In this document: positions 1-64,000 of the stretch, one piece after another
Layout of the letters: each line of letters opens with the position of its first letter
Numbering within the stretch: the stretch's first letter is position 1
DNA from: an uncultured Gammaproteobacteria bacterium
GTDB lineage: Bacteria; Pseudomonadota; Gammaproteobacteria; Steroidobacterales; UBA11654
Direction of reading: 5' to 3'
Assembly: GCA_902595845.1 (NCBI GenBank)
Contig: CACJRN010000002.1
Location: 1-64,000 of the forward strand
DNA length: 64,000 nt
Position numbers and translations under genes: made by a program
The notes under the pieces: model-generated
Told to the model about the DNA's origin: nothing
The model's database searches: none
What the model saw: the letters and a program-made list of their open reading frames with translations, nothing else

Positions 1-654
1 GTTGTTGAAGCCATCGAAAACAAGGATTATGAATCACTTAAAGATGAATTGGGTGATTTACTTTTTCAAGTCAGTTTCCACTCTCTAATTGCAGAAGAGA
101 AAGGGCTATTCACACTTGATGATGTGATTGATTCCATCAGTGAAAAACTCATCAGAAGACACCCACATGTCTTTTCAGATAAGAAGATCGATAATTCTCT
201 TGAGCAATCAGATGAATGGGAAAGAATCAAAGTCAGTGAGCAAAGAGAAATAAATAAAGATTCAAGTTTGATGGGCAATATTGACAAAAATCAGCCCGCA
301 TTGAATAGATCATTCAAGATAGGAAAGAAAGCAAGAGCAGTAGGGTTTGATTGGCTAGAAATTGATGGTGTATATAAGAAACTCTATGAGGAGTTAGATG
401 AGTTGAAGGAAGCCATTGAATCAACGGATGAAAAAGAAATCAAGAATGAGCTCGGAGACCTTTTTTTTACTCTAGTAAGCCTTGCAAGACATTTAGATGT
501 TAATCCTGAAAATGCACTTAGAGGAGCCAATAGAAAATTCATCGATCGTTTTAAAATTATGGAGCATCTTGCAAAAGGCCGAAACAGAACACTCGATGAA
601 ATGACTTTAGAGGAGCTTGAATCATTATGGAATCAAGCGAAGGAGAATATTTGA
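1..654 (+). CDS. mazG: Nucleoside triphosphate pyrophosphohydrolase MazG (5' end truncated by window edge)
   Basis: Frame is open from base 1 (VVEAIENKDYESLKDELGDLLFQVSFHS); two MazG-type motifs, DELGDLLFQVSFHS and KNELGDLFFTLVSLARHL. Confidence 0.92.
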   Translation, partial: VVEAIENKDYESLKDELGDLLFQVSFHSLIAEEKGLFTLDDVIDSISEKLIRRHPHVFSDKKIDNSLEQSDEWERIKVSEQREINKDSSLMGNIDKNQPALNRSFKIGKKARAVGFDWLEIDGVYKKLYEELDELKEAIESTDEKEIKNELGDLFFTLVSLARHLDVNPENALRGANRKFIDRFKIMEHLAKGRNRTLDEMTLEELESLWNQAKENI

Positions 655-655
655 G

Positions 656-2488
656 ATGAGCAGTGAACAGGTTATCTCTAGATTAAAATCTCAAGCCAAT
701 CGTCTGCCAAATAAACCAGGTGTTTATATCATGAGTAATGATAAGGATAAGGTCATTTATGTTGGCAAGGCCAAGGGTTTAAAGAATAGAGTGAGAAGTT
801 ATTTCACTCCAAAACCTGCTAACGAAAAAGTGGAAGCTATTTTAAAAGAGATTGTTTCAATTGATACCACTGTCACAATCACTGAAAGAGAAGCATTGAT
901 TTTGGAAAACACTCTAATTAAGAAATACAATCCAAAATTCAATGTTTTATTGAAAGATGGCAAGAGCTATCCATATATTGAGGTCAGTTTAAATCATGAT
1001 TATCCAAAATTTGGCTTTCATCGTGGAAAAAAGAAATCCAAACAATCGAGATATTTTGGCCCTTACCCAAATGTTTATGCTGTCCGAAATACTTTAAGTA
1101 ATCTTCAGAAGATTTTTCTTCTAAGAAACTGCACTGATTCATACTATAAAAACCGCTCTAGACCTTGCTTACAATTCCAGATTAAAAGATGCTCAGCACC
1201 GTGTGTTGGAGAGACCAGTCTTGAGGATTATTCATTCAATGTGAATCAAGCACTTGATTATTTAAAAGGAGACGATAAAAGCATCATTGATAATTTCATC
1301 AATGAAATGGAAAAGGCATCGATCGAGCAAAATTATGAAAGAGCTGCTTTCTTTAGAGATCAGATCTCCAATCTTAAAGTGATTCAATCGCAACAATATG
1401 TGGATGGTACAAAAAAAGTCGATGCTGATGTTATTTCATTGGTCGATCAAGAAGGCATGTATTGTCTAGCAGTATTATTTGTCCGCAAGGGGAAAATATT
1501 GGGCAGTCGATCAATCTTTCCATCTAAAACAAAATATGATTCTAACGAGGATATTTTGGCATCTTCATTGATGCAGTTCTATCTAGAGCATGATATTCCA
1601 AGCGAAATCATTATTAATCAAAGCATTAGTGAAAAAAGAATAATCCAACAAGCCTTGATGGAAGCTCAAAATAGGCAGACAAAGATCAAAGATCGAGTCG
1701 TATCTTATCGTGCGAAGTGGTTAAAAATCTCTGTTGCAAATGCAGAGGAATCACTTAAATCAAAGTTGTCATCAAAGTCATCAATATCAAATCAGTTAAG
1801 AGATTTAACAGAGGCGCTTGGATCTAAGCAAAAGCTTAAAAACCTTGTGTGTTTTGATGTCAGTCATAATATGGGCGATAAGTCAGTGGCAGCTTGTGTC
1901 AGATTCAATGAAGATGGTTTTAGTAAAAAAGATTATCGACGTTTTAATATTGAGGGAGTTCAGCCTGGTGATGATTATGCAGCAATTTCCAATGCAATTG
2001 AGAGGTATTATAAAAGAATAAATCAGGAAAAAAGAAATCTTCCAGACCTCTTGATTATCGATGGTGGTAAAGGCCAAATTAATTCTGTAAAAAAAGTGCT
2101 GCAATCACTATCCATTGAAGATCAAATGATCATCGGTATTGCTAAAGGTGACAGGAGAGATCCAAAGAATGATCGAATATTTATTCAAGGATATAAAGAC
2201 CCAATTGATATGACAGGAAGAGATTCTGCAAAATTCCTTGTTCAATCTATAAGGGATGAAGCACATCGTTTTGCAATCACAGGACACAGAGCCAAGAAGA
2301 GGAAACAGTTGCTTCAATCAGACCTTGAGTCTATTGATGGTATCGGACCAAGTAAGAAAAAGAATCTTCTAACTCAGTTTGGAGGAATTCAAGAAGTGAA
2401 AAGGGCATCGGTGGACGATTTAATTTCAGTTGATGGGATCAATAAAAATTTGGCTGAGAAGATTTTCAATCATTTTAATCCAAACTAA
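656..2488 (+). CDS. uvrC: Excinuclease ABC subunit C
   Basis: GIY-YIG start (LPNKPGVYIMSNDKDKVIYVGKAKGLKNRVRSYF), UvrC homology region, C-terminal HhH. Start moved from 617 to ATG 656 just after the mazG stop. Confidence 0.97.
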   Translation: MSSEQVISRLKSQANRLPNKPGVYIMSNDKDKVIYVGKAKGLKNRVRSYFTPKPANEKVEAILKEIVSIDTTVTITEREALILENTLIKKYNPKFNVLLKDGKSYPYIEVSLNHDYPKFGFHRGKKKSKQSRYFGPYPNVYAVRNTLSNLQKIFLLRNCTDSYYKNRSRPCLQFQIKRCSAPCVGETSLEDYSFNVNQALDYLKGDDKSIIDNFINEMEKASIEQNYERAAFFRDQISNLKVIQSQQYVDGTKKVDADVISLVDQEGMYCLAVLFVRKGKILGSRSIFPSKTKYDSNEDILASSLMQFYLEHDIPSEIIINQSISEKRIIQQALMEAQNRQTKIKDRVVSYRAKWLKISVANAEESLKSKLSSKSSISNQLRDLTEALGSKQKLKNLVCFDVSHNMGDKSVAACVRFNEDGFSKKDYRRFNIEGVQPGDDYAAISNAIERYYKRINQEKRNLPDLLIIDGGKGQINSVKKVLQSLSIEDQMIIGIAKGDRRDPKNDRIFIQGYKDPIDMTGRDSAKFLVQSIRDEAHRFAITGHRAKKRKQLLQSDLESIDGIGPSKKKNLLTQFGGIQEVKRASVDDLISVDGINKNLAEKIFNHFNPN

Positions 2489-2522
2489 TGTTCTCAATGG
2501 CATGATCCGATATACTTAGTTC

Positions 2523-3092
2523 ATGTCTTTCAGATCCAATATTGCCAATATTCTGACACTCATAAGGATTGCATGCATCCCGCTTATGGTTTTTGTGTTT
2601 TTCTCAAACATTGAAAATGCGAGACCACTTTCAGCCATTATTTTTATCGCTGCCGCATTGACCGATTGGTTGGATGGCTGGGTTGCACGTGAATTTGATC
2701 AAACTTCAAAATTGGGGGCTTTCTTAGATCCTGTGGCTGATAAATTGATTGTTTGTATTGCACTTTTGATGATTGTGCAATCTGATCCGACGTTGATTAA
2801 TACCCTCGTTTCAATTGTTATAATCGGAAGAGAGATTTCTATTTCTGCACTCAGAGAGTGGATGGCAGAACTTGGAGAAAGACATCAGGTATCAGTCATT
2901 GCTTTTTCAAAATTAAAGACAATATTACAAATGGCTGGTCTTGCATGCATGCTATTTCAAGTCCCATTGATTGGAATCGATGTTTATTTGATTGGTATGA
3001 TTTCATTGATAATAGCAAGTATACTTACCGTTTGGACAATGGTTATTTATATGGCCAAGGCATGGCCATTTCTTCAAGGAGGGATAGACTGA
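2523..3092 (+). CDS. pgsA: CDP-diacylglycerol-glycerol-3-phosphate 3-phosphatidyltransferase
   Basis: CDP-alcohol phosphatidyltransferase motif DWLDGWVAREFDQTSKLGAFLDPVADK. Confidence 0.95.
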   Translation: MSFRSNIANILTLIRIACIPLMVFVFFSNIENARPLSAIIFIAAALTDWLDGWVAREFDQTSKLGAFLDPVADKLIVCIALLMIVQSDPTLINTLVSIVIIGREISISALREWMAELGERHQVSVIAFSKLKTILQMAGLACMLFQVPLIGIDVYLIGMISLIIASILTVWTMVIYMAKAWPFLQGGID

Positions 3093-3093
3093 A

Positions 3094-4833
3094 ATGAATC
3101 GATTGGTTATATCTACACTGGCATTATTAATTTCATTCAATAGTTTTTCATCATCTGATGAAGACATACGCTTTCTTGAAATTGTTGATTCAGAGTGGCA
3201 AAGATCAATCGATGAAAATCCACTATATGCTTCTTACATGGGTGATAAGTCCTCAAACCAAGATTGGCCAGACCTATCTGAGAAGAGCTTAAGAATTAGG
3301 CAAAAAAAGACAAGAGATGTTTTAGAAAAAATAAAAAATATCGATACTGAAAAACTCAGTGAAGAGAATAAGCTGAATCATAGATTATTTCTGTATAACT
3401 ATGAACGGTCTGTCAGAGGACAACAATTTGACTCACATCTCCTTGTATTTGGCCAAAGAGGAGGGATTCAGCTAGAGCATGAGACTGCAGAAAGCTTGGG
3501 CTTTATGTCTAGGCAAGACTATTTAGATTGGATTGCTCGTCTTGAAAAGCTTCCAAATTATATTGAGCAACATATTACTCTTGCAAAACTTGGGATAGAG
3601 AGGAATGTTACTGCCCCCAAGATTTTGATGGAACGAGTTGCGAGACAAATAGAGCTTCAATTGGTTGATGAACCAACTGATAGTCCATTCTTTAATGTTT
3701 TTGAGACAATTCCTGCAAATATTGAAGATCGATCAGAAATTAGAGAAAAAGCAATTGAAGTTATCTCAGAAGACGTAATTCCTGCATATCATAAATTTAG
3801 AGACTTCTTTATAGATGAATATTTGCCTGCATCGAGAACTACAATAGGAGTCTCGGACTTACCAAATGGGAAAGCATGGTATGAGAATCTGGCTCGATAT
3901 CATACATCGACCGAATTAATGCCTGATGAGATACACCAGATTGGACTTTCTGAAGTCAAACGAATCCGGACTGAAATGAATAAAATCATAGAGAGAGTTG
4001 GCTGGGAGGGCACATTTGATGAGTTTTTAAATTTCTTGAGAACAGATCCCCAGTTTTATTTTGAAACAGGGGAAGAGCTTCTCCAAGCTTATTTAGCCAC
4101 CTCTAAGAAGCTGGATCCGAAAATTGTGCCATTATTCAAAGTGTTACCAAGAATGCCATATGGCATTAAACCCATACCAATTGAATCTGCACCAGATACA
4201 ACAACTGCCTACTATATGAGGCCTTCAGCAGATGGGTCTCGAGCAGGCTATTATTATGTGAATCTTTATAAACCAGAAGTTAGACCGAAGTATGAAATAG
4301 AAGTACTTTCTGTTCATGAAGCTGTACCAGGACATCATTTGCAAATCGCACTCGCGATGGAAATAGAGAACATTCCAAATTTTAGGAAATATTCTGGATA
4401 TACAGCTTATGTTGAAGGATGGGGGCTTTATAGTGAGAGCTTGGGTTATGATATGGGACTTTATCAAGATCCATACTCAGAATTTGGAGCATTGACATAT
4501 GATATGTGGAGAGCAGTGAGACTGGTTGTCGATACAGGTATGCATTACAAGGGTTGGAGCAGAGAGCAAGCAATTGAATTTTTTAAAGAAAATGCAGCTA
4601 AAACCGAACAAGATATTATCAATGAAGTCGATCGTTATCTAATCATGCCAGGACAAGCATTGGCTTATAAGATAGGCCAACTGAAAATCATGGAATTAAA
4701 AAAGAAATCAAAAGAATCACTTGGTGAAAAATATGATATTAAAGAATTTCATCATGTGATTTTGGGAGAGGGCGCTTTGCCCTTGGATATCCTTGAAGAA
4801 AAAGTAGATCAGTATATTGAAAATAATTTGTAA
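3094..4833 (+). CDS. DUF885 family secreted peptidase-like protein
   Basis: N-terminal signal-like segment; HEAVPGHHLQIAL motif and YVEGWGLYSESLGYDMG typical of DUF885. Confidence 0.85.
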   Translation: MNRLVISTLALLISFNSFSSSDEDIRFLEIVDSEWQRSIDENPLYASYMGDKSSNQDWPDLSEKSLRIRQKKTRDVLEKIKNIDTEKLSEENKLNHRLFLYNYERSVRGQQFDSHLLVFGQRGGIQLEHETAESLGFMSRQDYLDWIARLEKLPNYIEQHITLAKLGIERNVTAPKILMERVARQIELQLVDEPTDSPFFNVFETIPANIEDRSEIREKAIEVISEDVIPAYHKFRDFFIDEYLPASRTTIGVSDLPNGKAWYENLARYHTSTELMPDEIHQIGLSEVKRIRTEMNKIIERVGWEGTFDEFLNFLRTDPQFYFETGEELLQAYLATSKKLDPKIVPLFKVLPRMPYGIKPIPIESAPDTTTAYYMRPSADGSRAGYYYVNLYKPEVRPKYEIEVLSVHEAVPGHHLQIALAMEIENIPNFRKYSGYTAYVEGWGLYSESLGYDMGLYQDPYSEFGALTYDMWRAVRLVVDTGMHYKGWSREQAIEFFKENAAKTEQDIINEVDRYLIMPGQALAYKIGQLKIMELKKKSKESLGEKYDIKEFHHVILGEGALPLDILEEKVDQYIENNL

Positions 4834-4847
4834 AATAGGACTCTTTT

Positions 4848-5228
4848 ATGGAATCACTGTTTAATGATATAGGTCTCATTATTGATGGAAAAATTCTTCC
4901 AGGTTTTGTTTTTGGTATTGTCCATGTAAGCCTTGTATTGATAGGGTTTTATACTGGATGGAGTATTAACCGTTTACTAAAACTAACATCCAAAGGATAC
5001 ATCTCAGGAATCATTGGTGCTTCATTGGCTCATGTTATTGCTGATCTAGTTGCAGCATTGGTTGATCCTTCTATGAGAGCAAGAACCCTTGGCATCGTCT
5101 TAGGGGGTCTTTTACCTTTATTGTTGATTCCTTTTCTGGAGAAATATATCACCAAGAGCGAGAGACATATCATGGTTGGCGATCATGAAGACATTGAGAA
5201 AGATCTTCGTGACAAACACAATCATTGA
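4848..5228 (+). CDS. Hypothetical membrane protein
   Basis: 126-aa ORF with about three hydrophobic segments, directly after the DUF885 gene. Confidence 0.7.
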   Translation: MESLFNDIGLIIDGKILPGFVFGIVHVSLVLIGFYTGWSINRLLKLTSKGYISGIIGASLAHVIADLVAALVDPSMRARTLGIVLGGLLPLLLIPFLEKYITKSERHIMVGDHEDIEKDLRDKHNH

Positions 5229-5234
5229 TAAAAA

Positions 5235-6164
5235 CTACCTTTCTCTAAAAGCTTCATTTGCAATTTTTGTGACAGGCTGGAGAAGATACTCCATCACAGT
5301 TTTTTCGCCGCTAATGATATCAACCTGAGCAATCATCCCAGGAAGAATCTTCACGGATTTGCCAAGTGAAGTAGATGCAGATTTATCCACTGCGATTTCG
5401 CAAATATACCAAATGCTTCCATCTTCCTTTTGGATTGAGTCAGCACCCACATTGATCACCGTTCCTGTCATAGAACCAAATTTTGCAAAATCAAATGCCG
5501 TAAGTTTTACAATCGCTTCTTGTCCTTTTAAGACATATGCAATGTCTTTAGGGCTCACTTCCACTTCAATTAAGAATTCCTCTTCAATGGGTACGATTTC
5601 AGCCATTGCCTCTCCAGGCTGAACTACGCCACCAGATGTTGTGAAAAGGACTCTATTGACAATTCCATCCATTGGCGCTTTAACAGTAGAGCGTTCTAAT
5701 CGATCTTTTAAAATAGGCTCCATTTCTTCTGCCTTCAAAAGTTGAGCCTCAGCTTCTGAAATTCTTTGTAAAAGCCTTATCAATTCCATCCTAGACTCTA
5801 CACCCTGATCAACCAATGGCAAAAGAATCTCTTTTTCCTCATTAAGGAGGCTTAAATTCTTTTCTGCGGCTATTTTTTCTTTTTCTAGCGCGGAGAGTTC
5901 CGAGACAAACCGAGTTGTATTGAGCTGAATCAAAGCCTCATCTTTTGATACGATATCACCAGACTTCACAAATATATCATCAATGATTCCTCCCTCAAGA
6001 TTTTGTATGATCTGTATTTTTGATGAAGCGATTATTCTTCCTTGACCAGATGTCACTTCTTCCAAGGAAGCAAAAGATGCCCATATTGATATAGAAACCC
6101 AAAAAATAATTATTGTATAAAGAATGATGTCTGCTTTTTTCATTGCTTTTGAATATTCTTTCAT
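5235..6164 (-). CDS. HlyD-family type I secretion membrane fusion protein
   Basis: Single N-terminal TM, GRIIASSKIQIIQNLEGGIIDDIFVKSGDIV, and KAPMDGIVNRV lipoyl-like motif. Confidence 0.9.
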   Translation of the reverse strand: MKEYSKAMKKADIILYTIIIFWVSISIWASFASLEEVTSGQGRIIASSKIQIIQNLEGGIIDDIFVKSGDIVSKDEALIQLNTTRFVSELSALEKEKIAAEKNLSLLNEEKEILLPLVDQGVESRMELIRLLQRISEAEAQLLKAEEMEPILKDRLERSTVKAPMDGIVNRVLFTTSGGVVQPGEAMAEIVPIEEEFLIEVEVSPKDIAYVLKGQEAIVKLTAFDFAKFGSMTGTVINVGADSIQKEDGSIWYICEIAVDKSASTSLGKSVKILPGMIAQVDIISGEKTVMEYLLQPVTKIANEAFRER

Positions 6165-7861
6165 GATTTTTTAGCCTTTAATTGTTCCAAGATTTGATCT
6201 CTTGGACCGTCTAGTGCAACTTTACCATCTGCAATAACGATAATTCTGTCAACCAATTCAAGAAGTGGCAATCGATGGGTAACTACAATCATGGTTTTTT
6301 CTTTAATGAATGGATTAAGATTCTTCACAAATGCCTGCTCTGCATTCAGGTCAAGTGATGCAGTTGGTTCATCCATGATAAGCATTTCTGGATTATTCAC
6401 CAAAGCTCTTGCGATAGAGATAGCTTGTCTTTGACCAGTAGATAATGACAACCCCCTATCTGCGATGACTCCATCAAGTCCACCCGGTATGCGAGATATG
6501 AAGCTGCTGACTCCGCTGCACTCCATGGCATTTTTAATAATTGATTCTTTAATTTTATCTCTACCCATCAAAATATTCTCACGGATACTCCCTGCGAAGA
6601 GATTTGTTTCTTGGAGCACCACGCTAACTTTAGAATGGAAGACAGAAGGGTGTATTTCACTGGTTGCTAAGTTATCAAATGTTATTACGCCTTGAGTAGG
6701 CATCAATAATCCAGAGAAGAGTTTAATCAGCGTTGTTTTACCAGAAGCATTTCTTCCCATAATCGCAACTTTTTCACCCGGTCTTATTGAGGCATTAAAC
6801 TCAATTAAACTAGGGATTGAGCTGCTTGGGTAAGTGAAACCAACTCTGGAACAGCTCAACTCTCCAAGGTGATCTATCTTCAGCCCCAAGGATTCAGATT
6901 CGTCCTCACTGATCTGGTTCATCAGCATATCAAGTTCTGTGTACGCAGTTTTAGTGCTATTTAGTCTTCCGAATAAGCTTGCTATCAATGCCAGAGGAGC
7001 AATTGCTCTTGAGGAAAGTAGAACTGCTGCAACCATTGCGCCCATAGAGACCACACCTTCATCAATCAAAAATGTTCCATAAAATACAATTGAAATGAGG
7101 CAGAGCATTTGAGCAGATGAGGCTGAGTTTGTTGCCAATTGTGATAAGACTTTGGACATTCTTCCAGCCTCTGATCCATCCTCAATAGAATCTTGATAAC
7201 GATTTAAGAATAGCTGAGAAGACCCAGTTGATTTGATTGTTTCAATACCTGTAAGACTCTCAATCATCAGCGCATTCTTATCTTTCCCAACTTCCATTGC
7301 CTTCTCGCTATGTCTTGCAATAAATGGTTGAACGAGAAATCCAATGCCAATTACGAATGGTATTGCAAGCAATGGAATGATTGCCAGTGGTCCAGAAATA
7401 AGATAAATCACAAATACAAATAAGAATATAAATGGAAGATCTACCACCAATGCAAGTGTTGCTGAGGTGAAAAATTCTCTCACATGATCAAATCCTTTGA
7501 TGATGCTGGCAAGTCCACCTACAGATCCAGAGACCTGATCCAGAGGCGCTTTAAGTATTTTCGCATAGATGTCATAACCCACTTTCAAATCAATTTGTTG
7601 TGCAGCCAAGTCCATAAACCAAGCTCTCATATTTTTTAAAATGAAGTCAAAAATCAAAACAATGAACATTCCAACTGTTAATGCATAAAGAGAGGGGAAT
7701 GCTGCATTGGGTATTACTCGATCATAAACAACCATAATAAAAATTGAGCTTGCAACCGACAGTAGGTTGATCATCGTTGCCGCCAGCCCAATCCTAAAAA
7801 AGATAGACTTAAAATTTAGTACCGAGCCCCAGAACCAATGCTTATTATTCTTATATGACAT
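6161..7861 (-). CDS. Type I secretion ABC transporter/permease (PrtD-like size, no N-terminal C39-like domain)
   Basis: TM domain followed by Walker A GRNASGKTTL, signature LSTGQRQAISIARAL, Walker B MLIMDEPTASLD; 566 aa starting directly at the TM region. Confidence 0.92.
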   Translation of the reverse strand: MSYKNNKHWFWGSVLNFKSIFFRIGLAATMINLLSVASSIFIMVVYDRVIPNAAFPSLYALTVGMFIVLIFDFILKNMRAWFMDLAAQQIDLKVGYDIYAKILKAPLDQVSGSVGGLASIIKGFDHVREFFTSATLALVVDLPFIFLFVFVIYLISGPLAIIPLLAIPFVIGIGFLVQPFIARHSEKAMEVGKDKNALMIESLTGIETIKSTGSSQLFLNRYQDSIEDGSEAGRMSKVLSQLATNSASSAQMLCLISIVFYGTFLIDEGVVSMGAMVAAVLLSSRAIAPLALIASLFGRLNSTKTAYTELDMLMNQISEDESESLGLKIDHLGELSCSRVGFTYPSSSIPSLIEFNASIRPGEKVAIMGRNASGKTTLIKLFSGLLMPTQGVITFDNLATSEIHPSVFHSKVSVVLQETNLFAGSIRENILMGRDKIKESIIKNAMECSGVSSFISRIPGGLDGVIADRGLSLSTGQRQAISIARALVNNPEMLIMDEPTASLDLNAEQAFVKNLNPFIKEKTMIVVTHRLPLLELVDRIIVIADGKVALDGPRDQILEQLKAKKS

Positions 7862-7899
7862 TACTAAAGTGTATCGATTAGGAAAATAATTAGAAGAGA

Positions 7900-9291
7900 T
7901 TAGTTGCCGGAGGTCTCAACGTAACTCTTTAGTTGGCCTAAAATTGCTTTTTGAGTAAACCCAGATAAAATCACCGACCTTTGATTAAAAACCATATTTT
8001 CAGCTGATTCCAAAAGATCTCTTTCTGCTTGAAGTAACTCTAACAATGAAACATTGGAGGTTTGAAATTGCATATTTAGATTCTCTCTGCTTTTCCCATT
8101 GGCATCGAAAGCATTTTCATATGCTTCAATTCTGTTTTCTGCATTTGTTAATTCCGAATGCAATGATTCAATGTTCGATGTAATATTTTTAGCAAGTGTA
8201 GATCGGTCATATGACAGTTGATCCAACTGTTGTTTTGCGATCCTTAGTTGTGCATTTTTTCTCCCACCTGTGTAAAGTTCACTTTCAAATTGAATCCCAA
8301 GATAGATGTCGTGTTCCTCCAATTTCTTAGTCATGTAATACTCTGGGTTATAAAGATCCCCCTGCAAGGTCAGATTCAGTCTTGGCCAGAAATTTGAACG
8401 TTGTTTAGAGACATTTTCTTCAGCGGCATTGATTCTCAAGTCAATTTCTTTGATATTTAGGTTTGTATTGATTGCCATCTCAGTAACTTGCATTTGATCC
8501 ATTATTAAGTCTGATTGATTAATACCGATCATTTGTCTACAAGCCCTTATATTAGGCATGAGTTGCATAAATTCTGCTTTTGCTGAATCGTAATTTAGGT
8601 TGATTCTAAGTAATTTAGCTTCTGCTTCTGCAAGTCGTGCTTCAGCCCTTGTTAGCTCTCTTGTCGGTGCTCTCCCGCTTTCTACTCTGATTCGAATCTT
8701 TTCAGTGATTTCTGCATGCCTATTTACTGAATCTCCAACCAATCTCTTTAAAATGTCATAGGATGCAGTATCCAAACATGAGGTGATCATTTTTAATAGC
8801 AAGCTATTGATCTTCTGTTCCTGAACCACTTCTTCTGCCAACAAATTATTTTGAGCCTCATTGATTTGATATTTGGTTGAGAAGAAATCAAATAAGAGTT
8901 GTTCGATTAGTATTCCTGTAGAAGTTCGATCTTTGATTGGCGAACTTTCAAAAAAACTAAATGTGTCATCATAACTGCTTTGCATTCGGTTTGTTGTTGC
9001 ACCAAATAAAGAGACTTGGGGTCTTCTCGGTGCTTTTGCAATATTCAGTACTTCTCTGCTTTGTGCAAGATTCGCTTCTGAGGAGAGGAATACAGGATGC
9101 TCAATGACTGAGATCTGAAGTGATTTAAAAAAATCTTCTGATGATGACTGATTCATCAACATTTCTGGCTTAGATGATTGAAAGTCAGTATCGTCTTGAC
9201 CATTAATGTTTATAGGTAAGATGAATAAGACCAGTATAAAAATCCAAGCCAAAATATAACTTCTATAATCTTCAAAGAAAATACTCATCAA
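7900..9291 (-). CDS. TolC-family outer membrane efflux protein
   Basis: Periplasmic coiled-coil repeats and C-terminal LLELLQAERDLLESAENM; located with HlyD and ABC genes. Confidence 0.85.
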   Translation of the reverse strand: MMSIFFEDYRSYILAWIFILVLFILPININGQDDTDFQSSKPEMLMNQSSSEDFFKSLQISVIEHPVFLSSEANLAQSREVLNIAKAPRRPQVSLFGATTNRMQSSYDDTFSFFESSPIKDRTSTGILIEQLLFDFFSTKYQINEAQNNLLAEEVVQEQKINSLLLKMITSCLDTASYDILKRLVGDSVNRHAEITEKIRIRVESGRAPTRELTRAEARLAEAEAKLLRINLNYDSAKAEFMQLMPNIRACRQMIGINQSDLIMDQMQVTEMAINTNLNIKEIDLRINAAEENVSKQRSNFWPRLNLTLQGDLYNPEYYMTKKLEEHDIYLGIQFESELYTGGRKNAQLRIAKQQLDQLSYDRSTLAKNITSNIESLHSELTNAENRIEAYENAFDANGKSRENLNMQFQTSNVSLLELLQAERDLLESAENMVFNQRSVILSGFTQKAILGQLKSYVETSGN

Positions 9292-9302
9292 TGCATTCTA
9301 AT

Positions 9303-9333
9303 ACAAAAAAAGAAAAGTGCTATTAACACTCTT
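9303..9333 (-). terminator. Terminator-like hairpin between the giant substrate gene and the T1SS genes
   Basis: Minus strand: short stem (AAGAGTG/CACTTTT with one G-U) followed by TTTCTTTTTTTGT. Confidence 0.5.
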
Positions 9334-9357
9334 TTGGCTTATTAATTAAACAAATGA

Positions 9358-12300
9358 TTATATTGACTGGTAGTTCCAATCTTCCCAAACCACTTGATCA
9401 TTGATATTTTCAAGTGGAATCATTAAATCACATTCAATGGACTGCACATTCAATGGCTTGGCATTACCAATGATCAACGCATCATCACCAGAGAATAAAT
9501 CGAAATTAAGTTCCATAGAGTCTTCAATCAATATCAATTCATTGATTGATTCATTTGGATCAATTAGTCCATGATCTATATCGTCAGCAGTTATTGGTAA
9601 ATCAATTATTGAAAGATCAAAATCATTCACCCATTGATTATCATCAGGTATGACGATAATTCCATTGTTTGAATCATTTGTGACTGTATCTGTATCAACA
9701 TCAACATCATTACTTTGATTGTCTTCACCATCAACCAACCTACTGGTGGAATTTTTGCTTGTAAGATCAGAGACCTGTACTGTTTGATCAGAGAATATAA
9801 TTGTCTCGATATTCGTCAATTTAATTGTGTTACCTGCATAGTCACCAGTGGCCGAATCCAGAGCTATGATTGATACCACGTTATCCGATATAGTGATCTC
9901 ATAATTATCCCTTTGATCAAAGATCAGCACGGTATCAACACCATCTTTACCATCAATTTCATCTGAGCCACCATCTGGATCGAACACATCATCTCCATCT
10001 GTTCCATTTAGTGTTTCTGAACTGCCATCGCCATAAAAATATGTTGCATCATTCAGCGTTGCATCAATAGAAATCATTGTGTCTGAGAACTCAATATTTT
10101 CTACATTTCTCACTGTTATTGTTTGACCTAAATAAGGTCCAGAGGCTGAATCAAGAGCTTTAATTTTTGTTATACCCGCAAGGGTTTCAATCTCATAATT
10201 AGAACTTTGATCAAGTATCAATAAAGTATCAATGCCATCCTTACCATCTATATCATCTTCACCACCTTTTGAATCAATGATGTCATCCAAATCCGTTCCA
10301 TTTAATGTTTCAGCTGCAGTGGATCCCGAAATATTATTTTCTTCTGCATCAGTTACTGTAATAACCAATTCTGAAGTGACGTCTCCGATTGTGATGGTTA
10401 GGCTATAGCTTGATTGATTCTCGAAATCTGCTTTTGTTCCTGGTTTTAATCTGAGTATATATTCATCTGTGATTTCAAATTTATCAGCGTCTGCTCCACT
10501 TAGGATAAATTTAGCAACATCATCATCTGGAGATAATTTCTTAGATCCAGATAAAGAGATGGTACCTACTTCACCATTGACAATATTTTCTCTTAAGGTC
10601 TGATTAGAGATTGTAATACCTGCATCAGAAGAGACCTCATATACTCCCATTCCTTTTCGAGTGATAAAATATGTTTCTCCATCTGCACTTTGATAAAAGT
10701 CATAAGCCAGACTGCTTTTTAGATAAGTCCAACCCTCATCAGGTGTAACAACCACTAGATCTCGAAAGCTTCCTTCATGATCACCGAGTATATAGATCGC
10801 TGTATCTGGATCTCCATCAGAGTCTTGATCATCATCAATCTGAGAAACAAAGTTTTTTATCGAATCAACAGTTAATTTGATTATATTTTGGGTTTCATTT
10901 AACCCCAAATAGACTTCCTCAACAGCTTCTATTTCGCCTTGAATTGAAGCAAGATCAAATATTGGGTTCTGTTCTAATTGAGAGGATATATCGAGTCTGT
11001 CTCTACCAGCACCACCTGATATAAGAGCAAAATCATTACTATCATAGTAGAAGGTATCATCACCGTTATCACCGAAAGCTGAATCACCTGTTGAAATACC
11101 ATAAACACTATCATCTCCAGGTCCACAACTGATTTCATTCACAGCGACATTACATGTTATGGAATCTGAACCACTTCCAGCCCTGACATTTTCCATTTCG
11201 TTAAAGTAGTAAATTCCAATGATGTAACCTGTTGAAAACTCGCCATTATCATATGTGATTTCATCGGTTCCAATGAAGCTTAGGATACTATTTAAGTTGA
11301 TCTCAGAATCGAGGCTCAATGTAGAAAAATCGATTGTATCAATACCACCTGTATCAAAGATCGTGAAGGATACTGGGCCTTCGATAAAATATATATCGTC
11401 ACCTGAGTTTGTATCAGGTCTAAACCAAGTATCGGTATTTTGATTAACTGAATAGAGATAACGAAGAGCCCAAATATCAAAAAACATTGGAGTATAAGGG
11501 AATATTTCATCGCCATCCGCCGTTTCCATAAAGCTATATGTGTAGAGATCTTTTTCAGCTTCAAATTCTAAATCATGAATAGATATAAGATTTGTGTTGA
11601 TTCCAGCTATTTGTTTTCTGTCATCAATAATTGGTTTTTCTGATGGCAAGTGCGAGGAGGGCGAGAAGGATCCATCACCATGAACTTGGCCACAAGTACC
11701 ACAGATAATCAGACCATCTGATGAACCATCAGGGCTGGGCATTAAATTATCACCCACATAATCTCTATAAGCCATAACCGTGTAATATTGAGCATCGTAT
11801 GCAAGTGGCATGAGAGGTGAGTTAAACCCAGAGGAGTTTGGATAAAAAGCATTATGCGGATGTTTAAGACCGAGTGAATGACCTATTTCATGGATCAATG
11901 TATTAAAACCAAACGTACCATCAGCCCAATCTCCGTCAGTATTAAAATCAGCATTTGCCATCCAAATATCGGAATCTCCAGAATCATTGTAATAATCATT
12001 GATTCCATAAAGATCAACCATTGAAAATCCAGCTACGCCACTTCGCATGTTATCCGTTAGACCAATTCGGATATCGCCAACTTGGGTTTCTGTTTCGATT
12101 ACTTTTACAAAATTTATCCCTGTGACAGAACTTATCAGGGCAAATGCTCTATCAACCGCATCAATGAATCCCTGCGATGGGTCAACGGCACCTTGGCTCG
12201 TATATAACTGTCTATAATCATCTGAAAAAACAGAGCTGGCTGTGACAACGCTATATGTGATTGTATTTTGGATAGAATTATCACCATCTACATCCAATCG

Positions 12301-15300
12301 GATACCAAAAAGCATCGCATTGATAAGGCTATTTGAAGATTCTGCGACATTGCTCTGTGATTGGATATCTGATGCATAGGGTGTTGCATAAGCAAGGTCA
12401 TTGACATTTACAGTGAAGTCTTTTGAGACACTAAGGCCACCTTGGTCAATGACTTTGATTGTAACGTTTAACGAAGATTTGATTTCATAATCTGCATATA
12501 CATTATCCTTCAATTTTAGTGTTCCATCAGATGTGACCTCGAACATATCAGCATCTTCTCCTGATATCTCATAGGTATATGAATCATTGATATTTGGATC
12601 AGTAACATTAACTGAGCCGATCTCAATACCACGCTGACTCTCATCAAAATTAATATTTGATAAATCAAGATCTGTTGGGGCTGAGTTTACCTCAATAAGA
12701 ACATCCTCTGAAACATTCAAACCCGATGCATCAGTCACTGAAATTGTGAGATTGTAGCTGGCTTTATTAGAGAAATTTGTAGTGACGCTATCTTTGAATT
12801 TAAGTTTTCCTTCATTATCAATTTCAAAATACTCAGCATCAGTTCCACTGATTTCATAAGTATAAGTATCAAATTGATCAAGATTACCTATGATTACTGA
12901 TCCAACAGAAGGACCAGTATCATTATCCTTTACCCAGGCACTGGACAGATTAAAAGCAGGCTCCTCATTCACATCAACAACTTGAATGGTGATATTTTTT
13001 GAAAAAGAATTGCCACCCGATGTTATTCCAGATAACTGAATTACAAAATCATTATTTTTCTCATAATCGAGGGATGCATTGCTTTTTAGTTTCAGTTCTC
13101 CATCTTCAGAGATAGTGAAAAGATTGGAATAAGCACCTTGTATTTGAATACTTGAAAAATCTACTGACTCATCATCATCTAAATTCAAAAATGAAATGCT
13201 TCCAATGGTTGCACCCAATGAGTTTTCCTCGACTGTGTTCTGGTCCAGTTTGAGAACTGGTTCAGGCTGTGATTGATCAATATCATCTTGCCCAGACCAA
13301 ATAATCAGATCTTGAATGGTTCCATAACCATTTGTAAAGGCAAACTCATCCAATCCGTCATTATCATAATCACCCATTGAGATTATCTGGAGACCGCTCT
13401 CATTTCCCTTAATTTCAATACTTGAATAGATGGTATCTGAGAGCTCTCCAAGCCAATTACTTTGCCCAAAGATTATCTGCCCAACTCCATACTCGCTTCC
13501 AGAGTAGTTTGAGTCCCAATTTGCATATGGTGCGACCACAAGTATGTCATCGAATCCATCTCCGTTGACATCACCAATCCCTTTAAATTCATAGAAAGAT
13601 CCTATTGACGTCCCTGATAAATATTCACCATCTAATGAGGATTGAATGCTTGAATCGATCAATTTGACATCATTGATACCATCTCCATTCAAATCATAAT
13701 CAGCTGACCAACTTGACTGACCCCAAACAATGAAAAAGTTATCGTCATAATCTCTTATGCCTAGATCATCAAACCCATCACCATTGATATCGCCCAAGTT
13801 CTGAAGTGAGCCTTGACGATAGCCCATATATGATCCCGAGTTATTTCCATTGATTACGACGGCTTCTTGAGGGTCACCAAAATTTTGACCCAAGTAAATG
13901 GTTACAATTCCTTCGTTTCCATCATTAAGTCCAGCCTCATTTGAAGATACAGCTAAATCATCAATTCCATCTCCATTAAAATCTCCAACAGCGACTGAGT
14001 CGCCCATTTCAGATTCAGAGTTTGGAGAGAATACACTACTGAGCTGAATAGAAACCCCGTAGTCATCTGAATCGTATAAGTCTCCACCATCATATGTATT
14101 TATCTTTAAATCAGACTGACCATATATAATATGAAAAGCACCTTCGTCTGAATCCAACAATGGAGCATTTCCATCTAGTGGAGCCCCTATGAGAATGTCG
14201 TCGAATCCATCATTATTAAAATCACCGATGGCAATGTCTGCTCCAAATTCTGCACTATCTGAACCATTAGGAGCTAAGAAAGTTGTCCATTGAACCTCTT
14301 CATTTACGAGTGATTGCAGTGATGCGCCATGAACGATCTCAACCATACCATCTGATAGATCCGTCGATCCATCACCATCATAATCATAATCTAATGAGTC
14401 ATTACCGAAACCCAAGATAATGTCTGCAAAACCATCTCCATTGATGTCACCAAGATCCATATCCGTTGGAATATACCCAAAGGTATAATTCCAATATGTA
14501 ACCAAGTATGCTGTTTGATTGACGTTCCCATCAATATCTTGACCTCCAGGAATGATAACGAGGTCAAGCCATGTATTATCGACATTTATAAGTAAAACTG
14601 TATCTGGGGATCCATCTCCAGTGACATCTTTTCCACCTGCAGAAGCAACAATTTCTCCATAGTCATTGTTAATAGTGACCAATCCTTCGCTAGACATTTC
14701 TCTTCCGAGCTCAAGACTTCCGTCATCAGATGTGTCCCCAAAATCAAGAACAATATAGACAGGATTGCTCGAGAGATTTCCAGAGTAAGTGATATCAACA
14801 CTGGTTGACTCATCTTCAAGTGAAAAAATCAATGGCCTGACTGAACTAGAAACATCTTCATCAGGACCATTTACCCCATAAGAAAGTGCATCTGTACCAG
14901 CATGATAATGCGCTGTGCTATTCTCAAAATCAATTGCAGAACCTGATTTTAGATAGACTGCCCCAGTTTCGGCATCAAATCTAAAGAATGAGGATACATC
15001 AAATCCCGAGACAGATTTGACAACTAAATTATAAGAGCCATTTTCATCATCTTTTAAATCAATAGAAAAGAGATAAATCTCCTCATCAGAATCTTTTTCT
15101 GGAACTGTGATATGCAGAGTGGTTGCATTCGATGTATACCAGTTATCCTCATCATTTTTTAGCCAAATAGAGTCAACAGAAAGTTGCCCATTTCTTCCAA
15201 AAATATATGTTGCAGCTTCAATGGGCTCATCAATGTCATTTACAGCAATATTGACAGTTGATTTTAGAGATTCACCATCACTATTGGTTGCTGTAATGAG

Positions 15301-16890
15301 AACTTGATAATCATTGTCCCTTTCAAAGTCTAACTCAATGCCATCTTTTAGTTTTAAAGTACCATCATTTGAGAGTTCAAAATAACGAGCATCTTCTCCT
15401 GAGAGTGTATAGGTCACGCCTATATTATCGATTCCTCTAACCTCGATGATTTTCCCAACAATGCTTCCATCACTGTTTTCGTTCAAACTGTAATTATCAA
15501 GCTTGATACCCCCTACAATGATCGTGACAGTTTCTTCATATTCTCCTCCCTGACTATCTGTCACTGTAATGATTAGATCGATGGATGCATTTGCTGAACT
15601 TATACTTTGGTCAGATTTTAGTCTAAGCACACCTTCAATGATTTCAAAACGGTCATCATTTACTGCGTATGTAAATGTTTCCCCAGCATCCTCATCTGTG
15701 ACTGTGATTTCTCCAATAATAGCGCCGTCAAGATCACCTTGAAGACTATCGGATGCCAACTCAATATTACTCGGTAAATCATTGACATCATTGACAGTAA
15801 TTGTGAATTGAAATGATGTTGTCGTTCCATTCTGATTTGTTGCCGTTATGGTTAGCGAGTAATTACTCTTAGACTCAAAATTAAGTTGAACGCCATCTTT
15901 AATTTTGAGTTCTCCGTCAATAACTTCAAAATTTTCAGAGCCAGTTCCTGATATTGAATAATTAACTGTTCCTGAAGGAAGAGTGTCGTCAAAGACAGTT
16001 TCAAGTGTCCCAATATTTGCGCCTTGATCATTTTCATCTATAGTTCTGGAGCTAAGAGTCATTCTTGATTGGACATCATTTACAGTGACTATAATTGTTT
16101 GTGATGCAGTATTTCCATTTCCATCATCTACGGTGACCTCAACCGAATAAATATTATCCTTATCGGCGTCTTTAGGGTCTTCATAATCTGGTTTTTCAAT
16201 AAAGCTCAACTCACCAGTCGAACTATCAATCTGAAAAAGTGAGCCATCTTCTCCACCAGAAATACTATATGTAAGAGTATCTCCATCGGGATCTTCGCCG
16301 ACGACAGTCATCACACTAGTTGTGTTCTCTTCTATAGCAACATCTATCAGTGAGACAATCGTTGGAGGGTCTTGTATTGCGTTGATTGTAAAAGAGACTG
16401 TTGAGGAGTCTCTGCCACCAGCCTGATCTGAAACCGTGTAACTGAAAGAGCCAATAGTATTGATATCAGAATTAACATCTTCATTTGGCGTGAATGTGAG
16501 TCCAGTCAGTTCATTGATTGTCAATGACATACCCTCAGTTACTAATTCTCCAGATGCTGTTCTTATTTCTCCTCCTGTCGGAACAGAATCAACTGTAATG
16601 GAAAGGGTATCTCCGGTATCTGGATCTGTCGGTGCTGAGATATTTAATTCAGTTGCATCAGCATCTTCATCGATTGTTAGTGTTGAGTCAGCAGCAGCAA
16701 CAGGTGAACGATTTGCTGGTGAGGGATTAGTAATAGGTCCACCACCTCCACCGCCTCCACCACAGGCACTTAAGGTGAGAGAAATAAGTGATGGGATGAC
16801 GATGTTTCCATTTTGGTTAAGATTTTTTGATTGACGCTGTTTTTCTGAGATTGCCTCAGAAATGTTTTCATTATCTATGTTATTCATCAC
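9358..16890 (-). CDS. 2510-aa secreted multidomain protein: lipobox/poly-Gly N-terminus, cadherin-like repeats, FG-GAP beta-propeller, metzincin protease, RTX-like C-terminus
   Basis: LTLSACGGGGGGGG; repeated YEISGxDAxxFE...LKLKD...VND units; GDxNGDGxDD FG-GAP repeats; HEIGHSLGLKHPHN; GPGDDSVYG...GDNGDDTFYY...GGAGRDRLD; adjacent T1SS operon. Confidence 0.92.
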   Translation of the reverse strand: MMNNIDNENISEAISEKQRQSKNLNQNGNIVIPSLISLTLSACGGGGGGGGPITNPSPANRSPVAAADSTLTIDEDADATELNISAPTDPDTGDTLSITVDSVPTGGEIRTASGELVTEGMSLTINELTGLTFTPNEDVNSDINTIGSFSYTVSDQAGGRDSSTVSFTINAIQDPPTIVSLIDVAIEENTTSVMTVVGEDPDGDTLTYSISGGEDGSLFQIDSSTGELSFIEKPDYEDPKDADKDNIYSVEVTVDDGNGNTASQTIIVTVNDVQSRMTLSSRTIDENDQGANIGTLETVFDDTLPSGTVNYSISGTGSENFEVIDGELKIKDGVQLNFESKSNYSLTITATNQNGTTTSFQFTITVNDVNDLPSNIELASDSLQGDLDGAIIGEITVTDEDAGETFTYAVNDDRFEIIEGVLRLKSDQSISSANASIDLIITVTDSQGGEYEETVTIIVGGIKLDNYSLNENSDGSIVGKIIEVRGIDNIGVTYTLSGEDARYFELSNDGTLKLKDGIELDFERDNDYQVLITATNSDGESLKSTVNIAVNDIDEPIEAATYIFGRNGQLSVDSIWLKNDEDNWYTSNATTLHITVPEKDSDEEIYLFSIDLKDDENGSYNLVVKSVSGFDVSSFFRFDAETGAVYLKSGSAIDFENSTAHYHAGTDALSYGVNGPDEDVSSSVRPLIFSLEDESTSVDITYSGNLSSNPVYIVLDFGDTSDDGSLELGREMSSEGLVTINNDYGEIVASAGGKDVTGDGSPDTVLLINVDNTWLDLVIIPGGQDIDGNVNQTAYLVTYWNYTFGYIPTDMDLGDINGDGFADIILGFGNDSLDYDYDGDGSTDLSDGMVEIVHGASLQSLVNEEVQWTTFLAPNGSDSAEFGADIAIGDFNNDGFDDILIGAPLDGNAPLLDSDEGAFHIIYGQSDLKINTYDGGDLYDSDDYGVSIQLSSVFSPNSESEMGDSVAVGDFNGDGIDDLAVSSNEAGLNDGNEGIVTIYLGQNFGDPQEAVVINGNNSGSYMGYRQGSLQNLGDINGDGFDDLGIRDYDDNFFIVWGQSSWSADYDLNGDGINDVKLIDSSIQSSLDGEYLSGTSIGSFYEFKGIGDVNGDGFDDILVVAPYANWDSNYSGSEYGVGQIIFGQSNWLGELSDTIYSSIEIKGNESGLQIISMGDYDNDGLDEFAFTNGYGTIQDLIIWSGQDDIDQSQPEPVLKLDQNTVEENSLGATIGSISFLNLDDDESVDFSSIQIQGAYSNLFTISEDGELKLKSNASLDYEKNNDFVIQLSGITSGGNSFSKNITIQVVDVNEEPAFNLSSAWVKDNDTGPSVGSVIIGNLDQFDTYTYEISGTDAEYFEIDNEGKLKFKDSVTTNFSNKASYNLTISVTDASGLNVSEDVLIEVNSAPTDLDLSNINFDESQRGIEIGSVNVTDPNINDSYTYEISGEDADMFEVTSDGTLKLKDNVYADYEIKSSLNVTIKVIDQGGLSVSKDFTVNVNDLAYATPYASDIQSQSNVAESSNSLINAMLFGIRLDVDGDNSIQNTITYSVVTASSVFSDDYRQLYTSQGAVDPSQGFIDAVDRAFALISSVTGINFVKVIETETQVGDIRIGLTDNMRSGVAGFSMVDLYGINDYYNDSGDSDIWMANADFNTDGDWADGTFGFNTLIHEIGHSLGLKHPHNAFYPNSSGFNSPLMPLAYDAQYYTVMAYRDYVGDNLMPSPDGSSDGLIICGTCGQVHGDGSFSPSSHLPSEKPIIDDRKQIAGINTNLISIHDLEFEAEKDLYTYSFMETADGDEIFPYTPMFFDIWALRYLYSVNQNTDTWFRPDTNSGDDIYFIEGPVSFTIFDTGGIDTIDFSTLSLDSEINLNSILSFIGTDEITYDNGEFSTGYIIGIYYFNEMENVRAGSGSDSITCNVAVNEISCGPGDDSVYGISTGDSAFGDNGDDTFYYDSNDFALISGGAGRDRLDISSQLEQNPIFDLASIQGEIEAVEEVYLGLNETQNIIKLTVDSIKNFVSQIDDDQDSDGDPDTAIYILGDHEGSFRDLVVVTPDEGWTYLKSSLAYDFYQSADGETYFITRKGMGVYEVSSDAGITISNQTLRENIVNGEVGTISLSGSKKLSPDDDVAKFILSGADADKFEITDEYILRLKPGTKADFENQSSYSLTITIGDVTSELVITVTDAEENNISGSTAAETLNGTDLDDIIDSKGGEDDIDGKDGIDTLLILDQSSNYEIETLAGITKIKALDSASGPYLGQTITVRNVENIEFSDTMISIDATLNDATYFYGDGSSETLNGTDGDDVFDPDGGSDEIDGKDGVDTVLIFDQRDNYEITISDNVVSIIALDSATGDYAGNTIKLTNIETIIFSDQTVQVSDLTSKNSTSRLVDGEDNQSNDVDVDTDTVTNDSNNGIIVIPDDNQWVNDFDLSIIDLPITADDIDHGLIDPNESINELILIEDSMELNFDLFSGDDALIIGNAKPLNVQSIECDLMIPLENINDQVVWEDWNYQSI
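9770..10330 (-). repeat. Two tandem RTX-like modules (about 90 aa each) near the C-terminus of the giant protein
   Basis: AETLNGTDLDDIIDSKGGEDDIDGKDGIDTLLILDQSSNYEI...NVENIEFSDT versus SETLNGTDGDDVFDPDGGSDEIDGKDGVDTVLIFDQRDNYEI...NIETIIFSDQ. Confidence 0.85.
11851..11892 (-). other. Metzincin zinc-binding motif HEIGHSLGLKHPHN
   Basis: HExxHxxGxxH consensus; Met-turn-like YTVMAYRDY follows about 35 residues later. Confidence 0.9.
13260..14660 (-). other. FG-GAP/integrin-alpha-like propeller region (about seven blades)
   Basis: GKDVTGDGSPDTV, LGDINGDGFADIILGFG, IGDFNNDGFDDILIGAP, VGDFNGDGIDDLAVSS, LGDINGDGFDDLGIRD, IGDVNGDGFDDILVVAP, MGDYDNDGLDEFAFTN. Confidence 0.82.
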
Positions 16891-16938
16891 TTATCTTAAT
16901 AGGGGTTAAGAATAAAATTAAATCTATGTTTTGATCTA

Positions 16939-16986
16939 AGAGAATTCACATTATCATATTTGGGGAGATTATTTAGAGAATTCACA
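16939..16986. repeat. 12-bp perfect direct repeat AGAGAATTCACA, 36 bp start to start, in the divergent intergenic region
   Basis: agagaattcaca at 16939-16950 and 16975-16986. Confidence 0.8.
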
Positions 16987-17019
16987 ATAGGAATATATAA
17001 ATTCTAGGATTAAAAATTA

Positions 17020-18027
17020 GTGAAATTAAAAGGAACAAAAATCGTATTAAATTCAATCCCAGCTGGGATTCCTAAGAAAGATGATTTTAGATTGAAAGAA
17101 TTTGAAGTCAATGAGCCAGTTGATGGTCAATTTTTAGCAGAAACAATTTACCTCGCTCTCGATCCGTATGTCAGAGTTACAATGGTTGGTAGGCATTTCT
17201 TTTCAACCCCTAAAGAAGGTGAAGTGCCAAGAGGATCTACAATTTCAAGAGTAATAAAATCTAGAAATAGTAATTTCAATGAAGGTGACTTAGTTGTTAT
17301 GGAATCCGGAATGCAAAGTCATTCCATCTCTGATGGAAAAGAAGTTCATTTTGTAAAAACAGGTTCAGCACCTGTAACGACTGCACTCGGAATACTTGGA
17401 ATGCCTGGATTTACTGCATATTCAGCTTTACTGGGTCCAGCAAAACTAAAAAAAGATGATCTTGTATTGGTATCTGCTGCTTCAGGCGCTGTTGGATCAA
17501 TGGTTGGTCAAATTGCTTCTATCTATAATGCAAGAGTGATTGGAATCGCAGGTGGCGAGGAGAAATGTGAATGGGCAATGAATAATGCTTCATTGGATGC
17601 TTGTATTGATAGAAAAAAAGACGACATCGATCAAAAACTAACCGAGCTTTCTCAAAATGGGGTAGACATCTTCTTTGATAATACTGGAGGTGATATTCAG
17701 AATATTGTTTTATCAAAACATCTAGCCCTTAACTCAAGGGTGATCCTCTCTGGCATGATCAGCCAGTATAATTCAAACAAGCCTCCATCAGGTCCTAATT
17801 TGGGGAACATTTGCAAACAAAGAGCAACCATATATGGTTTTGTGGTTTATGACTTTGAGCATATGAGAGAATCTTTTGTGAAGGATGCTGTGGATTGGTA
17901 CGAAAAGGGTCTTTTGAATTACACTGAAGATCTTGTATTTGGTATAGAAAAAACTCCAGCTCATTTTATTAAATTAATGAAAGGTGAGAATTTTGGAAAA
18001 ACCATAGTTCAGTTCATGGATTTATAA
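17020..18027 (+). CDS. NADP-dependent medium-chain oxidoreductase (PTGR/CurA-like)
   Basis: GTG start; VLVSAASGAVGSMVGQIA cofactor motif; whole-length similarity to the PTGR family by eye. Confidence 0.88.
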   Translation: MKLKGTKIVLNSIPAGIPKKDDFRLKEFEVNEPVDGQFLAETIYLALDPYVRVTMVGRHFFSTPKEGEVPRGSTISRVIKSRNSNFNEGDLVVMESGMQSHSISDGKEVHFVKTGSAPVTTALGILGMPGFTAYSALLGPAKLKKDDLVLVSAASGAVGSMVGQIASIYNARVIGIAGGEEKCEWAMNNASLDACIDRKKDDIDQKLTELSQNGVDIFFDNTGGDIQNIVLSKHLALNSRVILSGMISQYNSNKPPSGPNLGNICKQRATIYGFVVYDFEHMRESFVKDAVDWYEKGLLNYTEDLVFGIEKTPAHFIKLMKGENFGKTIVQFMDL

Positions 18028-18028
18028 T

Positions 18029-18961
18029 TTAAAGTTGCTGAACCTCTATCCTTAGTCCAGCTGGAGATCTGAAGCTGATTATCTCACCTTTGCCGTATAT
18101 GAGATCCAATAATCCATGTTCTTTAAAAGACACTGATCTTTTTCTAAGCTTATTTTTTATGTTATCAATGTCTTCAACTCTGAAAACACAATGAAGCGTT
18201 CCAAGAGCCGGCGGATTTGCTATTTTATATAAATCATCTTGCTTTTCAGCACCTATGTAAGCGACTAACTCAACTCTCCCATAACGATCTAATTCATCAC
18301 CTTCAAGCAAATTCAATCTCAATCCTCCACCTTTAGGTAATCCAATCATCTTTTCAACATGCTCACCAAATAAGTCTTCGCTTAACGCTTCTTTCAGTGA
18401 CAAGATGTCCATAAAGAAGTCGGTTTCTTCATCTAATTCAGATACGATCGTGACAAGCGAAGTTATTCCGCCATAACCTCTTTTAGATAATTGTATTTTT
18501 TCACCCAATTGCTCTACAAAAATAATATTGGTGTGATCATGCCCGGGCATTTGAACCTCTAAAACATCTGCCCCAATGGATTCAATTTTATATCCAACAT
18601 ATTCAGATCTGAATTGATAACCCATCTTGATCAATTCATCATACTTGCTCGGCAAGTCAAGACATGTCACATCTAAATTTTTTGGCCCAAGATCAGTTGC
18701 ATTTGCATTCTGACGAACAGCAGTAGATGGATTTTTGAATTGTACAAGATGAATTTTCCCAACATCAATTTTAGGAGTTGCCAGCAAAGCTTGTTTGGTT
18801 ATTTCATCGTCTTCGAGTTGCCAGAGTCTTGATAAATCACCATCTATCCCTTCTCTTTCTGAGACGATATCAAGACCAAATTGATTGACCCATAGCTCGA
18901 TTGCTTCATTGATGTTTTGTACACCAACGATAATAGTATCAATTGATCTTATCGAGCCCAA
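18029..18961 (-). CDS. VOC (glyoxalase-like) domain protein
   Basis: Two VOC-like halves (IDTIIVGVQNINEAIELWVNQFGLDIVSEREG ... YGGITSLVTIVSELDEETDFFMDIL). Confidence 0.8.
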   Translation of the reverse strand: MGSIRSIDTIIVGVQNINEAIELWVNQFGLDIVSEREGIDGDLSRLWQLEDDEITKQALLATPKIDVGKIHLVQFKNPSTAVRQNANATDLGPKNLDVTCLDLPSKYDELIKMGYQFRSEYVGYKIESIGADVLEVQMPGHDHTNIIFVEQLGEKIQLSKRGYGGITSLVTIVSELDEETDFFMDILSLKEALSEDLFGEHVEKMIGLPKGGGLRLNLLEGDELDRYGRVELVAYIGAEKQDDLYKIANPPALGTLHCVFRVEDIDNIKNKLRKRSVSFKEHGLLDLIYGKGEIISFRSPAGLRIEVQQL

Positions 18962-18964
18962 TTC

Positions 18965-19687
18965 TTACCAGTTAATGCTTTCGCCGTTATATCGAACAAA
19001 ACTTCCAGAAGACTCCAAATCTAATTTTTCAATTTGTTTGAGCATTCCAGTTATGCTTTCCTCAGGTTCTAGGTTTGCACCACCACCATTCATTCTTGTT
19101 TTTACATAACCTGGACACATGGCAAGCACCTTGATTTCTTTTTCTTTAAGGATGTCAGACAATAAGGCTACAGATTTATTTAGAGCAGTTTTGCTGGTTG
19201 CATATGCAAAAGCCTTTTGATGGTCATCCGCAATTGAACCGACCACACTGGAAATGAAGATCATTTTCTTGTCATTCCCATTTTCAATATTTTCTAGAAA
19301 TGTCTCTGCCATCTTAACTGGACCAAATAGATTGGTTTTAAAGACATCAGACCAAACATCATAATCGATGGTTCCATAGTGTTGCTTAAAGGTATTTTCA
19401 AAATAGGGTAGCGGACCTATGGTACCCGCATTGTTAATCATGACGTCAATTGAAGTATCTTTCAGTTTTTCGCTTAATGAAAGAATGGAATTGTGATCAT
19501 TGATGTCTAAATTAACAACAATCAATTTGTCTTTATACTCAGCAAATAATAAGTCCAAATCCTCAATGTCATTGATATTTCTACAAGCAGCATAAACATT
19601 GTGACCTGCTTGCAGTATTTGTTTTGTAAATTCAAGTCCAAGTCCTCTGTTTGCACCAGTGACTAGGTAATTTTTTTGACCGCTCAT
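18965..19687 (-). CDS. Short-chain dehydrogenase/reductase
   Basis: TGANRGLGLEF, NNAG, YATSKTALN motifs. Confidence 0.92.
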   Translation of the reverse strand: MSGQKNYLVTGANRGLGLEFTKQILQAGHNVYAACRNINDIEDLDLLFAEYKDKLIVVNLDINDHNSILSLSEKLKDTSIDVMINNAGTIGPLPYFENTFKQHYGTIDYDVWSDVFKTNLFGPVKMAETFLENIENGNDKKMIFISSVVGSIADDHQKAFAYATSKTALNKSVALLSDILKEKEIKVLAMCPGYVKTRMNGGGANLEPEESITGMLKQIEKLDLESSGSFVRYNGESINW

Positions 19688-19697
19688 ATGGTTTCCT

Positions 19698-20483
19698 TTA
19701 ATTTAAGATCTTATTGAAGTAATTAGATGTTGCTTCATCCGCAATTCTTTGAAGAAATTGTCTATCTTGCTCATTGATTGCACCAAAGTAATCGTATTCT
19801 ATACCAATGGGGGATTTATCATAGATGCTTGCAAAAACAGTGCATGCTGCAAGATATGTCCCTAGAAGATTTGGGTGAGTTCCATCTGGTTCATGTAATT
19901 TGATATTCGGATTTTCTCGATATGCTAGATCAAACGCCAAGCCAACAGGAATAACTATAACCTGATTTTCATTGCCCACTTTTGTATATGTATCAGATAT
20001 TAGCCCTATTTGATTCTTCATGGTTCGTTTGTGTGGTTCGACATAAGCGTGGGTCATGTAAAGCGCTGCTTCGGATTCATTTTTCTTTATCGCCTCTATA
20101 TGTTTTTTGGCAAAATATGAAAATTCTTTTCTACTGACTTCACTTAGTGGTTCAGAACTCCCGCCTTGAAGAATAACCAATTCAAATTTATCAATTGAGC
20201 TAATTGCTTTTGGCTGAATTAGTCTCTCAACATCATGATGTTTGAGTCTGGATCCGCCAATTGTTGATGATTTTACAGAAGCTCCACCATCGAAATCACT
20301 TTTATATTCCTCAACAATTCTCTTAAAGTGATTATGAAGGCTGTCATTGTAATAAAGGTAACTATTACCAATAAATAAGATTGTTTCAGGCTCATCAATT
20401 CTTTTTATATTTGGATTTTCTTCTCCAAGAACAGCTTGTATTGAAAATAGAAGTATTAATGAGATTATAAATTTGAAATTCAT
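19698..20483 (-). CDS. SGNH hydrolase-like/DUF4886-like secreted protein
   Basis: Signal peptide; ETILFIGNSYLYYND and LHEPDGTHPNLLGTYLAA blocks. Confidence 0.75.
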   Translation of the reverse strand: MNFKFIISLILLFSIQAVLGEENPNIKRIDEPETILFIGNSYLYYNDSLHNHFKRIVEEYKSDFDGGASVKSSTIGGSRLKHHDVERLIQPKAISSIDKFELVILQGGSSEPLSEVSRKEFSYFAKKHIEAIKKNESEAALYMTHAYVEPHKRTMKNQIGLISDTYTKVGNENQVIVIPVGLAFDLAYRENPNIKLHEPDGTHPNLLGTYLAACTVFASIYDKSPIGIEYDYFGAINEQDRQFLQRIADEATSNYFNKILN

Positions 20484-20718
20484 GATCTAATTCTCACAAC
20501 ACGAGGGACATCAGTCAAAGAAAAATTAATATTGATTTGCGGAGATTTTATAAAAATAAATATATCCAAGATTCTAATCATTCATAATTTTTTCATTTAA
20601 GAATCTTTATTAAGATATTTTATTAAGTTAATGAAAAACAGTTAAATAGATATTTGCGATCCGATCTACATCGATCATCTATATTTAACATTTAATAGTT
20701 AATTAAAAATAAATTTTC

Positions 20719-20748
20719 TTGACTGAAAAATTCATTATGAATTATATT
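20719..20748 (+). promoter_or_regulatory. Candidate sigma70 promoter for glnK-amtB (TTGACT-18-TATATT)
   Basis: -35 TTGACT at 20719-20724, -10 TATATT at 20743-20748, spacer 18 nt. Confidence 0.5.
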
Positions 20749-20755
20749 TCGACTC

Positions 20756-20963
20756 GTTAAGGAAATTTGCAGCAGGTAGCTAAACAGTTCCTAAACGTAA
20801 TTCACCAAATATAATCTTTCTCAATGCGTTCCAGCATTCAAGATCAGGTGATTTAACTAAAAAATTTACTATCCATAACATTTTTTTTGATGGAATTAAA
20901 AGAATTATGGTTATTGGGACTGACTGCAAATACCTCCCCCCTTCACAGATATAGTCCCAATAA
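20756..20963 (+). promoter_or_regulatory. Candidate structured 5' leader RNA of glnK-amtB
   Basis: GTTAAGGAA/TTCCTAAAC stem (20756-20764/20788-20796, 8 of 9 pairs); TCACC/GGTGA (20802-20806/20847-20851) enclosing AATGC/GCATT (20823-20827/20834-20838); perfect 11-bp TTATTGGGACT/AGTCCCAATAA (20911-20921/20953-20963). Confidence 0.5.
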
Positions 20964-21011
20964 TCTTGTTAAGATAATCTTATTACTTGATTAATTTTAA
21001 GAGGAAATAGA

Positions 21012-21350
21012 ATGAAATTAGTAACAGCGATAATTAAACCTTTCAAACTTGATGATGTGCATGAGCGTCTTACAAATCTTGGTGTTAAAGGGATAACAAT
21101 CACAGAGGTGAAGGGCATGGGTAGGCAGAAAGGGCATACTGAGCTTTACAGGGGCGCTGAGTATCAGGTTAATTTTCTTCCAAAAATAAAAATGGAGATC
21201 ATCGTCACTGAGGAGATGACTGAGCGGGTAATTGAAACCATAGCTGAGAATGCTTCTACAGGTAATATCGGTGATGGAAAAATATTTGTAACTGATCTAG
21301 AGGAAGTGATTCGTATTAGGACTGGAGAAACTGGTAATGATGCAATCTAA
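21012..21350 (+). CDS. glnK: Nitrogen regulatory protein P-II
   Basis: P-II sequence with [14 protein letters not shown]-loop (Tyr51) and [12 protein letters not shown]; followed by amtB. Confidence 0.97.
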
Positions 21351-22692
21351 CTATATTAATTTTAAAGAGATGAGCATGATCAAAGAGAAAAAAATTAATC
21401 AGAAGAACATTTTTAATCTATTTATAGCTTTAATTATACTTTTTAACCCTGGCTACTTGGTTGCTCAGGAACTTGATTCAGGTGATACAGCTTGGATTTT
21501 AACTTCGACGGCACTGGTACTATTCATGACTTTACCAGGCTTAGCACTTTTTTATGGCGGACTGGTCAGAGTTAAAAATATACTCTCTGTTTTAATTCAG
21601 TGCTTTGTCATTGCATGTATTGTTTCTGTTATTTGGGTTATTTTTGGCTATAGTCTGGCTTTTAAAGGGTCTGGATCATATTTTGGAGACCTCAGTTCAC
21701 TTTTCTTGAGTGGCATTGGAAGAGATAGCCTTTCTGGAAGCATTCCAGAGACACTCTTCGTGATGTTTCAGATGACATTTGCAATCATTACTCCAGCCCT
21801 GGTGATAGGTGCTTTTGTAGAGAGAATTAAGTTCTCGGCTGTTTGTTTATTTACAATCTTTTGGGTGACACTGGTTTATTTGCCTGCTTGTCACATGGTT
21901 TGGGGCGGTGGATACCTCAGTTCTTTAGGTGTGATCGATTTTGCAGGCGGACTCGTTGTTCATGTGACTTGCGGTGTTGCTGCTTTGGTATCTGCGGTAA
22001 TGATTGGACCTAGAAAAGGATTTCCAAATACCCCAATGCCTCCTCACAACAGGACTATGGTGGTAATAGGGGCTGCTATGCTCTGGGTTGGCTGGTTTGG
22101 ATTTAATGCAGGAAGTGCAGTTGCTGCAAATGGAGATGCAGGAATGGCAATGCTCGTTACACATATAAGTGCTGCTGTTGCTGCTCTTGTATGGATGTCA
22201 GTTGAATGGATTAAACAAGGTAAACCAACTGTTGTTGGAATTGCAACCGGAATGGTTGCAGGTCTGGCTACAATTACACCTGCAGCAGGAACAGTAGGGC
22301 CAGAAGGAGCATTATTAATTGGTTTGCTCGCTGGAGTTGTATGCTTTTATTCAACCCAGCTTATTAAAGCTGTTCTTAAGATTGACGACTCTTTAGATGT
22401 TTTTCCAGTCCATGGAGTAGGTGGAATGCTTGGAATAATCATGTTGAGTCTAGTAGGAAATCCAGATGGCTTTCTAGGTGCTGGCGCATCGGGAATTTCA
22501 GAATCAGGTGCATTGAGTCAACTCTATGTTCAATTAACTGGTATTGCGCTTATCTTTGTATGGACTGCAGTATTCACTTGGATCATTCTTAAATTTATAT
22601 CTATGATCACTGGCTTGAGGGTTGATGATGAAACAGAATCTCAAGGTCTTGATTTAATAAGCCATGGAGAAAGAGGTTATAACATGGAGTAA
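21337..22692 (+). CDS. amtB: Ammonium transporter
   Basis: Amt family ([44 protein letters not shown]); start may be a downstream ATG at 21370 or 21376. Confidence 0.96.
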
Positions 22693-22795
22693 CACAAAGC
22701 TCTGACTCTTCATTGGGTATCAAAATTATGTGAAATTTCCACCTTGGTTAGATTAGTGTTAATTTATTTAGCAAAATCATAACTGAGATTTAATT

Positions 22796-23809
22796 TTGAA
22801 AGATAAGCAAATCACCATAGCAGAAGTTGCCAAAAAGGCTGGCGTTTCAACAAAGACAGTCTCTCGTGTTATTAATAATGAAAAAGGCGTGAGAGAAAAT
22901 ACTGCCAAAAAAGTCAAAAAGGCGATTGAGTCACTTGAATATAAACCGAATGTTTTTGCTCAGAGCTTGGCTGGTGGACGAACGAGAATAATTGGTTTGA
23001 TCTATGACAACCCAAACCCAGTTTATATCAGTCAAATCATGGATGGTGTTCTAAATTACTGTCATAAAATGGAGTATGCAGTGATCATTCACCCCTGTAA
23101 ATTCGAAAAGAGAGATCTCGCAACTGTGATGCAAGGTTTGATTGAAAAGACACGCTTAAAAGGGATGATTCTGACACCTCCATTGTCTGATTCAAAAGAA
23201 TTACTCAGAATGGTATCTAAAACTAGAATGCCTTGCACTCTGATCTCACCTGGGAGCGATAAGATTAGATCTGACTCCATTATCACCAATGATTATGAGT
23301 CATCAAAAGAAATGGTTGCTCATATCATATCCAAAGGACATAGGAAAATTGCATTGATCAAAGGTCATCCAGGACATAAGGCACTTAAAAGAAGAACGCA
23401 GGGTTATCTTGATGCGATGCTAGATGCAAAGATTAAAGTTAATAATAATCTTATTTTTCAGGGTTATAACTCTTTTGAATCTGGAATGGACTGTGGAAAA
23501 GAGATTATGAAAATGAAGAGTAAACCCAGCGCAATATTTGCTGCGAATGACGAAATGGCAAGCGGGGTGATGAAAGTAATCATTGATAGTGGTTACGAAG
23601 TTCCAAAAAATTTCTCAATTGCTGGTTTTGATGACACACCAGTATCACAAATGCTTAATCCACCTTTAAGTACTATCCGTCAACCACTCGAGAAAATGGG
23701 TGAACTTGCTGCTAAAAAGCTTATTGCGCAATTGGAAGGCTTTGATTTTTTTGAAAATCAAAAACCAGAATCAAAGCTAATAATCCGAGATTCTATCTCA
23801 AGCATTTAG
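22796..23809 (+). CDS. LacI-family transcriptional regulator
   Basis: TTG start; ITIAEVAKKAGVSTKTVSRVINNEKGVRENTAKKVKKAIESLEYKPN HTH; periplasmic-binding-like effector domain. Confidence 0.95.
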   Translation: MKDKQITIAEVAKKAGVSTKTVSRVINNEKGVRENTAKKVKKAIESLEYKPNVFAQSLAGGRTRIIGLIYDNPNPVYISQIMDGVLNYCHKMEYAVIIHPCKFEKRDLATVMQGLIEKTRLKGMILTPPLSDSKELLRMVSKTRMPCTLISPGSDKIRSDSIITNDYESSKEMVAHIISKGHRKIALIKGHPGHKALKRRTQGYLDAMLDAKIKVNNNLIFQGYNSFESGMDCGKEIMKMKSKPSAIFAANDEMASGVMKVIIDSGYEVPKNFSIAGFDDTPVSQMLNPPLSTIRQPLEKMGELAAKKLIAQLEGFDFFENQKPESKLIIRDSISSI

Positions 23810-23829
23810 TGTATTATTTTTTTATATAG

Positions 23830-23853
23830 AAATATGACAGCGCTGTCATATTT
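23830..23853. promoter_or_regulatory. Perfect 24-bp palindrome, predicted LacI-family operator
   Basis: AAATATGACAGCGCTGTCATATTT, between the regulator and the TonB receptor it precedes. Confidence 0.88.
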
Positions 23854-23931
23854 TTGATATATATGATATAAATTATGAAATTTTTTTTTACAACTAGACA
23901 ATTTAGTCTTTATTTAGCCCAGGAGGGGGGA

Positions 23932-26904
23932 ATGAAAAAAATAATAACTCTAGCTCTTTTTTTGCTACCAATGAGCTTTGTAATCGCCCAAGAACAGGAA
24001 CAGGACACAGCAAATGACTCTGAAACTTATCTTGAGGAAGTAACTGTAACAGGTATCAAATCAAGTTTGATTAATGCCATCGATATAAAGAGAAGCAATG
24101 TCGGTGTAATGGAAGCAATCACTGCAGAAGATTTTGGTAAATTTCCTGATGGAAACTTAGCAGAATCACTTGCAAGAGTAGTTGGTATTGGTATCGACAG
24201 GAGTAACGTTGAAGGAGAGCGAGTTGCTGTCAGGGGCTTTGGACCTGAATTCAACTTGGTCACTTTGAATGGCCGTCAAATGCCTACTGTCCCTGGTCAG
24301 TGGGGTGGTGGTCGATCATTTAATTTTGGAGACATCGCATCTCCAGGAATTGCGGCTGTGGAAGTCTTTAAGGCAACCAACAATACTCTTCCATCTGGCG
24401 GTATTGGTTCAACCATAAACATGGTTACAACCAAGCCACTTAGGATTAATGGAACCAGCAGATCAATCAGTGTCGGCTATGTCAATGATACAACAGCTGT
24501 TGATTCAGGAAATCCAATTGAGATGTCTGCGCTATATGCTACAAATAAAGGAAATTGGGGCTTCTCATTTTCAGGTTCTTACCAAGAAAGAGAGAATAGA
24601 GAAGAAGGCACAAGAGAGAGTAATTGGCTTGTTCCTCAGCTGATGGCAGAGTCCGAAGGATACTTTAGGGTTACTCCAGACCTTCCTGGTATAACGGATA
24701 ATAATCAAAGATCAGATGGATTAAATTTCTATCAAGAACCAACTGCTTATCAGATTAAAGACAATGATCGAACAAGAAAGAATGCTCAAGCAACACTCCA
24801 ATTCAAGTTGAGCGATACCGTCACTTCAACATTAGATATGACATACTCTGGAGTTGAGTTCAGTTCAGTAGGGCAGATGTTTGGTTCATGGTTAGGAGGT
24901 TGGGATACACAATCAGCAACCATCAATGAAAGAGGTGTCTACACCGATTTAGTTGTAGCAAACCGTGCATACGATCACCAATTGATTTGGGGAGATACAG
25001 ACGGTGACAATATGTCTGTTGGAATGAATATTGAGTGGGAGGTCAGTGACTCACTTATGCTGGCATTTGATTATCATGATTCATCTGCTGAAAGAAGCGG
25101 AACAGAGTTACCTAATGAAATGGGCTTTACAACAGATATCCAAGGTACAGTAACTCATACAAACGGTGGAGCCAATGGTATTGCTACTTTTGCATATGAT
25201 ACCGAATTTACAGCTGCGAACTATTTGGCAACAAACCTAAGATTTAGAGATGCTGAAAAGGAAAATGAAATCGAGCAATTTAGAATCACTGGGTCATGGG
25301 TTAATCCAAATTTTTCAGTTTTAAAGTCAGTGGATTTTGGTTTGTCTAGCTTGGATAACGTTTTCACTGATACTAGAAATGAGAATATTTATAATGCAAT
25401 CAATCCAACTGCAGCCGAATTTGATGATTCTATTTTTACTAGAACCTCAATGTCTGGCTTTATGGATTCATTCAACACCAATTTTGGAACTGATTATTAC
25501 TTCCAAATCAATACAGATGCTGCTGTTGCTGCTTTCATAGCAAATGCAGGAACTTTTAATGCTGGCGATGTTGACACCAGAGAAACTGTGACTGAAGAGC
25601 TTAATACCGCATTTATACAATTAAATATTGAGAGTGAAATCAATGCTATGCCGCTTAATGTGATTGTGGGTTTGAGATATGAAGATGCTGAAACAGTCTC
25701 TACAAGTATTTATGGATCTCCTGAAGTACTCAGATGGGATATGATAAGTGGTCTTCAAGTAGTCACCGGAGAAGCTGGCGATATACCTAGAAGCGGATCA
25801 CATGATGTAATACTTCCAAGTGTTTCAATGGCTCTTGGGTTGGATGAAAATAGAGTAGTCCGATTCTCAGTAGGACAATCGATGGCTAGACCAAGCCTCC
25901 AGGATCTAAAATCCTTGTATACATTTGGTAATACTTCTTTCCTACAGGCAACAGCGTTTGGTGGTAATCCAGATTTGGATCCATTGTTGTCAACCAATAT
26001 TGATTTCAGTTTTGAGAATTACTATGCAGAGGGAAGTTACTTTGCAATCAATATTTTCAGAAAGGAAATTAAGGACTTCATTGGAACTCGTCAGACACAA
26101 GGAAACATAGCTGGCTTGACCGATCCTACTCAGTCTGCAATTGGTCAGTATGCTATTCAGTGTGTAACAGAATGGGTTGAAGCAGGGCGTCCAGATACTG
26201 GTTTTCCAGGTGAATGGGGTTCTAACCATTGTGTGTCTCAACAAGCATTATGGGCACAAGGTTGGATGAATCAATTCCAGCATATGGGTTGGGTCGCATT
26301 GGCAATGACAAGAGGAACAGATGTTTCAAATGGTTTCCCATATGGGCAGTGTGATTATGACGGTTGGTGGAGATGTGAGCCAGGCTACATCGATGGTCAA
26401 GCAGGTGATCCATTGGCCTCATTCAACATCACAGGGCCTTACAATAAAGAAAAAGGAAGTGTGAATGGTTATGAAGTAGCCCTTCAGCATTTCTTTGAAG
26501 GTACACCATATGGAATGCAATTCAATGCGACATTCATCAGTGGTGGAGATGTGAAAGTTGATCGCAATGCAATCGGAGAGCAGTTTATTCTCCCAGGCTT
26601 GGGTGATGCTGGCAATCTATCATTTTTCTATGAGGACGATGTTCACACTGCAAGAATTGCCATCAACAGAAGAGGCGAAACAATTGCTGGTTTCGGAAAT
26701 TATGATCAACCTCTATATGTTGAAGAAAGGAATCAGGTTGACTTCACTTATCAGTATCGAATGAATGACAGCACCACTTTATTCTTTGATGCAATGAATA
26801 TCACTGATGAGCCAACAAGATTATATGCCAGACATAAAGAGATGCTCTTCTTATCTCAAGATCATGGCCCTATCTTTAAACTTGGTTTTAGAAGTAATTT
26901 CTAA
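23932..26904 (+). CDS. TonB-dependent receptor (oligosaccharide-type)
   Basis: Signal peptide MKKIITLALFLLPMSFVIAQ, VTVTGIKSSL TonB box/plug, C-terminal beta strand ending in F; strong SD aggagggggg before ATG 23932. Confidence 0.93.
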   Translation: MKKIITLALFLLPMSFVIAQEQEQDTANDSETYLEEVTVTGIKSSLINAIDIKRSNVGVMEAITAEDFGKFPDGNLAESLARVVGIGIDRSNVEGERVAVRGFGPEFNLVTLNGRQMPTVPGQWGGGRSFNFGDIASPGIAAVEVFKATNNTLPSGGIGSTINMVTTKPLRINGTSRSISVGYVNDTTAVDSGNPIEMSALYATNKGNWGFSFSGSYQERENREEGTRESNWLVPQLMAESEGYFRVTPDLPGITDNNQRSDGLNFYQEPTAYQIKDNDRTRKNAQATLQFKLSDTVTSTLDMTYSGVEFSSVGQMFGSWLGGWDTQSATINERGVYTDLVVANRAYDHQLIWGDTDGDNMSVGMNIEWEVSDSLMLAFDYHDSSAERSGTELPNEMGFTTDIQGTVTHTNGGANGIATFAYDTEFTAANYLATNLRFRDAEKENEIEQFRITGSWVNPNFSVLKSVDFGLSSLDNVFTDTRNENIYNAINPTAAEFDDSIFTRTSMSGFMDSFNTNFGTDYYFQINTDAAVAAFIANAGTFNAGDVDTRETVTEELNTAFIQLNIESEINAMPLNVIVGLRYEDAETVSTSIYGSPEVLRWDMISGLQVVTGEAGDIPRSGSHDVILPSVSMALGLDENRVVRFSVGQSMARPSLQDLKSLYTFGNTSFLQATAFGGNPDLDPLLSTNIDFSFENYYAEGSYFAINIFRKEIKDFIGTRQTQGNIAGLTDPTQSAIGQYAIQCVTEWVEAGRPDTGFPGEWGSNHCVSQQALWAQGWMNQFQHMGWVALAMTRGTDVSNGFPYGQCDYDGWWRCEPGYIDGQAGDPLASFNITGPYNKEKGSVNGYEVALQHFFEGTPYGMQFNATFISGGDVKVDRNAIGEQFILPGLGDAGNLSFFYEDDVHTARIAINRRGETIAGFGNYDQPLYVEERNQVDFTYQYRMNDSTTLFFDAMNITDEPTRLYARHKEMLFLSQDHGPIFKLGFRSNF

Positions 26905-26913
26905 GTAACCTAT

Positions 26914-26947
26914 ATACACCGGGAATGGTTCCCCTTTCCCGGTGTAT
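26914..26947 (+). terminator. Strong hairpin downstream of the TonB receptor, without a clear U-tract
   Basis: 12-bp stem ATACACCGGGAA/TTCCCGGTGTAT with a 10-nt loop. Confidence 0.65.
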
Positions 26948-26975
26948 TAAAACAATAATTAATGGGCGCTATACA

Positions 26976-29411
26976 ATGAGAATTATTTTCTCTATTCTTT
27001 TTTTCGCTTTCTTAGGCTTTTCAGAAATCAATTCTGCAACTGAGCCCACAGAAGAGAGAGTTGTTCATTTGATTGAATCTATGTCAGTTGAAGAAAAAGT
27101 AGCCCAAATGTTTATGGTAGAGATTGGTTCAATCACACCAGAGGAAGTTGAAAAATTCAAAATTGGAGCAATTTTAAATGGAGGAGGAAGTTTTCCCTAT
27201 AAGAAGAAAGATCATATAGTTGAAGACTGGGTTAAGCTCGCCGATGAATACTTTCTGGCTTCAATTAAGAATAGAGACAAAGCTAGGATACCAATCATTT
27301 GGGGCACAGATGCGGTTCATGGGCATAACAATCTCAAAGGCGCGACCCTTTTTCCTCACAACATTGGTCTTGGCGCGACTCGCAATCCTGAATTAATCAA
27401 AGAAATAGGAAAAATCACTGCGAAACAGGTACTACTCACTGGATTGGATTTGACCTTTGCACCGGCATTGTCTGTTCCCAGAGATGATCGCTGGGGTAGA
27501 ACTTATGAAGGTTTTTCTGAAGATCCAGAATGGGTCTCCATAATGGGTAACGCCATGATGGAAGGGATTCAAGGAGAGGATCAGAATTTACTAGGTGAGG
27601 ATCATATTCTTGCAACAGTAAAGCATTTCATTGGTGATGGCGGTACATCCAGAGGAGTGGATAAGGGAAATGCCATTATGGATGAGGAGACTCTATTAAG
27701 AATTCATGGCTCGGCATATATTGAGGCGATCAAAAATGATGCACAGGTTGTCATGGCTTCATTTAATTCATGGAATGGGGTCAAGTTGCATGGACAAAAG
27801 TATTTATTAACAGACGTCCTTAAAGAAAATATGGGATTTGATGGATTTGTTGTTGGAGATTATAACGGACACATGGAAGTACAAGGATGTTCTGTCAGCA
27901 GCTGTCCCCAATCCATTAATGCAGGTGTTGATATGTTCATGGTTACAGAAGCATGGCAAGACCTTTATTACAATACCATCAGTCAAGTTCAAACTGGTGA
28001 AATTTCTATGGACAGAATCGATGATGCTGTCAGAAGAATACTCAGAGTCAAAGCCAGAGCGGGAATACTCGATGCCGAGAAACCAAGCAAGAGAAAGCAT
28101 GCCTTACAATCAGATATATTGGGAGCAGATGAGCATCGCTCTATATCAAGGCAAGCTGTAAGAGAGTCACTCGTTCTTTTGAAAAATAATCAATCAGTGC
28201 TTCCCATCGATCGATCATCCAATGTTCTGGTACTTGGTCAAGCAGCAAAAGAAATCAAATATCAAACAGGTGGATGGTCAATGACATGGCAAGGCAATGA
28301 AAATGAAAACTCTGATTTTCCTGGATCCACAACAATCTTAGCTGCCATTGAAAATGAATTCGAAGATTCTCAAGGATCAGTCACATTCTCTGAGAATCTT
28401 GAGTATGGAGACCTCAAACCTGATGTTGCAATTTTGGTGATTGCAGAGGATCCATATGCAGAGTATCAAGGCACACTTCAGGACTTAGTGTATAACTCAA
28501 GCGAGAACCACCTGGACTGGCTTGTAGCTTTAAAGGAAGATGAAATACCTGTAGTCACAATTTTTCTCTCTGGGCGACCTCTCTGGATGAATAGAGAAAT
28601 TAACCTATCAGACGCTTTTGTTGCAGCATGGTTACCAGGTACTGAGGGAGGCGGGGTTTCAGATATGATTATAGAAAATGAATATGACTTCGTAGGAAGT
28701 CTAACATTTTCATGGCCAAAGAGGTCAGATCAAGCAACACTGAACTATGATGATGAAATCTATGATCCACTCTTCCCAGTCGGTTATGGTCTCACTTACA
28801 AAGATGATATTACAATTGATCAGTTAGAGGAGAGTATCAACCTCGCAGAGGAGAGCGATTTCAATGCTCCTATACTTAATGGATGGCCACGTAATGCATT
28901 CCAAGTAATTTTAGGTAATACAGATGAAACCTTAGAAATGAAATCTAAGTTTGTAGCTACAACTGATGAGTCTGTATCAGCGGAAATGATCAATCGATTT
29001 GTGCAAGAAGACGCCTATCGAATTCTGTTTTCTGGAAATGACGATTCATTCTGGAAAGTTAGCTCCACAAAACCAATGAACTGGTCTGAAGAAGCAAGTC
29101 AATCAGGTGTTTTGACAATGAACATCAGAATTCTTCAGGCAGATATGATTGATCCATTAATTGTTTCAACCTTGTGTGGAGAAGGGTGTGGCTCATCTTT
29201 TGAAATCGAAGGGTCCATGAATAAAAACCAGTGGATGAATATAGGAGTTGATATCACATGTATGGGTCAAAATGGACTCCAATTGAACAATATCAATGAA
29301 CCAGTTCAGATCAAATCAAATGGAAAATGGGAGTTTGAAATCGGAGAAATAAAACTGATTGGTGGAACAGGGGGAACGTCAATAATGATTTGCCCTAATA
29401 ACAAGAATTAA
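26976..29411 (+). CDS. Glycoside hydrolase family 3 (exo-beta-glucanase/beta-glucosidase-like)
   Basis: GH3 blocks KHFIGDGGTSRGVDKGNA and GFDGFVVGDYNGH (nucleophile Asp), GGWSMTWQG; start moved to ATG 26976 with signal peptide. Confidence 0.93.
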   Translation: MRIIFSILFFAFLGFSEINSATEPTEERVVHLIESMSVEEKVAQMFMVEIGSITPEEVEKFKIGAILNGGGSFPYKKKDHIVEDWVKLADEYFLASIKNRDKARIPIIWGTDAVHGHNNLKGATLFPHNIGLGATRNPELIKEIGKITAKQVLLTGLDLTFAPALSVPRDDRWGRTYEGFSEDPEWVSIMGNAMMEGIQGEDQNLLGEDHILATVKHFIGDGGTSRGVDKGNAIMDEETLLRIHGSAYIEAIKNDAQVVMASFNSWNGVKLHGQKYLLTDVLKENMGFDGFVVGDYNGHMEVQGCSVSSCPQSINAGVDMFMVTEAWQDLYYNTISQVQTGEISMDRIDDAVRRILRVKARAGILDAEKPSKRKHALQSDILGADEHRSISRQAVRESLVLLKNNQSVLPIDRSSNVLVLGQAAKEIKYQTGGWSMTWQGNENENSDFPGSTTILAAIENEFEDSQGSVTFSENLEYGDLKPDVAILVIAEDPYAEYQGTLQDLVYNSSENHLDWLVALKEDEIPVVTIFLSGRPLWMNREINLSDAFVAAWLPGTEGGGVSDMIIENEYDFVGSLTFSWPKRSDQATLNYDDEIYDPLFPVGYGLTYKDDITIDQLEESINLAEESDFNAPILNGWPRNAFQVILGNTDETLEMKSKFVATTDESVSAEMINRFVQEDAYRILFSGNDDSFWKVSSTKPMNWSEEASQSGVLTMNIRILQADMIDPLIVSTLCGEGCGSSFEIEGSMNKNQWMNIGVDITCMGQNGLQLNNINEPVQIKSNGKWEFEIGEIKLIGGTGGTSIMICPNNKN

Positions 29412-29422
29412 AGAGAAGAGAT

Positions 29423-30991
29423 ATGAAATTCACAACATTAGATATAGCCATAGTGATTGCATACTGTATAGGCATTATTTTTATTGCGACATGGGTCTCG
29501 AGGGAAAAAAGCAATCGAAAGAAAACCACAGAAGATTATTTCTTAGCAAGCAGATCTCTTCCATGGTGGGCCATTGGAGCGTCGCTTATTGCTGCAAATA
29601 TTTCAGCTGAGCAGATCATCGCTATGTCGGGAGACGGTTATGTCATTGGTCTTGCTATTGCAACATATGAGTGGACTGCAGCAATAGCATTAATCGTAAT
29701 GGCTAAATATTTCTTGCCAATATTTTTGAGAGAGAAGATCTATACAATGCCACAGTTTTTAGAGAAACGTTTTGACTCCAGAGTTAAAGTTGTGCTCGCT
29801 ATTTTTTGGTTGGCTGTCTATGTTTTTGTTAACTTAACTTCAATCTTGTATTTGGGTGCAACAGCACTAAATGCTCTGGCTGAAATAGATATGTTCTATG
29901 GCATGCTTTTTCTTGCTTCCCTTTCAGTAGCATATTCTCTGTATGGAGGATTAAAAGCCGTTGCATTCACTGACATCATTCAAGTTGTCTTATTGGTTTT
30001 TGGTGGCCTGGCTGTCAGTTACATTGCTCTAAATGAAATCTCTGGTGGGACAGGAGTAGTTTCAGGCTTCGTTACACTATGGAATGAGATACCTGATAAG
30101 TTCGATATGATTTTTCAAGAGGGACACCCATTCTATGACAAGCTACCAGGATTATCAGTTCTCATAGGTGGTTTATGGATTGCTCATTTTGGATACTGGG
30201 GCTTTAATCAATATATTACCCAAAGAGCATTTGCTGCGAAAAGTTTAGATGAAGCTCAGAAGGGAATTATATTTGCAGCATTCCTTAAACTTCTGATGCC
30301 AGCAGTTGTGGTTCTACCCGGACTTGCAGCTGTGATGCTCAGGCCAGATATCGAAAATTCAGCCTCAGTCTATCCAGCAATGATGGAGTTATTGCCTGCA
30401 GGATTGTTTGGACTTACTGTGGCTGCATTGATTGCTGCAATTGTTTCTTCATTAAGCTCAATGATCAATAGTATTAGCACGATATTTACAATGGATATCT
30501 ACAAAAGCTTAAAGTCTGGAACTGATGAGAATGATCACGCATTGGTGAATATTGGGAGAATCACAAGTTTAACAGCACTTATCATTGCCGTTATTGTTTC
30601 AAGACCACTGCTTGAGAGTTTTGACTCAGCATTTCAGTTTATTCAGGAGTTTACACTCTTCTTTACTCCAGGAATTGTTGTTATTTTTCTACTGGCACTT
30701 TTCTCTAAAAAAGCGACCACTCTCTCAGTTCTTTTTGCAGCAATAATGTCACTCGTCTTATCACTCTTTATCTGGTATTTCTATCCATCAATACCTTTTA
30801 TCGATCGTGCTGGAATAGTCTTTATATCCTCAGGATTAATGGCATACATCATCGCTTATCTTCAAGGATATAAGGATAATGAGAGAGCGACTAATTTGAG
30901 TGATATTTCTTTTTCTACATCCTCATTTTTCAATGTTTCCTCATTGGTCATAATAATTATTTTAGGAATTTTCTATGCAACATGGTGGTAG
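29423..30991 (+). CDS. Sodium:solute symporter family transporter (SGLT-like)
   Basis: SSS family layout; EDYFLASRSLPWWAIGASLIAANISAEQ, SSLSSMINSISTIFTMDIYK. Confidence 0.92.
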   Translation: MKFTTLDIAIVIAYCIGIIFIATWVSREKSNRKKTTEDYFLASRSLPWWAIGASLIAANISAEQIIAMSGDGYVIGLAIATYEWTAAIALIVMAKYFLPIFLREKIYTMPQFLEKRFDSRVKVVLAIFWLAVYVFVNLTSILYLGATALNALAEIDMFYGMLFLASLSVAYSLYGGLKAVAFTDIIQVVLLVFGGLAVSYIALNEISGGTGVVSGFVTLWNEIPDKFDMIFQEGHPFYDKLPGLSVLIGGLWIAHFGYWGFNQYITQRAFAAKSLDEAQKGIIFAAFLKLLMPAVVVLPGLAAVMLRPDIENSASVYPAMMELLPAGLFGLTVAALIAAIVSSLSSMINSISTIFTMDIYKSLKSGTDENDHALVNIGRITSLTALIIAVIVSRPLLESFDSAFQFIQEFTLFFTPGIVVIFLLALFSKKATTLSVLFAAIMSLVLSLFIWYFYPSIPFIDRAGIVFISSGLMAYIIAYLQGYKDNERATNLSDISFSTSSFFNVSSLVIIIILGIFYATWW

Positions 30992-31922
30992 AAAAATTCT
31001 AGTCATTGATCTTGGGGGAACCAACCTCAGGGCAGCATTTGGCAATCCTGAGGATAATGAATTGAGCGATGTGCAGAAAATCAAGTTAGACTGCATAAAT
31101 GAGTTCTATAAGATTTTGGGTGAGCTCATTGATAGGTATCCTAATACAAAAGATTTGGTTGTTTCTGTCGCTGGACCAAAAAATGGTGACTCAATTACAA
31201 TGACCAATAGAAACTGGAAGATTGTTTCTTCTGAAGTAAAGGTAAAGTTTGGATTAAGTAGTTGTCACTTGCTCAATGATTGGGAAGCGATTGCATACTC
31301 ACTATCAAGCCTTAAAGAGAATGATCTTCGCGTACTCAAGAGTGGCCCCTATGTTGGTCTAAATGATGTACCTAAATTTGTCATCGGACCAGGAACAGGT
31401 TTAGGAGCTGCTTTATATTCAAGAATAAATAATATTGAGCATGTTAATCCTACTGAGCTAGGTAATACCAAGTCTTCCGTAAAACATTATCTTAATATTT
31501 TTGGTATTAAAGAATCTTCTGATTTTGAAATATTAGAGGATGTATTATCGGGTCCTGGAATCAGTAGAGTGGCCGAGAATTTCCTAAATGAATCAATATC
31601 AGCTGAAGAAATCTTAAAAAGAGCAACGAACAATGACAGTATTTGCAAGGATCTTATCCAAAAGTATATCCAATGTTTTGCAGTCTTATCATCAGAATCA
31701 GCTCTTTCATATAATTGCCATGGAGGGATATTTCTTGTTGGCTCATTCATGAGAGGCTTAGAGCCTTTTATTAAAGATGAAGTTTTCGCAGATCATTACA
31801 TCGGTGAAAGGAAGCAAATACATGCCGATTTCTTGGATGGAATCCCAGTGTTCTTGGTTAAAAGAGAATCTACACCATTATATGGAAACTTGAATTACTT
31901 CAGATCCACTATAGAATCTTAG
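30975..31922 (+). CDS. glk: Glucokinase
   Basis: ILVIDLGGTNLRAAFG phosphate-binding motif, LLNDWEAIAYSL, VIGPGTGLGAALY; overlaps the symporter gene. Confidence 0.88.
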   Translation: MQHGGRKILVIDLGGTNLRAAFGNPEDNELSDVQKIKLDCINEFYKILGELIDRYPNTKDLVVSVAGPKNGDSITMTNRNWKIVSSEVKVKFGLSSCHLLNDWEAIAYSLSSLKENDLRVLKSGPYVGLNDVPKFVIGPGTGLGAALYSRINNIEHVNPTELGNTKSSVKHYLNIFGIKESSDFEILEDVLSGPGISRVAENFLNESISAEEILKRATNNDSICKDLIQKYIQCFAVLSSESALSYNCHGGIFLVGSFMRGLEPFIKDEVFADHYIGERKQIHADFLDGIPVFLVKRESTPLYGNLNYFRSTIES

Positions 31923-31950
31923 TCAGAAGATAAAACATAAGGTTAAGAAT

Positions 31951-32385
31951 ATGAAAGAACTTAATATTGAAAAGACCTGTAAGATTCTCGATAACATTAT
32001 GAAATATGAACTAGCAGGTGTTGTCAGATATACACACTCAGCAATGATGGTGAGTGGACCTTATCGCATTCCGATTGTTGAGTTCCTCCAAGCTCAAGCG
32101 AATGAGTCACTTCTGCATGCTCAGGAAGCTGGAGAATTATTGAGTGGCTTAGAGGGGCATCCCAGTCAGAAAATAGCTGACATCGAGGAAACACATCAAC
32201 ATTCTATAAAGGATATCCTTCAAGAAAGTCTAGATCATGAGTTACATGCTTTGAGTTTATATAATGAGCTCCTAAAAGAAGTAGAGAATAAATCAGTCTT
32301 CTTAGAGGAGTTTGCTAGAACCAAGATCGGTGAAGAAGAGCAGCATTCATTGGAGCTTAAAAAGATGTTAAAGGACTACTCATAA
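31951..32385 (+). CDS. Ferritin-like/bacterioferritin-like protein
   Basis: Four-helix ferritin-like pattern: YELAGVVRYTHSAMM, NESLLHAQEAGELL, DHELHALSLYNELL, EEEQHSLEL. Confidence 0.8.
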   Translation: MKELNIEKTCKILDNIMKYELAGVVRYTHSAMMVSGPYRIPIVEFLQAQANESLLHAQEAGELLSGLEGHPSQKIADIEETHQHSIKDILQESLDHELHALSLYNELLKEVENKSVFLEEFARTKIGEEEQHSLELKKMLKDYS

Positions 32386-32394
32386 TTTAACTAA

Positions 32395-32511
32395 TTAATC
32401 TTTTGTAGATCTTTTATTTAAGAAATTTACAAAACTAAAAATTGGTTTAAAAGCCCAGAAGAACAAGAAACCGCCTCTTTCCATCAATTCCAGTAATTTA
32501 TTGTATTTCAT
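32395..32511 (-). CDS. Possible 38-aa small protein
   Basis: MKYNKLLELMERGGFLFFWAFKPIFSFVNFLNKRSTKD*; no clear SD. Confidence 0.35.
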   Translation of the reverse strand: MKYNKLLELMERGGFLFFWAFKPIFSFVNFLNKRSTKD

Positions 32512-32521
32512 TATGACTATA

Positions 32522-32553
32522 AAAAAGACCGGCTCAACGAGCCGGTCTTTTTA
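32522..32553 (-). terminator. Intrinsic terminator (palindromic, likely bidirectional)
   Basis: AAAAAGACCGGCTC-AAC-GAGCCGGTCTTTTT just after the 3' end of the minus-strand TonB receptor. Confidence 0.9.
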
Positions 32554-32565
32554 TCATTTATTCAT

Positions 32566-34761
32566 TTAAAAGTTATATTTGTAAGATACTCTCCATAGTC
32601 TAGGCAGATCTTGGAATTGAGTAATAAAGCCAAGTGCAACAAAATCCAATGTAGAATGGATTGCCTCTTTATCTGAGCAATTTGTACATCCAGCCATTAC
32701 TCTCCAATTGCCATCATTTGGTACATATGTGAAAGTAAGATCAATTTTGCTGACAGCAGGCCTTAGACCAGCTGGAGTATTATTTTGATTATTAAAATAC
32801 TCATCTTCACGATTTAAAACACCTGTGAAGTTTAGTTCACCATTTTCTAGCAGAGTGTCATAAATAACTCCGAGTCTGTATGAAAAGTCTGGAGTCCTTT
32901 TTAGGTCCTTATCAGCAATACCTTCAGCTCCTGGTCGAAGTTCTGTATAACCACCATCAAGAGTTGCAAAGTTTGCAAACAAGGTTAAGTTATCACTAGC
33001 AGCATAGAGTAGCTCTCCTTCAAAACCATCAACTTCAGCATCAGCTTTATTGGAATAAACAAACGCCCCAGTTACTTGATCAATAGCAGTGATTTGTAGA
33101 TCTGTATAATCTGCATTGAAATAAGTGATATTCAATCGAAGAGCATCATCCATCCATTGACTCTTCATACCAAATTCAACGTTGTCTACATATTCAGGTC
33201 TTAGGTCAACAAAATCTGAAGCTGCAGTTACCCTAGATGCCCAGCCACCGCCTTTGAAGCTATCACCTACACTGGCATAGAACATCATATTGTCATTGGG
33301 TTGGTAATCAACAACAATTCGACTAGTAAACTCATTTACATCGATTGATGTAAGTGTTCCAAGTGCCTCAACTGTTGCGTTATCAAATGGAGCACCAATT
33401 GCAGCTGTGGATAGCCAACCACTTCTATCCATGAAATTTTCTTTTGTTCTGGCTGTCCAAGGCACACCATTGAGGTCAATAAATTGTTCTACATCAACTG
33501 ATCTGTCATCATCTGTGTATCGACCACCAATTGTTAGACCCCATCCATTTCCAAGATCAAAGTCAAAATCAGCATAAATTGCAGTCGCGTCTGTGGTATT
33601 TGTCAAATCTCGCATGAATGTTCCAGCAACAGCACCACCGAATAGGAACAATGCGTCACCAAAGAGTACATGACTCTTTTCATAATAATGGGATACCCCA
33701 GCTGCCCATTGAACATTGCCACCTGATCCAGTGAAGTTCATCTCATAACTTTTTTGTTCATGATCACTTAGATTAGGAATTGAATATGCTGGAACCACTT
33801 GATCAGAATAATCGTTATTAAAACTATGAGTTAAGTCATGGTCAGAGAGAATAATTTCCATTTGTGTGTCATTCTTCAGATCAACCGTTGCCTTCATACT
33901 GTAAGCAGTAAAATCTGTTTCTGCCCAAGTATTCTCAAGACCACTTTCTACTTTATAAATGTCATCACCACAACAAGCACTCAATTTATTCGCACCGACA
34001 ATACCGCCGGTGTTGTCTTCTGTTTGCTCTACTGTAAATAGTATTTCTGTACGATCACTTGGAACAAATAAGAATTGAGCTCTTGCACCAGTAGCATCTC
34101 TTTTCCATTGGTCTCTATTTAAGGTAACATTTTCGAGAAAACCTTCGCCCTGATCAATTGTAAATGCGGTAAGTTTTGCAAAAAGATTGTCTGTAATAGG
34201 GAAATTGAACTTAGCTGATGCCTCAAATGTTTCAAATTCACCATATGCTAAATCTACCCAACCTTCTGTTTCTTCAGTAGGTTTTTGAGTGATGATCCGA
34301 ACAGCTCCACCTGTGGTGTTTCTTCCATAAAGAGTTCCTTGAGGTCCTTTTAAGACTTCAACACTTTCTAGATCATAGAGCCTTGAATTATTGGCAATTT
34401 GTCTTGACATAAAAACACCATCGACAAAAGTCCCAACTGCCGGATCCATTGTTGAAACCGACTCGTCTTGCCCGATACCTCTGATAAAGTAAGCAGCTGC
34501 CTGCGGTAAGCCGACATTGTTTACGCCTGTCATACCTGGTATGTTTTTCACAAGATCGATTGTATTGCTAATGTTCAGTCTTTCAATTTCATCACCTGAA
34601 AACGCGACGATTGAAATAGGGACCTCTTGTAAAGATTCACTCCTTTTCTGAGCTGTTACTACAATTTCTTCTAATTCTGCTGAAATAGAAGTCATTGATG
34701 TAGCCAGAAAAGGCACTACTAGAATGCTTTTGCATATTATATTTAGAGCTTTTGAGTACAT
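32566..34761 (-). CDS. TonB-dependent receptor
   Basis: EEIVVTAQKRSESLQEVPISIVAFSGDEIERLN plug, GPQGTLYGRNTTGGAVRIITQKP, C-terminal VSYKYNF. Confidence 0.95.
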   Translation of the reverse strand: MYSKALNIICKSILVVPFLATSMTSISAELEEIVVTAQKRSESLQEVPISIVAFSGDEIERLNISNTIDLVKNIPGMTGVNNVGLPQAAAYFIRGIGQDESVSTMDPAVGTFVDGVFMSRQIANNSRLYDLESVEVLKGPQGTLYGRNTTGGAVRIITQKPTEETEGWVDLAYGEFETFEASAKFNFPITDNLFAKLTAFTIDQGEGFLENVTLNRDQWKRDATGARAQFLFVPSDRTEILFTVEQTEDNTGGIVGANKLSACCGDDIYKVESGLENTWAETDFTAYSMKATVDLKNDTQMEIILSDHDLTHSFNNDYSDQVVPAYSIPNLSDHEQKSYEMNFTGSGGNVQWAAGVSHYYEKSHVLFGDALFLFGGAVAGTFMRDLTNTTDATAIYADFDFDLGNGWGLTIGGRYTDDDRSVDVEQFIDLNGVPWTARTKENFMDRSGWLSTAAIGAPFDNATVEALGTLTSIDVNEFTSRIVVDYQPNDNMMFYASVGDSFKGGGWASRVTAASDFVDLRPEYVDNVEFGMKSQWMDDALRLNITYFNADYTDLQITAIDQVTGAFVYSNKADAEVDGFEGELLYAASDNLTLFANFATLDGGYTELRPGAEGIADKDLKRTPDFSYRLGVIYDTLLENGELNFTGVLNREDEYFNNQNNTPAGLRPAVSKIDLTFTYVPNDGNWRVMAGCTNCSDKEAIHSTLDFVALGFITQFQDLPRLWRVSYKYNF

Positions 34762-34930
34762 TTAAGTTTCCTTTTAATAAAGTGTTTGAGAATTAGACTA
34801 ACAAATAATTAACGATCTACAAATCAATAAAATGTATAAATTTGTATTATCTTATAATTAAGATCTTGAAATCTAGCTGCCTTTGATTAAAGGTTAGATG
34901 TATTCAATAGATAAGTAGGGGGGTGAATAA

Positions 34931-37267
34931 TTGCGACGTCTAGGCACTGCACTTATATTTATTCTCAGCTTTTATGCATTATTTCTTGCATTATTTTTTA
35001 TCAATAATACATACATTCCTGCCTCTGGATATGCTCCTGCAGTACTTTTAGATAAAAACGAAGAACCTGTAACTCTTAAGGAAAAAGACAAGCCAATTGT
35101 CATATTATCTGGCTGGGGTACACCAGAAGGATTCAATAAAGCTTATGATGATTATCTTTTTTGGAGAACATCAGGTGGAGAGAGGGTAATTTCTCCAAAT
35201 CAAGCATGTACCCAGTGGCATGTGGGAACTTTTCCCTTTCAGGTAGAAATCTCAAGACTTCCTTTTGCTCTAGGAAGAAAGGTAGATGGAATGGAAAGGC
35301 TATGGGATAACTTAGGCGCGTATAAGATCAGTGAAGATGGTCAGTCATATATACCAGTTATAGATAACAAGTCAGGAGAGTTTCCATTTGCAGGAGGAGA
35401 TGCTCCCATTTTAAGAAAAGGAGATCTTGATGGCATAGAGGTTATCGCAATGAAGGACTATAATCCAAACTCAACATCAGACACCGGTGGTTTCCCTTTG
35501 ACTCGATACACTCCAGATCCAAGAACTGGAGAAGATTACTTGAAAGGTATCTATATCATTAAACAACCCAATGGTGTAAATGATTTTTATGAGGTTGATA
35601 AGGCCTACAAAGCAAGAGTTGCCGGCATGATGGGTTGGGATATTAATGCCCCAGTATTTTTTAATGAATACGATTCATCAGAAACAGTGAAAGATCCATT
35701 CATTGCTGATTGGATTAATGATTACTTTAAGGAAGGCATCAGAGTGACAGAAGGTTTTTATTCCAATGTTCCAGGAGAAACCAAGCATCTGAAAGATACA
35801 ATTGCTCGTGCTGCAAGGAATGGCTATAAAAATATTGTCCTAGCTAAGCCTATCGCTGACCACAATATCTATGCTAATAATTTCTGGGATCTTCACCTTT
35901 CTCTGCAAGCATTATGCAGGGCTGGATTTGATGTTGAAGATTACAACATTAACCAAGTCAGGATGTATGGAAGGACCCCTGAATACAATCACATCATGCA
36001 TCAGAATTTAGAACGTCACTTGAAGTACATAGAGCCAGGTGCTGATGTCTCAGTTATATACACGACTTTCGGACTTCCATGGCCAGGATCAAATCCGAGA
36101 GGCCCAATGTCCAATGCTGCACCTTTTATCAATGAAGTCTTCCATGAAAATGCTTATTTAAATTTTTTGAGTTTTAAAAGATACATTGAGCAAAATGAAG
36201 ATGATCACAATATTTCTTTCCAAAAGACCAACGGTTTTGGTTCAGAAGATGCTAGAACAAATAATCTATATTCATACGCGCTATTTAGTGGGAATCAGCT
36301 TGGATACAAAGAGGATCCTCTTCGCTATACAAATTTAAGAGAAGCAATTGAAGATGCAATTCTGAATCAAAATAAGGAGGAAGTCATTATTCAGTTATCT
36401 CATTGGGGCTATACCTATTGGGTTTTAATCATAAACATGAGAGAGGCGCTGAATTTTCCTCTGAACTCAATTGAAGAAATCCATCAAGGAGAACTGAGTG
36501 TTACATGGTGTGAAAAATATCTCGCTCCAGGTCAATATGAGCAAGCTGAAGCCATAGATCATATTTGCCCTGAGGGTTTTACAAGGCTTCAGTTGATGGA
36601 AGCATTCGAGGATTATTCTGACGAAATAGCAATCAATTATGCAAATAGGATTCGTGGTGGAATTGAAAGGCTGGGTATATTTCCAGATTTGGATATCAAT
36701 ATTTTTGCAGAAGGAAAAGTTACTAAGAAGAATGGAGGGATAGTAGAAGTCAAAGAGGGGTTGCTAAAGGGAGCAAAAGTGGTTGTTAAACCTGATCCAA
36801 ATCCGAATCTTCCAGAGTCTTATACCTGGGATAATCGTTGGAGACCTTTATCTGATCAAAACCCAAACACAGGACCTAAGGCAGTCAGAGCAATCAATGA
36901 ATATGATTTGATCTCAGACTACTTGGACAGTGCAAAGGATGATTTTAACGCTGTCATAGGTACTCAAAGCCTTTCTGCTCCTAAAAAGCAAATGCCAACA
37001 ATTTCAAATGCTGTTTCTGATACGATATTTTTTGGACCTTACAGAACAACATTTAACGTACCTGCTGAAATTACAATTGGCTTCGACAAAGAGAAAGTTA
37101 CTAACCCAACAAATATTTTACCGATGGTCTATAACGAGGTTACTGAATCATTTGAGATTCATCCTAAGGTCAGGAAGGGGTATGAAAATAAACTTAATCT
37201 AGAGGAGAATACTCTGACTTTTGAGACCCAAGTATTGGGTCTATTCTCACTCGCAGAGTTCGAATGA
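34931..37267 (+). CDS. Large membrane-anchored/secreted protein of unknown family
   Basis: 778-aa ORF, TTG start, N-terminal hydrophobic segment; C-terminal ZU5-like beta segment (FGPYRTTFNVPAEITIGFDKEKV...TLTFETQVLGLFSLAEFE). Confidence 0.85.
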   Translation: MRRLGTALIFILSFYALFLALFFINNTYIPASGYAPAVLLDKNEEPVTLKEKDKPIVILSGWGTPEGFNKAYDDYLFWRTSGGERVISPNQACTQWHVGTFPFQVEISRLPFALGRKVDGMERLWDNLGAYKISEDGQSYIPVIDNKSGEFPFAGGDAPILRKGDLDGIEVIAMKDYNPNSTSDTGGFPLTRYTPDPRTGEDYLKGIYIIKQPNGVNDFYEVDKAYKARVAGMMGWDINAPVFFNEYDSSETVKDPFIADWINDYFKEGIRVTEGFYSNVPGETKHLKDTIARAARNGYKNIVLAKPIADHNIYANNFWDLHLSLQALCRAGFDVEDYNINQVRMYGRTPEYNHIMHQNLERHLKYIEPGADVSVIYTTFGLPWPGSNPRGPMSNAAPFINEVFHENAYLNFLSFKRYIEQNEDDHNISFQKTNGFGSEDARTNNLYSYALFSGNQLGYKEDPLRYTNLREAIEDAILNQNKEEVIIQLSHWGYTYWVLIINMREALNFPLNSIEEIHQGELSVTWCEKYLAPGQYEQAEAIDHICPEGFTRLQLMEAFEDYSDEIAINYANRIRGGIERLGIFPDLDINIFAEGKVTKKNGGIVEVKEGLLKGAKVVVKPDPNPNLPESYTWDNRWRPLSDQNPNTGPKAVRAINEYDLISDYLDSAKDDFNAVIGTQSLSAPKKQMPTISNAVSDTIFFGPYRTTFNVPAEITIGFDKEKVTNPTNILPMVYNEVTESFEIHPKVRKGYENKLNLEENTLTFETQVLGLFSLAEFE

Positions 37268-37275
37268 TTGAGAAA

Positions 37276-37306
37276 ATTAAAGACTAAAAAAAGATTAGTC
37301 TTTAAT
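37276..37306. terminator. Hairpin downstream of the 778-aa gene
   Basis: 12-bp perfect stem ATTAAAGACTAA/TTAGTCTTTAAT with a 7-nt loop; overlaps the 3' end of a small minus-strand ORF. Confidence 0.6.
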
Positions 37307-37378
37307 AACAAATGACGCGAGTATAAAAAGTGCTGCTATTACACCTAAGCATATGGCTATATAATATAGAGCTTCCAT
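37295..37378 (-). CDS. Small single-pass membrane protein, 27 aa
   Basis: MEALYYIAICLGVIAALFILASFVIKD*; SD AAGGGG six nt upstream of the ATG. Confidence 0.55.
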   Translation of the reverse strand: MEALYYIAICLGVIAALFILASFVIKD

Positions 37379-37441
37379 AGTCATCCCCTTATATGAATTA
37401 CTTACCTTAGATTACTGAATTTAAGTAAATTTTTCTAAGGT

Positions 37442-37615
37442 TTATCTTAACAAGCCAAGTAAGAGCTTTAGATTTATTATTTTCAGTCTCATCAGATCTT
37501 TCTGATCAAGATCAGGGCAAATCTCGCATAACATTGACGTGATTTGTCTTTTGGAGAGTGGCTTAGTTTTTTTTGATGCCTCTGTGGCATCTTTAATCAT
37601 CTGTTCATATATCAT
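37442..37615 (-). CDS. Small hypothetical protein, 57 aa
   Basis: MIYEQMIKDATEASKKTKPLSKRQITSMLCEICPDLDQKDLMRLKIINLKLLLGLLR*; its ATG overlaps the upstream ORF stop as ATGA. Confidence 0.5.
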   Translation of the reverse strand: MIYEQMIKDATEASKKTKPLSKRQITSMLCEICPDLDQKDLMRLKIINLKLLLGLLR

Positions 37616-37803
37616 TTTTTCTTATTGATGTATTTTTTCATTGAGAAAGAAATGATAGCTATTAGAAAAAATAGTGTTCCAATATCACCAAGACCTTCTA
37701 TTCCATAATTTCTCTCTGCCAAATGCATTGAAGCAGCTAGCGTCATAAGCACTAAAAACTCATATTTTATTAAGAATTGATTAATGGATTTAAAGAGTTT
37801 CAT
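37612..37803 (-). CDS. Small membrane protein, 63 aa
   Basis: MKLFKSINQFLIKYEFLVLMTLAASMHLAERNYGIEGLGDIGTLFFLIAIISFSMKKYINKKK; two hydrophobic segments; ATGA coupling with the next ORF. Confidence 0.6.
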   Translation of the reverse strand: MKLFKSINQFLIKYEFLVLMTLAASMHLAERNYGIEGLGDIGTLFFLIAIISFSMKKYINKKK

Positions 37804-37838
37804 TTTTTAGAATAATTTATGATAACGGAGTTAATTTT

Positions 37839-38285
37839 ATGAATAAACTAAATGATCTTCTAGAGAAAATTGCTAGACCTCTAAAAAGCTATTCCTCTTA
37901 TTTATTGAGAATTGGACTTGGGATATCTTTTTTTCTTCATGGTTATGGAAAAATTCCAATTCAACAAGGATTTGTTGATTGGCTCGCTTCAAAAGGCATA
38001 CCTTTTGCTGACCTAACAGCTTTTTTGGTTGCTTGGGGGGAAATGTTATCTGGTATTGGAATCTTAATTGGAGGATTGATAGGTATGAGTGCCCCAGTAA
38101 TTGGAAATTTAATCACCAGATTATCTGGTGGGGCAGTCATGGTAATCATGATAGGAGCGCTTTTATTGGCTCACTCTGATTGGGCAATTTTTATAGGTGA
38201 GAGAGGCTCTGTATTATTTGCCAGTGAGCAATTATTCCTACTTCTTTTGGGTACCTATTTTGCAATCAGAGGTAATGACCATTAG
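37839..38285 (+). CDS. DoxX-family membrane protein
   Basis: RIGLGISFFLHGYGKIP and AWGEMLSGIGILIGGL typical of DoxX. Confidence 0.85.
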   Translation: MNKLNDLLEKIARPLKSYSSYLLRIGLGISFFLHGYGKIPIQQGFVDWLASKGIPFADLTAFLVAWGEMLSGIGILIGGLIGMSAPVIGNLITRLSGGAVMVIMIGALLLAHSDWAIFIGERGSVLFASEQLFLLLLGTYFAIRGNDH

Positions 38286-38300
38286 TTATTTTTTAATTTA

Positions 38301-38332
38301 AAAAAGGCCCCTTTGAATAAAGGGGCTCTAGT
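38301..38332. terminator. Intrinsic terminator between convergent genes
   Basis: AAAAAGGCCCCTTT-GAAT-AAAGGGGCTCT stem-loop. Confidence 0.75.
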
Positions 38333-38345
38333 TTCAATTTCATTA

Positions 38346-38870
38346 CTACTCAGAGACAACCGCTCTTGATGCAACCATTATGTTTTTAATTTTCCCATTT
38401 TCAATTTGTACATCAAACATTTCTTCCCTGGCAACCTCTTCACCATCTATGGTTTCAGTCACAGTGTAGAGTGACGTTACCCAGTGATCTGCAGATCCAT
38501 CTGCTTGGATAACATCGTTTGCCATTGCATAGTTGAATTTCCATGATGGATTAGATGTCTCAAACCATTCTTTTAGAAATTCAGCATGAGCTTCTCTTCC
38601 TTTAACTATAACCCCATTAGGTGCCCGACCTTCAAAGTCATCGGCATTCATGCTATCTATTTTCTCAAGATCACGCTCATTGTGTGCTTGAACATACTCA
38701 ACCCAAATATCGACGGCAGAGGATTTTCCAGCCGCGATATCAAGTCTTTCCCCGTCTATGATTTCATAACCTATGATTGTTTTTCCAGATCCCTCACTTT
38801 TTTCATGATGTCCTGCAAAAGATGTTTGTGCGAGTATTAATACACATATGCCTAGTAGTACTTTTTTCAT
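38346..38870 (-). CDS. Secreted SnoaL/NTF2-like protein
   Basis: Signal peptide MKKVLLGICVLILAQTSFA; YVQAHNERDLEKIDSMNADDFEGRAPNGVIVKGREAHAEFLKEWFE. Confidence 0.8.
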   Translation of the reverse strand: MKKVLLGICVLILAQTSFAGHHEKSEGSGKTIIGYEIIDGERLDIAAGKSSAVDIWVEYVQAHNERDLEKIDSMNADDFEGRAPNGVIVKGREAHAEFLKEWFETSNPSWKFNYAMANDVIQADGSADHWVTSLYTVTETIDGEEVAREEMFDVQIENGKIKNIMVASRAVVSE

Positions 38871-39009
38871 AAGAATCTCCTATATTTATAACTTTACAAT
38901 AGCATTTTGGGGATACATTGGCATTAGACCATCTGATCATAATGAGATTTTTATTTAATTGATTTGATAAGATATTTTATCGAACAATCAATATTTGGAG
39001 ACCTAAATT

Positions 39010-39492
39010 ATGCCCTCACTAGATATTCAATCAGAAATTGATTCTCATGAGCTACTAAATGCTATAGATCAAGCAAATAGAGTTATTAGTAATAGGTATG
39101 ATTTTAAAGGAACTGACTCAAAGTTTTTATTGGATAATGAAGAGATCACTTTGAATTCACAAGAGGAATTCCAAATAAATCAAATGATGCCAATCCTAAA
39201 AGAGTCACTTGTAAAAAGAAGTATAGATGTAAAGAGTCTTGACCCTCAAAAGATTGAAACCTCAAATTTCAGAGCTTCTCAGAAGATATTTTTAAAAAGT
39301 GGTATTGATCGAGAACTGGCTAAAAAGATTACAACACTAGTGAAGCAATCAAAACTCAAGATCCAAGCCCAAATCCAAGGTGAGCAAATTAGAATTTCTG
39401 GTAAGAAAAGAGACGATCTTCAAGCTATTATGACAATAATTAAAGATGCTAAGTTCGATATACCTCTGCAATTCGTAAATTTTAGAGATTAA
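39010..39492 (+). CDS. yajQ: YajQ-family nucleotide-binding protein
   Basis: MPSLDIQSEIDSHELLNAIDQANRVISNRYDFKGTDSKF and C-terminal VNFRD. Confidence 0.96.
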   Translation: MPSLDIQSEIDSHELLNAIDQANRVISNRYDFKGTDSKFLLDNEEITLNSQEEFQINQMMPILKESLVKRSIDVKSLDPQKIETSNFRASQKIFLKSGIDRELAKKITTLVKQSKLKIQAQIQGEQIRISGKKRDDLQAIMTIIKDAKFDIPLQFVNFRD

Positions 39493-39556
39493 CTGCAACG
39501 TTAATCAAATCTTTATCTAATCTCAAGATCCAGTTAGAATATATCTCTTACTTTAA

Positions 39557-39632
39557 GCGGGAATAGCTCAGTTGGTAGAGCGCAACCTTGCCAAGGTTGA
39601 GGTCGCCGGTTCGAACCCGGTTTCCCGCTCCA
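39557..39632 (+). tRNA. tRNA-Gly (GCC), with encoded CCA
   Basis: Complete cloverleaf by eye, GCGGGAA/TTCCCGC acceptor, anticodon loop TTGCCAA, GGTTCGAACCC T arm. Confidence 0.96.
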
Positions 39633-39655
39633 CCTTTCAATATGAGGAAAATATC

Positions 39656-40090
39656 ATGAAATACTTACTTATCATTCCAGTTATATTTGCTAACTTTGTT
39701 TTTGCTGAAATTTATGAAGATTATGAGCCTAGTCAGCAAGTTACTGAGCTAACAGTTATATCTGTTCAACCCAATTATATGGATGATTATCTAGTCAATC
39801 TGAAAAAGACATGGGTAAGAAGTTCTGAGATTCAAAAAGAGCTTGGCCACATCGTTGATTATGCTGTGTGGACATCTGAAGTTGCCAATAGTCCTAATCT
39901 CTGGATTACAGTTACATATGAAAATATGGGCGCGATGCAACAAAGTAAAGAAAAGTATGATGCTGTAAATAAACTTATGTCTGAAAGATTTTCTGAGTCT
40001 GAAGATGAGTACGATACCATTTCTAAGAGTTATGAAGAAATCAGAAAAATGGTAGATCATCAGATCTTAAATAGAGTCATATTTAAGTAA
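39656..40090 (+). CDS. Secreted hypothetical protein
   Basis: Signal peptide MKYLLIIPVIFANFVFA; start moved from 39572 because that N-terminus overlaps the tRNA. Confidence 0.75.
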   Translation: MKYLLIIPVIFANFVFAEIYEDYEPSQQVTELTVISVQPNYMDDYLVNLKKTWVRSSEIQKELGHIVDYAVWTSEVANSPNLWITVTYENMGAMQQSKEKYDAVNKLMSERFSESEDEYDTISKSYEEIRKMVDHQILNRVIFK

Positions 40091-40106
40091 TTATATTCGA
40101 AAAGGA

Positions 40107-40129
40107 GAGGGGGTATTTATTGCCCCCTC
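40107..40129 (+). promoter_or_regulatory. Hairpin GAGGGGG-N9-CCCCCTC just upstream of the next gene
   Basis: 7-bp perfect GC-rich stem with no following U-tract; contains a purine-rich SD-like stretch. Confidence 0.5.
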
Positions 40130-40138
40130 ACACAATCG

Positions 40139-40639
40139 ATGCATTTAGCAATTATTAAATATTTTCATTATTTCCTATTACTTTTTTTAATGTCATTGGG
40201 CATTAATGCATCACCCGATTTCAAAAGAATGAACCTGATTGTTTCAGATCTTGAACAATCATTAGAGATATACAGAGATGTCATAGGCATGGAGGTCTTT
40301 GAGATCAAAGACTCTGAAAAAGGCTCCTATGCTTATAAAGTTTTTAATCTCCCAGAAGATGCTGATATGAGATTTGCCAGTCTTAATATTGGTTCCAAGA
40401 CACGTGGGTTTAGTCTTACTGAGATTAAAAATGCCGAGCTTCCATCACTAGATGGAATAAGGATGACCACAGCGGTAATCCAGGTAGAGGATTTAAGAGA
40501 AATATATCAAAAGATCATTGATATGAATCTTTACTATACAGAAATTGACCAAGACATCACCCCAGAAGGGGTAACATTTTCTGAGTTTTCATTTACTGAT
40601 TATGATGGTCACTTGGTTGTTCTATATGAATTAAAATAG
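40139..40639 (+). CDS. Secreted VOC-domain protein
   Basis: Signal peptide then FKRMNLIVSDLEQSLEIYRDVIGMEVFEI and DYDGHLVVLYELK. Confidence 0.85.
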   Translation: MHLAIIKYFHYFLLLFLMSLGINASPDFKRMNLIVSDLEQSLEIYRDVIGMEVFEIKDSEKGSYAYKVFNLPEDADMRFASLNIGSKTRGFSLTEIKNAELPSLDGIRMTTAVIQVEDLREIYQKIIDMNLYYTEIDQDITPEGVTFSEFSFTDYDGHLVVLYELK

Positions 40640-40651
40640 GTGATTTTAGAA

Positions 40652-42337
40652 ATGTATAAGAATCTCTTTAGAACTTTTTGTCTGATTTCTATTGTATTTG
40701 GAGCTCAACTTGCTGCAAGTCCAGACCTGATTGTCATCAATGCTGATGTGAGGACATCAGATAAATCTAAGTCTAGAGCAACTGCTTTTGCCATAAAAGA
40801 CTCCAAATTTATTGCAGTTGGAGACACCGATGAAATTTTAAGTATGTCAGGTGAGTCGACAAGAGTTATTGATGCAGATGGTAATACAGTGGTTCCAGGA
40901 TTTATAGACAGTCATACCCACCTTTCCAGTGGCGCCAAAATAGTTACTGGTATCAATTTAAGCGAAATTAGAGAAAAAGCAGTTTGGCTTGAGAAGATTA
41001 AGGAGCGTGTGAAATCTATGGAACCAGGCGAATGGCTGCTTGGAGGACGATGGGATTATACTTTTGAAAACAAAGGTTACCCAACTAGATGGGAGCTTGA
41101 TGAAGTAGCTCCAAATAATCCAGTTGCCCTTTCTGACATTGATGGCCATTCAATGTGGGTAAACACAATGGCTTTGGAATTATCAGGTATTGAATCTGAC
41201 TCAGAAGTTCCAATGGGCGGTCAAATTGTTCTTAATAAGGATGGAATACCAACTGGTATTCTACTTGAAGGTGCAATGGAGTTGGTTTGGCAAAATGAGA
41301 CATATATAAGAGATTCAGATAAAGCAAGGAAGGAAATACAGCAAGTCATCGATTATGCAACATCTCTTGGCATTACCAGCGTTCATGATATGTCCAGCAG
41401 GATTGAGCTGAATAAGTACAAAGAATTATCTGCCGAGCAAAAATTAAACCTGAGAGTCTTCTGGGGTGAGCATTCAAAATTTAGCCAAGAGGATGACAGC
41501 ACCAATCAGGACAACCTAGTCTATGAGCTCATTGAACAATATAAAGTATATGATGATGAGCTTGGACCAATGATCGAATATGGGTTCATTAAATATGTGA
41601 TCGATGGCGTTTTATCAACCCATACAGCTGCTTTAGTTGATCCTTACACCGATAGACCTGACGTCATTGGTGAGCCTTTCTATATACAAAATGAATTAAA
41701 TTTCTTGGTCAAAAGAGCCAATGAATATGGAATGCCTGTGGCTATTCACGCCATTGGGGATAGAGGGGTTCAGATGGCACTCAATGCTTTTGAATACAGT
41801 AATCATTTGGACTTAGCAAATAGAGTAGAGCATGTTGAGCTCATACAACCAGGAACAGTTGATAGGTTTAGAGAGCTTAAAGTCACAGCATCCATGCAAC
41901 CCAATCACGGAACTGGTGTGATTGGTAAATACATCACACCACGAATTGGTGAAGAAAGAGAGCAATTTGCTTATGTATGGAATGATTTTTTAAAAGGCGG
42001 TGTCAGACTTGCGTTGAGCAGTGATTTTGCAACTTCACCTTTCTCTCCTTTGGTGCAATTATATGATGCTGTTTTTAGAGAAAGCCCTTCAGGACTCTAC
42101 GATGGTGCATGGTACCCTGAACAAAGGATTAGCTTTGATGAAGCACTTTATGCGTATACTCAAATAGGAGCAGACTTATCAGGATGGGGAGATGAGATTG
42201 GAAGTATATCAGAGGGTAAATGGGCTGATTTTGCTATCTTAGATCAACGACTGAATGACCCAGTAGGCAAAGAACTAAAAAATACATTGGTTTCAAATAC
42301 ATTCTTTGCTGGCAAAGAGGTTTACATAAAGAATTGA
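40652..42337 (+). CDS. Amidohydrolase (YtcJ-like, secreted)
   Basis: VVPGFIDSHTHL, HAIGDRGVQMAL, LSSDFATSPFSPL; an upstream GTG start at 40640 is possible. Confidence 0.92.
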   Translation: MYKNLFRTFCLISIVFGAQLAASPDLIVINADVRTSDKSKSRATAFAIKDSKFIAVGDTDEILSMSGESTRVIDADGNTVVPGFIDSHTHLSSGAKIVTGINLSEIREKAVWLEKIKERVKSMEPGEWLLGGRWDYTFENKGYPTRWELDEVAPNNPVALSDIDGHSMWVNTMALELSGIESDSEVPMGGQIVLNKDGIPTGILLEGAMELVWQNETYIRDSDKARKEIQQVIDYATSLGITSVHDMSSRIELNKYKELSAEQKLNLRVFWGEHSKFSQEDDSTNQDNLVYELIEQYKVYDDELGPMIEYGFIKYVIDGVLSTHTAALVDPYTDRPDVIGEPFYIQNELNFLVKRANEYGMPVAIHAIGDRGVQMALNAFEYSNHLDLANRVEHVELIQPGTVDRFRELKVTASMQPNHGTGVIGKYITPRIGEEREQFAYVWNDFLKGGVRLALSSDFATSPFSPLVQLYDAVFRESPSGLYDGAWYPEQRISFDEALYAYTQIGADLSGWGDEIGSISEGKWADFAILDQRLNDPVGKELKNTLVSNTFFAGKEVYIKN

Positions 42338-43164
42338 AATTATTATTTCCATTTGCCAAAAGATTCATTGCTGGAACTGATATCAATGATTCCTCAGTTG
42401 TTTTTCAAAAGCATCTTGATAGTGAATATGCAGTCATCGCCAATTTGGTCGGAGAGAATGCCCAATCAGTACAAACAATTGATACAACATGTAAGGATTA
42501 TTCAGATTTATTGAATAAGTTTAATCATCCTGATTTCTCAATTTCAGTGAAACTAAGTTCATTAGGACTTGATGTATCTTATGAGGATTGTCAAACCAAT
42601 CTATTTAAACTTGCATCCATTGCAGGAGAGAATCAGCAGATGATTAGACTGGATATGGAGGACTCAAGCTATACCTCAAAAACAATTGAACTGTCTAAGT
42701 CTATAAATAATGCATTACCCGGATCAATTGGGATTACTCTTCAGGCAAACCTATTTCGTACTAAAAATGATTTACATGATTGTTTAGAAAACGGAATATC
42801 AATTCGATTGGTCAAAGGGGCTTATAGAGAAAATAGTAATATTGCCTACACAGAAATAGATACAATCAGAGAAAGTTTTATTGACTATTCGAGCAAACTC
42901 ATTCTTGATTCTAACATTAAGCATTCTATTGCCACACATGATGAAATATTGCTGAATGAAATCGTCCCAAGAAAAGAAATGATGAATCATCGTTTTGAAT
43001 TCCTCTATGGTGTAAGGAGAGATATTCAAAAAAACTTTAAAAAGAATCATGACGTGGGCATCTATATGCCATATGGAAAAGAATGGCTATCCTATACCAT
43101 GAGACGATTGAAGGAATTTAAAAATATCAAATTCGTTGCAGAAAATTTGATCAAAGAAAAATAA
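42334..43164 (+). CDS. Proline dehydrogenase (monofunctional)
   Basis: ISVKLSSLGLD, IRLDMEDSSYT, IRLVKGAYRE, EFLYGVRRDIQ, MPYGKEWLSYTMRRLKE; TTG start overlapping the upstream stop. Confidence 0.9.
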   Translation: MKLLFPFAKRFIAGTDINDSSVVFQKHLDSEYAVIANLVGENAQSVQTIDTTCKDYSDLLNKFNHPDFSISVKLSSLGLDVSYEDCQTNLFKLASIAGENQQMIRLDMEDSSYTSKTIELSKSINNALPGSIGITLQANLFRTKNDLHDCLENGISIRLVKGAYRENSNIAYTEIDTIRESFIDYSSKLILDSNIKHSIATHDEILLNEIVPRKEMMNHRFEFLYGVRRDIQKNFKKNHDVGIYMPYGKEWLSYTMRRLKEFKNIKFVAENLIKEK

Positions 43165-43195
43165 AAAAAAGGCCTGTTTTCACAGGCCTTTTTTT
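43165..43195. terminator. Intrinsic terminator between convergent genes
   Basis: AAAAAAGGCCTGT-TTTC-ACAGGCCTTTTTTT. Confidence 0.92.
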
Positions 43196-43211
43196 AATTA
43201 CTTATGCTTAA

Positions 43212-45899
43212 TTAAAAGCTTCGTTTAATTCTCACACCAAATCTTCTTCCATCAGGGAAGTACATGGCATGACTTGTTGGGAGAACAAATGTGCTTGGGC
43301 CATTAGATTTTGTGATATCTGTTGGTCTGATACATGGATTAGGATGGAAAATGCCCGATCCTGCACCTGGTCCAGCAACTCCACAGAACGATGGAATTGG
43401 CAATATAAACTTCATATTAGGGAAGTCTGTAAAGCCATAACCCGATCTTGTTTTCGTGTCATCGAACGCATTATCAATGAAAGCTGTAATTTCAAGATTG
43501 TCTGTGACATAACCGATTCTTAGATCAACTTTATAGTAACCCTCTAGGTATACTCTTTTAAATTGATCAATGTATCTATCATCTTGGAACATGATGTCAG
43601 CTTCTGCGACCCATGTGGCTCCATTCGATGTTTCCCAGTTATAGTTCAGCCCTAGTGTCATAGCGTTTGGAGGAGCATTCTCTAGAGGATTGCCACTGAG
43701 ATCAATTGAACATGTCGATCTACCGCTTGAGTCTGTGATGATTGTACAATTCCCAGCATTCGCTATATTTGAGGCTCCAGCAGTCAAACGAGTGAAGTCT
43801 TTATACTTTGCATTCATATGTGTGTATGAAAGTGTTGCACTAAAATTATCAGATATAAAATATTGAGCATCTATTTCAACACCTTTAACTTCCGCCTTAG
43901 CAGCATTCGTTGTTCTTGACTGAAGTATTCCAGTTTGAGCATTTACGACTTGAGTGGCTGTTTGTTTATCAGTAAAGTCTTGAAGGAAGATGTCTGCATT
44001 AAAGCGCATCTTTCCATCCATCATGGTTGACTTCATTCCCAATTCATAAACTGTCATCTCTTCAGCTTCGTATCGGTTGTCCTCTGGATTATAAAGACTA
44101 AAACCACCACCTGTTACAGTACTGATTCCTCCTGGTTTTTTCGCTTGTGCGATAGACCCGTAGAAAGTGAAATCATCAGAAGCATAATGTGTCAATGTAA
44201 CTTTGGGCGTTGTCATATCTTCATCGTGATCACCACAAATCTGATAAGTCCACATTGGTGGGTTAACTCTGCTTCGTCCAGGTCCAGCAAATCCGACCCC
44301 ATTAGGGTCTACCGTTCCATTACCATCTGATCCACAAGTATTTTCGTCTTCTTTGCTGTATCTAGCTTCTACTGAAACTGCCCATGAATCACTGATATCA
44401 TATTCAAGCATTGCATAGACAGATTTGTGATCTGAATCACGAGTCCAGTAACTGCCTCCACGATCAAGACATCCTGCAAACTCTCCTCCTTCTGTACCAG
44501 GTGCACAAATTGCCCCTTGGAAAGTTTTTGCATCTCCCCAGAACATTGGATTAGGTCCGTTCATAAAAGCAGGTGCGAACCATGGCCTGGTTTCGAGGTA
44601 AGTGAATGTATTGAATGATTTATCATCCAATTGCATTTCTTGATTCCAGTATTGGGCTCCGACGGTCCATCTGAATGCCTCATCAGCACTTGATTGTAAT
44701 CTAAATTCTTGACTGGTCAGCTCAGTATGTTGGTCGTACCAAATTTCACCAAACTCAGTCGCACGTCTTGTGGTGCCCCTAAATTGAGGGTCCTCAAAAG
44801 TAAATACATCACCTTCCATTAAGCCTGTGATTGAGGTAAAAGTAAGATTTTCAAATTCTTTTACTGCAGTCATTGAGAACTTCATAAGTTCCCTGTTTGC
44901 ACCAGGGTAATCTTTTCCTGTCCTTGGGTTGGTCTGAAGTTGTGCACCACCTATGTCATCAACATTTGGGAGCGCGCCTACATTTGAAGCCATATGAGTA
45001 ACCAATGGTGAAATCACCTGACCTGTAGTGTAGTAAGCCAAACACATTGTTGGGGTAGGGATAATACAAGTGTTCACTGGTGCTATTGCTTGTGGATCAA
45101 CTGGTAACATTGTAGTTCCAGATTGCTGATACTGAGCGCCTGGCTCATAATCATCATCTGTATACTCCATTCTGGTGACTAAGCTAAAGTCATCTGTAGG
45201 TTCATAATTAAATGTTATGGATCCTGCAACGCCTTCTTCACCACCCACTGGTTGTCCTGTGACTAAATTGTCGTGATAACCGTCTCTAGACCATGTAGCA
45301 AAATTGACACCCACAGCTGTATTGTCACTAATTCCACCACTCCAACTACCTCTCAGATCCATTTCCGCCTCAGATGCGACTGTCGCGGAAACACTCGATT
45401 GATTTTCTTGGGTTGGTTTTTTGGTGACATAGTTGATTGCACCTGCAAACGCAGAACGACCATATAATGCACTTTGAGGCCCTTTTACAATTTCAACTCT
45501 TTCTAGGTCAAACAATCTAGAATTGATCAGTGCAGTACCTCCTGCAATCGTCAAGTTTTCAGATGAAAGGTCAACACCATCTTGAAGTACAGCAACATTT
45601 TGCCTTCCTCTCACTGGCGATAAGCCTCTTAGCGTAATTCTTGTGTCTTGCTGAGAGAAACCATTATCGAATACCATTGAAGCAGACATCTTTGCGACAT
45701 CTTCTAAGCTGGTTATTCCAGCTCTTTCAAGTTTTTCCGAGCCTATGACATCTACTTGGACTGGAATATCTTGTAGATTCTCAGCTTTTTTCCTTGCTGT
45801 TACTACAATCTCTTCAATTTGTGCAACCGAAGACATCGTAAAAACAAATGCAAATAGAGCTGTAAAAGCCCTAAATGTAGCTTGATATGAGTGTTTCAT
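43212..45899 (-). CDS. TonB-dependent receptor
   Basis: EEIVVTARKKAENLQDIPVQVDVIGSEKLERAG plug, GPQSALYGRSAFAGAINYVTKKP, C-terminal FGVRIKRSF; start moved to ATG 45899. Confidence 0.94.
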   Translation of the reverse strand: MKHSYQATFRAFTALFAFVFTMSSVAQIEEIVVTARKKAENLQDIPVQVDVIGSEKLERAGITSLEDVAKMSASMVFDNGFSQQDTRITLRGLSPVRGRQNVAVLQDGVDLSSENLTIAGGTALINSRLFDLERVEIVKGPQSALYGRSAFAGAINYVTKKPTQENQSSVSATVASEAEMDLRGSWSGGISDNTAVGVNFATWSRDGYHDNLVTGQPVGGEEGVAGSITFNYEPTDDFSLVTRMEYTDDDYEPGAQYQQSGTTMLPVDPQAIAPVNTCIIPTPTMCLAYYTTGQVISPLVTHMASNVGALPNVDDIGGAQLQTNPRTGKDYPGANRELMKFSMTAVKEFENLTFTSITGLMEGDVFTFEDPQFRGTTRRATEFGEIWYDQHTELTSQEFRLQSSADEAFRWTVGAQYWNQEMQLDDKSFNTFTYLETRPWFAPAFMNGPNPMFWGDAKTFQGAICAPGTEGGEFAGCLDRGGSYWTRDSDHKSVYAMLEYDISDSWAVSVEARYSKEDENTCGSDGNGTVDPNGVGFAGPGRSRVNPPMWTYQICGDHDEDMTTPKVTLTHYASDDFTFYGSIAQAKKPGGISTVTGGGFSLYNPEDNRYEAEEMTVYELGMKSTMMDGKMRFNADIFLQDFTDKQTATQVVNAQTGILQSRTTNAAKAEVKGVEIDAQYFISDNFSATLSYTHMNAKYKDFTRLTAGASNIANAGNCTIITDSSGRSTCSIDLSGNPLENAPPNAMTLGLNYNWETSNGATWVAEADIMFQDDRYIDQFKRVYLEGYYKVDLRIGYVTDNLEITAFIDNAFDDTKTRSGYGFTDFPNMKFILPIPSFCGVAGPGAGSGIFHPNPCIRPTDITKSNGPSTFVLPTSHAMYFPDGRRFGVRIKRSF

Positions 45900-46106
45900 A
45901 TTTACCCCTAAATATATTGATTCTCTCAATCATGCAACGGCAATAAAGCAATTTCAAGCAGAAAGAAGCTATTTTTAGTTACAAATCGTTACATATTAGA
46001 TACTTATCGCTCAGATTCGCTTTCTGAATAAAGAATAATGTTGAGATTATTACTATTTGAGAGGAGCTTATTTTTTTGGATAGAGGTATAATTCTCAACT
46101 GAAAAA

Positions 46107-46177
46107 GGCAAGGTGGCAGAGTGGTTATGCAGCGGCCTGCAAAGCCGTGGACGTCGGTTCGATTCCGATCCTTGCCT
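46107..46177 (+). tRNA. tRNA-Cys (GCA), CCA not encoded
   Basis: GGCAAGG/CCTTGCC acceptor; anticodon loop CTGCAAA. Confidence 0.94.
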
Positions 46178-46186
46178 CAGGTTTAA

Positions 46187-46273
46187 GCCCGGGTGGCGGA
46201 ATTGGTAGACGCTACGGACTTAAAATCCGTTGAGATTTTTCTCGTGCCGGTTCGAGTCCGGCCCTGGGCACCA
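46187..46273 (+). tRNA. tRNA-Leu (TAA), with encoded CCA
   Basis: GCCCGGG/CCTGGGC acceptor, anticodon loop CTTAAAA, long variable arm TGAGATTTTTCTCG. Confidence 0.95.
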
Positions 46274-46326
46274 AACCTAGTAATGTTAAAAAAACTAAAT
46301 AGTATTTACTCTACGAATTATTGAAC

Positions 46327-47298
46327 ATGACTGATAATTATATTTATGAGCCTGATCTATCTCTTTATAAATCTGAAGAGGGATACGAGAAAATGATGTC
46401 ATGGTATGAAAGAGTATCCGATGAAATTACAGTTGTTCATAATAGCATTTTTGCAGATACAAGATTTGGAAAGACACATATCATTGAGGCTGGGGATGCC
46501 AATCAAAAACCTGTTTTATTGATACCAGGTGTCGCTGGATGTGCACCATTGTGGAGACATCAAATCAATGCATTCTCTGAGCATTTTCGTGTACTTGCAA
46601 TTGACATCGTTGGTCAACCAGGTAAGAGCGCTGCAAACCCTCCATCTGTTTTTAATGATGATTATACAAATTGGCTGGAAGACATTATTCAATCTCTTGA
46701 GCTAGAAAAACCGCATATAGTTGGGGTCAGTACAGGAGGTACGACCGCTATGGATATGGCGATTAGGAAATCAGAAATGATAGATAAAACGGTAATGTGC
46801 GGCCCAACAGGACTGGCCAGAGCAAGACTCCCTTTCAGGCAATGGTTGCTGACAGCAAGAAAAAAAGATGCGGATGTTTTGTCGGATGATCTAACAGCTT
46901 CATCTTTCTCAAAACCGAGATCTGGCGAGACATTTGGATCATTTGATCGGCAGCTTGCTCGAGGTATGGCTTTGGGTACAAGGCATTATCGAGTTGATAA
47001 ATCGCTCGGCATTTACAATGAAAAAACATCAAGAGTGGATATCCTTAAAGCTTTGAAAGTCATTGGTAAATTCTTTTTCTCGGTTGATAAAAATAGGCTG
47101 AGAAGCTTTAAGAACAAAGGCCTATTGATTTTTGGAGAATTTGAGGTACTTTACAATCCTTGGAAGATCAGCAAACGTCTGCAAAAACTGATTCCATCTC
47201 TACAAATTGAAATTGTAAAAGATGCTGGTCACGCAGCGATTTATGATCAGCCTGAGGCAGTTAATGAATTAGTCTTAGAGTTTCTAAGAAAGGAATAA
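46327..47298 (+). CDS. Alpha/beta hydrolase
   Basis: VLLIPGVAGCAPLWRHQINAF, GVSTGG nucleophile elbow, DAGHAAIYDQPEAVNELVLEFL; upstream TTG at 46321 is an alternative start. Confidence 0.88.
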   Translation: MTDNYIYEPDLSLYKSEEGYEKMMSWYERVSDEITVVHNSIFADTRFGKTHIIEAGDANQKPVLLIPGVAGCAPLWRHQINAFSEHFRVLAIDIVGQPGKSAANPPSVFNDDYTNWLEDIIQSLELEKPHIVGVSTGGTTAMDMAIRKSEMIDKTVMCGPTGLARARLPFRQWLLTARKKDADVLSDDLTASSFSKPRSGETFGSFDRQLARGMALGTRHYRVDKSLGIYNEKTSRVDILKALKVIGKFFFSVDKNRLRSFKNKGLLIFGEFEVLYNPWKISKRLQKLIPSLQIEIVKDAGHAAIYDQPEAVNELVLEFLRKE

Positions 47299-47305
47299 AA
47301 CAACA

Positions 47306-47887
47306 ATGATTAAAATATTGATCTTTTTTCTTCTTTTTTTTACTTCATCAGTATCAGCACACGAAGCACAAAGTCTCCCTTACGGACCATTTCTAAGTGG
47401 TATTACTCATCCTGTGCTTGGATTTGACCACTTACTGGCCATGGTAAGTGTTGGCATGATCAGCGCTCAGATCGGGGGTAGGGCGATTTGGACTGTTCCA
47501 GCAACGTTCGTAATCGTCATGTTTTTCGGTGGATTGCTCGGTCTTAATTATGGCGGATTGACCGGTTATGAGATTGGGATTGCTCTTTCTGTACTTTTAC
47601 TTGGATCTGCCTTGGCAGCCGATAAGAAGCTCAATGCGAATTTTGCAATGCTGGCTGTTGCTGTCTTTGCAATCTTTCACGGCTATGCTCATGGAGAAGA
47701 GATCCCAACTATTGCTAAACCACCACCCTATGTTGCCGGATTTATGACAGGAACTGTAATACTCCACATTGCAGGCGTGGTTCTTGCAGATATTTCAACA
47801 CACTATGAAAAGGGCAAGATTTTATTGAGATTATTGGGTGGATTAATTGCATTATCAGGGCTTTATTTCCTTGTTAGTGCTTTATAA
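47306..47887 (+). CDS. HupE/UreJ family protein
   Basis: Signal peptide, GITHPVLGFDHLLAMVSVG and FAIFHGYAHGEEIP. Confidence 0.92.
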   Translation: MIKILIFFLLFFTSSVSAHEAQSLPYGPFLSGITHPVLGFDHLLAMVSVGMISAQIGGRAIWTVPATFVIVMFFGGLLGLNYGGLTGYEIGIALSVLLLGSALAADKKLNANFAMLAVAVFAIFHGYAHGEEIPTIAKPPPYVAGFMTGTVILHIAGVVLADISTHYEKGKILLRLLGGLIALSGLYFLVSAL

Positions 47888-47895
47888 TTAGAGTT

Positions 47896-48486
47896 ATGAA
47901 GATTAGATTGGTTTTTTGGGAAATTGGTAGTTTTATTTGGGTTGTTTTAGCCGGTTCGGCATTGCACTTTTCCTTCGAATTAAGCGAATTCTGGACGCCT
48001 CTCGCATTTATCTCAGCTGTAAATGAGAGTGTTTGGGAGCATCTAAAGATGTATTTTTGGCCAGGTTTAATTTATGCACTCGTGCAATACACTTACACAA
48101 GAGACATTGCCAATAATTATTGGTATGCCAAACTCGCTTCACTGATTGTTACCCCTCTTGGGATTACTCTCTCATTCTATGGTTATTTAGCAATTTCATT
48201 GCCTTTATACGGTCAAGGTTTCTTTGTCATGGATTTAATGACTATGGTTATCGGTTTGTTATTGGCATCAATTGTTTCATATAAGATTATGGTGAAACCT
48301 CCCATGGAGCTTCCAAAGAAGAAAAGCATACTAGCAGGTTACCTTACTATCACAGCTATGTTTTCAACGTTTACTTTTTTTCCACCAAAGATCTTTCTTT
48401 TCGAAAATTATTTTGGTTACGAATACAGTGGAGAGTATGGAATACTCGAGGACTATGAGCCTTATCGGATTTTTAGAAAAGAGTAA
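47896..48486 (+). CDS. DUF6512-like membrane protein
   Basis: Multiple TM segments; SAVNESVWEHLKMYFWPGLIYALVQY. Confidence 0.72.
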   Translation: MKIRLVFWEIGSFIWVVLAGSALHFSFELSEFWTPLAFISAVNESVWEHLKMYFWPGLIYALVQYTYTRDIANNYWYAKLASLIVTPLGITLSFYGYLAISLPLYGQGFFVMDLMTMVIGLLLASIVSYKIMVKPPMELPKKKSILAGYLTITAMFSTFTFFPPKIFLFENYFGYEYSGEYGILEDYEPYRIFRKE

Positions 48487-49158
48487 TTAAAGCTCAAAGC
48501 TATATCCAATCCCGTAAACAGATCTAATGTAATCATGTTCGGGCGAAGCAGTCTTAAGTTTGTGTCTTAAATTTTTGACATGTGTATCAACTGTTCGATC
48601 CAAAACAATTCTTCCATCTTCAAAAATATTATTCAGAATCTGATCGCGATTGAATACTCGTCCAGGACTTTGCAAAAACATTTTCAGCAATCTAAATTCC
48701 ACAGGCGTAAGATCCAATCTGTCTCTGTGTAACTTTATCGTATAAGTTTGATCATTTACTTCGAAGGCATCATATACCTCTCCATGATTTAAACCTCCCT
48801 CTGATCTTCTGAGTACTGCCTTGACTCTTGCAACAACTTCTTTGGGGCTAAATGGTTTACAAACATAGTCATCTGCTCCCAACTCAAGGCCTATGAGTCG
48901 GTCAATTTCATCAATCATTGCAGTGACCATTATGATTGGTACCATTGAAAACTGCCTGATTTCCTTGCAAAGATCTTTTCCATTTACGTCGGGCAACATT
49001 AAATCAAGGAGGATGATATTGGGTTGATTGGTTTTTACCCAATCCACAACATCACTACCTGATTCGAAATGCGTCACTTTGAACTGATTCTGATTGAGAT
49101 ATGCAATCAAGACATCGGCGAGTTTTTTCTCATCTTCAACGATTAGGACATGCTTCAT
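48487..49158 (-). CDS. OmpR-family response regulator
   Basis: Receiver domain IILLDLMLPDVNGKDLCKEIR; winged-helix C-terminus DRTVDTHVKNLRHKL...SVYGIGYSFEL. Confidence 0.95.
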   Translation of the reverse strand: MKHVLIVEDEKKLADVLIAYLNQNQFKVTHFESGSDVVDWVKTNQPNIILLDLMLPDVNGKDLCKEIRQFSMVPIIMVTAMIDEIDRLIGLELGADDYVCKPFSPKEVVARVKAVLRRSEGGLNHGEVYDAFEVNDQTYTIKLHRDRLDLTPVEFRLLKMFLQSPGRVFNRDQILNNIFEDGRIVLDRTVDTHVKNLRHKLKTASPEHDYIRSVYGIGYSFEL

Positions 49159-50609
49159 GTGTCACCTTTTGGTAATGAGATCTCAATTGATAGACCCCCA
49201 TGCTCAGATTTTGTCGCCTTAATTTTTCCAGAGTGTGCTTCTACGATTTCATGGCAAATTGCTAAACCGAGACCGGCGCCACCTTTTTCTCTCGATCTAG
49301 ATAACTCTTCCCTGAAGAAGCGATCAAATACTTTATCCATAACATCTGGATCAACACCTGGTTCTGAGTCACTGAATGTGATTAATATATCTTCTTTATT
49401 CTCTTTGAGTTGAATTTCAAGCTTTCCAGGCGAATCTGTATATCTCAATGTATTTTCAATTAGATTGGTGAATAACTGTTCTAATCGATAACTATCTCCA
49501 AGAAAAGCACCCTCTGTATCAATCAATTCCTTTATTTCTATTTCAGATGACTCTAATCTGTCTCGATATGATTCAATCACCTCTTTTAGACAAGAACCAA
49601 TATTCATCTCTCTCATTTGATATTTCATTGCACCCAAGTCAGCAAGGGTGAGCTCATATAAATCATTCACAAGATTATTGATTCTTTTTACCTCATGAGT
49701 CAGTGACTGAAGTGTTTCTTTGTCAAACTCTCTGATGCCATCTTCGACTGCCTCCAGTTCGCTTTTTAGAATTGCAATGGGTGTTCTGAGTTCGTGAGAA
49801 ATATCTGCAAGCCATTGCTTTTGAGACTCTGAGTTTTTATCCAATGTTTTAGCCAATATATTGAAGTCTCTTGATAGTTTTCCTAATTCATCTCTATTTT
49901 GAATGGATACTCTTGTTTTGAATTCACCACTGATCAAACTCCTGGTTCCTCGACCCAATTTCCTGATAGGTCCAGTTATATTCATTGTGAGCACGAGCGA
50001 TATGATTGCTGCAAAAAGGAGCCCAGCTATTGCTGAGAATCGAAGTGTTTGATTGTTTGATCTAGCAAAAGCCAAATCAATTTCTTCATACAACCTCTCA
50101 GAGATAATGAGTGCAAGCGTACCAATCTGCTCATTTTCAAATTTTATTGGAGAGAGTATGAATCGATCATTTAGGATCATCTCCAATGGCTCATTGGCTG
50201 AGATTTCATCAATTATGTCCTTATTGCCAATTACAATTTCTAGGTTTTCATCCAGGAGATATAGTCTTCCAGGTCTTTCAATGTCTTGATTTTTATTGAA
50301 TGAAAATCTGAACCTCCTTCGTTCGTTCACGACATTTGGAAGTATAATTAGATTCTCATCAAATGAACGTCTCTGTCTTAAAATAAGGTCTGCCATTCTC
50401 GGGTTTTCTCTAAGAAAGTCCCAAGTCTGCACTTCTGCATAATAATCCTCGATTTCTGATGCAAATGTTTGTAACTGTGCCGTTTCAATCCTGGTTACAA
50501 AGCGAAATAGATCACGTTCAAACGTATAGGTTCCTACAGCAAATATCATAAGCGTTACTGCACAAAAGCTCAGCCAATATGACAGAAAGAATTTTGGAAA
50601 AATTTTCAC
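49155..50609 (-). CDS. Sensor histidine kinase
   Basis: HAMP, H-box WLADISHELRTPIAILKSELEA, N-box LFTNLIENTLRYT, G-box GAGLGLAICHEIVEAHSG. Confidence 0.95.
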   Translation of the reverse strand: MKIFPKFFLSYWLSFCAVTLMIFAVGTYTFERDLFRFVTRIETAQLQTFASEIEDYYAEVQTWDFLRENPRMADLILRQRRSFDENLIILPNVVNERRRFRFSFNKNQDIERPGRLYLLDENLEIVIGNKDIIDEISANEPLEMILNDRFILSPIKFENEQIGTLALIISERLYEEIDLAFARSNNQTLRFSAIAGLLFAAIISLVLTMNITGPIRKLGRGTRSLISGEFKTRVSIQNRDELGKLSRDFNILAKTLDKNSESQKQWLADISHELRTPIAILKSELEAVEDGIREFDKETLQSLTHEVKRINNLVNDLYELTLADLGAMKYQMREMNIGSCLKEVIESYRDRLESSEIEIKELIDTEGAFLGDSYRLEQLFTNLIENTLRYTDSPGKLEIQLKENKEDILITFSDSEPGVDPDVMDKVFDRFFREELSRSREKGGAGLGLAICHEIVEAHSGKIKATKSEHGGLSIEISLPKGDT

Positions 50610-50743
50610 TTATATGCCCATCAATATGTCCAAATTATAAATTCATTATTACAGTTTAAATTTACAATTCATCTTTTCTTCATATTTACTTCAAGATTTA
50701 GGTGAAGAATGAAAATCATAAAAAAAATATTTGAGGGCCAAAT

Positions 50744-51190
50744 ATGAAAAATATGAAATACATATCATTTGCTATTGGAGCGATTCTCTACTTGGGTTCA
50801 ATGTCACTTCTAAACAATGCCTATGCACATGATCACAATGATCGCGGTATAAGGATGTTATTCCAAGACATGGATTTAACTGACGAACAAAGAAAAGAAG
50901 TCAGATCTATCATGTCTTCCAGTATCAAAGAAGGCAGGGGATTAAGAGCAGAGATGAGAGAGCAATCCATGGATGCCATGGATGAGCTTAAGAAAGGCAC
51001 TAAGGAGAAACTTTCCACGGTGCTTTCAGAAGAACAAATGGCTCAATTTGATAAGAACTCGAAACGCATGGAAAAACGAAAAGAAAAGATGCGTGATAAG
51101 AAAATGAAAGGCCATGGTAAAGGGAAAGATAAAGGGAAAAAGAAAAGGAATAAAAAACGACATAAAGGAAATAAGAAACACAAGAAGTAA
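50744..51190 (+). CDS. Spy/CpxP-like periplasmic protein with Lys/Arg-rich C-terminal tail
   Basis: Signal peptide; LFQDMDLTDEQRKEVRSIM and LSTVLSEEQMAQFDK LTxxQ-type blocks; divergent from the two-component genes. Confidence 0.75.
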   Translation: MKNMKYISFAIGAILYLGSMSLLNNAYAHDHNDRGIRMLFQDMDLTDEQRKEVRSIMSSSIKEGRGLRAEMREQSMDAMDELKKGTKEKLSTVLSEEQMAQFDKNSKRMEKRKEKMRDKKMKGHGKGKDKGKKKRNKKRHKGNKKHKK

Positions 51191-51219
51191 TAAAATTTGC
51201 CATAAAGGCAGAACCATAG

Positions 51220-51264
51220 CTAAGGCCAATCCGAACCCCTGACAGGATTGGCCTTAGTTTTTTA
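51220..51264 (+). terminator. Intrinsic terminator
   Basis: 13-bp stem CTAAGGCCAATCC/GGATTGGCCTTAG followed by TTTTTT. Confidence 0.92.
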
Positions 51265-51345
51265 TGTAATTATCTTTCAAATCTAAGCAAATCATCACCA
51301 CCTGTATTAACATAGCTTGTTGAAATAGAACAAAGGTATAGACAG

Positions 51346-52344
51346 ATGAAATTAATAGAATTAAATAATTTTGGCGATGAAGGTTTTCAACAAAACGAAA
51401 GAGGGACACCGACTCCATGCATTGGTGAAGTGGTCATCAAGGTGCATGCTGCGTCACTGAACTTCAGAGATTTCATGATTGCCAAAGGGCTTTATAACCC
51501 GAATATTGAATTACCTCTTGTCCCCCTTTCTGACGGAGCAGGAGAGATTGTAGCAGTTGGAAATGATGTCACAGAATACAATGTGGGTGATCGAGTGACT
51601 TCTGTATTCTGGCAGGATTGGAATGCAAATAACTCAAACCGAATGGTTTCAACTGGCTCAGATGCAGCTGGAGTTCTCTCTGAATATGCTGTTTTACCCA
51701 AAGAAGCTGTTCTACCCATACCTGAATACATGTCTTATCAAGAAGCATCAACCATACCCTGTGCCGCTGTGACTGCATGGACTTGCATCAAGGCAGCCAA
51801 TATTGGTCCTGGGGATACAGTCCTTCTTCTGGGAACAGGTGGTGTTTCTGTGCTTGCTTTACAGATTTTAAAAGCGATGCAAGCAAATGTGATTATTACG
51901 TCGAGCAGCAATGAAAAGTTGCAAAGAGCAAAGGAATTGGGAGCGGATCATACCATCAACTACAAAGAGAATCCTGAATGGGGAAGTGATGCGTTTGGAT
52001 TATCCAATGGAGGCGTTGACCTGGTCATTGAAATTGGTGGTGAGTCAACATTCCCACAAACGATTAATGCCCTCAAAATAGGTGGTCATATCAGTGTCAT
52101 CGGAGCCCTTGGTGGCATCAATGTTCAGTTAAATCTGATGCAGATGGTATTCAAGAACTTACATGTGCATGGAATCACAGTCGGAAGCAGGGAAGACCAT
52201 AGCGAGCTAAATCAATTTTTTGAAGAACATGAGATTCACCCGATCATCGGTAAAACAGTTGGCTTTGATGATGCGATAAATGAAATCTATGGCATGCCTT
52301 CAGGGTCCCATTTTGGCAAGATCGTGATTGATATCACCAATTAG
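51346..52344 (+). CDS. NAD(P)-dependent alcohol dehydrogenase/quinone oxidoreductase
   Basis: LVPLSDGAGEIVAVGNDVTEYNVGDRV and VLLLGTGGVSVLALQILKAM. Confidence 0.9.
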   Translation: MKLIELNNFGDEGFQQNERGTPTPCIGEVVIKVHAASLNFRDFMIAKGLYNPNIELPLVPLSDGAGEIVAVGNDVTEYNVGDRVTSVFWQDWNANNSNRMVSTGSDAAGVLSEYAVLPKEAVLPIPEYMSYQEASTIPCAAVTAWTCIKAANIGPGDTVLLLGTGGVSVLALQILKAMQANVIITSSSNEKLQRAKELGADHTINYKENPEWGSDAFGLSNGGVDLVIEIGGESTFPQTINALKIGGHISVIGALGGINVQLNLMQMVFKNLHVHGITVGSREDHSELNQFFEEHEIHPIIGKTVGFDDAINEIYGMPSGSHFGKIVIDITN

Positions 52345-52361
52345 GAATTTGGAGGTCTAGT

Positions 52362-52973
52362 ATTTCTAACCTTCTAGAAATTAAAAGCGCATGCCTTTAT
52401 CGAGATGATACACCAATATTCATCGATATAGATTTTAATATAGATGATGGTAAGCAAGCCTTGATCAAAGGTGCCAACGGCAGCGGTAAGACCAGTCTCA
52501 TAAGATCAATCTGTGGATTTACAGAGCTCAGTGAAGGGCATATCAAATGGAATCAGCTAACAATTAATGACATTGATTCATCTTTTCAGAATGAAATTGC
52601 ATACCTTGGCCATAAGAATGGACTGATCAATGAAATTTCAGCAATTGATAACATAACTATGAATCCCAATGTTGGGGATTTAAAAGAATTGAACGACTTG
52701 GTCTCGGGTTTTAATTTAGATTCTGTCTTGGATAAACCGGTTGAAATTCTTTCCAGCGGACAAGCAAAGAAAACTGCTCTCATTGGTCTAATTTTATCTA
52801 AGCGATCAGTGTGGATAATGGATGAACCATATGCGAATCTTGACCAGGCATCAATCGAATATCTAACTCATAGAATGGATTTACATACTCAGAGTAAAGG
52901 AATGATCATTCGAACATCAAACCAAGGTGATTTATCAGAATCTCCCAAATTAGACATTGTATTGGAGTCATAG
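52362..52973 (+). CDS. ccmA: Heme exporter ATP-binding protein CcmA, apparent ATT start
   Basis: Walker A KGANGSGKTSL, ILSSGQAKKTALIGLIL, WIMDEPYANLD; in-frame extension upstream of 52461 gives SNLLEIKSACLYRDDTPIFIDIDFNIDDGKQALIKGANG preceded by ATT and GGAGG. Confidence 0.85.
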   Translation: MSNLLEIKSACLYRDDTPIFIDIDFNIDDGKQALIKGANGSGKTSLIRSICGFTELSEGHIKWNQLTINDIDSSFQNEIAYLGHKNGLINEISAIDNITMNPNVGDLKELNDLVSGFNLDSVLDKPVEILSSGQAKKTALIGLILSKRSVWIMDEPYANLDQASIEYLTHRMDLHTQSKGMIIRTSNQGDLSESPKLDIVLES

Positions 52974-53638
52974 TGGAGAGTTATTTTCAATTATTTTTCC
53001 GAGAAACAAAGGTTGCCGTAAAACGATGGACCGATGTTCTAACAGGAATCATTCTATTTTTTCTGACTGCAATATTGTTCCCACTAATCAGTGATTCTGG
53101 AAAAGATTTTTTGTTGTCCATCGTTGGACCCATCATGATGTTTTCTTCTTTTTTTGCATCATTGCTATCGATGCAAAATATGTTCAAGGCAGATTTTCAG
53201 AATGGAACCATTGAACAATTGTTGCTCTCAAAGAAATCATTTGTAGGATTGATCTTCACAAAAACACTCGCCTTTTGGCTTTTTACATCTTTACCTCTTA
53301 TTCTGGTTTCAGGTTTGATTGCTTCGATTTATTTCGTGACAGGCAAAGACATTTTAATCATACAGATGACACTTTTTCTCTCAACGATGACAATGATAAA
53401 TATCAATGCTTTCACCGCTGCAATCACACTTGGTATTAGATATCCTGGCGCCTTGATGACACTGATTATTACGCCAATAACACTTCCAATTTTAATATTT
53501 GGATCTAAAGCCATAGAGAATTCAATTTTAGGGTTGGATATTTCTGGACCACTTTATTTTCTTACAGGTATGATGATGCTCAGTTTATTTCTTGGGCCTT
53601 GGATAACAGCCTCAGCACTCAAAATATCAATGGATTAG
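52973..53638 (+). CDS. ccmB: Heme exporter membrane protein CcmB
   Basis: Position between ccmA and ccmC; six-TM CcmB-like sequence; GTG start overlapping the ccmA stop. Confidence 0.93.
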   Translation: MESYFQLFFRETKVAVKRWTDVLTGIILFFLTAILFPLISDSGKDFLLSIVGPIMMFSSFFASLLSMQNMFKADFQNGTIEQLLLSKKSFVGLIFTKTLAFWLFTSLPLILVSGLIASIYFVTGKDILIIQMTLFLSTMTMININAFTAAITLGIRYPGALMTLIITPITLPILIFGSKAIENSILGLDISGPLYFLTGMMMLSLFLGPWITASALKISMD

Positions 53639-53641
53639 AGC

Positions 53642-54370
53642 ATGGGTTTAAAAGCAATATATAAATATGGTTCCCCTCCAAATTTTTATAGATTTGTGAC
53701 AAGACTAGAACCATGGTGCCTTTATTTTGGTCTTTTATTGATCCTTATAGGGTCCGCCGGTGGATTATTTTTAGCACCAAAAGATTATCAGATGGGTGAT
53801 GCATTCAGGATCATTTATTTTCATGTACCCAGTGCTTATTTATCAATGAGTGCTTATGCTGCAATGGGTTTTGCATCAATCATAGGAATCGTTTGGAGAT
53901 CTAATGTGGCGTTCTCAGTTGCTAAGAGCATTGCACCATTTGGAGCATTGATGACCACTATCGCACTTCTCACAGGGATGCTATGGGGCAAACCCATGTG
54001 GGGAACTGCTTGGGTTTGGGATGCCAGACTGACTTCTGAATTTATTTTGCTATTGCTTTATCTTGGTTACATCACACTCCATGCTTCAATCAGAGAACAG
54101 AAAAAAGCCGATCGCTCAGCATCTCTTGTTGCAATCTTAGGCATCATCAATTTACCGATCATTCATTACTCTGTTGTTTGGTGGAATACGCTTCATCAAG
54201 CATCAACCATTTCTAAACTTGACTCTCCATCGATTGTCGGAGAAATGCTATGGCCTCTCTTGGTGATGATCATTGGATACATGTTCTTTTTTGTTGCAGT
54301 GATCTGCAGGGCAAGCTCAGCCGAAGTATTGAAGAGAGAAAAAAGATCAAGCTGGGTAAAAGCAATATGA
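53642..54370 (+). CDS. ccmC: Heme exporter protein CcmC
   Basis: IIYFHVPSAYLSMSAY, MWGTAWVWDARLTSEFILLLLYLGY tryptophan-rich motif. Confidence 0.97.
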   Translation: MGLKAIYKYGSPPNFYRFVTRLEPWCLYFGLLLILIGSAGGLFLAPKDYQMGDAFRIIYFHVPSAYLSMSAYAAMGFASIIGIVWRSNVAFSVAKSIAPFGALMTTIALLTGMLWGKPMWGTAWVWDARLTSEFILLLLYLGYITLHASIREQKKADRSASLVAILGIINLPIIHYSVVWWNTLHQASTISKLDSPSIVGEMLWPLLVMIIGYMFFFVAVICRASSAEVLKREKRSSWVKAI

Positions 54371-54379
54371 GGATAAAAT

Positions 54380-54529
54380 ATGAGTATATTTGATATGGAG
54401 GGATATAATTTTTATGTTTGGACTTCGGTCTTTATTTCATTCCTCGCGCTTTTCTTGGCTTACTATGATGCTCTAAAGAAACACAAAGATGTCGTCAAAA
54501 TGATAAAAAACAGGAATCAGTCAGAATAA
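54380..54529 (+). CDS. ccmD: Heme exporter protein CcmD (49 aa)
   Basis: MSIFDMEGYNFYVWTSVFISFLALFLAYYDALKKHKDVVKMIKNRNQSE; typical CcmD layout between ccmC and ccmE; absent from the ORF track. Confidence 0.9.
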   Translation: MSIFDMEGYNFYVWTSVFISFLALFLAYYDALKKHKDVVKMIKNRNQSE

Positions 54530-54530
54530 G

Positions 54531-54953
54531 ATGCTACCTCGCCACAAAAGATTCATTGGAATTTTAGCGACACTCATTGGTGTGGCCGTGGCAGTCAGTC
54601 TGATTTTGGCGTCATTCCAGGACAACTTGCTTTACTATGTGACACCAAGTGAAGCAATTGAAAATATAGAGGATGACCAATCAAAATTCCGAGTAGGCGG
54701 TTTGGTAGAAGTAGGCAGTTTTAAACGATCTGAAGGCAGTCTAAAATCTAGATTCATACTCACGGATGGGTTTGAGAGCATCGAGGTCAACTATACTGGG
54801 ATTTTGCCTGATTTATTCAGAGAAGGGCAAGGCATCATAGTCACAGGAAGCTTCAACAAAATGAAGGTTTTCATAGCAAGTGAGGTGCTTGCAAAACATG
54901 ATGAGAATTATATGCCTCCTGATATCCACCCCATGAACGAGTCGTCTTCATGA
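54531..54953 (+). CDS. ccmE: Cytochrome c maturation heme chaperone CcmE
   Basis: FRVGGLVEVGSFKR, VNYTGILPDLFREGQGIIVTG, LAKHDENYMPPD (heme-binding His). Confidence 0.97.
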   Translation: MLPRHKRFIGILATLIGVAVAVSLILASFQDNLLYYVTPSEAIENIEDDQSKFRVGGLVEVGSFKRSEGSLKSRFILTDGFESIEVNYTGILPDLFREGQGIIVTGSFNKMKVFIASEVLAKHDENYMPPDIHPMNESSS

Positions 54954-56854
54954 TCCCAGAGTTAGGCCAAATTTTTTTGGTAGCTGCCCTTGCATCTGCT
55001 TTATTTCAGTTTCTAGGTGGGATCAGTCCACTATTAAATAAAATTGAAAACATAGAGACATTCATTGACAGAGTCACAACGTTTCAAACAATCTCTCTCG
55101 TGATTTGTTTTGCTTTGCTAACGACTTCATTTCTACAAGATGATTTTTCAGTTTTATATGTTGCTTCAAATTCCAATACAGCATTGCCCATTGGATATAA
55201 ATTTGCAGCCGTTTGGGGTGGTCACGAGGGATCATTATTGCTATGGGTTTTGATACTCTCATTATGGACATTGCTTCTCTCAAAAGACAAAGCACTTAAG
55301 TCATCACCTGATCTAAGAATCCAGTCTCTTTCTATACTTGGTTTAATCAGCCTGGGCTTTCTTATCTTTATTCTATACACTTCGAATCCGTTTGAACGCT
55401 TATTCCCCATTCCACTTCAAGGAAGGGGTCTAAATCCTCTTCTTCAGGATCCTGCATTGGTCATTCATCCGCCTACATTGTATGCAGGCTATGTGGGTTT
55501 AGCAGTGCCATTTTCTCTCGCAGTTTCTTCGTTATTGACTGTGAATAACCATCAGTGGGCAAAGCATGCAAGAAGCTGGACCATTTTATCTTGGATGTTC
55601 CTAACTGGCGGCATCGCTCTTGGAAGTTGGTGGGCATATTATGAATTGGGTTGGGGTGGATGGTGGTTCTGGGATCCAGTGGAAAATGCATCATTGATGC
55701 CATGGTTTATTGCAACGGCATTGATGCATTCATTGATTGTTACTGAGAAGAGGGAATTATTTAATGGTTTCAGCACACTTCTTGCCATTACTGCTTTTTC
55801 TTTAAGTCTTTTGGGCACATTCTTGGTTCGTTCTGGTGTTCTAATATCTGTTCACTCTTTTGCATCTGACCCTCAAAGAGGCCTTTTTATTTTAGTTCTG
55901 CTCGCATTTTTTTCAGGTTCAGCATTGATGATCTACTCGGTCAAACAAAAGAAGAACAAACAAGAAAAACTTCACCCATTATCGAGAGAATCTCTTTTGC
56001 TTTTAAACAATGTTTTCCTATGTGCTTCTGCAGGCTTGGTTTTGATAGGTACGATTTATCCATTGATTCTTGAAATGCTTGATCTGGGGAAAATATCAGT
56101 TGGACCGCCGTATTTTAATTTTGTAATTTTATTTCCGTTTATCCCTTTATTGATTTCTATTGGAGTCGCTGTATTTTCAAATTGGAGTCATGACTCAAAG
56201 AATTTAATTAAAAAAGTATCACCGATTATCTTGGGTGCTATTGTATTGAGCCTTTTGTTTCCATTGATTTATGGTTGGGCGTCACTTCTTACGCTAGTCG
56301 GAGTCCTTTTGGCACTATGGACCATACTCACTGGAGTATCGCCCCTTATTAAAAATCAGTTTTCAATCAATAAAAGCATGACTTATATGCCAATGATGCT
56401 TGGTCATATTGGCTTGGGTTTGATGATACTGGGGATAACAGTAACCAGTTCATATGGAATCACATTTGATGACAGCATGGGCATCGAGCAGTCCTCAACT
56501 GTCGGTGATTATGAGTTTAGGCTGACTGAAATCGGAAAACGAAATGGGCCAAATTATCTCGCTCAATATGCCACCATAGAAATCAGTAAAGATGGGGAAT
56601 ACATAGAGACTGTATATCCAGAAAAGAGAGTATATGATTCTTCAACAATGGGTATGACAGAAGCTGGGATAGAGGCAAACCTATTTAGAGATCTTTTCAT
56701 TGCAATTGGAGAGGACATCGGTGGTGGTTCATGGAGTATGCATCTTCAATACAAACCACTCTTAAGGCTTATATGGTATGGACCAATTGTCATGATGATG
56801 GGTGGTTTAATCAGGGTATTTTTAAGCAAAAGAACTATTGGGAGCTCCCAATGA
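54950..56854 (+). CDS. ccmF: Cytochrome c heme lyase CcmF
   Basis: WGGHEGSLLLWVLILS, GWGGWWFWDPVENASLMPW. Confidence 0.97.
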   Translation: MIPELGQIFLVAALASALFQFLGGISPLLNKIENIETFIDRVTTFQTISLVICFALLTTSFLQDDFSVLYVASNSNTALPIGYKFAAVWGGHEGSLLLWVLILSLWTLLLSKDKALKSSPDLRIQSLSILGLISLGFLIFILYTSNPFERLFPIPLQGRGLNPLLQDPALVIHPPTLYAGYVGLAVPFSLAVSSLLTVNNHQWAKHARSWTILSWMFLTGGIALGSWWAYYELGWGGWWFWDPVENASLMPWFIATALMHSLIVTEKRELFNGFSTLLAITAFSLSLLGTFLVRSGVLISVHSFASDPQRGLFILVLLAFFSGSALMIYSVKQKKNKQEKLHPLSRESLLLLNNVFLCASAGLVLIGTIYPLILEMLDLGKISVGPPYFNFVILFPFIPLLISIGVAVFSNWSHDSKNLIKKVSPIILGAIVLSLLFPLIYGWASLLTLVGVLLALWTILTGVSPLIKNQFSINKSMTYMPMMLGHIGLGLMILGITVTSSYGITFDDSMGIEQSSTVGDYEFRLTEIGKRNGPNYLAQYATIEISKDGEYIETVYPEKRVYDSSTMGMTEAGIEANLFRDLFIAIGEDIGGGSWSMHLQYKPLLRLIWYGPIVMMMGGLIRVFLSKRTIGSSQ

Positions 56855-57375
56855 CCAGACGAATACTGCCTCTCGTTATTTTTTTTGTATTAATGGGGTT
56901 TCTGGCTCAGAGCTTATTTGATTCTGATTCTGAGTTGCCATCACCACTCATTGGAAAGTCGATTCCTCAATTCACACTTCAGAACCTAATCACAGAAGAA
57001 ATGTATAGCAATGAGGAAATAATTGGTGAGATATCCCTGATAAATGTTTGGGCAACTTGGTGCGTGGGTTGTGAGATTGAGCATGAATTTCTTGTCGAGC
57101 TGAGCCAAGATGAAAACCTTGATATACCAATCATAGGATTGAATTGGAAAGATGATGATCAGCTTGCAAAGTTATGGTTAAACCAATTGGGTGATCCATA
57201 TTCCATTGTCTTAAAAGATCCCGAAGGTAAAACAGCAATTGATTTTGGAGTCTATGGAGCACCAGAAACCTTCTTGATCGACTCCAATGGCATCATACGC
57301 TTCAAACACATTGGCCCATTAGATAGGGAAATATTTGAAAGAGATATACTGCCTGTACTTGGTGAATTGAATTGA
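56851..57375 (+). CDS. ccmG: Thiol:disulfide interchange protein CcmG/DsbE
   Basis: LINVWATWCVGCEIEHEFL (WCVGC active site), GVYGAPETFLID; start moved from 56731 to ATG 56851 (ATGA overlap with ccmF). Confidence 0.95.
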   Translation: MTRRILPLVIFFVLMGFLAQSLFDSDSELPSPLIGKSIPQFTLQNLITEEMYSNEEIIGEISLINVWATWCVGCEIEHEFLVELSQDENLDIPIIGLNWKDDDQLAKLWLNQLGDPYSIVLKDPEGKTAIDFGVYGAPETFLIDSNGIIRFKHIGPLDREIFERDILPVLGELN

Positions 57376-57737
57376 TTAGAAGGGCTACATTTTTTTTATT
57401 TATGATGTTTTTTACTTCAGGCATCAGTGCCAATGAGCTTGATACAAATGATCAAATGAGATATCAATCACTCATTCAAGAAGTTCGATGCTTGGTCTGT
57501 CAAAATCAATCAGTTGCTGAATCAAATGCAGAGTTGGCCAAAGATCTTCGTCGCGAGATCAAATTACAAATTCAAGATGGTAAATCTGATATCGAAATAA
57601 AAACATACCTACTTGATCGCTATGGCGAGTTCATACTCTATGAGCCTGCTTTTACTCAAAAGACATTCTTTCTTTGGTTTTCACCCATTATTTTGTTGCT
57701 GATGTTTTATGGTTGGTTTAGAAAAATAGGAAATTAA
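57372..57737 (+). CDS. ccmH: Cytochrome c maturation protein CcmH
   Basis: VRCLVCQNQSVAESNAELAKDLRREI, LLDRYGEFILYEP; TTG start. Confidence 0.97.
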   Translation: MIRRATFFLFMMFFTSGISANELDTNDQMRYQSLIQEVRCLVCQNQSVAESNAELAKDLRREIKLQIQDGKSDIEIKTYLLDRYGEFILYEPAFTQKTFFLWFSPIILLLMFYGWFRKIGN

Positions 57738-58406
57738 ATGTTCAGCGATCCCATATTTATATCCCTCACTTTTCTGGCATGCATGGGCTTATTGTATTGT
57801 TCTAGTATTCTGATCAATGCCTTAGGCTCAACTTCTATGAAATACAGTGCTTTCTTTATTGCATTTTTGTTTATTTCATCATTTGTATATCTAAATTATG
57901 AAGCGGTTTCAAACTTCACTGAAAGCCAACAAGCAACAAACGAGCAACTCAATAATTCTGTTGAGAAATTAGAAGAATTTCTTATCAAGAATCCTGATGA
58001 CTTGAGAGTGATCAAGGCTCTTGGATCACACTATATTAAATCAGGTAGATTTGAGTTGGCGTATGAAAAATTCTTGAAAGGCTATCAAATCTTGGATGAG
58101 AATTCTGATTTTGAGATTAATCTTGGTTTAATTGAGTCGACTTTGATGTTAAGACCCACTGATTTTCCATATGACATCGATCAATTGATTGAAGAGACTT
58201 TGATGATGAATCCAGAGAATACTCAAATTCTTTGGCTCTCTGGACTCATTGCAATGGGAAGAGGGGATACTCAGCTCACAATTGAAAGATGGTCAGGACT
58301 GGTTGATAATCCTGAGGTATCATTAGAGATACAAAATTCGATTTCTACACAACTTGAACAACTAAAAAGAATGGAAGAGGGGATTGCGATACTAAATGAT
58401 CAGTGA
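57738..58406 (+). CDS. ccmI: CcmI/CycH-like TPR protein
   Basis: Two TM segments followed by TPR region (LIKNPDDLRVIKALGSHYIKSGRFELAYEKFLKGYQI), directly after ccmH. Confidence 0.82.
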   Translation: MFSDPIFISLTFLACMGLLYCSSILINALGSTSMKYSAFFIAFLFISSFVYLNYEAVSNFTESQQATNEQLNNSVEKLEEFLIKNPDDLRVIKALGSHYIKSGRFELAYEKFLKGYQILDENSDFEINLGLIESTLMLRPTDFPYDIDQLIEETLMMNPENTQILWLSGLIAMGRGDTQLTIERWSGLVDNPEVSLEIQNSISTQLEQLKRMEEGIAILNDQ

Positions 58407-58734
58407 AAAAGAATACAGGTACTATCAAAGATTACATCAAAACCGACTGAATTTAGTCATTCACATTTTTGGCTCAATGATGTTTATAACTGGTAATATT
58501 CTGATGCTGATCGGGCTCTTTAATTTCATCGATTCCTCTCAAATATTTATGGGCTTTTCTTTGATACTTTTAGCAATCATACTTCAGGGAATTGGTCATC
58601 AGTTTGAGCCTGAACAATTTGATGGTTTTAAAGGTCCACTGGATTTTGTGAAGACATTTTATCTGGAACTGATTGTATTCTTCCCGGCATTTCTATTCTC
58701 ACCTTACTTCATGGAAAACTGGAATAAAAAATGA
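58396..58734 (+). CDS. Mpo1/DUF962-like membrane protein
   Basis: RYYQRLHQNRLNLVIHIFGSMMF, ILQGIGHQFEPEQFDGFKGPLDFVKTFYLE. Confidence 0.72.
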   Translation: MISEKEYRYYQRLHQNRLNLVIHIFGSMMFITGNILMLIGLFNFIDSSQIFMGFSLILLAIILQGIGHQFEPEQFDGFKGPLDFVKTFYLELIVFFPAFLFSPYFMENWNKK

Positions 58735-59300
58735 AGCTTGTAGGATCAATTTTTACAATACTGATTGTTTTATTCACGAATAAAGCAGTATTCTCTCATA
58801 CCAATCAGGAACCAGTTTTTGATGTTTCAAAGCAAGAGATTGTCTTTCGAAGAACCACACTCATAGTCAGAAATATAGAAACATCTCTCAAGCTCTATAA
58901 AGATGCATTAGGGATGGAGGTTGTATATGACAACATTTTGACATCCAGAGATGGAAGTCAATCAAGATTGATTTTCTTAAAAACAAAGGACGAACATGTT
59001 GGAATATTGGGCCTTTGGGAATTGGATTATGGCAGTCCATCATCCGATAGGAGAAATCTTCCTGTAGAACGTAAAGCCTTTGTTCCACAGGGCAATATTC
59101 ATCTTTTTAATACAAATGATCTTGATAAAAAATGGGAGAGGGTAATTGAGGTTCCTGGAGTAGAGGTTTACAGAGAGCCAACTTATAGAGAATACCCCTC
59201 ATATGATGGTTTAGATGTAATCAAAGTAAATGTTTCAATCATCTACGATCCAGATGGAAACATGATTGAGTTAAACCAACTATTGACACCAATAAAATAA
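58731..59300 (+). CDS. Secreted VOC/glyoxalase-like protein
   Basis: RTTLIVRNIETSLKLYKDALGMEVVYD ... IIYDPDGNMIELNQL. Confidence 0.87.
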   Translation: MKLVGSIFTILIVLFTNKAVFSHTNQEPVFDVSKQEIVFRRTTLIVRNIETSLKLYKDALGMEVVYDNILTSRDGSQSRLIFLKTKDEHVGILGLWELDYGSPSSDRRNLPVERKAFVPQGNIHLFNTNDLDKKWERVIEVPGVEVYREPTYREYPSYDGLDVIKVNVSIIYDPDGNMIELNQLLTPIK

Positions 59301-59683
59301 TGAAAAAGATCTATATAGCATTGGCATTGATTATCAGTCTTAATTCTACCTCTGCAGAACTTTGGACTGTCAGCGAACTGAATGAAAGCATCACCAAGTT
59401 AGATCATGAGCTTGTATTGCTTGATGTGAGAACCCAAGCCGAATATGACAGCGGACACATTTTAAATGCGATCAATATTTCTCATGAGCAGATTCTTGAA
59501 GACCCAGAATTGCTGGCTGAATACAAAGACAGTCAAATGGTGGTTTTCTGCAGAAGTGGTGGAAGAGCAGGCAAGGTGATTCAATTGCTAGAGAGCATTG
59601 GATTTGAAGACATAATTGATATAGACGGCGACATGCTGGCATGGAGTGAAGCAGGGTATCGAATGGAGGTTAACGATGAGTGA
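59300..59683 (+). CDS. Periplasmic rhodanese-like protein
   Basis: Signal peptide, LLDVRTQAEYDSGHILNAINI, VFCRSGGRAGKV. Confidence 0.93.
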   Translation: MKKIYIALALIISLNSTSAELWTVSELNESITKLDHELVLLDVRTQAEYDSGHILNAINISHEQILEDPELLAEYKDSQMVVFCRSGGRAGKVIQLLESIGFEDIIDIDGDMLAWSEAGYRMEVNDE

Positions 59684-60272
59684 ATATTCAAAGACCTTTA
59701 ATGCAACACTTGTCTCTGTTCATGTTGGTAAAACCATTGAATTCATAAAAGATTCAATCGGAACGGCACAAGTCGAATTGGATGGTTTTGTCGGCGACAA
59801 ACACAGAAGTTATATGAGAGGTATCTATGAGGGTGAAGCATACCCACCTGGCACCATTAGGAGAAATAATCGGCAATGGTCTGCTGTTTCTTTAGAGGAG
59901 CTTGAAATGATCTCAGAATCAATGGATTTGGCACAAAATCTAACCCCACGAGTTTTGGGAGCCAATCTTTGCTTTAAAGGAATACCAGATCTCTCCCAAT
60001 TACCAAAAGGATCAAAATTATCTTTTCCATCTGGCGCCACTTTGATCGTAGAAGAATATAACCCGCCTTGTCATGATATGTCTGAAGAAATATCAAAGAC
60101 ACAAAAAACTAAATCTGGTGATTATCCTGGCAAATTAGACTTTCTTAAAGCAGCAAAGAAATTGAGGGGGCTTGTTGGTATTGTCGATGTGGCAGGTAAG
60201 ATTAACGAAGGAGATGATGTCAAGGTCCAAGTTTTTGATTCCGATAGAATGTTTAAGTTTCTTTCCAGCTGA
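59676..60272 (+). CDS. MOSC-domain protein
   Basis: VELDGFVGDKH...SLEELEMI...LGANLCFKGIPDLSQLPKGSKLSF; start moved to ATG 59676. Confidence 0.85.
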   Translation: MSEYSKTFNATLVSVHVGKTIEFIKDSIGTAQVELDGFVGDKHRSYMRGIYEGEAYPPGTIRRNNRQWSAVSLEELEMISESMDLAQNLTPRVLGANLCFKGIPDLSQLPKGSKLSFPSGATLIVEEYNPPCHDMSEEISKTQKTKSGDYPGKLDFLKAAKKLRGLVGIVDVAGKINEGDDVKVQVFDSDRMFKFLSS

Positions 60273-60277
60273 TCTAT

Positions 60278-61219
60278 CTAGCCCAAGATAATTTGATCAA
60301 TCTTTTCCATCTCTTCGTCTGACATCGTCCAAGATATTGCTTCTATATTTTGAATCATTTGTTCAGCTGATGTTGCACCTACGAGAACCGATGCAACCAT
60401 CTTCCTTTTTGCTACCCATGCGAGAGAAATCTCAAGTAGAGATCTATTTATTTCATTTCCGAATTTTTCAACTTTATCGATCAGATTGAACCATTCATCA
60501 GAGGTGAATGCACCTTTCCATAGTGCCAATCTTGTTCCTTTTTCTGGATCCACTCCTCTTTTTATCTTGCCAGTTAGGAATCCACTTTCTAAAGGAAAGT
60601 AGGGGAGAATAGAGACATTGCTCTCCTCACAAACTGGAAGTAAATCTTCTTCCATATATCTTGTCAGCATGCTGTATCTTGATTGAATTGAAACAAATTG
60701 ACTAAAGCTATTTTCAATCGAAACATTCACACTGTCACTCATTTGATCGGCGTTGAAGTTTGATGCTCCAATGTATCTAACCTTTCCGCTTTGGATAAGA
60801 TCTTCAAGCGTTCTCAAGGTTTCTTCAATGGGTGTTTCTGCATCAGGAAAATGCATTTGATATAAATCTATGTAATCTGTATCTAGAGATTTCAGACTGT
60901 TTTCAACAGCATCAACTATATATTTTCTAGTCCCACCTCCCTTGATTGAATTCCTCCCAGTTGCTGGGTCTGTACCAAATTTTGTTGCTAGAATTACTTT
61001 ATCTCTTATTCCTTTAATTGCCTTTCCAGTGATGACCTCTGATTTACCCTTCATACCGCCATATGTCGGTGCAGTATCAATGCAATTGACACCATTATCA
61101 ATGGCAGCTTTTATAGTATTGATGCTCTTATCTTCATCACAAAAGAACCCAAAATTCAGGGCGCCTAAAGTGATGATAGGAAGTTTCAATTCCGTATTTT
61201 TAAGATTTCTATATTCCAT
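60278..61219 (-). CDS. Aldo/keto reductase
   Basis: NCIDTAPTYGGMKGKSEVITGKAI, DYIDLYQMHFPD, VRYIGASNFNADQ. Confidence 0.94.
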   Translation of the reverse strand: MEYRNLKNTELKLPIITLGALNFGFFCDEDKSINTIKAAIDNGVNCIDTAPTYGGMKGKSEVITGKAIKGIRDKVILATKFGTDPATGRNSIKGGGTRKYIVDAVENSLKSLDTDYIDLYQMHFPDAETPIEETLRTLEDLIQSGKVRYIGASNFNADQMSDSVNVSIENSFSQFVSIQSRYSMLTRYMEEDLLPVCEESNVSILPYFPLESGFLTGKIKRGVDPEKGTRLALWKGAFTSDEWFNLIDKVEKFGNEINRSLLEISLAWVAKRKMVASVLVGATSAEQMIQNIEAISWTMSDEEMEKIDQIILG

Positions 61220-61288
61220 ATATCAATAAAGTATAATCTACTTTAGTATCTATATTGTTGGAATTATTTTTACTTTCAAAGATATCTT

Positions 61289-62098
61289 ATGGCGACAGTT
61301 GTAATTACTGGCAGTACGAAAGGAATTGGTAGGGGACTAGCCAATGAATTCGCTCGTCTTGGCCATAATGTCGTTATATCCAGCAGAAGTGAAGATGACA
61401 TAATCAATGTCTCTGAACAAATGAATAGCAACTATGAAGGCAGCGTAATTGGCCAGGCATGTGACATATCAAAAAAACGTGAATTAGAAGCACTCTGGCA
61501 ATTGGCTAAATCTGAGTTTGGAACAGTAGATTATTGGATCAATAACGCAGGTTTTGCATCAAGCTACAACAAAGTTCATAAGGTTCCTCAAGACTTGGTA
61601 TCGTCGATGATAAGCACAAATTCATTGGGAACCGTTTTGGGGTCCCAAGTCGCAGTCAATGGATTCAGGAGTCAAGGTCAAGGTAGTTTATATAACATGC
61701 TTGGAGGTAGTTATGACGGAAAGTTTCTTACTCCAGGTATGGGTATATATAGCTCTACAAAAGCAAGTATCAATATACTGACAAAGTATTTAGTCGAAGA
61801 GAATAAAAACACTGGCGTTACAATTGCAAGCATCAGCCCTGGAGTACTCATTACAGAAAACTGGCTCAATGAGCAGAAGAAATTGAGCCAAGATGAGTGG
61901 GAAAAAGCACGACCAACGGCAAACATAATTTGTGACCATGTAGAGACAGTTGCTCCTTGGATAGTCTCAGAAATCCTCAAAAATAACAAAAGTGGTATTA
62001 GAATTGCATGGATGCCGTTTCAAAAGATACTTTTAAGGTTTTTTAAGGCAAAAATACTCAGACAGAGTAGAGATGTGTTATCAAGGTACGGTATTTAG
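61289..62098 (+). CDS. Short-chain dehydrogenase/reductase
   Basis: VITGSTKGIGRGLANEFA, WINNAG, YSSTKASINIL. Confidence 0.93.
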   Translation: MATVVITGSTKGIGRGLANEFARLGHNVVISSRSEDDIINVSEQMNSNYEGSVIGQACDISKKRELEALWQLAKSEFGTVDYWINNAGFASSYNKVHKVPQDLVSSMISTNSLGTVLGSQVAVNGFRSQGQGSLYNMLGGSYDGKFLTPGMGIYSSTKASINILTKYLVEENKNTGVTIASISPGVLITENWLNEQKKLSQDEWEKARPTANIICDHVETVAPWIVSEILKNNKSGIRIAWMPFQKILLRFFKAKILRQSRDVLSRYGI

Positions 62099-62229
62099 TC
62101 TAAATCAAAGTTTTTTTCTTTATAACATAATAAAAAAGCACAAATTATCAATAAAAGAGCATTTGATGGGTATTTCTACCCAGAAATGATGATTGCAACA
62201 CTGATTTACAGATATTTGATAGAGATCAC

Positions 62230-62343
62230 ATGATATCAATATTTATTAGTGGGCTATTTTTAGCAATATTTCCAAATCTGTATAAATATTTAAATTTATT
62301 AAAAAGTAGAAAAGTATTTATTCCAGATATTTTTAATTTTTAG
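62230..62343 (+). CDS. Possible 37-aa small membrane protein
   Basis: MISIFISGLFLAIFPNLYKYLNLLKSRKVFIPDIFNF*; no clear SD. Confidence 0.2.
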   Translation: MISIFISGLFLAIFPNLYKYLNLLKSRKVFIPDIFNF

Positions 62344-62376
62344 TCAATTTTTAATAAGAAATATAATATACATTAC

Positions 62377-62416
62377 ATATGTCATATAAATAACTGATAT
62401 ATGTGATATAAATAAC
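62377..62416. repeat. Two 18-bp direct repeats (1 mismatch), 22 bp start to start
   Basis: ATATGTCATATAAATAAC at 62377-62394 and ATATGTGATATAAATAAC at 62399-62416. Confidence 0.8.
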
Positions 62417-62693
62417 ATTAAAATAATATATAAAAACTTTACATAATATATATTATACGCATATATATATACCTAAAATAAGGCTTTAATAAGCACACTA
62501 TTCTTATAAATAAAGGGCTTTTATTAGGTTTTTATGGGTATTTAGGGAGCCCTTTAGAACTGGTTATAACAATTATAAAGGTTGGGGATATGGTAAAATT
62601 AACCATAAATAAGAGAGATTCATCTGCAAAAGAAATAAATTGACGTTATGGCCAATACAATCATCAAATATCAATTTATTTGGCTTATAAACT

Positions 62694-64000
62694 ATGACTG
62701 ATCAAGATCCCAAACTAATGAAGACAACTGAACTGGTGTCATTCTTGAAAGAAGCTTCGCTCGCCTATAGGAATGGATCACCAATTATTGATGATCACAC
62801 CTATGACCATGTTTTCTTGTCTGAACTTGAAGCACGTGATCCCAATCATCCTTTTTTAACCGAGATGGAAGCAGAGCCTGATTTTGGTTCTGGCAAGCTT
62901 AAGCATCCTAGGCCCATGTTGAGTATTGAAAAATCATATTCAGTAGAAGAGACAAAAAAATGGGTGAATCGCATCAACAAAGAAGCACAAAAGAAAAACA
63001 TCAATGAGGATGAGATTAATGTCATTGCGACACCAAAATTGGATGGTCTAGCCGCTTATTTTCGAGAGGATGGTTTATTGGCAACTCGAGGTGATGGGAA
63101 TCACGGAAATGACATCACGTCTTGTTTTGAGAAAGGAGTGGTCAATCTTGATATTGAGGCACCAGGTGTTGGTGAAGTGGTCATGACCAATGAGTATTTT
63201 GAGAAAAATCTAAAAAAACTGGGCTATGCACACCCAAGAAACATTTGCGTTGGCGTGGTGAATTCTGATGATGTCAATGAAGATTTTAAGCTGGCATTGA
63301 ATGATGGAGCAATACGTTTTGTCCCCTACTCTAAGTTAAATCGATGGGAAGGAAGTTTTCAAGAACTGATCGAAAATCATGAAACCATTCAAGAGCAAGT
63401 ATTAAAAGCGTGCGAATACCCAACGGATGGTGTCGTTGTTGAGATCACACACAATGATTTAAAGGAATCGCTTGGCCATACAACGCATCATTACAGATGG
63501 CAAATTGCATTGAAGCAGCGTTCGATAGCAAAAGAAACAACAATCAAAAACATTATTTGGCAAACAAAGCGAACAGGAAGAGTCACACCAGTTTTAGAAG
63601 TGGAGACGATCGAACTTTCAGGTGCAAAAGTCTCTCGTGTGACAGCTCATCATGCTGGCAATGTGAAGTCTCTTGGGCTCGGAAAGGGAGCAATAATTTC
63701 AGTTGAAAGGTCTGGTGAGGTAATTCCTAAGATTGTGGATGTGGTTAAATCCATTCCTAATCCTGAAATTGCAACCATTTGTGATTCATGCGGTGAAAGC
63801 TTAGTCTGGCAAAGAGATTTTCTGATGTGTGTCAATCATACTGGATGCCCTGCACAAGTTGAAAATGCATTGGAACACTTTTTTAAAATACATGGTCAAG
63901 TCGATGGATTTGGCTCCAAGAGTATTGCAAAGCTTGTTGAGGGAGGCATTGATACCCTTCAGAAAATATATGCTTCTAATGAAGAGGACTTTATAAGTGT
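62694..64000 (+). CDS. ligA: NAD-dependent DNA ligase, divergent (3' end beyond window)
   Basis: Open frame to window end: KLDG active-site motif (ATPKLDGLAAYF), ATRGDGNHGNDIT, CDSC...CVNHTGC zinc finger. Absent from the ORF track, apparently because no stop falls in the window. Confidence 0.88.
   Translation, partial: MTDQDPKLMKTTELVSFLKEASLAYRNGSPIIDDHTYDHVFLSELEARDPNHPFLTEMEAEPDFGSGKLKHPRPMLSIEKSYSVEETKKWVNRINKEAQKKNINEDEINVIATPKLDGLAAYFREDGLLATRGDGNHGNDITSCFEKGVVNLDIEAPGVGEVVMTNEYFEKNLKKLGYAHPRNICVGVVNSDDVNEDFKLALNDGAIRFVPYSKLNRWEGSFQELIENHETIQEQVLKACEYPTDGVVVEITHNDLKESLGHTTHHYRWQIALKQRSIAKETTIKNIIWQTKRTGRVTPVLEVETIELSGAKVSRVTAHHAGNVKSLGLGKGAIISVERSGEVIPKIVDVVKSIPNPEIATICDSCGESLVWQRDFLMCVNHTGCPAQVENALEHFFKIHGQVDGFGSKSIAKLVEGGIDTLQKIYASNEEDFIS

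Follow-up and report, generated by a model that had tools for sequence, protein, structure and literature searches.

The 64,000-nucleotide stretch of DNA analysed here (the window) carries an ammonium-uptake operon, glnK-amtB (21012-22692, plus strand), which a 528-bp gap separates from a divergent gene (19698-20483, minus strand). The question raised by this locus is whether the gap encodes a regulatory leader RNA and, if so, of which kind. An initial annotation had proposed a long structured leader in front of glnK, and this was borne out by conservation in congeners and by folding beyond that of shuffled sequences, where the folding energy of the 281-nt leader is -58.3 kcal/mol as against -46.3 +/- 4.7 kcal/mol (z -2.56; 2 of 200 shuffles as good). 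The features of the locus are collected in Table 1.

Table 1. Features of the glnK-amtB locus, in window coordinates.
Feature	Position	Strand	Description	Evidence
Promoter	20719-20748	+	sigma70-type, TTGACT-N18-TATATT	sequence scan; conserved in five species
P1	20755-20797	+	5'-terminal hairpin, 9 bp and one mismatch, encloses the conserved core	covariance-model match, 67.5 bits
Core	20766-20787	+	22 nt, TTTGCAGCAGGTAGCTAAACAG, inner AGC/GCT helix, ARGTA loop	pattern search
P2	20802-20851	+	nested hairpin, TCACC/GGTGA around AATGC/GCATT, loop GTTCCA	paired changes in both helices
P3	20909-20965	+	hairpin of 13 bp, loop C-rich, restricted to glnK leaders	100% of cells paired, five species
P4	20966-21003	+	predicted hairpin that includes the greater part of the Shine-Dalgarno sequence, AAGAGG (20999-21004)	RNAalifold
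glnK	21012-21350	+	P-II protein	PF00543, E 7e-33
amtB	21337-22692	+	ammonium transporter	PF00909, E 2e-118; TIGR00836 above cut-off

Promoter and nitrogen-control context

The promoter suggested earlier is present at its proposed place, and only 4 of 29 columns of this region vary among the five species in which it is conserved. Promoter-like matches show no excess over the 600 bp scanned (2 as against 4.3 in shuffles). The true start of amtB may be internal to the frame given in Table 1.

RpoN (PF04552) was found in none of the 11 family genomes, and E. coli and three other controls were positive in the same search. For an NtrC-type activator (PF00158) there was no convincing candidate; the weak matches are to proteins of about 430-570 aa which are probably other AAA+ ATPases. 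With RpoN and convincing NtrC-type activators both absent, this lineage lacks the means for the usual NtrC/sigma54 control of glnK-amtB.

Glutamine riboswitches were observed elsewhere in the genus. One of 57.9 bits is located before a glutamate-dehydrogenase-type gene in G005 (L192:1501-1563; G005:C6:50737-50799), a genome without an amtB match. Two tandem sub-threshold elements resembling this riboswitch (30.5 and 23.5 bits) precede a glutamine synthetase gene in G006 (L193:1501-1558 and 1605-1662; G006:C3:4905-4962 and 5009-5066), and the pair may represent a tandem variant of RF01739 that has diverged. The same variant (30.4 bits) occurs in G009 before a TonB-dependent receptor gene, which is an unusual target (L194:1501-1558; G009:C6:8239-8296).

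A near-invariant core within the 5'-terminal hairpin

The leader had been described as starting with a helix of 8 out of 9 bp. This helix is P1, in which 9 bp are formed around one A.A mismatch (20755-20758 with 20794-20797 and 20760-20764 with 20788-20792). The pattern of the core that it encloses, TTTGCAGCARGTAGCTAAACAG, is nearly invariant: no mismatch was observed in 10 of the 11 strong copies and two mismatches in the other one, these copies being distributed over seven of the ten genomes of the genus. The R of this pattern is an A in the second leader of the same genome. Within the glnK leaders (group A, defined below), 2 of 33 columns vary in the P1 helix and core, whereas 28 of 53 vary in P2 and 44 of 61 in the P2-P3 spacer; for P1 and core against their surroundings the hypergeometric P is 8e-6, a statistic that ignores relatedness. 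The main point added to the initial annotation is that the core recurs before a second gene of the same genome, unlinked to glnK-amtB (G000:C12:1728-1749), where the chance expectation for the core in the genome is 4e-7.

Recurrence and distribution

When the leader DNA was used to search relatives, four congeners gave full-length matches of 82-84% identity, and a short match of 27 bases (96%) was found in two congeners and at another place in the own genome. R1, a covariance model built on P1, recovered the 11 strong copies in the genus at 56.8-67.5 bits, and everything else scored 19.6 bits or less. These copies fall in three settings. Group A comprises the glnK leaders of G000 (the window genome), G002, G003, G004 and G006. 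Group B consists of the TorF-glnK-amtB leader of G001, where the motif precedes a TorF-family porin gene (PF09694; TIGR02001 above cut-off) that heads the operon, and of a leader in G008 that is cut by a contig end. Group C contains the leaders of a gene for a 93-aa protein in G000, G002, G003 and G006, to which a decayed copy in G004 was added; the latter is the 19.6-bit match, so the motif appears dispensable there. The reversed-pattern control gave zero matches in the genus genomes, and one extra match to TTTGCAGCARGTAGCTAAACAG with three mismatches has no flanking stem.

The group C site of the window genome (L129; G000:C12:1724-1750) leads a protein with an N-terminus that is signal-peptide-like by sequence and with no confident family. 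Its orphan gene (L129:1856-2137) was found in only six genomes among 59 relatives, all of this genus, and the homologue in G001 (46% identity) has no motif upstream. A conserved CAACCCCUAA stretch is found in the leader of this gene just before the Shine-Dalgarno sequence. A second, diverged P-II gene is located away from amtB in G001 (L134:3151-3432, G001:C22), and a similar match occurs in G008 (L135).

The motif and amtB co-occur. In each of the six genomes in which amtB was found, its operon is preceded by the motif, and G005, G007, G009 and G010 have neither the motif nor an amtB match, where the amtB absences rest on draft genomes 77-91% complete and may be missing data. In a sample of 396 genomes of the order, the pattern with three mismatches allowed was no commoner outside the genus than the reversed-pattern control. 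The covariance model matched only the own genome in a sample of 369 genomes of the class, and the pattern with two mismatches found the own genome and one chance-like match among 399 genomes of the phylum. The motif was also not found at the glnK loci of other Gammaproteobacteria. In the order, class and phylum samples searched, strong copies of the element were seen in one genus only. Five matches to the core on viral contigs were discarded, none having complementary flanks, and a further match in the window (12764-12803, 19 bits) is at noise level.

Base pairing in P1 and P2

The sequence of the P1 stem changes with the setting. The window has AGGAA/TTCCT, group B TAGAGAA/TTCTCTA and group C GAGA/TCTC, the last being extended in G000 and G003. 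Each leader's own helix has a mean of 4.75 bp, compared with 3.99 bp for cross-group combinations and 2.64 bp for shuffled flanks (maximum of 2000 rounds 4.25). The pooled P1 alignment passed the paired-cells control (0 of 500), and pairs with two-sided changes numbered 4 as against 3.2 in shuffles, a control only partly exceeded owing to an offset of one or two bases in group C.

The nested helix TCACC/GGTGA around AATGC/GCATT of the initial annotation was recovered as P2 (20802-20806 with 20847-20851 and 20823-20827 with 20834-20838), and two-sided changes were observed in both of its helices in group A. For the whole P1-P3 structure of group A 91.9% of cells are paired, as against at most 43.7% when the structure is slid, and for a hairpin at the P2 position in group C 84.0% as against at most 52.7%, with five pairs showing two-sided changes; as the sequences are few, related and all from one genus, these figures are taken as indications and not as proofs. 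The covariation of P2 independently suggests, in two settings separately, that the element acts as RNA. Comparison of homologous leaders had been proposed as a check, and it showed a conserved leader in which base-pair changes keep the helices in congeners.

These observations bear on the possibility that a repressor or an activator recognises the core as DNA, the core then being an operator at the start of transcription and the hairpin incidental. P1 starts at about the expected +1 in every copy of all three groups and the core thus sits at the predicted start throughout; conservation in the glnK group extends to the -35/-10 region, and the two target operons resemble a small regulon. We nevertheless consider an operator unlikely, since the outer stems differ in sequence yet stay complementary, the dyad within the core is asymmetric with a GC insertion on one side, and the distance between the -10 box and the core (16-17, 20 or 13 nt depending on the group) shifts by 3-7 nt between groups. 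The covariation of P2 further downstream as RNA also argues against it.

The P1 hairpin could instead merely protect the mRNA from 5'-end-dependent decay, with no sensing involved. All copies have it at the extreme 5' end, which agrees with such a role, and outer-membrane and secreted-looking targets might need stable mRNAs. However, a stem would suffice for protection, 22 near-invariant loop letters are not required for it, and the motif is limited to two operons per genome, all of which make simple protection very unlikely. Pairing of the core with a trans-acting small RNA is highly improbable: a near-invariant stretch is common to two unlinked mRNAs and C-rich stretches further downstream could also pair, but the flanking stem is kept although small RNA targeting does not need it, and no candidate small RNA emerged from the parts of the genome examined.

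P3, P4 and the ribosome-binding site

P3 had been drawn as an 11-bp helix with a C-rich loop. The helix and its loop are present, while the length is really 13 bp with one G.U pair included (20909-20921 with 20953-20965). Three of its pairs vary among the five species, through G.U exchange only. The C-rich loop (window 20922-20952, CCTCCCCCC) changes in composition and length among species (CCACCTCCC, CCTCCCCCCC) and the stem is kept. In P4, 96.9% of cells are paired and no two-sided changes were observed. In group C, RNAalifold pairs a CCU with the AGG of the Shine-Dalgarno sequence. The inclusion of most of the Shine-Dalgarno sequence in P4 in group A and the CCU-AGG pairing in group C would fit translational control. 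In constrained folding, blocking or forcing P1 did not alter the accessibility of the Shine-Dalgarno sequence in a consistent way, and no switch was visible.

Several other arrangements were considered. Pairing of the inner loop of P2 with the first helix (GUUCCA/AAGGAA) had been suggested; this complementarity, present in the window, is not retained by the other motif-bearing leaders, and a functional pairing is therefore not supported. Pairing of the P1 loop with the C-rich loop of P3 (AGGUA/UACCU) was rejected because it is lost wherever the P1 loop is AAGUA. An intrinsic terminator, that is a G+C-rich hairpin followed by a T run, was not found in 20500-21100 and an attenuator of this kind was therefore rejected. 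A leader-peptide attenuator using a short open reading frame in P3 was also rejected since its start codon and frame vary between species: at the base of P3, the ATG (ATGGTTATTGGG) is replaced by ACG in G003 and G004, and the alignment places an extra C in G003.

Proposed function

The element is real and conserved, and apparently undescribed. It is likely to be a new cis-acting leader RNA that exerts post-initiation control over these mRNAs; its action as RNA, the level of its output and its nitrogen signal are what we infer. The element would begin at, or a few nucleotides from, the mRNA 5' end. P1 with its near-invariant internal loops would form the recognition (sensor) part and P2 a conserved second domain, whereas in the glnK leaders the output part would consist of the two hairpins close to the start codon, P3 and P4, with the output presumably exerted at the ribosome-binding site. 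The leader would most likely tune the translation or stability of the glnK-amtB mRNA. It would likewise tune TorF-glnK-amtB in one congener, probably two, and a second mRNA which encodes the small secreted-looking protein. The signal followed would probably be nitrogen status, a link that comes from glnK-amtB and not from the orphan second target.

P1 might be bound by a metabolite, a protein or a small RNA, and we lean slightly, with low confidence, towards a metabolite. It is a tentative proposal, on the doubtful side, that P1 serves as the aptamer in a riboswitch of a new class, responding to a nitrogen-status metabolite (e.g. glutamine or 2-oxoglutarate); this riboswitch would have taken over the control of ammonium uptake in a lineage without NtrC and sigma54. 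A new riboswitch class is possible, and if a metabolite is sensed, this class would be added to those known in nitrogen control and would help to explain nitrogen regulation in reduced-genome bacteria. The leader is an uncatalogued structured RNA with a sharp sequence signature and two independent targets, and its physiological hook is ammonium uptake without NtrC/RpoN in a small-genome bacterium. As the motif is only about 45 nt long, binding and reporter tests are cheap.

Comparison with known RNA and regulatory systems

The suggested Rfam scan of the leader returned no family at the gathering score and nothing relevant at E <= 10; a match to enod40 (10.9 bits) is due to chance. No description of the element was found in the open-access literature, among the titles and abstracts returned and the papers searched inside. 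As is general for riboswitches, it is a conserved structured leader element of a metabolic gene.

In other Gammaproteobacteria, NtrC/sigma54 promoters serve the same operon and presumably the same physiological need, whereas here the promoter is sigma70-like and both RpoN and convincing NtrC-type activators are absent. The E. coli ompA mRNA has a stabilising hairpin at its extreme 5' end. P1 is like hairpins of this type in position and unlike them in that it conserves loop sequence.

The initial annotation could not find the core of the glutamine riboswitch in the leader, and indeed RF01739 (35-bit cut-off) has no match in 20500-21200 up to E 10, and none in G000 at E <= 0.001. R1 in turn does not match the glutamine-riboswitch elements of the genus. 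In the glnA motif (RF01739) a P2 hairpin, then CGGAAGUA, then P3 are arranged inside P1, whereas 20755-20797 contains a single inner AGC/GCU hairpin and neither of the glnA junction strings CGGAAGUA and GAAGGAAC. The AAGUA string that the glnA RNA and the motif have in common is no more than chance would give, and in the glnK leaders AGGUA stands in its place in three of five copies. For RF01704, the leader in the window gave no match up to E 10 and L129 none up to E 5.

Weinberg et al. (PMC2864571) report glnA RNAs, sometimes as tandem copies, upstream of genes for PII, glutamine synthetase and ammonium transporters; their sister, the Downstream-peptide RNA (RF01704; glutamine-II), is found in cyanobacteria and marine sequences in front of orphan proteins of 17-100 aa. 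The motif resembles glnA as a small leader element with ammonium-transporter and PII genes among its targets. It resembles the Downstream-peptide RNA in that its second target in the window genome is a 93-aa orphan, and differs from it in that this protein has a signal-peptide-like N-terminus. Having the same two kinds of target and another sequence and architecture, the motif is analogous to the glnA and Downstream-peptide RNAs rather than a member of either.
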